From the NCBI GenBank assembly GCA_027575765.1, contig JANBPT010000378.1, positions 1-39,860 of the forward strand: DNA of 39,860 nucleotides, in the 5' to 3' direction. The notes beneath the pieces were generated by a model. The model was given only the letters and a program-made list of their open reading frames with translations. It did no database searches and was not told the DNA's origin. The position numbers and the translations under genes are program-made. The DNA is from Tieghemiomyces parasiticus (lineage: Eukaryota; Kickxellomycota; Dimargaritomycetes; Dimargaritales; Dimargaritaceae). Positions 1 through 39,860 of this stretch are shown piece after piece; the stretch's first letter is position 1, and each line of letters begins with the position of its first letter.

Positions 1-120
1 GAACCACCACATTAGATTATCCCAAGGTAAAGTCCAAGTCTGCTATTTCAGAACCATAAATTCTGTGATAGTAGAATTGTCTTTTGGTATGGTATTAGAC
101 TTGGGCCTAATGTCAGCACA
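1..120 (-). repeat. Dispersed repeat family, copy D (cut by window start)
   Basis: This segment is a close match to stretches at 9050-9178 and 21509-21637, and to the reverse complement of 20992-21120. The shared part runs from a GGGAACCACCACATTAGA-like block to a CTTGGGCCTAATAT-like end. On the minus strand the unit starts TGTGCTGA-, as LTRs often do. The window start truncates this copy, so its full length cannot be seen. Confidence 0.75.
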
Positions 121-2153
121 ACATGGCAGCAGTGCTTAACTTCAGGCACATCCTCTTGAGCTTCTGGGCCAAAGGTGAGATTCCAGAGTAGTTCCAATGT
201 AAAGGTCATTCCCCACCAGGTCCATAGTGAACTTTCCAACCCTGTTATTGCAGGGCCAAGATGCAATCAAAGCAAGCTACTTGGACCACTCTCCATGTGA
301 TGTAATGGAGGGGAGGCACCCTATAGGTAAGTTGTTGGGGCAGAGAAGCCTCAGCTATACAATGAATGGAATAACTGCAGCCTGCTGGGAGACCACATAC
401 TAATAGGCTCAACTTTTGACCATTCTGCCACCATTTCTCACTTTGCTATATGTTCATTGATGTACACACAAATGGCTTGGCTTGTGAAATACATATACTA
501 CACACTGGTGGTGTGCTATCCATCATTGGTATGGCACAAAACTCATTGGCAAATACTAGTAGTGTAACCAATGCACATCCCAGGACACCCCCTTGTCTAA
601 GAAAATTGCCTCCCTCCAGGGTCTGCCATTCTGATGGAAGCACCAAAAACTTCCATCACAGATGGTGCGTGTGGTACCCAAAAGAGGCGTGAAGCCTCTT
701 AATTCCTCCTGCAGCAGCTTACATCCCTTCTGTATCAACATGTCCACCCATATGCCTTGAATCCACTTCACTTCTCAAAATCACTCACCAAGCACCCTTG
801 CAAAACCCACCACTGGGGACTCCCCAAGAGTACTCAAACTTACCATGAATGCACTGGCAATGACTATATGGATTATAAAGTGTACACCATGCCACTTGTG
901 AATGTATCATCACTACTATCCCTCTACACTTGCCTTTCTTATAAACCTTTTGGTTACCCTTTGGTATCACATCTACCACAGTGCACATTCTTTGGTAGAA
1001 TAGGAAGGTGGTGGCCTTCCAACTTCAGAGGTGAACTCAACTCAATTCCAGATCCACTTCTTTGTGGAGAAGGGCCCAAAACCAAGCACTTCAGTCTATA
1101 CCAAACCAGTTTTCCATCATCACCTGTATTGCACCTATGTAAAGACCATGTATTGGCCATAATTGTGGGTTTGTTAAGTGTTTAATAAATACCTGTCTTT
1201 TTATTCAAACTTGGCTTGCTCACCTTGCAACCCTTCCCTGGCCTTGCCTCTACTTGCTCTTCCTCCTTGGACAGCAAACCCCATCACAGTAGCTGTTTTC
1301 CTTCCTAGCCTATTTATCAGCAAGTCATTTTCATTCCACCATACATGGTCCCTTTTGAAAGGGTTCATTTCACAGGATCCTTTTTCTATTTGTATGGGTA
1401 TCCAGAGAGCTCTCCATCACCTCTAGTCTGCCTTGGCACTTCCCCATTCCCTCGGTTTTACATTGCCACTGTAAGATAAACCTAGGATTAAGAGTTCACA
1501 GAGACTGGCATCATCAGGGAAAAATATACATAAATGACATTAGTACAGTCCCTTTAATACACCATAGGACCTATAGAGTATACTCTTTAGAGTCAGGAAA
1601 TAGACCAAAGCAGCTAACATCCCTAACTTATGCTGAGGGATAAGGGAGAGTGACATGGTTGTGGTAAGAGCAAAAGAATAAAGAGTACATCTGGTCTACA
1701 GTGACAGTGTTCATTGCAGCTGGTTGGTTTGTATTGTTTTGTTGGGCCGCCTGTCCGGGAAGGCTACAGTCAGTTCTAGCCAACAGCACTCACCTCCTTG
1801 GCCTCCAAGCATGCCTTCAACATTTTTTAAATTGTAGGGTAGTTGAAAAAACCTCCGTGCAGCAGCGTGGTCCTAGGTAGAACTAGCCTGCCTGACCCTA
1901 CTTCCTTCGTCTTTCCATACTGGCCCCAGCCTGAGTGGTAAAATCGACGGAATCCACAATCGCACATTTCCGCTGGGATCCGAATACTTCACGGCGGACA
2001 ATTACCGCTGGAATTACCAATTCTTCTGGTGTGTATCGCCTCTACCCTTTCAGCCTATCTCTTACCACCATCGGTTTTATTGCATTCCCATTACCCCCCT
2101 CCTTCCTTTTTAGACCTTGTGTACTCTCATCTTCCTCATTTCGAACCACCGTA
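121..2153. other. CpG-poor repeat block, then LSM3 upstream region
   Basis: Up to about 1740 the sequence is AT-rich and very poor in CpG, like the island at 7949-22,400, and has only short, overlapping, unrecognisable open frames on both strands. It is probably decayed transposon sequence, but I could not assign a family. From about 1740 the composition shifts to CpG-containing DNA. The last ~120 bases before LSM3 are pyrimidine-rich, as is common for fungal promoters and 5' leaders. Confidence 0.5.
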
Positions 2154-2681
2154 ATGGCCGACACCCTCACCGCCACCCCTGCTCCGGCCGTCCCCGTGCC
2201 CAGCACCTCGGTCCAGGAACCGCTGGACCTCGTCCGTCTAAGCCTGGATGAGAACATCTACGTGAAACTCCGCGGCGACCGTGAATTGCGCGGAAAACTG
2301 CACGCTTTCGATCAGCATCTCAACATGGTGCTCGGCGACGTTGAGGAGAATGTCACCACCGTTGAACTCAACGCTGAGTCCCAGGAAGAAGTTGTGCGGA
2401 CAACCACCCGCAAGATCGACATGCTTTTTGTGCGTGGCGATGGCGTGATTCTGGTAAGTTCCTCCTTCAATATTCAAATCCACCGACAGGTCCCAGTTTA
2501 GATCGGCTATGATGCGGAGTTCTCTGGGGGCCCGCAGCGCCGGTGATTTTAGTTCGCCAGTCAGTATTGTTTACCGATTCTAACCTATTGGTTGATATTA
2601 AACCGTCTCGGTATTTACCCTCCCCCCTCCCATCCTTCTCGATATGTAACTCAGGTCTCGCCACCCGCCCGTGCTGTCTAA
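2154..2681 (+). CDS. LSM3: LSM3, U6 snRNA-associated Sm-like protein (one intron)
   Basis: Exons are 2154-2453 and 2655-2681, giving 108 aa. LSM3 is a subunit of the Lsm1-7 ring (cytoplasmic mRNA decapping and decay) and the Lsm2-8 ring (nuclear, binds the U6 snRNA 3' end). The Sm1 motif spans about residues 30-65 ([32 protein letters not shown]) and Sm2 about 90-100 ([11 protein letters not shown]), very close to human and yeast Lsm3. The intron starts GTAAGTT after Leu100 and ends TCAG at 2654. Splicing restores the expected ending VSPPARAV. The frame is open upstream to 1935, but ATG2154 matches the family start. An AATAAA lies near 2787. The gene converges with FIS1. Confidence 0.95.
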
Positions 2682-2997
2682 GCGCAGCAACTAGTCACGG
2701 TGCCTTGATGAAAGTACTCAATCCGGTACGTCGGGCGGAACAATATTGAAGATATTGCCCATGTCGCTAGGGCTAGCCCGTAATCCCAATAAACCATCGG
2801 AATGACACCTGCAAGACACATGCATACAGCCGAGTTGGCTTAACGGCAGTAAACGCATACTCCGGCGAACGAATTGGGTTTATGAAACGGTAATAAAAGG
2901 GTGCTAGAGAAGAGGGAAGCTGGACAATAAAACGTGGTTTACAACCGTAGGAAAGGTATAGGCATTGGACTCGCGCTGTGTGGATTGAAGGCTTAGT

Positions 2998-3590
2998 CTA
3001 CTTGCGGCGAAGCAGTCCGACCACAATGGCACCAATAGCCACGGCACCGCCAATTAAGGCTAGGCCCATGAAACCGTCTGTAGGGGTAGATATCAGGCGG
3101 ACAGGATAGGTAGAGTATAGGTCAGGCAAGTGTTGATATTCTATAAATGCTTGGCGCTTATTCTTGGGTGCGCATGGTGGCCGGGCGGTAGACGATACGA
3201 CACAATTCGGCCTTAGATCTTACCTTGAGAGACCTTGCGGTCGATGAGGCCCCGCAGACTAAGGGCCTGTTCGTTACGAGGCTCGTAAGCCAGCAGGGAC
3301 TCATTAAACCGTTTGGCCTCGACGTAGCTGCCCAGCTTATAGAACCCCAAGGCCAGATAGTACAGACACTCGCGCTGCCGGTTTGGGGCCTCCTGGTGCA
3401 CCTCCAGTAGCAGACGAATACCCTTCTCCTGGTCTTTGCGGTAGTTGCTTTTGACGAGGCCCCAGGCGTAGTTGAACTTGGTCTGAACCGTGGCTTGTGG
3501 GGCTTCACGTTCGTACTGCCGGCGGAGGACGTCAAGTTCCGGGGCGGACAACGGGGTCTCGGCATCGACAGCGAGGGGTAGCGTAGACAT
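2998..3590 (-). CDS. FIS1: FIS1, mitochondrial fission 1 protein (one intron)
   Basis: Exons on the minus strand are 3590-3224 and 3077-2998, giving 148 aa (family about 150). Fis1 is a tail-anchored outer-membrane protein of mitochondria and peroxisomes that takes part in recruiting the division machinery. Residues ~25-115 form the two TPR-like repeats with the typical [21 protein letters not shown] and [20 protein letters not shown] blocks. Residues ~123-144 are the C-terminal membrane anchor, followed by the basic end LLRRK. The intron (3223-3078) has GTAAGA and ACAG ends. Splicing joins VSQ to DGFMGLAL, as expected for the family. The frame is open upstream to 3878, but ATG3590 gives the family-like N-terminus. 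Confidence 0.94.
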
Positions 3591-4057
3591 GGTAAGTAAG
3601 CAGATTGGCGACGAGGAAAAGTGGAGAGGGGGGGAACGATCGGTTTCTAGCAAGGGGGATGGGCAGCAGAAATGGGGGGAGTAAAGAGTTGCCCGTTGTT
3701 TGAGGTAGGAGCAGTTAATAATGTCACAAGGGTTTAATGGATGCGGAAAAGCAATGTCCGAAGGTAGTTTGGAATGTATCCTGGACTGAGATGTACCTGT
3801 CGAGCAACTCTTAGTCGAGAAAGTCGGCCCACAGTCTTCACTGGGTGCTCGAGTTGACCACGTCGTACCAACTTCCACATATGAGGCCTGGGCAACTGCC
3901 TCCTTCTAGTGCTATACGATTATGGCATGTAGTCCCCCTTTCCTGGTCGGCTGCGGTACACTGGGGAGGGGGGGAGAAGTTCCCCGGCTGACCCGCTTCT
4001 CTCACTGAATTGCAAAACTTCAGCCTGACGCAGTCAGCCGCCTATTTCTCCTCGCGT

Positions 4058-4084
4058 GGGGGTTGGGTGGGGGGGGGGGAGGGG
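4058..4084 (+). other. G-run cluster, possible G-quadruplex
   Basis: Four runs of three or more G, including one of about eleven, are separated by only 1-2 bases. This fits the G-quadruplex pattern on the + strand. It lies between the FIS1 start (3590, -) and the SHO1 stop (4506, -). Whether it folds or regulates anything is unknown. Confidence 0.4.
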
Positions 4085-4505
4085 CCTACAGCCTACCTTG
4101 TGCCAACCCACAGCACATCCGGGCATGCCCGACAGCTATGTATTAGGTTGACCACTGTGGTTCCGATAACCCCGCCAGATCATTTAGTGTACAGGAAATG
4201 TATTCGGCTTATCGGGCGTTTTATAAAAGCGGAGGGTCAAATATTTAGGGCGCTATACTACGCGCAGCCACAGCAATCGTATATATATGGAAACAGGGGA
4301 GTGTGTGTGTTGAAGGAATAGGTGGTGGACTTAATCGAAGTGATGGCGCCGTGACACTCATGAAAAGGCCAAATGAATTTGCTTCCTAAAAAGAGTCGAA
4401 TCAGCTACAAGGCGCCCGGGCCCGAACACGATGACCATTTCCACACTACCATTGGGTTTCAGAAGTATGACTTAAGGGGAAGGAGAGTGTAAATGAAAAT
4501 TCACA

Positions 4506-5234
4506 TTAAATGATTTCGAGGTAGTTACTCGGTACAATACCGATAGACCCGTCAGCCTTCTTTGCTTGCCACCACTTGCCCTTGATGTCTACAATCTCGA
4601 GTATCTCGTCCTTGTCGAAGCTGAGCTCGTTAGGGTCTTCGGGGCTGGCCTCGTACAGATATTTGGCGCGGGCCTTGTAGGCGTAGTTGGCAGTGGGTAT
4701 GAGAGGCATACTGGGGATGCGGATAACCTGGGAGTTGGCGACGGACATGGTGTGGGAGCCACTGGTGGTGAAGGTCTTAGCAACCGACTGGTGGTCCGGA
4801 AGATGGTGGTGCATCTCCACGTCACCGCCCCAATGGCGAACCTGAGTGGTAACGTACGACCCGTCGTTGCTAGCGAACATTATGATCCACATGAAGAGAA
4901 CAATGGCGACAAAGATGAAGCCGGCGCCGCACATCTGTTGGCCCACCTGGGAGCGGTAAATGTACTCGTCGATGACCAAAAAGATGCACGGTAGTGTCAC
5001 GGCATAAATGCTCACCAGGACGAACCGGTAGTAACCGATCGCCCGGGACATGATGACCAGGGCGGTGCTGATAATCACCACGAAGGCGAGCGCTAGGAAG
5101 AACCAGGTGCGATAGCTGGCCACGCTCGATACCATAAGTGCGCCCACCAGGGCCACCACCCACCCGATTAACCCCAGGCAGAAGGTGCCAAGGTAGACGG
5201 GCTGCTGTAGCAGGAGACGGCTCTCGAATATCAT
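4506..5234 (-). CDS. SHO1: SHO1-like osmosensor (four TM segments plus SH3)
   Basis: The protein has 242 aa. Sho1 is the fungal plasma-membrane adaptor of the high-osmolarity (HOG) MAPK branch; its SH3 domain binds the MAPKK Pbs2. Four hydrophobic segments lie at about residues 15-36, 43-62, 70-88 and 103-121. A ~60-residue linker follows, then a C-terminal SH3 domain (185-242) with ALYDY-like AKYLYEA, the NELSFDKDEILEI acidic loop, WW at 221-222 and the closing GIVPSNYLEII. Yeast Sho1 is 367 aa and the difference is mainly linker length. The frame is open upstream to a Met at 5375, which would add 47 residues. I prefer 5234 because TM1 then begins close to the N-terminus. FIS1 lies downstream on the same strand, 0.9 kb away. 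Confidence 0.9.
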   Translation of the reverse strand: MIFESRLLLQQPVYLGTFCLGLIGWVVALVGALMVSSVASYRTWFFLALAFVVIISTALVIMSRAIGYYRFVLVSIYAVTLPCIFLVIDEYIYRSQVGQQMCGAGFIFVAIVLFMWIIMFASNDGSYVTTQVRHWGGDVEMHHHLPDHQSVAKTFTTSGSHTMSVANSQVIRIPSMPLIPTANYAYKARAKYLYEASPEDPNELSFDKDEILEIVDIKGKWWQAKKADGSIGIVPSNYLEII

Positions 5235-7866
5235 GACGAAGACGCCGTGTGAGAGACAAGGGGCTATATGAGGATAGAAGAGAGCAAAGAGGAACTTGGG
5301 GTAAGGACAGGCGCCGTGACAGAGCTGAGGTGGTGCGAACGGACGTATGGACCGGTGTCGAGTAGGCGGGCGCAAACTGCAGCAATTAATATAGGTGGCG
5401 ATGGTAGTACACTACGGCGTGGCATGCACAGACAGGGGAGTGATTAATAGACAAGTGAAGAATAGATAGGCGTGCAAGCGTTAAAAGAGCAGTTGCAGAA
5501 GATTAGTGGGCGGAGTTCGTGGTTAAAAAGGAGCCGGGCGGAGAGAAGGGGGAGCAGGAGGAAGAAATGTGCGTGTGGGGTGGCCAATGGTGGCAGGGCG
5601 GGGAGAAGAGGGAAGGTGGGATTATTGGGAGTGAGGCCGGGGGGGGCGAATCCACAGATATGGACAAGCGAGGGGATGAGCCAGCTGCAAGAAAGGGTGG
5701 GGTCTAAGGGCCAGAGGCGGGAATAATATGGGGCCGGGTAACAGGCTCAAGGACACTTGGAGCGGATGTCAGCCTGGCCGGGACCCTGGTCAAACAACCG
5801 AGTAGTACAAGGGCGGCAGGATGCGGGCCGTAGAACCGATACAGGTCAACTCTGGTATTCTGGAGAACGAGAGCAACAGTGTGCAGCAATGTGTGGCTTG
5901 CGGGGACGGCAGACCCAGAGCAACTGGGCAGCAGTGTGACTATAGGGGGCAAAATGTTGTTACAGTACAAGCTAGAGCGGCTTGTGACACACAGGCAAGA
6001 AGCACAGATCCGAGCAGCTCGGCGGAGGAAAGAAAGTCGGGGAGATGGCAGGTTGCTGTGAGTGGGTGCAGACAGGTAGTGGAGATGCGGAAGAGAGCAA
6101 GAATTGGGCGTGGCTAGGATCGGGCGGCGCTCGCCTTGATATATCGTCTGGGAGCATCCTATACGACCCAACCGGGGAAGTGCATAGCCCTTCCCCCCCC
6201 CGCAATGCTGAGACGCAGGCAGTAGAGGAGTAGACAGCAACGCGCGAATGGATGGCGATGGCCGCGAAGGGGAAGCGCAAAGGAAGGAGGCGTGTAAATC
6301 AGCCGAGCGCTGGAGGCCTCCGTCAATGGATGGAGGGAGGCGGGACGATCGACACCATCATCTACCATTTCTAGACCAGCCAACTGCGTGCCAACGATAC
6401 AGAGGCGTACCATAGACATGGTCTCCATTCATGGGAGAACAGGTGGGAATCGGTGGCAGGCAAGAAAAAGTGAGAGAGACAGTGAACGGTTGTGGTAGAG
6501 GAAAAAGCTATATGAGGGATGGACCTAAACCTTGTAGATCATGAACTCCTGCGAACACTAAGTGGATGTGCCCTTCATTCTCCAATTTATCTGGAGGAGG
6601 AGACACGTCGGTGAGAGGCGGTAGAAATATACTATAGAGGCAACTGACAGCCGAGTGTCATATTGCATATCCCCGAGCGAGCTGACTCGGTGCCTGGCAC
6701 GGTCCTGATGACTTCAAGGGCCGTGAAACCTGACGAATCTACCCGATGTGTTTATTGGGTGCATGTATTTTGGTGAGGATGAGCACTCCGGGCTGCCTTT
6801 TACGGGTTGACTTGACGATGTAATGAGGTGGCCACAGTCGAATCTGCGGAGGTGTAAATATGGGACGGCCCCAGAAATACGGGAGATCGGTCAGGTTGTG
6901 TGGTGAAGGGATGGAAGCATGAGCACTACTTTTCGATATCAGGGCATATCGATCTGGTCGGTTGATACATAGGAACTAGGCACCGTTAGGGTTAACAGAA
7001 GGGTTAGGTGCCATTCCCTTCTACTGTAGTTCAGAGTGTGGGTAAATGCAAGTTTTCTTCTTGGTTGGAGCAGTGTTAATAAATGGCATGTTCTAATTGG
7101 TCTGCACCTGTCAGTCTGCCGGATACTCTGCCTTTTCGGCCGCCTACAACATGATTGTCCGAGAAGTCGCTCAATGTTAACTCGTCACGTAAAGGCATGC
7201 GTCGCGGTTCCCAGAGTAACTTCCGTGGGCGCAAAGCAAACAGGTCCGTATAACCCAGCATACGGCGACCAGGGGAGGCATGGGTTCCAGATATCGGAGT
7301 TTAGTATAAAGCGTTTCAGCGAATAGAAATATGGCCGCACGAGTAAACTACTGTCTATACCGCTTCCTTCAGGTCGAAGGGGGATATTCGCGACCGCCCT
7401 TCTGAAAATATGGTGTTATGAAACTAAATCGTTCACGTTCGCAGGGCAACGAAAGCTAGGCGTGTCGAGTGAAACAAGTCATGGGAACGGTGGCTTCTCT
7501 CCGCTGAGAACTGCGCTACAACCCGACCAGCACTATATTCTTTAATACTACAGTAGACGATAAAAACGTCTGCGACTCGGTGCGTTAGTATTTCTAAATT
7601 ACCTCAGCAGTATTTTACTCAAGGAAAGCTGGCCGGGTAATTAAATCTATCTACGTAGCCAGTAGCTTACGTTATGCATAGCAAGCGATAACGTTACTGG
7701 CTGGCTAGTAGCGAGCGATACTCCAACTAAAGCCGATATGCTGCTCCAGTTTCAGTGAGCAGGACTTCCCACGGAGGAGACCTGGTCAACGACATTGACG
7801 GTGGGTGAGTTGACCAATTCATCATAGGCCAGTGTAGGATAATAACTATTTAACAATAAAAAAAGT
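5235..7866. other. CpG-rich spacer with no supported gene
   Basis: Many short open frames overlap on both strands, but none has a recognisable domain or a plausible start with a family-like length. From about 5440 to 6480 the + strand is markedly purine-rich, so the minus strand is pyrimidine-rich. That fits promoter and leader sequence for the minus-strand SHO1 gene just below, though the length is unusual. From 6500 to 7866 I see no coding, RNA or repeat signal. Confidence 0.5.
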
Positions 7867-7939
7867 TGCCTTCTACCAGAATCGAACTGATGACCTTGTG
7901 CTTACTAGGCACACGCTCTGCCAACTGAGCCAAGAAGGC
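7867..7939 (-). tRNA. tRNA-Thr (anticodon AGU)
   Basis: Read on the minus strand, the 73-nt sequence folds as a full cloverleaf. The acceptor stem GCCTTCT/AGAAGGC has 7 pairs, the D stem is GCTC/GAGC, and the anticodon stem TGTGC/GCACA encloses loop CTAGTAA (anticodon AGT). The T arm is ATCAG-TTCGATT-CTGGT and the discriminator base is A. There is no intron. A run of seven T follows on the minus strand (7858-7864 in + coordinates), a normal Pol III terminator. The 5' end is 9 bp from a retrotransposon LTR, and the gene marks the edge of the CpG-poor repeat island. Confidence 0.93.
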
Positions 7940-7948
7940 CGATATTTT

Positions 7949-8373
7949 TGTGGAGCCCAGATAGGTATTTGCGCTCCTGAAGATTCCTGAGGGTCGACTC
8001 TATTACATAAGGTCAATGATACCAAATGGAGTTGACTACAAGGACCAGGATAAAAGACTGAGGCCTTGGGAATGGAAACAATTCAATTATGCACCACCGG
8101 CAGATTTCCCACCAGCTGATGGTCTAAATGTCCCATGACCTAGACAACCTATTGTTCTACAACTTTCTGATTTATTATATTTCATACCTTGAAGGGCCAA
8201 TAGGCAAAATGGAAAACCTGGGAGTGGCCAGCCAGGCTATAACTTTATTGAGGATTCAGAATTATTATTTATAGCCTGAGCTCCAGCACCTCTAAGCTCG
8301 GGGAGTGTTTTACCAACCCTGCCTCGGGGTACTATTCTTTATTAAATTTACTATTGCCAAACTACGCTTCACA
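7949..8373 (+). repeat. Solo LTR, Ty3-like family, next to tRNA-Thr
   Basis: This 425-bp unit is a diverged relative of the LTRs of the 12142-17892 element. It begins TGTGGAGCCCAGATAG (compare TGTGGAGACCCAACATAG), shares TTCCTGAGGG, a GGGGAGTGTTTT...CCCTGCCTC block near the end and the terminal CTTCACA. No internal coding region follows, so it is a solo LTR left by LTR-LTR recombination. The flanks are ATTTT (7944-7948) and TTTTT (8374-8378), a near-perfect 5-bp target duplication, though in a low-complexity run. It lies 9 bp upstream of the tRNA and points away from it. Confidence 0.85.
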
Positions 8374-8382
8374 TTTTTGTGT

Positions 8383-8646
8383 TGTTGACACCCCCTTTGG
8401 ATCTTGAAGGTATCTGACTGGCACGTCAACATGGGGAAAGCAAATACAATGGGCAATCCCTTAGTGGGGGAGGCTAGGAATAAGGTTTAAGGTTATGCGC
8501 CTTATGCAGGGGGATGTAGATCCTCCCCCCGCTCACCAGTATAAAAGCAAGCCCACGCAGTTAGGCAAGGGCTTGCCAGCTAATTTTTCCTATCTATTGT
8601 TGATTTATGCTGGTAAAGCTTTAGTTTCTTTATTTCATTGTCAACA
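8383..8646 (+). repeat. Second LTR-like unit, unrelated family
   Basis: The unit is bounded by the perfect 8-bp inverted ends TGTTGACA and TGTCAACA. It contains a TATA-like AGTATAAAAG near 8540, giving an LTR-like layout of about 264 bp. I see no matching target duplication or internal region. The boundaries are inferred from the inverted ends alone and could be a few bases wider. Confidence 0.45.
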
Positions 8647-8770
8647 AACAAACCTCCAAACAATCCCATGCTATTTACTTTTTTGCCACTTATGTAAACA
8701 ATTCCCCCGCCTTGCTGTTAGGCCCAGACCATTGTTGCATATGGCCTAACCAAAGAACTCTGCCCAGAGC

Positions 8771-9178
8771 CAAGCACCACATTTCTGTGTGTGAAGCCAA
8801 GCATGGATCCTCCCTTTGAGGAGCTGTAATAGGCCGCACCTATACAACTATTGAAATAAACAAAAGAAAAGAGACCAGGCAACCTCTGGGAGAGGCCCAG
8901 AAGGGACGGGGGACCAGCCAGGTCCTCCACCAATCAGTGCCAATCATTTATTATAGTCTTAGTATATAAGCCAGGCCCAAGTATGCAACACAGGGCCTGG
9001 CAGCCTATTTCCTGATTTCTGTCCCATAGTGTCATCTGTTGTCACCATGGTGATTGGGAACCACCACATTAGATCATCCCAGGGTAAAGTCCAAGTCTAC
9101 TATTTCAGAGCCACAAATTCTGTGATAGTAGAATAGCCTTTTGGTTATGGTATTAGACTTGGGCCTAATATCAGCACA
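8771..9178 (-). repeat. Dispersed repeat family, copy A
   Basis: The reverse complement matches 20992-~21470 along its length, with indels. Shared blocks include GATATTAGGCCCAAGTC at the start, TTGCATACTTGGGCCTGGC in the middle, and CTATTACAGCTCCTCAAAG and TTGGCTTCACA near the end. On the minus strand it starts TGTGCTGATATTAGG. This fits an LTR of a second retroelement family, but no coding part is visible beside it. Confidence 0.7.
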
Positions 9179-9410
9179 GTCACTATTTTGTTTGTAAAGT
9201 CTAGTACCAATATTCTCTTAAGCTCACTTGTTGGTAAATGTTTCTTGATTTTATTATGAGGTTTTCTCTGTCAATAGTTAACCTATTGAACTTTGTATTA
9301 CAGATTTGGACAGTGCTGGTCCAACTGTATATTCCTGAATTCTCCATTTTGACCCAGAGGTTCTTTTGAAAGCAGGACTGACCCCCAGATATTGGTCTGC
9401 TTTACATTTT

Positions 9411-10000
9411 TTTGGAGCCCTCACTTTGTTAAGTCTCCTGAAGGTTCTTTACCACTTGATATACCTGCCAGTATGTCTTGTGTTGATAGAATAACCTTGC
9501 CACTTGAGTGAATGGCACCTGCAAGGTATCCACCACTGCCACCCATGGAAAGAGGTTCTCCTGTATAGCATGAGAAATTCCACTGTAAAGCATGGGAATT
9601 CCTGCATAGGCTTCCTCATTAGTTACCCTGAACCTACCCTGGCAGTAGCACTTTAAGGTTACATTGCCTTTGATTGTATGGTCACGAGCCCCACCTCTTA
9701 GAGACATCTAAATGGTTGTCCTATTGTCTAGACTTGTTGTTGACTAATCCTGCAACCTGTCCTATTGTCCTTGAAGTTATGTTCTTGAGAAACCATTGCT
9801 CTGTTCCTTTACAGCCCCTGTATTGTCATCCTGGATGAAGTGGTACCAATTGCAGGTATCACCAACACCCTCTTCAACTTGGGCATTACTTTATCATATA
9901 TTTACCCTGAGCATCTGCTCTTCTATGTTCTGGGAGTGTTTCCCCTGCCTTGCCTCTAAGCATCCTTTTAAGTTTCTTATGGTTCATCTGTTGCTTTCTT
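9411..10000 (+). repeat. Degenerate LTR related to the Ty3-like family
   Basis: The start resembles the solo LTR at 7949: TTTGGAGCCCTCA, then CTCCTGAAGGTTC. The end block at 9932-9956 (GGGAGTGTTTCCCCTGCC) matches the GGGAGTGTTTTCCC end block of the intact LTRs. The copy is longer than 445 bp, so it must carry insertions, and its right end is uncertain. Confidence 0.4.
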
Positions 10001-10570
10001 GTCTCATGTATTCTACCTTAATGAAGCTCACCTCCCTTACCTGTTAAGGTTGTGACTAGATTGCTGAAGTATCTGACCTTAGGATCTAATATCTAGGTAA
10101 CCTTCACATTTTGTTGGAATTGGTGAGCAGAACATGTGATACCAAAAGGAAATAGCAAGGCAAATTTGTAAAAATAAAGAGGCTAAGGGCAGGAGGTTGT
10201 AGAGTCAGGGGCGACTGTGAAATTGGCTGGTGAGCACAAGCAGGCAGGCTATGGTATAAACTTTTGCATAGATAATACTATTTAAAATTTGGATAGATCT
10301 AAAGTTTATTTTTGGGTGTTGGTTGCAGAAGTCTAATAATTATAGAGAATGGAATAAGACAATGCTGGTAAAAAGGCTATGATGTAATTTGATCATCCAT
10401 TATTATATCTGGATGACTTCCTGTTAATGCTGGCAAGAGCTCAGTGATAGGCCTGTATTAAACAATTAATGCTTTTAGATTTGGAAACAGACTTGGGCTT
10501 TTTATTTCTTGCAACTGATAATAGAGTCAGGTTATGTGGCCGGGTTTGTGGGATCTGGTCCACAAAATTA

Positions 10571-10990
10571 CATGGAGCCCATATCAATTTTCTTCTCTGA
10601 AAGATTCATGGTGGGGTAGGGCATGATGGGATGTTATCCTGGCCATACTAGGTTGCCTACCACACCAAAGAAAATCCAAAATGTAAATGAAGAACATAGG
10701 AAACTGGAATTATTACAATACCATGGTACCAAGAGATAGTGAACCCATCATAAGCCTAATGTACCATGACAGCCCAGTTCTTAGTCCTAAAAACATTTAG
10801 ATTTAATATGTCATTTCAGAGTCATTGGTAATTAGCTCCCAGCAAAAATAACCAAAACTTGGGTTAGAAATAGTTATACTATTTAAAGCCCAAGCTTCTG
10901 CACCTATCAGCCCAGTGAGTGGTTTTTCTCTACCCTGTCTCAGTACACCTAATTCGAAATCAAGTCTGCTTTTCATATCTACACGTCCTA
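10571..10990 (+). repeat. Degenerate LTR related to the Ty3-like family
   Basis: The left end reads CATGGAGCCCATATCA followed by CTCTGAAAGATTCATGG, matching the LTR start motif and its CTCCTGAAGATTCCTG. The right part near 10885-10955 (CTTCTGCACCTATCAG, GAGTGGTTTTTCTCTACC, CTGTCTCAG) aligns with the family's end block. The ~420-bp length is right for the family. It is more decayed than the solo LTR, and I see no Pol III gene beside it. Confidence 0.45.
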
Positions 10991-11976
10991 TTTTGGTGGT
11001 GCAAACATCCACTTGGCTCTTAGTGTAACTACCATAATTCCTTGAATTAGGGTAATGTATATAGCATGGTTGGGGAGTTTCTGAGAAACTAATCCAAAAG
11101 CAGGAGAGGCTTACTTGCCTGTCAATCCTCTGAACATTGCACATTATTCACCAAGTCTAAGTACCATCACAAGGATTCTGTATCTATTGCATTTACTAGT
11201 GTATTCCATAGGTTGGATTGCCATTTGACATTGATTGGTGTCGTCTGGCAAATGCCAAGTCTTCCAATGGCTGTGCTATAATGCATGCCGTTGGCAGAAA
11301 AACAATTAACACTAACCCTACTTGCATAAAAGCGCTCAAGCCAACCATGCCATAAGTACATGGTCCTTCCAATGGAACTCCATTCTACCATGAACCGGCA
11401 TGGAAGGCGCAAGCTGCAACTATTTGCTAATATTCCACCAGTCAGCCTTCCCTTTCATTTTCCTCTCTTGGCTGACCTCCATTATCTTAGGGCTCTTATA
11501 CCCAGTGCTAGTTCTTATTGTTAGTACCATCCAATGGGCTAGGTGCCGCCCCACCTAGCTGGAACAAGCCAGGCTTACTTTGTAGAGGCGGACCAGTCTA
11601 TACCTTATTCCTATATATACCTCTCCAACTGTCCTCAATAAAACGATAGTAAACCATCCAATATCTTCTCCCCTCCCCTTGGGTTCCACCCCACCTTGGT
11701 TACTCACCCCAGGGCCACCTGCGGCCCTCGCCCTCCTCCCTTCACTTACAAAACTTTGCAGGACTACCTCCTTGTCTTTTCGTCCCCCTCGTGACCCCTA
11801 CCACAATTGGCTTAGTGATTTATAATCCTCAACCTTAAACTATTATTAGTGCCACTAAGAGTTAATACTGTCCCCTAATGCCCTGCTCTTTTGTAAAATC
11901 CTTGACAGTAGTGGCTTTTACCCATCATAATTCCCTCCAACTAGTAGCCAGCTAGAGTGCTTTTAGACCTGCGTTG
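10991..11976. other. CpG-poor repeat-derived sequence without a gene
   Basis: I find no supported gene here. Between 11,500 and 11,660 there is an LTR-like promoter layout (CCTATATATACCTC near 11610, AATAAA near 11637) that may be the remnant of another LTR, but no ends or duplicate copy were found. Confidence 0.35.
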
Positions 11977-12018
11977 GTCCTAAGTGGAGTTGGTATTGTT
12001 GGTGAGAAAATGAAAAAA

Positions 12019-12135
12019 AGTTGCGGCACCGACTATTCCCAAGTGGTCACCCACCTTAGTACTAATTCGGCTGAATGGTCCTTAACTTCGGAGATCTAAC
12101 GGGATACGGTGCTAACACCATCAGATGGCCGCAAC
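12019..12135 (-). rRNA. 5S rRNA gene, copy 1
   Basis: Read on the minus strand the 117-nt sequence starts GTTGCGGCC and ends GGTGCCGCAAC; the ends pair over 8 bp as helix I. It carries the eukaryotic 5S internal-control core GATCTCCGAAGTTAAG and the conserved GGGTGACC, followed by seven T (12013-12019 in + coordinates) as a Pol III terminator. It differs at only two bases from the copy at 20239-20355. Its upstream flank is split by a retrotransposon starting 6 bp away, and the rest of that flank resumes at 17893. Confidence 0.88.
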
Positions 12136-12136
12136 T

Positions 12137-12141
12137 GACAT
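12137..12141 (+). other. Target-site duplication, left copy (GACAT)
   Basis: The five bases before the 5' LTR are GACAT; the five after the 3' LTR (17893-17897) are GACAA. The uninterrupted 5S unit near 20239 reads GACAA on the equivalent strand, so GACAA is the original target and the left copy has one later change. Confidence 0.75.
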
Positions 12142-12586
12142 TGTGGAGACCCAACATAGTTTGCTCTCTTGAGGGTTCCTGAGGGGACCATGTATAAGGC
12201 TACAACTCTTCCGGCCTTGGAAAAAGGACGAGGGCCACCAGAAGGAAGCTAATAGGCTAACCCAAGGCATGGGGAGATCAGTAAGCGATCTACCAAACCG
12301 CCCACCAATAGTATCCCTAATTTCCCATGACTTGGGTTTCATACTTTTCAATTTTACTTGTTTCAGACTTTTGGATTTTATTTGTTTCATCTCTCAGGTC
12401 GGCAGGAAAATGCCCACCAGCAAGAACAGCCAAAGCAACCGGAGAACCATTAATTATGTTTTCAAATTCTTCTATTGTATTTAAGGCTGAACCAACTGCA
12501 CCTAATGGTTTGGGGAGTGTTTTCCCTACCCTGCCTCAGGGTACCTAGTTCTTATTAAAATCAGGTTTATTTATCTCTTCTTCACA
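12142..12586 (+). repeat. 5' LTR of the Ty3-like element
   Basis: This 445-bp LTR begins TGTGGAGACCC and ends CTTCACA. A TATA-like TGTATAAGG lies near 12191. It is identical to the 3' LTR except at three positions. At two of these (12230, 12300) this copy keeps CpG where the 3' LTR has CpA. Confidence 0.95.
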
Positions 12587-12588
12587 CT

Positions 12589-12600
12589 TGGTAGCAAAGC
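12589..12600 (+). other. Primer-binding site, initiator-tRNA-Met-like
   Basis: TGGTAGCAAAGC starts two bases after the 5' LTR. Its complement ends in GCTACCA, as eukaryotic initiator tRNA-Met 3' ends do (TACCA terminus); yeast Ty3 also uses tRNA-iMet. The exact host tRNA is not in the window, so the primer identity is inferred. Confidence 0.65.
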
Positions 12601-12601
12601 T

Positions 12602-13693
12602 ATGTTTTTCACAAGAAAGGCTCACCCACAAAACCCTAACCCCACTACTGTACAGTACGTGTCATCACCCGCGCTTGCCCACTCACGCCACCATATGCAA
12701 CAAGGTTACGGAATACCACCCAGCGCCAGCCCAACCCCGTCACCGCCCACAAGTGCCGCCAGCTCCTATCACAATGCCATCACCTCAAACACCATGGACC
12801 CGCAAATGCATGCCACGCCCAGGGGCGGACCCACTGACCCAATACCCATGGACCTCACCACCACTCTCCAAGAACTAGCGGGTTCCATTTGCCAGGAACG
12901 CCACAAACCCACAACCCGCACCCCAGGAGTACAACCCGTAACCTTCTCCGGAAACCGAAACGACAACATAGAATATTGGCTGATGACCTTAGAACTTTAC
13001 TTCAAAGCAAACAATATCAGAGACCATGCGCGCAAATACCTGATGGCAGCTAGTGCCCTACGCAATGATGCACAAGGATGGCTCTACCATTTCCGTCGGA
13101 ACACCCCAGTTGTAACCTGGGAGAGTCTGCAAACCGCACTCCAGGAATGCTACGGGGGCATCCAAAACCAGGCAGCCATTTGAGACAAACTAGCCAGCCT
13201 CACACAGCGCGGGGCAGTGGCCGGGTATGCAAAGGAACTTATGTTGCTGGTTGCAGCACACGGAGGCATCACAGATGATGAGGCAATGGACCGGTTCATT
13301 TGAGGCCTCAAACCAGCAATCCGGGCCCAGGTCTCCGCGCAGAATTTTGAGTCCCTCCACAAGGCAGTCATATTTGCGGAACGGTACGACGCGGCACTAT
13401 ATACAAAAGGGAATTGGCAAACCCCAGCCAGCTCGGGTCGCCAAGACACCATTCCCATGGAGTTAGACGCCATCCAGGACCAGGGGCGCCAGACATCAGG
13501 AAGCCACCACAGGCGCACCCGGACGGGTAAAGGGCCTTGCTGCTACACCTGCAACCAGTTTGGACACATTGCAAAGAATTGCCCGCACCGCGCACAGGCT
13601 AACGTAATGTTCTTGGGAAACGCCAGTGGACAGGACGACGACCAGGAAGCAACCTGTCCCACTGCCGAGGCGACACCATTCCTGGAGCAGTAA
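12602..13693 (+). pseudogene. gag: gag of the Ty3-like element (two in-frame TGA)
   Basis: The frame runs from ATG12602 (or ATG12695, in frame) to TAA13691-13693 and is broken by TGA at 13181 and 13301. Gag forms the virus-like particle. The retrotransposon gag domain covers about 12930-13400 (FSGNRNDNIEYWLMTLELYF, then AQGWLYHF and LQTALQECYGG). A CCHC zinc knuckle, C-YT-C-NQFG-H-IAKN-C, lies at about 13540-13585 and binds RNA. Both stops sit where CGA (Arg) is the simplest ancestral codon. The N-terminal ~90 residues are Pro/Thr-rich and probably disordered. Pol is reached through the frameshift site at 13615. Confidence 0.85.
13615..13664 (+). promoter_or_regulatory. -1 programmed ribosomal frameshift signal
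   Basis: The heptamer GGGAAAC (13615-13621) lies in the gag frame exactly as G GGA AAC, the X XXY YYZ form of a -1 slippery site. It falls inside the 91-bp gag/pol overlap (13603-13693). Two bases later, CAGTGGACAGG (13624-13634) can pair with CCTGTCCCACTG (13653-13664): 11 base pairs with one bulged C and an 18-nt loop. Slipping there moves ribosomes into pol. The 2-nt spacer is shorter than usual. Confidence 0.8.
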
Positions 13694-16600
13694 TTGGAGT
13701 TGCAGAGGCAACCCCAGGGTCCGGAAGCCCACAAGAACCCCGGACCGTACTGCTCCTGACATTCACAATGGAAATAAATGGTCAGAAGACCCACTGCCTA
13801 TTAGACAGTGGCTCAACCAACGATTTTGTCTCCAGAAGCTGTGTAAAGCGGTTGGGGTTACCGGTGTTCAAGTGTAGGGAGCCATTGCAAGTGAAGGTAG
13901 CAAATAGTGAAGAATTAGTAATCTGAGAGTATACCCACTTTGAGGGAGTATTGGACAACACTGCTCACTCCATGGCCGCATACATTTTTGATCACCCCAT
14001 GTACGAGGTATTGCTAGGACAGCCGTGGATCCAGCAACAAGACCCGAGAATCAATTGGCACCGTCAAACGGTATCCCTAGAGCCTACAAGGCCAACCCCA
14101 AGAGATCAAGAACCGGCACCGCCCGGTCCCTCCAAGAGACCAGCCCCAGAACAAGCGCATCCCACCGAGAGACCAAGGCCAGCAGTACTACAAGCAATGG
14201 GGCACGCCACAACCAAGTCCCGGGCGACCAACTTACCAGGGGTATACTACATCCTTGATCAGGGGGTGGCACCCCCCAGAGGACATTACAACAAGGATGC
14301 TGGCACGGACCTAGCAAGTGCAGAAGACATCACAATCCATCCTGGGAAGACGTGTCGGGTACACCTAGGCATTTGGACCAAACCGCCAGCTGCAATGTAC
14401 CTACAACTCCAACTCCAATTGAGCTGGGCTACCAAGGGCCTGGTGCTAGGGGGAGGAGTAATTGATAGCGGGTATTGAGGAGTAGTTAGAGCAATCCTAA
14501 CCAACACGTCAAATCAGGACATCACCATCCAAAGGGGTGACTATGTAGTGCAGGCGGTGCTCCACAACGTGCCCGGGCTGCCGTGGCAGCCGCGCCAGGA
14601 CCTCAACCAGTCCGACCAAAGAGAGCAAGGCTTTGGCTCATCAGAGGCAGAGGCCAAATTCCAACTAATATTGGCGACACAGTGCAAACGTGAGGCACGA
14701 GACCCCACACAAAGGACTTACCTACTGGCCATCCGGAGCATCAAGGCCAAGATGGAACAGCCAGCCAAGGAGGTGCCGGCCCCAGTCAAGGACATCATTG
14801 GGACATTTGCCACCATGGTATTTGGCGAACTACCAAAAGGCTTACCACCGCCGCGGGTAGTGGACCACCGGATTGAAACCACCACCAACAGCCCAGTGGC
14901 CAGTGCACCGTACCCACTGGCACAGAAGGACCTGGCAGAACTCTGGACGCAGATCAACAACTACCTTAGCCGCAGATGGATCCAGCCAGGGTCCTCACCG
15001 TACGGGGCCCCGGTGATCTTTGTTCCTAAAAAAGGTGGCACGCAACAAATGTGTGTGGACTATAGGGCGTTAAATAAGGTAACGGTCAAGAATTGATATC
15101 CCATTCCCAACATCTTGGAAAGCTTTGCACGGTTGGCAGGCGCAAGGATTTTCTCCAAGATTGACCTCAAGACCGGGTACCACCAGATCCAAATCCACCC
15201 CCCAGACATCCCAAAAACGGCGTTCACAACCCGCTATGGTCAGTACGAGTTCCTAGTCATGCCATTCGGACTTACCAATGCCCCAGCAACGTTCCAAACG
15301 CTGATGAACTCAATCCTGCGGCTGTTCCTGGACACGTGTGCAATGGTGTACTTGGACAACATCCTTGTGTTTAGTGCCAACGTAGAGGATCACGCCAAGG
15401 ATCTGCAGAAGGTGCTCAAGCAATTAGAGAAGAACAAGTTAGTGGCCAACCTGAAGAAATCGGAGTTTTGTCGCACCCAGATTGAGTACCTGGGCCACCT
15501 GATCTCTGACCGAGGTGTGGAAGTTGACCCTGCAAAGACACAAGCCATGCGCAAGTACCCGGCGCCCAAGACCGTCTGACAGCTGCAGGCCTTCTTAGGA
15601 CTTACCAACTACTATCAAACATTCATCCCGGAGTACGCCGAGACCGCCACACCATTAACCGACCTGCTTAGGGGGAAGCCAAAGGACATCAAAAGGACGG
15701 AGGAGTGCGAGTTAGCATTTGAAGCACTGAAGGGTAAGCTGGTCAGTCCGCCGGTGCTGATATACCCTGATTTCACGCAACCGTTCACCGTACAAACCAA
15801 CGCCTCCACAATCTCAATTGGAGCCATCCTGCTCCAAGACCTAGGAGAAGGGAACCAGCCGGTGGCTTACCTGTCGAAACGGTTAAACCCAGCACAAGCA
15901 AGGTATCCGGTATTTGAGCTGGAGCTGTTCGCAATTGTGTACGCCCTCAAGGCCTGGCAACAGTACCTGTATGGACAGGAGTTCACGGTGCAGACAGACC
16001 ACAAGTCATTGCAGTTCCTGAAGTCAGTCAAAAAGCTAACACCAAGACTGTACCAATGGCTGGAAGACCTACTGGAGTTTGACCCAGATGTGGAGTACCT
16101 ACTGGGAAAACGACAGGTAATTGCAGATGTGATCTCAAGAGCGGTGGACCCAACGGTAGCAAACATTGAGGTGGAAGGAGATGAGTGGACCAAGGAGCTG
16201 AGAAGGTACCTACAGCAGAAGCCCTGGTCAAGAGGAGCGACCAGCAAGGTGAAGGATAGAGTAGTGAAAGAAGCAGGACAGTTCAGATTAGCGGACAAAC
16301 TATTGACCAGACTAGTAGATGGAGTGGAAGTAGCAGTAGTAAGAAGGGAGGGACGCCTGGAGGAGATAAGGCACTACCATGACAGACAAGGACACGGGGG
16401 GATAAAAGATACCATTGTAAGAATGAGGGCAAACGTATGGTGGCCTAAGTGGCAGAAGGAAGTCAAGGAATACATCCGACACTGCCCAAGGTGCCAGGTG
16501 TACGGACCAGACTACAAGCCTCAGGACACCTCGCGCTACCCCTTAGACCCACCACTGTCCCCATTTGTTAGATGGAGCATTGACACTGTGGGCCTGCTAC

Positions 16601-17435
16601 CAACAATGCCCCGTGGGAACAAATACATTATCACAGTGCTAGAACACGCCACAGGTTTTCCAGTATGTAAGGCGGTACCAGGCACCATCACGGAAAGGGT
16701 GGCGGAGTTCCTGTACAATGACATACTCTGTGAGTACGGCAGACCAAATGAGCTACTCTTGGACAGGGGGCCGCAGTTCTTAAGTGACCTAATGAGCCAA
16801 TTTACGGAGAGGCAAAGGATCCACCACCTGCGGACCTTGGGGTACCACCCCCAGACAAATGGAAGACTGGAACGTTTTCATGGCACCCTGAAGGAGATGA
16901 TTAGGTGCACGGTGCCCCACCCGGAACAGGACTGGGACAAATGGCTGCCCACCATCCAAATGTTCCTACGGGCCAAACCGTCCCAATGGACAGGGAGGGC
17001 ACCATTCTCCCTACTGTATGGAGTGAAAATGCTCCTGCCAGGGGAACCCTTACAGCCAACGTTTGACCGGGAGTTAGACATTGACTACCAACAGGCGGAT
17101 GTGACCCCTTGCCTAGCTACACTACAACGCCTAAGGCAAACGGAGAACATAGCAAGGCACCAGTGGAATACAAAAAATAAGGAGGCGGTGGGCCACATAA
17201 AGACGTTCCAGATAGGGGAAGCAGTCCTGGTGAGGAATTACACGGCGGGGTCACTAGCACCAAAATGGTTTGGACCGTTTAGGGTGACAGGGGCACTAAA
17301 GTACAACACCTACACCTTGGCTACCCTCAACGGGCAACCAGTACGGGCGACCTCAATCAAACGGATGAAGAAGGCACACCTCACGCCAATGACCACCAGG
17401 AACTGGAATCTGCCAGCCCATTTTCGTCAAGCCTT

Positions 17436-17447
17436 GGAGGGGGAGAG
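17436..17447 (+). other. Polypurine tract
   Basis: GGAGGGGGAGAG directly abuts the 3' LTR, the expected place and composition for the plus-strand primer of an LTR retrotransposon. Confidence 0.85.
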
Positions 17448-17892
17448 TGTGGAGACCCAACATAGTTTGGTCTCTTGAGGGTTCCTGAGGGGACCATGTA
17501 TAAGGCTACAACTCTTCCGGCCTTGGAAAAAGGACAAGGGCCACCAGAAGGAAGCTAATAGGCTAACCCAAGGCATGGGGAGATCAGTAAGCGATCTACC
17601 AAACCACCCACCAATAGTATCCCTAATTTCCCATGACTTGGGTTTCATACTTTTCAATTTTACTTGTTTCAGACTTTTGGATTTTATTTGTTTCATCTCT
17701 CAGGTCGGCAGGAAAATGCCCACCAGCAAGAACAGCCAAAGCAACCGGAGAACCATTAATTATGTTTTCAAATTCTTCTATTGTATTTAAGGCTGAACCA
17801 ACTGCACCTAATGGTTTGGGGAGTGTTTTCCCTACCCTGCCTCAGGGTACCTAGTTCTTATTAAAATCAGGTTTATTTATCTCTTCTTCACA
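17448..17892 (+). repeat. 3' LTR of the Ty3-like element
   Basis: This is the 445-bp partner of 12142-12586 with three differences. G17470 replaces C; A17536 and A17606 replace G, each converting CpG to CpA. The pol frame ends inside it at 17478. It is followed by GACAA (17893-17897), the right target duplication. Confidence 0.95.
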
Positions 17893-20161
17893 GACAATGC
17901 AGAGGCAGAACTATTGTTAATGTTGCAGAGAAACGAAACAAATACCTCTGATTGGTCAATGCCATGTGCCAATTAGCTGATCATTCATATATGCACCATT
18001 GCCTAGATTAGCTGCAACTATTGGATCTGTACTTGGCTGTTTTACAAGTAGTGTCTCTATTATACATATACCTACACAACTTTTTTTAGGAATGTTCAGT
18101 CTAATGGTTATTTATAATGAAGAACATCAGCTATTATGGTACTAGTGCACTATAGGATAATAATAGGATATAGTATAATCCCAGAAAGAATTAAAATATC
18201 ATGGTACAGAATAAGTGGGCAAATGGCAAATGGCAAAGGCATGAAGTCATGGAAAGGGCTAATTTTGTGGATGTAAGATGGATCTCAATCCACTAGGCTT
18301 CAAGTTGTTTGTATGTCTGTGATTGCGGGTGTTAGCTGCAGGCATTCTATTACTGTCTCAAAGACTAACATAATCATGACAGGTGGAGACCCAAGGACTG
18401 GCTTACCAAGCTGGAGGGTAAGGTAATGAGGAGTGAAGATACAATTAGAGAAAAGTTTATTGGCTATATACAGCTAGTGGGTGTGCAGGATTATTGGGGC
18501 TCTGGTTGATTGGCCTGGTGGTTGGTTGTGGTGACTTGGTGAGCAGCTGCAGGTTATTTAACCAGACCAATAGATAATGCTAGAGAGACAAGGTGTTCCT
18601 GTGAGGTGTTGTCATGACTTGCAGGGCTTTTAGTTGTTGGCTTCTGGAGGCTGACAATGGCTAATGCCAGCTTATTCCAGCCACACAGTAGGACAAATTA
18701 TCCTAAGGATAGCAGGATAAAGGAAAGTGGACAGGGGGATTATTAAACTAGGAACAGGCAATTCAAGTCCCCAATTTGCTTAGGCAAGGGCCCCAAGAAG
18801 TACCAGTTCCTGTTTAGGCAGGGTTGGCATTCCTTAGTCCTTTGTACCCTGCAGAGTAGGGTGGGAATGGTAGGCACAGTTATGAGTATTCTAGTGGTTT
18901 TCCTATCCTGTTAGCAACTGTGGTGCCATATACAGGGGTGGTAAGGCTGTGACCAGGAGGTCAGCAATGTCAATCCTCTCAGTGGTGGGCACCCATTAGG
19001 CGGATTTCTGGCCAGTACAAGGTTGGAGATCCCATATGGGACGTAAGAGCACAAACATGGATATACAGGCCATTGGCTGTGCATTGGTTGAAAATACAGG
19101 GGGGGGGGTGATTAAGTGTAATGGTCTAGGCCTGCTCCCTCAGAAGGGGGAGTAGATGTCCTTGCTACCAATGGTGGGGGGCCAATGTGTTGACTGTGGC
19201 TGGTGGTAATACCTTGGTGCTGCCAGACATTCACTAGCTGGGTTTCACCTGCAGCACAGCTTTCATCAGGGCTGGTAGATAGTACACAGGTCTTTCAGGT
19301 ACTGGCTGAAGTATAGGGGAAACCCCCAATGATAAGATCTCATGTGGGAATGGTCATAAGGTGTTCCACCTACTTTGCAAAGCAGCCTAATCCAAGGTGT
19401 AGCACTTTCAACCTTGGTAAACATAGCAGGCAGAGGTTTGGTGGGCTGGTTTGTGCCAAGGTGGTGTAATTATATATATATATATATATTACTTTTAATG
19501 CCTGAATATCCATTAGGATGTCAGACTTCTTATAGCTGCAGGATAGTGTGTGAAGTGTGCCATTTGGCAAAGTACAGTCAAGGACAAATATAGAATCTCC
19601 TACAAATGCAGATAGGACTTTGAGGATGTGGAGCCAAGGGTAGCAAACCCCAAGGTGCAAATGGATAGGAGCACAGACAAGTATTCACAGAGAAAAGTTG
19701 GGTCCTATTAAAATGAGATAAATCATAATTAATAGCACAAGAGAGATAGAGTCATCAAACAGAGTAGAGCAGGCTAGTATAAATGTATAATCAGCATACA
19801 CTATGGGATTGCATTGTAGGAAACACTGCCTAACCCTGAACTAAGCCCTTGGATATAGATTTCAGATTTCTGGTCTAAATAAAATCTAAGAGCATATTGA
19901 ATCCTCATTGTCTAAATGACTCTTCCACTTTAAAAGTTCTTGCCTGAAACCCTTCTCCCCAGCCAAGTCCTACATACTGTCCTTCTTTTAAGGTAACATT
20001 GTAATCTAATATATCTTAATGAGGAAAAGCTATTGTGGGTACAAAGTAATCTACCTTTAGGTGTTAAGGACAGTGCTTATGACCATATCTATCACTTGAA
20101 AGGTTGTTAATTAGGTAGCCGGCCTAATCATAAAAGCCAACTGGCATGGCTGGTAGATTCG
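17893..20161. other. Displaced 5S upstream flank, then CpG-depleted spacer
   Basis: 17893-~17968 is the upstream flank of 5S copy 1, displaced by the retrotransposon; it matches the reverse complement of 20162-20238. Beyond that the DNA is AT-rich and almost free of CpG (none in 18001-18300). A (TA)n run sits at 19470-19489. No gene is supported. Confidence 0.6.
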
Positions 20162-20399
20162 TACATGGAACTGACCAATCAGAGGTATTCGTTTCGTTTC
20201 TCTGCAACATTAAGAATAGTCCTGCCCCTGCATTGTCAGTTGCGGCCATCTGATGGTGTTAGCACCGTATCCCGTTAGATCTGCGAAGTTAAGGACCATT
20301 CAGCCGATTTAGTACTAAGGTGGGTGACCACTTGGGAATAGTCGGTGCCGCAACTTTTAACTTTTGCTCAGGTGACGATACCAACTCTACTTAGGACTA
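20162..20399 (+). repeat. Dispersed 5S unit: gene plus conserved flanks
   Basis: Similarity between the two 5S loci extends beyond the gene: about 75 bp upstream (CTGACCAATCAGAGGTATT, then a GTTTCGTTTCTCTGCAAC-type block) and about 45 bp downstream (ACCAACTCTACTTAGGAC-type). It then stops abruptly on both sides. The pre-insertion unit is therefore about 240 bp. The partner copy is 11977-12141 plus 17893-17968 in opposite orientation. Confidence 0.75.
20239..20355 (+). rRNA. 5S rRNA gene, copy 2
   Basis: This 117-nt copy starts GTTGCGGCC and ends GGTGCCGCAAC, with an 8-bp helix I. It carries GATCTGCGAAGTTAAG and GGGTGACC, with a TTTT terminator at 20355-20358. It differs from copy 1 at two sites; in the core this copy has GATCTGCG where copy 1 has the more usual GATCTCCG. 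No transposon interrupts its 5' flank, so it shows the empty target site. It could be functional or a recent pseudogene. Confidence 0.85.
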
Positions 20400-20991
20400 G
20401 TACCATAACATGTGATATATACAACCTGGATACAATGAGCTGGACAGTACCCAGAAGCATGGCACAAAATCGCTCCCCAGGTTCAGGGTCCTTAAGCCCC
20501 AGCTTTATTTATGATAATGGTAATATTCAAAGTGGCAATGGCATGGGCATCACCTGCCATGGCATCCATGTAACCCAATGTAGCATCACAAGGCTTGGGG
20601 TGACTAGGACAAGGAGCTGTCAAGGATGTGACCTCAAGTACAACAGGCTAGGTTATAGGATTGGTCAGCACCAAGGATCTCTAGAAGGTCAGTTGCACAT
20701 CCAAATGACCATAGGTACTTCAACTTAAACCACTTATAGCCAGGGTGTAGAGAGGGTACCCATATAGGAAGTCCCATGATACACTCTGGGGGTTCCCATG
20801 GCACACAGGGAAAACTCCAACCATGGGTAGACACCAGTGGATGTCTTGCAGATGCCACTCCCGTAATTGGTGAAGTCAATTACCCCACCATGACACACTG
20901 CCAAGTAGACCAAGTGGTCAGGATTTGTTAAGAGGGCTAACAAAGTGAGAGCTCCACAATCTTGTGAAGCATACTGCAACCTGTAAGCTGG

Positions 20992-21470
20992 TGTGTTGAT
21001 ATTAGGCCCAAGTCTAATACCATAACCAAAAGGCTATTCTACTATCACATAATTTGTGGTTCTGAAATAGTAGACTTGGACTTTACCCTGGGATGATATA
21101 ATGTGGTGGTTCCCAATCACCACAACATTATCAGTGTGTAACAAAAAATGAGCTTATGGAATGTAGGAATACTATAGGTTTACTAGGGAATAATGGCACC
21201 ATATGGCACCATGGGACGGAAATATTGAGAAAAAGCTGCCAGGCTTTGTGTTGCATACTTGGGCCTGGCTTTTATATGACTGTGTTAAGGTGATCTACTA
21301 GGCTATTGGTGGAGAGCCTGACTAGGCCTCCATCTCTTACAGACCTCATCCAGATGTTGTCTGGTCCTTTCTTTTACTTTTCCTTTGTTGGAGGTATAGG
21401 TGCAACCTATTACAGCTCCTCAAAGGTACAAGCCATACTTGGCTTCACAAAAATGTAATGTGGGTGTTAA
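20992..21470 (+). repeat. Dispersed repeat family, copy B
   Basis: The copy starts TGTGTTGATATTAGGCCC and matches the reverse complement of copy A (8771-9178) through CTATTACAGCTCCTCAAAG and TTGGCTTCACA near its end. It faces copy C (21509-21637), so the pair forms a 125-bp inverted repeat enclosing about 0.4 kb. It is probably an LTR or a non-autonomous element. Confidence 0.7.
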
Positions 21471-21508
21471 AATGGTATATCAAAAATGATCAGCCAGTAG
21501 CAAGTGTG

Positions 21509-21637
21509 GTGATTGGGAGCCACCACATTAGATTATCCCAGGGTAAAGTCCAAGTCTGCTATTTCAGAACCATAAATTCTGTGGTAGTAGAATAGCCTTT
21601 TGGTTATGGTATTAGACTTGGGCCTAATATTGCCACA
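21509..21637 (-). repeat. Dispersed repeat family, copy C (partial)
   Basis: Only the first ~125 bp of the unit are present, from GTGATTGGGAGCCACCAC to GGGCCTAATATTGCCACA on the + strand, inverted relative to copy B. Confidence 0.7.
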
Positions 21638-21851
21638 ACCACTATGGTTGCAGCTGAGGTACTTACAGTGGACATTATGTCAGGGTACTGGTGCTTAGTT
21701 GTCTCTAGGGCCGATTTTCCCTGCCTTTCTGTCCCAGGGTATCCTTGTGATCATTGTGTGGCCTTATCTCTTCTAGGATAGTGGTCAGTTGGATAATAAA
21801 CTTGGGCATGCTTAGTTTTTTGCAGACCCAGAGGCTGCTGGGGGAGGTGCC

Positions 21852-22343
21852 TCAGTTGGTGCTGAAACTGGTGTAGGGTTCCAGAGAGGACCTTGGTGTA
21901 CCAGTACCCATGAGGTCCAACATAGCATTCATAAGATGGTTGCCCTGGCCAAGGGTGTTATCTGGTAAGACCCTTGAATAAAGTATCTTAGTTAGCCTGT
22001 TGTCACAGTGTTGAGTCCACAGGTGGCCAGGGTAGGTTGCAGTAACGTAGTCTTTAAATCTCTTGAGGACAGCAATGTGCATATAGTGGATGAAAGTGGA
22101 GATGCCTGGGTGCACCAGGGCTGTGTAATCACCCCTTATGATAGTATCTTTGACATTTGGCTGTAAATGGTTTAGGAGACTGTCAACACACTCCTTCTTT
22201 AAGTGCCACATGGAACTGCTCGATTTGCCATCAAACTTGGGGAGCATGTGGCTCATGGCCTTGATGACCCCCAAGGCAATAATCTGGGGGCGGATGGAAA
22301 TGGAGTGGGTTACATTGAATGGCAAACTCAAAGTTGTTACCAT
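21852..22343 (-). CDS. Unidentified 163-aa open frame, perhaps transposon-derived
   Basis: ATG22343 opens an uninterrupted 163-codon frame. I do not recognise the product. The phrase LPKFDGKSSSSMWHLKKE followed by a helical, Leu-rich stretch loosely recalls the start of retroelement gag proteins, but no zinc knuckle or other motif confirms it. It lies just beyond dispersed-repeat copy C, in CpG-poor DNA like the other repeats, unlike the CpG-rich host genes. It may be a relic or chance frame. Confidence 0.25.
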   Translation of the reverse strand: MVTTLSLPFNVTHSISIRPQIIALGVIKAMSHMLPKFDGKSSSSMWHLKKECVDSLLNHLQPNVKDTIIRGDYTALVHPGISTFIHYMHIAVLKRFKDYVTATYPGHLWTQHCDNRLTKILYSRVLPDNTLGQGNHLMNAMLDLMGTGTPRSSLEPYTSFSTN

Positions 22344-23136
22344 TGGTGAGCAAGCGGGCTCGCGTTAAGGGACATGGTGGATAAACTAGTTAACTAGTCA
22401 ATGCCATTAGTTTTGCGATAACCTCACCAGTGATGGGCGGCAGTTAGCGCCCCCTTTATAATAGGGGGGTGTTTTTTTCAAGGGCAGATTAGGGCCCCAT
22501 GTCTACCGCCTCTTTGTTGCCATTGGGGTGGCTAACTTCTTTGCCTTCCCAGTTGGGGGGGGGATTTTCTGCATGAAACCGGAAATCCTCTCCCGTTTGG
22601 GTGTCAGAGCCAGCCGGCGGCTGCAAGCTACCATCCTCCTATTTTTCTACCCCCCCTCTCCTCCCCCCACTCCTTCCCTCTTTCGGCCCTGGGCCAGCCT
22701 CCATAGCACTAGCCCTTCAAAGGACTTTATTGGACCAGCGCACCTTACCTTCCGATAAGTCCGCCTTGATGACCTTGGCGTTGGTCGTCTCCACCAATAT
22801 ATGCTGGCTCCGCAACCGGCACAATGCCAGTGCCGCCTACTATGGAACCCATAACCTGGATGTTTTATTTCCTAACCCTCCCCATACCGCCGGGCCATAC
22901 TATGGTCCTAATTTCTTTTATTATATTATTTTATGTTCTACTCCGACCGGCAACCTATGCCCACCCTGATGGACCCCCATCCTCCCTTTTACAAATAGCA
23001 ATCACTATAACGCGCGTCACATATAAGACGCATTCAATAAACCTCACTCCTCCTCCTCCTTTTCCTCATTATCTGCCCTTGGTTTCTACGTTTCCTTCTC
23101 TCCTCACAACGCCCGCGCCTTGCCCTCCAGCCCACC
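22344..23136. promoter_or_regulatory. Upstream region of the kinesin gene
   Basis: CpG content recovers from about 22,400. ATATAA at 23022-23027, in CACATATAAGACGC, lies 110 bp before the start codon, and the DNA after it is strongly pyrimidine-rich. This fits a TATA-containing fungal promoter and leader. A perfect 14-bp palindrome, ACTAGTTAACTAGT, lies at 22385-22398. Confidence 0.5.
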
Positions 23137-26100
23137 ATGTTGCATCAGGGCTCGGGTTCCGGAAGCGGCGCCTCGGCCATCCCACGAATGCCATCACCGA
23201 CCCGGCGCTCCCACCAGACCGCCACCTTTGGGCCGCACCGGCAATCCACGGTTGGAACCCCCGGCCCGGCAAGTTCCCTTGCGGCCACACTTGCCTCGAC
23301 CCCTGCCGCCGCCGGCGGGGGCCCCACCGAATTACCCGTACAGGTTGCCTTGCGGATACGGCCCCTAAACTCCGCTGAGCTCAACCCCACCGCATCACAC
23401 GGTTCCCTGCCTAACCTACCCCGGGCAGCCTTCAACGCGCGCCAGAACCACGATGTGATGCAGCTATCACCCGACACTTCGGCCGTATCAGTCAATGTCC
23501 CCGGAACGGGCGTGGGCAGTGGGCTCAAGCACTTCACCTTCGACCACGTATTTGGTCAGCAGTCCACCCAGGCCGAGGTGTACGAAAACAGTGTGGTTCC
23601 CCTGCTCGACAAGTTCGTGGACGGGTATAACGTAACCATCCTGGCCTACGGCCAAACGTCCTCGGGTAAGACCTACACCATGGGTACGGGCCTGGGCGAG
23701 GGATACGGACCCCAGCAGCCTGACACCCAAGGTATCATCCCGCGTGCCATCCACACCCTATTCCAGTTCCTTTCTCTCCAGCCGCCGGCCTGGACCACCT
23801 ACCAGGTTAGCGTATCCTACCTGGAACTGTACAATGAGGACCTGATTGACCTCCTGGCTGCCTACGAGGGCGTTGCCCGGCCCCCAATCACGATCCGCGA
23901 AGACCCCCGGGGTCGCATCTACTGGTCGGGCGTGCGCGAGGAGCCCGTCTACTCGGCTGACCAGGTGTTCCGCATCCTAGAGGCCGGCTCACAGATCCGC
24001 CAGACCAACACCACCGACATGAACGAAAAGTCCTCACGGTCACATGCCATCTTCTCGGTGAGCCTGCGGCAGGAACGGTACGACGGGCGGGAGGGGTTGG
24101 GTATTCCCGGGCCACATACCCCCGCTGCAGGATCGCGGACCGACCTCACCGGTGGCGAGCGCGTGGTTATCCATTCCAAGTTCCACTTTGTGGATTTGGC
24201 TGGCTCCGAGCGGCTCAAGCGTACCAATTCGGTAGGCGAACGCGCCCGCGAGGGTATCTCCATCAACGCCGGTCTGCTAGCCTTGGGAAACGTGATCAGC
24301 GCCCTGGGCGACCAGTCTAAACGTGCCACCCACATCCCGTATCGTGACTCCAAGCTGACCCGCCTCCTGCAGGACTCCTTGGGTGGCAACAGCCAGACCC
24401 TCATGATCGCCTGTGTCTCCCCCGCCGAGGCCAACCTGAGCGAGACACTCAATACCCTCAAGTACGCCAACCGCGCCCGCAATATCAAGAACCAGGCTTC
24501 GCTCAACCAAGAGCTGCCCAGCAATGTGGACTACCTCCGCGGTCAAATCACGCGTCTCAAAACTGAACTTGTCGCTGTCAAGGCTGAGTTAAAGCACTAC
24601 CAACAGAATGGCAGCGCGCCCGCTCGGGTGAACAATCGGGTGTCCATGCCAGCCGCCCTGACGCTGGGGACGCCCTCGGGCTCGCCAACTCTAAACTCGG
24701 CGCCACTGGGAACCGACCAGACAGTGACCCTCCTCCGCAAGCAGCTGGAGGCCCTAGAGATTGAGTTTGAGCAGCTGAATGACACCTACACCGACCTTCT
24801 GCTTAAATTTAATACCACCTCCTGCGACCTGGCCCATGCTAAAGAGGAGCTCCACGATAAGACCCGGCAAATTATTGGACTGCAGTCGGACGCCCTGGAC
24901 GCCTCATCCCCAGACAGTAAACTACTGGCCGCCCCTCGGCATTCCCCGACCGCCGGGATCAGTGATACCCCGACCGTGCGCCGCGGATCCCGCATTCCTA
25001 CCCCAGGGGGCCACACCTTCGGTCTGGAGGCCAGCCTGGAACGTCGCGAGGGTAATGACCGGACGTCAGGACTCAATTTCGGCTTGCGGCGCGTCAGCTC
25101 CACGCTGCGCACCCCCACCGCCGCCTCGCGTTCCCGGAAGGCCAGCCACGGCGATCTCACCAGTATGGCCCGCGAGTCCATACACGATGTGTCAACGCTC
25201 ACTGCCGTAGGGGACGTCCGCAGCGAGTCACTAGAACGTGAGAACCAGAACCTTCGTGACCAGTTGGACGCCGTCCGACAGGCCCTCCAGCGTCACCAGG
25301 CTCAGCTGGGGGCTGCCGAAAAGATCCAGGTCACCCACGAGCTCATCATCGCTCAGCTGAAAGGACAATCCGACCGCGCCGCCCAGCTCATGACCCGGGC
25401 CGTGTTCGAGCCTGAACCGGAATGCCCGGCGATCGAGCGTAACGCTACCCGGGATTCTTTCTACTCGGATCCTGGCAGCGACCGGGACCTCAACCTGGGC
25501 GATGTGACCCCGCCCCGTGGGTTGCGGCCGGTTAGCATCGTCGGGCCGCCCGCCGCCCCGGCCCCCGCACCGGCAGAGTTCCACCCAGTCGACGGGGTCG
25601 TTGAGTCAAAGGACTCCGCCGCCGAGGTCGACCACGGCGTCGAGACCGCTCGACACTTCCTCACCACCAACGACTCAGTCCAACTCCTGCTCAGCCAACT
25701 CAACCAGGTCAAGGAAGAGTTGGCCCAGATGCGCACCAAAGACGAGGCCGACCAAGCCCGCGTCGCCGACCTCGAGCGTCAAATAGACACCCCTGTCCGA
25801 GCGGGTGATCCGAGCGATGATGATCAACCTCTGGCTCAAGCCGTCAACCACAAGCCGACCAAGACTTTTGATGAGGAGAGCGAGGACGAGCTCAGTCTTT
25901 GGACCCTGCGTGCGAACACCCGCCGCCTGGAGCGCCAGGCGCGGACCGACGCCGCCACGATTCGGCAACTGACCGACGAGGTAGAGAGACTACGGACGGC
26001 CGCCGACGAGGCTGAATTGACGCTCAGCGAGACACGGCGCAGCGGTGACACGGCCCAGGGACGTCGCCTGGCGGACCTGGAGCGGCAGTACCACCAGGCC

Positions 26101-29100
26101 CAGCAGGCCCACCGTGATGAACATCACACCACGGCAGCCCGCATCAGTGCCTTGGAGGCCGAGCTACGCGAGGCGCGGAGTCGCCTTGCTGAGGCCGAGA
26201 ATGCCCTGGCGGACGAGAGAGAAAGCGCCGCCCATGCCCAGCACACGTGGCGGGCCACCCACGAGGCCGACCTGGTGGATCTCCAGGAGCGGTACATGGA
26301 ACTAGAAATCACCGCCGACGATCTGGACGCCCGACTAGCCGAGAGCGAGACCGTCCGTCAGGAACTCGAGCTGCAGTACGAGGAGAAGGCCAAGGTGGTC
26401 GAAGAGCTCGAGGCCCAGATTGAGACCCTGGTTGGCCAGTTACCCGACCAGGGTTTCAGCGACGGAGCCGGCTCAGGGGCTGATCTCGGGGCTGAGCTTC
26501 GCCAGGCCGACCGCGACAGCGGCGAGGCAGAAACCGGTCTGACGGCTCGCCGTGCCCTGAACAAACCGCCGTCCTCGGCCTTCCAAGATCTACAGGAGAC
26601 CGTGGCTAGATTGCAGCACGAAAACGCTGCGATGGTCGACCGCATGACCGAGGCCGAGCAGCAATTTGCCGCTAAACAATCGGCCCGCGACGCACAAAAC
26701 ATCGAAGAGCAGGGCCAGCTCTCGGCTGACCTGGTGGCCGCCCAGCGGGACCTTGTAGAACTACGCAGCCAATTGGAAGTCCTCCAGGCCCAGTTTGACC
26801 AGGCCGTGCTGGACGCCGAGCAAGCTGAGAGCGCCCGCGCCGCCACCGCCGACCAACTTGCTCGGGCTCGCCGCGAAATGACCGCAGGGGACGCCCGGCT
26901 GCGTGCTGTTACCGATGAGGTTGAGGCCCGCTACGCGACCCGTTTGGCCGAGTTGGCCGATCGCCTGGACATTCAGCGCCGCCACACCGTTGACCTAGCT
27001 GCCACGCATGAGACCCGGCTGGTGGGCCTGACCCAGCGCCTGGACGCATGGTCTGAGCGGTTCCGCACCAACCACGAGCGGCTCCAGGAACACGGTCGGG
27101 AGATAGCCCATCGCCTCAGCGAACACGAGGCCCACGCTGAAGACCTCGCTAGGGACAACGAGGATCTGCACCGCCGCCTCCGCGATCTGGAGGCGCGGGC
27201 GGCTGCGTCCGCCCAGGAATTGGAGGAGCTGCAGAGTGCACTAGCCCGTGAGATGGCCACATCGGGGGCCCGCATTGCGCAGCTGCGCACGGTAGTCACC
27301 AAGTACGAAGCGGCCCTACTGGAGGACAGCGTGAGCGATGGCGTGGCCGGATCCGTTCGGTCAGCCTCTGAAACCGAGACGCGGGTGGACGGTGAGGAGG
27401 CCCGCCGGGCCGAGGCGGCCACTCTGCGCGACTGGCAGCAGCAGCTCATGAGTCACCAGACCACCATTCAGGATCTCACCACCACCCTCACCCGTTTGCA
27501 GGAGGAACAAGCGGACCAGCTCGGCCGCGCCGAGGAGGCCTTTGCTACTGAGCGTGCTCTTCTGGCGGCCCAGTGCACTGAACTGCGCGCTGAACTGGAA
27601 AGTGCACGTTTGATCACGCTGGCTTCGCCAACGCGATCGCCCACCATTAGTGCGGCCGACGCTGCTGCGGAGGCCATCGATGACGACGACGACGATGATG
27701 ATAACGATGAGTTGTTGAGTGCAGACGATGAGCTGGATAACCGGACGTCATCCATCACGGCCGATCGCGATGTTTTGCCCGGCTCGGCCGACCAGTCTGG
27801 TGGTGCCTTTGACGGGAGCCAGAGCGATATTTTCTTTGATGCGGCCTACTCTGCCGAGTCCATGGTGAACCGTTCACTCCTGTTCCCGAACGACGGTGGT
27901 CCTGACCCCGCGGCCTTGTCAACGTCAGCACCTAGTGCCCCGCCGCGTCCGGCCGGTCGTTTCGTGGACCGCGCCGTGTCGCCCGAGTCTGTCACATCGG
28001 AGCCGGTTCCTGCCGATGCTCTGCCTAGCGCCGCTGACTATGCCAGCCTGGCTGAGGACCTGGCCGACGAGCGCCAAATTACGGCCACCCTGCGGACCCG
28101 CGTTGCCGGCCTGGAGGCCGAGAAGTGCACACTGCTTGAAAAGGTTACCAGTCTGGAACAAGACATTATCGGTGTCAATAACCGCCAGGACCTTGTGGCC
28201 CGTCAGTTGGAGGCCGCCATCGACCGCCAGCAGTTTCAGCAGCTGCATCAGCAGCAACTTAACGCTAGCCAGCAGGACGCGGAGACCCCGGCCGATCCCC
28301 ATCCGCCCCAGACGCCCTTCTTTGTCAATTCCTCGTCGTCTTTGTCGCGGTCTCTCTCCATCCTGACCAAGACGCTCAAACCTGGGAGCAGCAATCAGAA
28401 GGTGTCTGCTCGAGATTCTGTCAACTCATACACCGAACCGCCCGCCGTTGTAACCGCCCCCGCTGTCGTCGTAGCCGAACCGTCCCTGACCGCCGAGGAG
28501 CGCGATGAGGTGCGTACCCAACTCGAGGCCCAGCTGCACAGCACCCAGCGCGAGGTGGATGCCCTGCGCCGGGAGGTGACCCAGCTGGAATCCAAGAGCC
28601 GGCAGGCTGCCAAGCAGGCCAGCTCGATGGAGGAGGAGCTTATCAACGTGGCCGACCTCAACGAAAAGCTCGAGGACGAAGTGGCCCAACTCCGGCAGCA
28701 GCTGGCTGAGCAAGGTGGATCACTGCGCACGTCCATCCTGGGCCATCCTAGCACCCATGATTTCGACTCCTCCGACGCTCTGATGCACCCACCAACCGGC
28801 CGTATCCCGCCAACACCGCTGGACATGCCCCACACTGAAACGATGGACGCGGACGCCAATGAAGAAGATGAAGATATCAACGAGGAAGACGCCCTGGTAC
28901 CACCCATGTCACCGGTCGATCCGAACCGGTCTATGTCAGGTCTGTTCCAGTCTTCCTTTGGTCTCGTAGATCGTGCCGCCGGCCTTCACCATCACCATCA
29001 TCGGGGTCCGCAATGCACTGACGCAACGCACGCCCGCCTAGTCCAGGAGGCTCAGGACCTTACCTACCGGATCGACAGTTTGCAGGTCCTGATCGAGGAG

Positions 29101-29883
29101 CAGCAGAGTAAGATTATCCGCCAAGAGGGATCGATTGCCAACGTGGAGATGAAACTGCGAGAGGCAGAGACCAGTCTAGCTCAGCTGCAGGAGGAGAAGG
29201 GCCAGCTCGAGGTCGCTCTGCACGATCAACAGCAGCTCCTGGCCGAGGAGAAACGGCAGCATGCCGCAGTGGGACAGCCCATTGATCTGGATATCGATGG
29301 CATGTCGCGTCACGGTTCTGCCCCTCGCAGCGCTACACTACTCCCGGCGGAGTCCACCATGGTCACTATTGTCGACGAGGCCACGGCCCGCTCGGGTAAG
29401 AAGCCACCATCCCTGAACCTCCCCACAACCTCCGACACGACCTCGCCGTCAGCAGCACTAGCTACCCCAACCTTCCCGGCCCCGCCTACGACCCCCACGG
29501 CCTCGACAGTGCTCATGCGGTACACGGACGTGGAAGTGGGTCAAATGCGTACCCGGGTCGCCCGCCTAGAATCCGACATCCAAGCCAACCTTAACCTTAT
29601 TCACACTCTCGAGACCGCGCTCACCGAAGCCGAACAGGGCCGTGAACACGCCGTCGACGAGCGTGAGGAACTGCGCCACCAAATCCTCACCCATACCAGC
29701 GAAATCAAGACTTACCGTGACCAACTCCACCAGCTCAATCTCCAGCTTGACGAGGCCAAGAACTGGGCCGACCAGGAGAAACGAAAAGTAGAGATGCTTA
29801 AACTAAAGAACCGCGAGCTGGCTGAGGAGGTGGCTGAACTCAAGGCCACCAAGAAGTCGTCTGGCGGGTTCCTATGTTTCTAA
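23137..29883 (+). CDS. Very long kinesin, kinesin-4 (KIF4/KIF21)-like, 2248 aa
   Basis: This is an intronless gene for a microtubule motor. The motor domain spans about residues 67-453, with P-loop GQTSSGKT (172-179), switch I NEKSSRSH (296-303) and switch II DLAGSE (353-358). It ends NTLKYANRARNIKN (~440-453). The segment GISINAGLLALGNVISALGD and the N-terminal motor position point to kinesin-4, a plus-end-directed group. The stalk has long coiled coils at about 690-750, 930-1490 (broken), 1635-1720, 1785-1860, 1960-2040 and 2130-2240, separated by Ser/Pro-rich linkers. An acidic run (1515-1525) and a short His run (~1951) occur. Animal KIF4 and KIF21 are about 1230 and 1670 aa, so this is unusually long. 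It ends KKSSGGFLCF. ATG23137 in CCCACCATG is the natural start. Confidence 0.9.
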   Translation: MLHQGSGSGSGASAIPRMPSPTRRSHQTATFGPHRQSTVGTPGPASSLAATLASTPAAAGGGPTELPVQVALRIRPLNSAELNPTASHGSLPNLPRAAFNARQNHDVMQLSPDTSAVSVNVPGTGVGSGLKHFTFDHVFGQQSTQAEVYENSVVPLLDKFVDGYNVTILAYGQTSSGKTYTMGTGLGEGYGPQQPDTQGIIPRAIHTLFQFLSLQPPAWTTYQVSVSYLELYNEDLIDLLAAYEGVARPPITIREDPRGRIYWSGVREEPVYSADQVFRILEAGSQIRQTNTTDMNEKSSRSHAIFSVSLRQERYDGREGLGIPGPHTPAAGSRTDLTGGERVVIHSKFHFVDLAGSERLKRTNSVGERAREGISINAGLLALGNVISALGDQSKRATHIPYRDSKLTRLLQDSLGGNSQTLMIACVSPAEANLSETLNTLKYANRARNIKNQASLNQELPSNVDYLRGQITRLKTELVAVKAELKHYQQNGSAPARVNNRVSMPAALTLGTPSGSPTLNSAPLGTDQTVTLLRKQLEALEIEFEQLNDTYTDLLLKFNTTSCDLAHAKEELHDKTRQIIGLQSDALDASSPDSKLLAAPRHSPTAGISDTPTVRRGSRIPTPGGHTFGLEASLERREGNDRTSGLNFGLRRVSSTLRTPTAASRSRKASHGDLTSMARESIHDVSTLTAVGDVRSESLERENQNLRDQLDAVRQALQRHQAQLGAAEKIQVTHELIIAQLKGQSDRAAQLMTRAVFEPEPECPAIERNATRDSFYSDPGSDRDLNLGDVTPPRGLRPVSIVGPPAAPAPAPAEFHPVDGVVESKDSAAEVDHGVETARHFLTTNDSVQLLLSQLNQVKEELAQMRTKDEADQARVADLERQIDTPVRAGDPSDDDQPLAQAVNHKPTKTFDEESEDELSLWTLRANTRRLERQARTDAATIRQLTDEVERLRTAADEAELTLSETRRSGDTAQGRRLADLERQYHQAQQAHRDEHHTTAARISALEAELREARSRLAEAENALADERESAAHAQHTWRATHEADLVDLQERYMELEITADDLDARLAESETVRQELELQYEEKAKVVEELEAQIETLVGQLPDQGFSDGAGSGADLGAELRQADRDSGEAETGLTARRALNKPPSSAFQDLQETVARLQHENAAMVDRMTEAEQQFAAKQSARDAQNIEEQGQLSADLVAAQRDLVELRSQLEVLQAQFDQAVLDAEQAESARAATADQLARARREMTAGDARLRAVTDEVEARYATRLAELADRLDIQRRHTVDLAATHETRLVGLTQRLDAWSERFRTNHERLQEHGREIAHRLSEHEAHAEDLARDNEDLHRRLRDLEARAAASAQELEELQSALAREMATSGARIAQLRTVVTKYEAALLEDSVSDGVAGSVRSASETETRVDGEEARRAEAATLRDWQQQLMSHQTTIQDLTTTLTRLQEEQADQLGRAEEAFATERALLAAQCTELRAELESARLITLASPTRSPTISAADAAAEAIDDDDDDDDNDELLSADDELDNRTSSITADRDVLPGSADQSGGAFDGSQSDIFFDAAYSAESMVNRSLLFPNDGGPDPAALSTSAPSAPPRPAGRFVDRAVSPESVTSEPVPADALPSAADYASLAEDLADERQITATLRTRVAGLEAEKCTLLEKVTSLEQDIIGVNNRQDLVARQLEAAIDRQQFQQLHQQQLNASQQDAETPADPHPPQTPFFVNSSSSLSRSLSILTKTLKPGSSNQKVSARDSVNSYTEPPAVVTAPAVVVAEPSLTAEERDEVRTQLEAQLHSTQREVDALRREVTQLESKSRQAAKQASSMEEELINVADLNEKLEDEVAQLRQQLAEQGGSLRTSILGHPSTHDFDSSDALMHPPTGRIPPTPLDMPHTETMDADANEEDEDINEEDALVPPMSPVDPNRSMSGLFQSSFGLVDRAAGLHHHHHRGPQCTDATHARLVQEAQDLTYRIDSLQVLIEEQQSKIIRQEGSIANVEMKLREAETSLAQLQEEKGQLEVALHDQQQLLAEEKRQHAAVGQPIDLDIDGMSRHGSAPRSATLLPAESTMVTIVDEATARSGKKPPSLNLPTTSDTTSPSAALATPTFPAPPTTPTASTVLMRYTDVEVGQMRTRVARLESDIQANLNLIHTLETALTEAEQGREHAVDEREELRHQILTHTSEIKTYRDQLHQLNLQLDEAKNWADQEKRKVEMLKLKNRELAEEVAELKATKKSSGGFLCF

Positions 29884-30762
29884 TATTATCATCGCCATTG
29901 ATATATTACGTTGGGCGACTCATTCTGCCTTATTTACATCACTGGGCCTCCCCCCTCCCTTTTTTTGATTGCATTGCCCACAATTTCTTTTCTTTAAAAA
30001 AAATGTTTTTCTGATGTCTGTGCCCACTATTTATCGATTCAATCTACAATGAAGTTTGTAATTTATCAACGGTATGGAGTCACGGCTCAGGGCGAGTTTA
30101 TCACAGGCATGGGAGTCTTTAGATTATGACGCCAGCCCTTTGTCGAACGGCTGAAAAACTTTCAGTCGCGAAGGGTTACGAGGTGCCCTGTAGGATTAAA
30201 ATCTATTCACTACTTGGGTCAAGGTATCCAACTCGGCCAATACAGTGTCGTCGAAAGGGGGTCTCTAACTTAGCGCGGTCAACCGATGATATGTTTTTAG
30301 TTTGCCGAGTTGGTTGCGGGCGCAAGGCCAGTCGAGAGGCAATGTGCGAAATAGAGGCGGGTGCAGATCGTAATCAAAAGCGAAAATAGAGCGTGGTGGT
30401 GGTAGCGGAGGCTGCGACACGGTATAGGCAGCTGGAAAACATGCGAGATAATGTGTACGTGGGAGAGTGGGAGGAGGGAGTAGAAGGGGAGGGGGTGGGT
30501 AGAAGGAATGTAAGTGTTATACTTGTCGTGATAGAATAGTGGGGATAGCGATATAGGCGCGGAAAAAATAAGGAAGGTAAGGGTGTGCGAAATCCGGGCG
30601 TTTGAATTCACAGCCAAAACAGATGAAAAGTATAAATAACCATCGTTGGGGTGGGTTGCCGTAAAAAAAATAGTGCTAGAATGTACACCAAAGGTGTCTT
30701 CAATATAAGTGTCATGGAGGGATGGGTGGGTGAGGGGAGTAGAGAGGGGACACGACACAGCA
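29884..30762. other. Intergenic region between convergent genes
   Basis: This 0.9-kb stretch holds the 3' flanks of the kinesin (+) and EFR3-like (-) genes. It has homopolymer A and T tracts near 29,960-30,010. I see no gene in it. Confidence 0.5.
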
Positions 30763-33700
30763 CTACAGTCTCCGACGCATGTCAGGCGTGTGAGATAGTA
30801 GACCGCCATCAGCACTGCTGTGAGCACGACCAGTGGGCGCTGGCACGCCAATTGAGTTGAGGAGATCCATCACCTCAGCCCGGCGGCCACTCACATCAGT
30901 CCCAGTACTAACACTCCGACCGTTGAGGATGGACCCGCCGTTGCGGACCGACGACGGGGCGCGGTTCAAGGTATGGTTCTGGCCGTACCCATTGTGGTTG
31001 GCAGTCGCACCGGCGCCGCCACGGACCAGGTGGGAGGGTGCCGGTAGATCCGAGTCCGTAGTATCGGGTTCGCTAGAGTCGGGCGCCATTGAGAGCTGGG
31101 CGTAGAGGGCCTCGCGAAGGTTCTCCACACGGACCACATCGTGGTCGAGCGGTCGACTCGAGACGGTGGCGACGTCGTAGGGTAAGTCGACGGGCTTGAC
31201 CATGAGGTGGGTGGGGGACGACGGCGGATTAGAGTCTCTGGCTTGGGAATCGCCGCCAGCACCGCCCACTGAAGGCGTGGCTGCTGAAATACTAAAGGCG
31301 GCGGCGGAAACCCCAGATGGGGACGCGGTACCAGCGATCGAGCCGCCCAGAGGCCCCAGGAGCGATCGGGACGGGCGTAGCCCGTCAAGATTAAGGGAGG
31401 CTCGGATCTGGGAGCGCGAGGATACCCGGCGGGTGGTGCGTTGCTTGAGTAGGCTGGCGGTGGGCCTTTCCATGGTCGGGTAGCCACTCCCGCCGTTGGT
31501 GAGCCGGGCTTCAAGGTCAGGATACTCGCGCAGGAGCTGCTTGTACTTGGCCAGACAGGTAAAAAGTTCGGAAGGGTTTACATACAAGTTGGCGGTTCTA
31601 GGGCCCGATGTGGTAACGGTCGCAGTGGCAGCCTTGGTCTCGGACACTTCCGTGCCGTCGGGTGCGGGGCCGCTCACGCCAAGCACCGAACCGGACACCT
31701 CCGGCAGCGACACGCTCAGTCCTTCCATGATAGACGGCATGGTGCGCACCGTACTGGTATCGGAGTCGGTCTGCACTAGTTCAAACAAATGATAGCGGGT
31801 GATTTCTAGGGTACGGGCGGTGAGGCACGTCTCCACGACAGGGTCCCACAGGTCGGGCACGGCCTTGCGGCACGCCACCAGGCCCTGAATGTAGGCGGCC
31901 AGGGCGTCCATTTCAAACATGAGTGCGGCGTAGAGCAGGTACATGTAAACCATGGTGACCAGGGCAGCACTGCGGGCAGGCGGTTGGAGTTCGCGGGCGA
32001 AATCTTGGAGTTTGAGGAGGATGGGCAGGACCAGCACAAACTCCTCGTGGGTATACCGCTGCAGGAGCAGGGTAAACAACGCCCCGATTCCGATGGCGTC
32101 GTTGTCGGTACCGTTGGCCTGCGTGGCGTAGTGGAAGAGGGCACGGTGCAGCTGCGAGCGCGACTCAATATCGATCAGCGAGGCCCGCCGACTCTGCAGG
32201 ACGCTGGTGCTAGAGGGGATCCGTGGCTGGTTGGGCGATTTGTTCTCGGCAGCCAGATGCTGGTGAACGCGTGAGGCGGCGGTGATGAGCGGGAACGGCG
32301 TGTCCCCGTCCGCGGCCGATGGGTCGACCAAGGTAGAAACCGAAGGCGGCAGGATTCCAGAATTGCGGAAGAACTCGGTATTCTGATGGTACATAAAATC
32401 AATCACGAACTGGACGTAGTGGAGGCGGACGTTGGGGTTTGTCTCGCTGAACAGAAACAGCGTGGGTGAGACAAGGCCTAGCGTGGTGGTGGCGACCAGC
32501 ATGTTGGGATGACGCATGCACGCCTCCACATTGGCCCGGAGGACGCTGGATAGGGCGCGCAGAAGAGCCACCCGCAGCTTACCCAGGCGACGTGGGGAAA
32601 GCGAGTCACCACCGCCTACCAAATGGGGCAGTAGCCGCTCCCTGTAGGCCGAGCTGTTGCTGGTCACGGAGTCATCGGCCCATGAGTCGTCGGGCAGCTG
32701 CAGCTCATCCATGATTTGGAGTACAATGTCAGCCACCTGCTCGGCGTAATACGTGTGGGATCCAAGCCCCCCCACCGCAGCTACCTCGGCGGTGATGATG
32801 TCCCCAAGGCGGACTGGGATGAGCGCGGAATCGCCCGTGCCCGACGCCGTTCCGGAGGAGGTAGTGGCCGTCGGCTGGCGGCTGCCGGTTCCTAGGTTAC
32901 TGCGCGACTTGGCCAGGACAGGCGAGCCCAGCACCACGGACCCGAGGGCCAGGGAGTTGCTAGTCACGCTAGGGTCTGGCGCACCCGTGGCTGCCGCGGA
33001 GGGGGGCCGTGACGCGTCGGAGGTCCGCGAGTTGTCCGTGGGGGGCCCGCTCCCATCCTGAGAGGCGTGACGCCCGGTCGTGCTGGCCTTCCCGGGACTG
33101 TTGATGGCCTGGTTGAACCGCTCCAAGCTGGTAGAGTGGCGCAGGGCCGGTCGAGCAGCCAGGCGCGCTGCCAGATCGGTCTCTTCGGCATCCTGTAGAA
33201 GTACGTCCACGACCAAGTGCCGCAACAAAATGTCGAGCATCTCTAGTACGGATAGACCCACGAGGATGAAGGATCCGTTGAGAAGGGCGGCCAGCAGGCG
33301 GACCAGACAGAGTTTCTTGGGAGCGCGGCGGTACATGGTCTGCAGTAGGGTGGTCACATCAGGACCCTGAGCCAGGGACCGCCCAAGGGTTGACCGCTTG
33401 TCACTGGTAGCCGGAGTGGTGGTGTCGTGGGCGCTGCCGCTGCGGTTTGCCCCGGGCATATCCTGGGGTGTGCTGCCCAGACCCACGCTGCTCGTGGAGG
33501 CGTCGTGGGCGCTGGGCGGGACGAGCGGGACCTCCAGTTGGGTGAGTTGCTGCAACAATTCAGTGACCAGGATTGCCCGGTATTGGGGCTGCAGCGACAC
33601 CGTCATCTGAGTGAACAGCTCCACAATCGGGTCGCATGGATGCCACTGGGGCCTGGTGGCGTTGATGTAGCTCACAGCCTGCAAAATGATGTACCGAAAG

Positions 33701-34689
33701 TTGAATCCGTTGCTGTTCTCGATCATCTCCTTCAAATTGATCCACGCCAGGTCGCTGATGAGGTCGGGTGTCACAGGCGGGTCAGCCAGGGGCAGGGCCT
33801 CAATTTCGGCCCAACGCGCAGCCCGCCCGGCCTTCTCGTCGTCAGGGGCCAGCCACGGGGCGGTCAGGTTGGCTAGGACGGCTGGTATGACTGCCTCCAA
33901 TTCGCGATGGCTGTCGGTGACCCTTGTAGCCTCGGAGGTGACCACGGCGTGGATGGCACGCAGGCCAATGAAGCGTAACCGGAGGGCCGACTCGCCAGTG
34001 CCCTGGTCACCCAGCGCGAAGGAACTGAATTTGCCGATGAGCAAGTCATAGGTAGCCCGCAGTCGCAGATCGATACCCAGAGTGGAGCCATTGTGCTGCC
34101 GGCAGAAATTGGTGAAGGTCCGGGTGGCGGCTGGAACGAGGTCGGCGTGGTCAGCCGCGAATATAGCCCATAGGGAATGGAGGATGGGTTTGGTGAAGTA
34201 GTTGAGGTCCTGGCGGCAAGCCTTAAGCAGGGCATCGAAGATTTCCAGGCAGATCTCGACCTCATAGCGCCGCCGCTTGTAGAGCTCGCGATGGATCTTT
34301 CGCTCTAGATACACGCCAACCTTGGCCAGTTTAGCAGGCTTCGAGTTGGCGTAATACACCAAATAGGAGAGTTCATTGGACTTGGGTCGGGACGCCGCGG
34401 TGGCTGGGTAGGGAAAACAGTTCTCAATCAGAGTGGCGTGTTTGATGTAACGCCGCATAATTGGGAACCGGTCCACGTGGAACAGGGAATTGTGGGCCGA
34501 GCCATCGGGCGACGTCGACGCCGAGTCGAGCGGGTTGGTCGGCATGGCGGCGCTGGAGAAGGTAGAGAGTGGACCCAGGTGAGGAGAAATGGGGAAGAGA
34601 AAAGACTTGGCGGGGAGCGAAACAGTGGAAAGTTTAGGTCGGGTCCGTTGATTCGCGCGGGGCGAATACTGCGAAGAAGGCGTGGACAA
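30763..34689 (-). CDS. EFR3: EFR3-like plasma-membrane scaffold of the PI4-kinase complex
   Basis: The protein has 1308 aa and no intron. Efr3 anchors the Stt4/PI4KIIIalpha complex (with Ypp1/TTC7) at plasma-membrane patches, where PI4P is made. Residues 78-150 carry the family's signature N-terminus: YIKHATLIENCFPYP, NELSYLVYYANSKPAKLAKV, GVYLERKIHRELYKRRRYEV. Helical repeats continue to about residue 420, interrupted by Ser/Thr/Gly-rich linkers, with more helical blocks around 440-520, 690-800 and 860-1000. The last ~200 residues look disordered. Yeast and human members are about 780-820 aa, and the excess is linker and tail. A second in-frame Met (34545, residue 49) lies nearer the conserved part and may be the true start. 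Confidence 0.85.
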   Translation of the reverse strand: MSTPSSQYSPRANQRTRPKLSTVSLPAKSFLFPISPHLGPLSTFSSAAMPTNPLDSASTSPDGSAHNSLFHVDRFPIMRRYIKHATLIENCFPYPATAASRPKSNELSYLVYYANSKPAKLAKVGVYLERKIHRELYKRRRYEVEICLEIFDALLKACRQDLNYFTKPILHSLWAIFAADHADLVPAATRTFTNFCRQHNGSTLGIDLRLRATYDLLIGKFSSFALGDQGTGESALRLRFIGLRAIHAVVTSEATRVTDSHRELEAVIPAVLANLTAPWLAPDDEKAGRAARWAEIEALPLADPPVTPDLISDLAWINLKEMIENSNGFNFRYIILQAVSYINATRPQWHPCDPIVELFTQMTVSLQPQYRAILVTELLQQLTQLEVPLVPPSAHDASTSSVGLGSTPQDMPGANRSGSAHDTTTPATSDKRSTLGRSLAQGPDVTTLLQTMYRRAPKKLCLVRLLAALLNGSFILVGLSVLEMLDILLRHLVVDVLLQDAEETDLAARLAARPALRHSTSLERFNQAINSPGKASTTGRHASQDGSGPPTDNSRTSDASRPPSAAATGAPDPSVTSNSLALGSVVLGSPVLAKSRSNLGTGSRQPTATTSSGTASGTGDSALIPVRLGDIITAEVAAVGGLGSHTYYAEQVADIVLQIMDELQLPDDSWADDSVTSNSSAYRERLLPHLVGGGDSLSPRRLGKLRVALLRALSSVLRANVEACMRHPNMLVATTTLGLVSPTLFLFSETNPNVRLHYVQFVIDFMYHQNTEFFRNSGILPPSVSTLVDPSAADGDTPFPLITAASRVHQHLAAENKSPNQPRIPSSTSVLQSRRASLIDIESRSQLHRALFHYATQANGTDNDAIGIGALFTLLLQRYTHEEFVLVLPILLKLQDFARELQPPARSAALVTMVYMYLLYAALMFEMDALAAYIQGLVACRKAVPDLWDPVVETCLTARTLEITRYHLFELVQTDSDTSTVRTMPSIMEGLSVSLPEVSGSVLGVSGPAPDGTEVSETKAATATVTTSGPRTANLYVNPSELFTCLAKYKQLLREYPDLEARLTNGGSGYPTMERPTASLLKQRTTRRVSSRSQIRASLNLDGLRPSRSLLGPLGGSIAGTASPSGVSAAAFSISAATPSVGGAGGDSQARDSNPPSSPTHLMVKPVDLPYDVATVSSRPLDHDVVRVENLREALYAQLSMAPDSSEPDTTDSDLPAPSHLVRGGAGATANHNGYGQNHTLNRAPSSVRNGGSILNGRSVSTGTDVSGRRAEVMDLLNSIGVPAPTGRAHSSADGGLLSHTPDMRRRL

Positions 34690-37600
34690 GGTCGGCGGTC
34701 CTATCTGTCACGAGGTGGTTGGGGCGAACATGGGTGGCGGGGGTGGAATTAGTCGGTGATTAGGTCGAGCAATTGGCGAAGTTTAGGACCCATTAGACGC
34801 AAGTTTGCAGGCGACCAGTCAGAGAAGGGGGGAAGCCTACAAGCTCAAGTTCCGTGGCAAGACTGGCTCGTCGTGGCCCGGTTTCGTCTTAGCCTCTCAT
34901 CCAGTTGTAGTCAGGCAGTATGAGCCAGACGCATTGCGTCACGCTTCCGGCGACAAGGTCCATTTAAGACCCGGTTACACCAGTAACAATCCGGTAATGG
35001 ATTCCAAGGCCGTTGTTGAATACATACCTAGGATGAGATGGTGAGAAAGCAGCGTCTTTCTGAGGCGGGCTGACGGTAACGCAGCACAGTATAGGTAAGT
35101 GAGGATTAAACGGTCTTGGAAGGCAAGGCAATACGACGAGCTACTTGACTAAATGAGCTTAGTGTTGATGGTGGGGTAATGTGTCGGAGGAATTCATGAA
35201 GGTTGTTTAGAGGTGCATTGTATACCACCTCATAGTGACCGAGGTGAGTGGCGCAAATTCGTTAGTTAAGCGAGATTGTGTGCGTGCTCGCCTCGGGGTT
35301 GGTTGAGTGTGGGAGGGGAAAAACCGCCAGGGCTGGGGCAAGAGGGAAAGGAGGGGGGAGGCTTTGGGTTCCTGAGTGGAGGGGTGGCCCAATGGTTGGG
35401 TTGCTACGGGCAAAACGTTGACAACAAAAAGGCCAAGTGTGGAGGGGGGGGGGTCGAAAGGTGGGGTGTGAGGAGTGGTCTGTCGGCTAGTAGCAGGCGG
35501 GAAACCTGGAACAGTATGACGGTGCTGACTTTCAAAAGGCACTGAGTTTTGGGTAGAGGGGTTCAGTAGGTGGTACAGGTTCAAGGAGTGGAAGGAGATG
35601 GGTACGGCTACCAAGGTGTCGAGCAACGCTGGGTTTAAGGTATTGGCCGGTATATTGGACTCGACCGCGGCTTGCGAAGGAACAAGGCGCTAAAAAATGG
35701 GGTAGAAAGGAATAAGAACAAAGTCCCAGGTGGTAAAGGCGCGGAAGGAACGACGACAGTACGGCTACGGAGCATCAAATGGAGAGGGTAAAAGAAAGTA
35801 AAAAAAATAGCAAGCGTAGGTATGAGTATCGTCCAAACGGTGCACTTGTTCTTGACGATGGCATGCTATATACTCGATAGGAGGCGGCCAGCGCGCGGGG
35901 CTAGGCCTCGCTGGCTGACGTACACATGTAGCCAAGCCGCTTCACATCCCTCCAGAATACAGTCAAGGGAGAAACGGTAGACAGTGGGGGGGGGGTAAGC
36001 CGAGCATTAAGCTTGACGGAGTCCATCTGGCCTCACTCTGCCCTCTATGCGGTATGCCGCTACTCAGTAGCAACCGGTAGGGTTACTCGCCCCATTCAGT
36101 GCCGAACCGACTGAGCTATGGCATATAGGGGAATCTACACACTCCTCATCCCTCACCTGCTCTGTTTTCCTAGACCAGTCACCACTAGCCCTAACTTCGC
36201 TGACACGCCGACTCGGTCTCTATGCAGTGTCGGTCGAGAGTCAGCTTTTCGCGTGGATGAAACGCATTTATATACATGTCAACGCCGCACAAGGTGCCAG
36301 TAACGGGCCGAGAAGGCAGAGATCAACACGGTACCTTACCTATACGACATCAAAGGCGGCTGCAACACAAAGTAAATTGAAACCGTTCCTCTGACGACCA
36401 TTATTCCCGCCGCGTTCTTCCTCTAGACGCACCACGCCTTCTACGTGGAACCATTGGGCCTGGGGGCGGCTAGTGCGGTAGCCAGTGTTCTGTCAACTGG
36501 GCACTCTGGCTGCATTAGGGATGGGTCAGCCACATTGTGGATAAAGTGCTGGCTCTAGAGGGCAGAATAGTTACGACCTAAAACAAGCAAAGTTTGAGGA
36601 ATACATCAGAACTGGGAACTGTGATTCAGTAATTCAAGGGCTTCCAACTGGAAATGCTTGTTAATTTCAGCGCTGGGGGTATTCTGGTTGACCAATAATG
36701 TACTTGACAGATCATTTGTTGAGCTGGCCTAGGCAGCGAGACCACGGGTGACGGCGTATATGTGCCCTCTCACCACTCACGGTGGCTGACTTAGTTGCGT
36801 GGTTTGGATACATGTAGGGCGACATTCCCAGGCACCCCTTGCTCCCTTCTACCCATATCTCGGTCCCTGGACTGGTCGACCGATTTGACACTAAAGATCT
36901 TTTCTGGCAAGCAAAGGCGATCAACTACCGGGGGTCCCATAAGGCCCGACCGGGTTTTGAACTTTGCATCTTAAAGGACTACGTTCGTGCTGGGAGGCCA
37001 TATTGGCTGAGGCACCAGCAAGCGCAGGGGTTTCCAAGTGCGTGCCTTGGTGGGCCACGCGGGGTCGAACCGCGGCCACATTGAAGCTGGGAAGGTGCAA
37101 CCGCGTTCGCCGTGCTAGTCAGCTGCCTACAGATCCTGAATATGGTTGGTCACCACTGGGAGACGAGCCATCGGGCTTGGTGCGGTCGACAGGAAAACAG
37201 AGCAGCTAGCTATGAGGGAGATGCCAGTCCGTCCGCCTGACCCGGTCACTGGGCCGCCGCGTGATTTCACCGTTGGGGTCGCCGCTAAGATCCTCCCATT
37301 TGTTTCCAGTTCTGGGCGGGGGGAGTGTGGCAGACTCTCCCCACCATCGCATGTCGGCTATTCGCACGCGGTGGTCTGTTTGACGGGCCTGTGTGCGTAT
37401 TATTCACTCCCGACTATCCCCACAGACCTACCTGTCTGCTGCTTCACCGCCCGTGCGTTCTCTTAGTACACATCGACGGGTTAGTTTCAGATGTATCTAC
37501 CAGGCCATGGAACTATACGAATAGATAGCAGGACGCGGTCCCATTGTCCCGCAATAATCCCAAAATTGAACGATCCGGCCTAGCCGTCGATGGTCCCGTT

Positions 37601-39255
37601 TGCCCTAGACCAGTGGCCCATAGGAGAATAAGGGAAGTGTCCAACCTCGCCTGTCGTGACTCCTCCAGAAGGGAGTGGGCCACCCCCAGGTGAGGGGCGA
37701 ACAGTAGAAGGAGAGTTAAAGGAGGGGAGAGAGAATACGAGGGGGTCATGTGATGGACGTCACCTGACCCTTCCTACCTGGCTTCGACCAATGGCCATAC
37801 AGGCGGAGAAGGGGCGCTGCGGCAAACTAGCGACAGATATGTCGAGGGTCATCTAAATGCTGATCGGGGCTGCTAAGGATGAGAGGGCAGCCGGGCTGGG
37901 AGGCCATTTTAAGCACGGACGCGAGACCTGGTCTTGGTCCTAGAGGATACGTCGACGTTATCCGAGGTTACCGACCAAGGTAAGGGAATCCCATTATTTA
38001 CTACCCAAGGCACAAAAACGCTGTAGGTATTGATCCAAACAACCGTCTGATATCGTCTAATTGAGGGCAGCTGGCCGTCGTCTCGTTAACTACGGGCTGC
38101 CCCCCCCCGAGGGTCGGCGGGACCTTAGCCTGTCTAGAAGGCCCCGGACCGCCCACATCGTCCAATTCGATAATCGAGGTGCCGCGCTGTCCCCCGGTGG
38201 CTGCGTGGAAGATGGGGTTGGTATGGCAACTCTTTGCAAACACGCCACACCCTGTACGGCTCTGTCAGGCCTGCCGAGTCGACACCCGCCAGACGGTTCC
38301 GAGGTACGCTCGCCTGGGAAGCGTACTCGCGACGCTCAGGTCCCGTGCTCCTTCTTCTTAGGATATATAGGCCCTAGACCTGGCTGCGGGCAACAAATCT
38401 GGCCGAAGCCATTCTATCAAGCCGCCGCCGTCCCTGAGGTGTCCATTCCCACCCCCTTCCCATATCTTCCACTTTCCGCTTTGGTTATCATACCGGTGAG
38501 TTCGTACCCGGCCATTTTCCCCTCCTCGCTCGGTATCTTCTCCAGCCCTGCTGTCCAATCCAGCCGCCCTCCAATGCTTTAGAAGGCCGTGGCCGATTTA
38601 ATACGGACAACCAACTGGCGGCCCGTCTCCTTTTTCACTTGCCCACCAATACAACCCGGCGCTCATTCTGCCTCTCTGACCACAGCTACTAGGGGCCCTT
38701 GCGTAATTTGGGCCCCGTGCTCCTACTACTGCCGTGCCTCCCGAATCCCCCCTCCTCCTCACTGCCTTTTACGTTCTTGTTCCTCTGCCCACCTTTCCTC
38801 ATTTCCGGCGGCCTTGCATGGGCTTTCGGAGCTGCTTTTCTTCGCTTCCGGCGTTTGTGGCGTCCCCCCGACTAGCACCTACGTGCGCCCTCCTTGTCTT
38901 GCCACCGGCCTGCTTTATTTATTGGCCCATTCCCCTCTACTCGCTGGCTGCCCACCCTCGCATTACCGGGCATTTGGCCCCCGCCGCTGATTTCAAAACC
39001 CCTCACCGGTCCTGGCCGCTCTGACTGGGATTATTGGCACTGCAGCGAGACTGCCCTGCATTCCTTAAACTACCACCCCAGCTCCTGGTCAACGCGCCCA
39101 CCAGGCCAAGTTTGGGAGCCTTTAGACTGTGCCGCTTGGCTATTCCTGCCCCCTCCCCGGAAAGCTTGCGCCTTCATTCACTGTGTGCTCGCTGTTGACC
39201 CACCACCGACCACCTGACCCTCGACAAATCGCCCTCCCCAACCCGCCTGCCGACC
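34690..39255. other. Long CpG-rich spacer with no supported gene
   Basis: This is 4.6 kb without a recognisable gene. The + strand is G-rich between 35,270 and 35,560, fitting upstream DNA of the minus-strand EFR3-like gene. From about 38,400 the + strand is pyrimidine-rich, fitting the promoter and leader of the gene at 39256. Two tRNA-like fragments (36053-36125 and 37050-37079) do not fold properly. Open frames here overlap on several frames and show no domain. Confidence 0.5.
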
Positions 39256-39860
39256 ATGAACAGTGTGACCAAGTTTCTCCCGCTATCCAAGATCACTACT
39301 GCCGCGGAGGTGGACCACCAGCTCGAACTGGTCCAGCAGGAGACCCGCCGCGTGACGAACAGCTGTGCCATCCTCGTCCACCAGAACCGTATGACCCCGT
39401 CCCTCCAGGCGGAGTTCCAGGCTCAGCTGCGTTCGCTCGAAAGCCGCCGGCAAAAATACCTCAACCGCAAGCGGCAGCTGCAGCCGACCGGCGACGTTCC
39501 ACCCGTCGGTGGGCCCCGCGGCGGTTCAGCTACCCCCGCGCTCGCTGCCAACCTCGCTAGGCCCACCGCTACCCCGTACAGTTCAAACGCCACACACGTT
39601 GGTCAGCCGACCCTAGTCACGGGGCTTCGTTCCCCTGCGCCCTCCCGGACCACTTCAGCGCGAGACCTGCAGCGTATGGCATCCACCAGTCCCATACTGA
39701 TCGAGGACGCCGCCGCCGCCGCCTCCATGAGTATCCCGTCACCGCCCGTACTAGGTAAACGACCCCGGTCACCGATCGTGGTAGACGACGACGACGACAG
39801 CAGCGTCTACGGGCTCCACCGCGCCCCGTCCTCGGACGTTGAAGTGATCGCGTCGCCCCA
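39256..39860 (+). CDS. Unidentified protein with SUMO-interaction-like motifs (5' part)
   Basis: ATG39256 (CGACCATGA) opens a frame of 201 codons that runs off the window without a stop. Residues ~17-76 are predicted helical and basic (DHQLELVQQETRR, LRSLESRRQKYLNRKRQLQ). The rest is Pro/Ser/Thr-rich and disordered, with a nuclear-localisation-like GKRPRSP. Two short hydrophobic patches abut acids: ILIED (147-151) and IVVDDDDD (174-181). The latter is a textbook SUMO-interaction motif, and EVIAS near 195 may be a third. Such N-termini occur in nuclear DNA-repair helicases and SUMO-targeted ligases, but no catalytic domain is in view, so the identity is open. The frame has CpG-rich codons like the other host genes. 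Confidence 0.7.
   Translation, partial: MNSVTKFLPLSKITTAAEVDHQLELVQQETRRVTNSCAILVHQNRMTPSLQAEFQAQLRSLESRRQKYLNRKRQLQPTGDVPPVGGPRGGSATPALAANLARPTATPYSSNATHVGQPTLVTGLRSPAPSRTTSARDLQRMASTSPILIEDAAAAASMSIPSPPVLGKRPRSPIVVDDDDDSSVYGLHRAPSSDVEVIASP

What the first reader, a model, noticed from the sequence alone, without database searches (positions are those of the whole stretch)
12019..12160. Ty3-like retrotransposon inserted 6 bp upstream of a 5S rRNA gene, with the empty site visible in a second 5S copy
The 5' LTR starts at 12142; the 5S gene (minus strand) starts at 12135. The 5S upstream flank resumes after the 3' LTR at 17893 and matches the uninterrupted flank at 20162-20238. This proves insertion into a pre-existing 5S unit, with target GACAA at -2 to -6. 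Yeast Ty3 integrates at Pol III start sites through TFIIIB/TFIIIC. Finding the same geometry at a 5S gene, in a family with a dUTPase, suggests a Pol III-guided integrase in this lineage.
Basis: partly seen in the sequence, partly recalled or inferred. Interest (0 to 1): 0.85.

Follow-up and report, generated by a model that had tools for sequence, protein, structure and literature searches.

The report
One-way jumping genes at Pol III genes
In this fungus several related virus-like jumping genes land at almost exactly the same spot just in front of tRNA and 5S rRNA genes, one group nearly always facing away from the gene and its sister group facing along it, so the copies pile up in stacks.

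Summary
A 5.75-kb Ty3/Gypsy element (LTRs 12142-12586 and 17448-17892) sits 5 bp upstream of a 5S gene; the second 5S copy shows the empty site. Correction: the duplication is 4 bp (GACA) plus an extra T, not GACAA.

The LTR family has 19 assignable insertions. All 19 are at the 5' end of a 5S or tRNA gene: 17 directly (4-5 bp from 5S, 9-10 bp from tRNA), 2 displaced by one younger LTR. Eighteen of 19 point away from the gene.

Their sister clade H does the opposite (8 of 8 run with the gene). A more distant family, I, shows both (5:3). Insertions reuse one position, so solo LTRs stack head-to-tail with the same 4-bp spacer; the youngest family is usually nearest the gene.

Pol III start-site targeting is known (Ty3, Tj1). 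Fixed opposite polarity, a polarity flip between sister clades and such stacking were not found in print (open-licence papers only).

The parts
12018..12136 (-). 5S rRNA gene whose upstream flank was interrupted
   Evidence: Rfam RF00001, 96.6 bits
12137..12140 (.). left copy of the target duplication, GACA
12141..12141 (.). one extra T between the left duplication and the 5' LTR; absent from the empty site
12142..12586 (+). 5' LTR (family A), its U3 end facing the 5S start
   Evidence: direct repeat, TG...CA ends, 442 of 445 identical to the 3' LTR
12589..12608 (+). primer-binding-site-like word TGGTAGCAAAGCTA..., found after 5' LTRs of families A, B, C, D, E, H and I
   Evidence: function inferred
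12602..13183 (+). gag-like reading frame
   Evidence: weak Ty3_capsid match, E 5e-5, under the curated cut-off
13951..14478 (+). reading frame ending in the first part of a dUTPase domain
   Evidence: PF00692, 22.9 bits, cut-off 22, profile 9-72 of 129
15115..15579 (+). reverse transcriptase piece
   Evidence: RVT_1, E 3.1e-31; the upstream pol frame is broken up
15754..17478 (+). RNase H and integrase reading frame, 574 aa, open
   Evidence: RNase H, H2C2 zinc finger, rve; Ty3 Gag-Pol 7q5b E 5e-46; AF2 model of residues 151-574, pLDDT 78.9
17448..17892 (+). 3' LTR (family A)
17893..17896 (.). right copy of the target duplication, GACA
17897..17973 (.). displaced 5S upstream flank, including the CCAAT-like CTCTGATTGGTC at 17946-17957
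   Evidence: inverted repeat with 20157-20240 at 89%
20157..20237 (.). uninterrupted flank (empty site) of the second 5S gene
20238..20356 (+). second 5S rRNA gene
   Evidence: Rfam RF00001, 101.8 bits
7867..7939 (-). tRNA-Thr gene with its own LTR stack
7949..8373 (+). solo LTR, D type, 9 bp upstream of tRNA-Thr, diverging from it
   Evidence: ends read by eye
8378..8781 (+). solo LTR, diverged C type, next in the same stack (spacer TTTT)
   Evidence: ends read by eye
8790..9406 (+). LTR, B type, third in the stack (8-bp spacer beginning TTTC)
   Evidence: outer end approximate

Best explanation
These are Ty3/Gypsy LTR retrotransposons whose integrase is guided to the Pol III initiation complex. 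Shown by sequence: insertion 4-5 bp upstream of 5S and mostly 8-13 bp upstream of mature tRNA 5' ends; a 4-bp target duplication; a nearly fixed polarity that differs between clades; repeated use of one position, which builds head-to-tail stacks of solo LTRs. Inferred: the integrase docks on TFIIIB, as in yeast Ty3; the intasome binds it asymmetrically, so that families A, B, C and E leave their U3 end at the gene and family H leaves its U5 end there; recombination between LTRs leaves solo LTRs; TFIIIB re-forms at the same place because it is set by the gene's internal promoter, so the next element enters between the gene and the last LTR.
For: Family A: 19 of 19 assignable insertions at Pol III genes, 17 direct, 18 of 19 divergent. 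Exact 4-bp duplication in 13 of 17. A prediction was tested: 5' ends of eight chosen related elements were placed from their integrase positions and the layout of the window element; a Pol III gene lay 4-12 bp from the 5' LTR in six, and the other two proved to be family H. For one H element (C160) a gene was then predicted beside the 3' LTR (note), and a tRNA-Leu was found 9 bp away; the other (C37) has a tRNA 11 bp from its 3' LTR. Direct orientation over listed genes: A 17, B 3, C 8, E 5 all divergent; H 8 of 8 with the gene; Fisher P 1e-8. In a tree of the stop-free frames A, B, C and E form one clade with H as sister, both supports 1.000. Stacks with a constant spacer, e.g. ATAT between six successive LTRs in L029.
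Against: One family-A copy (C37, displaced, so not in the 33) is inverted. Four of 17 duplications are imperfect. TFIIIB contact is untested, and the integrase lacks the C-terminal chromodomain that helps Ty3 bind TFIIIB. Polarity could reflect differential survival rather than docking. At C645 an integrase frame lies in the opposite sense to the LTR stack it abuts, perhaps an older inverted element. Many B, C, E, H and I matches could not be assigned to a gene, because the Pol III gene lists are partial. Solo LTRs carry no direct record of the integration event.
Confidence: 0.78

Rival explanations
1. Targeting to Pol III start sites is real, but integration is blind to orientation; copies in the wrong orientation were lost by selection, for example because LTR transcription disturbs the Pol III gene.
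For: All data are surviving copies in one assembly. The Tj1 authors raise the same caveat (PMC4600332, passages).
Against: H occupies the same kind of site in the opposite polarity and family I occurs in both. An inverted A copy persists. Selection would have to act through LTR content in opposite senses in two sister clades.
Confidence: 0.2
2. Insertion is not targeted; copies survive only beside Pol III genes because these are safe places in a compact genome.
For: No direct evidence here; a safe-site effect is a general idea. The placement of the distant LTR element L093 away from Pol III genes rather shows that other places tolerate insertions.
Against: Survival cannot explain precision to a few bp, repeated use of one position, or 0 compared LTRs within 60 bp of the 3' ends of listed genes.
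Confidence: 0.02
3. The stacks arose by duplication of whole gene-plus-LTR segments, so insertions are not independent.
For: The genome has paralogous 5S units.
Against: Directly placed family-A copies adjoin six 5S genes and tRNAs of nine isotypes (Gln, Ser, Cys, Glu, Val, Lys, Arg, Pro, Met), mostly with different target words.
Confidence: 0.05

Closest known systems
Ty3 of Saccharomyces cerevisiae (Metaviridae)
   Same: Ty3/Gypsy domain order; integrase frame's best PDB sequence match (7q5b, E 5e-46); insertion a few bp upstream of Pol III starts, with strand transfer at -6/-2 (PMC8632968, passages)
   Different: Ty3: 5-bp duplication, both orientations through Tfc1 (PMC5911963, passages), and a vestigial chromodomain. 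Here: 4 bp, 18 of 19 in one orientation, and only a 34-residue low-confidence tail after the CTD
Tj1 of Schizosaccharomyces japonicus
   Same: Fixed orientation at Pol III genes; insertion just upstream of tRNA genes; also hits 5S (PMC4600332, passages)
   Different: Tj1 runs WITH the gene, like clade H here and opposite to A/B/C/E; 5-bp duplication; scattered at 5S (-3 to +41), whereas the 11 direct 5S insertions all have a gap of 4-5 bp
Yarrowia Tyl3, Tyl6, Ylt1 and solo LTRs
   Same: Ty3/Gypsy elements at tRNA starts, one LTR at a 5S 5' end (PMC5014426 passages and section 40; PMC5911963 passages)
   Different: 5-bp duplication in Tyl3; the passages and section read mention neither fixed polarity nor ordered stacks
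Dictyostelium DGLT-A
   Same: Ty3/Gypsy element about 15 bp upstream of tRNA genes, without a chromodomain (PMC5006619, passages)
   Different: Inserts in either orientation (PMC5911963, passages)
PosPlaTy3-5 of Postia placenta
   Same: dUTPase between protease and RT (PMC2864245, passages)
   Different: From a survey of chromodomain Gypsy elements; no Pol III targeting mentioned in the passages read

Membership tests
Ty3/Gypsy (Metaviridae) LTR retrotransposons | LTRs, RT and RNase H upstream of integrase | tested here: met
   protease not detected by Pfam
Ty3/Gypsy (Metaviridae) LTR retrotransposons | HHCC zinc finger and DDE catalytic triad in the integrase | tested here: met
   H59, H64, C94, C97, D127, D187, E223 invariant in 24 aligned sequences; their roles as HHCC and DDE are recalled
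Pol III-start-targeting retrotransposons (Ty3 type) | most copies within about 20 bp upstream of Pol III genes | tested here: met
   17 of 19 direct, 2 of 19 displaced in the same array
Pol III-start-targeting retrotransposons (Ty3 type) | dependence on TFIIIB (Brf1/TBP) | not testable with these tools
   needs biochemistry
Ty3 proper | 5-bp target duplication | tested here: not met
   4 bp in 13 of 17, of which 1 also matches over 5 bp
Ty3 proper | insertion in both orientations | tested here: not met
   family A 18:1; A/B/C/E direct 33:0
Ty3 proper | chromodomain-like module after the integrase CTD | tested here: not met
   only residues 391-424, mostly low confidence, follow the CTD in the model; the Ty3 module spans 66 residues, 446-511 (PMC8632968, passages)
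Tj1 type | fixed orientation along the gene | tested here: not met
   A/B/C/E are the reverse; clade H meets it, 8 of 8
Chromoviruses | C-terminal chromodomain | tested here: not met
   no chromodomain family listed at E 0.1; model ends after the CTD

The most novel reading that the evidence does not exclude
The polarity with which an intasome docks on the Pol III initiation complex is an evolvable trait of the element. In one genome a clade with its U3 end at the gene, a sister clade with its U5 end at the gene, and a family that does both all share the same target position. Pol III genes therefore act as one-way recorders, in which each new element is added next to the gene and the stack reads as a dated history of retrotransposon invasions.
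Probability: 0.5. Interest if true: 0.78.

Novelty: new variant of a known kind. Interest (0 to 1): 0.66.

Why it matters
How retroviral-type intasomes choose a site is understood for few elements, and why Tj1 inserts in one orientation while Ty3 uses both is open. Here two sister clades, with integrase frames 40-44% identical, sit at the same kind of site with opposite polarity, so comparing them could show which surfaces set docking direction. The stacks also offer a relative clock: insertion order can be read off the DNA, as with CRISPR spacers, in a little-studied branch of fungi. They show that the front of a Pol III gene can be hit repeatedly while the gene stays in place.

Tried and rejected
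I considered a chance coincidence at one 5S gene and rejected it (19 of 19 copies). I considered dUTPase as relevant to targeting and dropped it, since it is present in other Gypsy elements. I first took all LTR types as U3-proximal; coding strand, PBS and PPT showed that my library sequences H and I were reversed, so H runs with the gene. My first array parser mis-set some units starting TGTGTG, and the BLAST merge lost the family-A unit in L004 and fused units in L020. The direct counts do not rest on either.

Order test, told in full. Family A is nearer the gene than other types in 22 of 24 pairs; the exceptions are one H and one G. By nearest-copy identity the nearer unit is the more alike in 42 of 56 pairs; without A it is 25 of 37 (one-sided P 0.024, pairs not independent), and the rank correlation without A is not significant (P 0.14). 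So the youngest family is convincingly gene-proximal, while the order of the older ones is only weakly supported. One search counted 84 divergent to 2; 13 of the 84 are library representatives, and H, G, F, I, K and M are divergent there only in library orientation. I rest the claim.

Rows dropped or limits. 'Direct' there means a gap of -3 to 60 bp; 42 of the 46 rows have gaps of 4-11 bp, and the other four are 12, 13 and 35 (C; the last match is cut at its start) and 51 (I; cut at its end). One search leaves out the two displaced A copies (C1074 divergent, C37 inverted). Three family-A LTRs cut by contig ends could not be assigned. Two tRNA-Val genes (C686, C138) were found by ARAGORN only, not by Rfam at its cut-off. 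The Pol III gene lists are lower bounds (47 of 3366 and 63 of 1334 candidates scored), so a genome-wide occupancy cannot be given. Of the I copies (40 matches) eight insertions were given an orientation; for the two in C414 no gene was seen and the sense was taken from the C-type LTRs in the same stack. The one distant element used as a control (L093) is n=1; L092 showed no clear element. Foldseek and VIA matches list PFV integrase above or level with Ty3, so the fold does not single out Ty3. No Ty3 or Tj1 sequence and no family-I frame was in the tree.

Full report
WHAT WAS CLAIMED. A Ty3-like element was said to lie 6 bp upstream of a 5S gene, with the empty site in a second 5S copy, and to suggest Pol III-guided integration. 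The refuting test named was the position of other copies of the LTR.

THE OBSERVATION. Rfam finds 5S genes at 12018-12136(-) and 20238-20356(+). The LTRs are 445 bp, TG...CA, at 12142-12586 and 17448-17892, differing at 3 of 445 positions, so the insertion is fairly recent. The left flank aligns to the second 5S unit over 99 bp at 98% and the right flank over 75 bp at 92%. They overlap there by exactly GACA. The target duplication is best read as 4 bp with one extra T, not GACAA. Thirteen of 17 family copies with both flanks readable have an exact 4-bp duplication.

THE HOST. One host protein of the window (EFR3) is closest, apart from itself, to Dimargaris cristalligena (50% identity), D. verticillata (44%) and D. 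xerosporica (39%); the other hits listed are at 37% or less. I infer the order Dimargaritales (Kickxellomycotina) from this one protein. The genome has no name here: 46.5 Mb, 1363 contigs.

THE ELEMENT. Gag-like frame, dUTPase, RT, RNase H, integrase. The pol frame upstream of RNase H is broken into pieces; the RNase H-integrase frame is open for 574 aa. Its best sequence match in the PDB is Ty3 Gag-Pol, entry 7q5b, the Ty3 intasome on a TFIIIB-bound tRNA gene. An AlphaFold2 model of residues 151-574 (pLDDT 78.9) shows helices of the zinc-finger region, the catalytic core, a linker helix and a five-stranded CTD, taken here as SH3-like, then a 34-residue tail, mostly of low confidence. That is too short for the 66-residue chromodomain that Ty3 has there (PMC8632968, passages).

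Own-genome search gave 46 LTR matches, of which 21 are full copies at 94% or better. They belong to 19 insertions (two have both LTRs). Rfam and ARAGORN on the flanks (two tRNA-Val genes by ARAGORN only), with reading by eye of the two apparent exceptions, place all 19 at Pol III genes: 6 at 5S with a gap of 4-5 bp and 11 at tRNA with a gap of 9-10 bp, plus two separated from their tRNA by exactly one other LTR bearing the same (C1074) or nearly the same (C37) target word. Eighteen of 19 diverge from the gene (P 8e-5); C37 is inverted. No compared LTR of the seven types lies within 60 bp of the 3' end of a listed Pol III gene.

STACKS. Several Pol III genes carry solo LTRs head-to-tail, neighbours separated by the same 4-bp word. 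L029 has six, with ATAT between each; L013 (GATG), L033 (GAAT) and C414 (TGTT) are others, in which an occasional outer spacer differs by a base. Successive insertions therefore used the same position, between the gene and the previous LTR. Among the 30 best-scoring 5S genes 9 carry one of my LTR types directly at the 5' end. Of 20 tRNA genes that I picked, one was set aside as probably mitochondrial and 8 of 19 carry one. That pick was not fully blind: C1208 and C37 already had an integrase nearby; without them it is 6 of 17. The window's own tRNA-Thr has such a stack, which the finding does not mention.

POLARITY BY CLADE. Protein search of the genome found related integrases. I placed the 5' ends of eight chosen elements from integrase coordinates and the layout of the window element and fetched them. 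Six had a Pol III gene 4-12 bp from the 5' LTR: C557, C527, C948, C647 and C1136 with C- or B-type LTRs, and C521 with an I-type LTR. The other two (C160, C37) had no gene there. Their H-type 5' LTR is followed by other LTRs, and the gene lies at the other end: a tRNA 11 bp from the 3' LTR of C37 and, predicted first (note) and then found, a tRNA-Leu 9 bp from the 3' LTR of C160, with TGTG on both sides. So these H elements run with the gene. Genome-wide matches against listed genes give direct insertions A 17, B 3, C 8, E 5, all divergent, and H 8 of 8 with the gene (Fisher P 1e-8). Family I, with integrases 34-37% identical to A, shows 5 divergent (C521, L003, L029 unit 5, two in C414) and 3 with the gene (L014, L029 unit 3, C1136:1071). 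For C414 no gene was seen, and for C1136 the gene lies beyond other units; there the sense is read from the stack. One more I match, at C575, was counted as with the gene but is cut short and is not in the 5:3. A tree of stop-free integrase frames (A two copies, E, C, B, H one each, plus database relatives) puts A, E, C and B in one clade with H as sister, both with support 1.000. Types G, F, K and M keep a constant direction in what I read, but their true 5' end could not be assigned.

CONTROL. A distant LTR element in the same genome (L093, integrase about 22% identical over the alignment) has a 4-bp duplication (ATAA, read by eye) and no tRNA or 5S gene within its 8.5-kb stretch. So Pol III placement is not a property of every LTR element here, but this is a single case.

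MECHANISM. Shown: place, precision, duplication length, polarity, reuse of one position. Inferred from Ty3 (PMC8632968, passages): the integrase recognises TFIIIB, positioned by promoter elements inside the gene, which explains why one kind of site serves 5S and many tRNA types and survives each insertion. In Ty3 the TFIIIC subunit Tfc1 enables both orientations (PMC5911963, passages). The simplest reading of the fixed polarity is that these integrases lack or have replaced that contact, and that the A/B/C/E and H clades lock the intasome in opposite senses. Selection on survivors remains the main rival.

PRIOR ART. Pol III-start targeting by Ty3/Gypsy elements is established (Ty3, Tj1, Yarrowia elements, DGLT-A). 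Fixed orientation was reported for Tj1, along the gene, and its authors in 2015 knew of no other wild-type case (PMC4600332, passages). I found no report of fixed divergent orientation, of a polarity flip between sister clades, or of single-site ordered stacks; searches, and passages of PMC7175516, PMC10085805 and PMC10886601. The library holds open-licence PMC papers only, so most older sigma-element work is not covered.

Noticed in passing
L031-L058 upstream of 5S genes; window 17946-17957 and 20173-20184: Most uninterrupted 5S genes share a CCAAT-like word around TGATTGG, about 55-65 bp upstream of +1; LTR insertion pushes it hundreds of bp to kilobases away.
   Followed up: no
window 12589-12608 and 12 other places: Seven LTR families share a primer-binding-like word TGGTAGC[A/G]AAGCTA that could form a small hairpin; which tRNA, if any, primes is unclear.
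   Followed up: partly
L029:1127-1354 and 1817-2052: Two copies of family I in one stack lie in opposite orientations with the same ATAT spacer.
   Followed up: yes
window 12141: Extra T between the target duplication and the 5' LTR; a one-T offset is also reported for Yarrowia Tyl3 (PMC5014426, passages).
   Followed up: no
G000:C645:32135-34249: An integrase frame on the + strand abuts the outer end of a minus-strand LTR stack; it may be an older element of opposite polarity or a truncation.
   Followed up: no
window 7949-10108: tRNA-Thr carries its own stack of at least three LTRs (D, C, B types), all diverging, with a D1-type piece further out at 9914-10108.
   Followed up: partly
window 1935-34689: Host genes near the finding by Pfam: LSM, Fis1, an SH3-domain protein, kinesin (2248-aa frame), EFR3.
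   Followed up: partly
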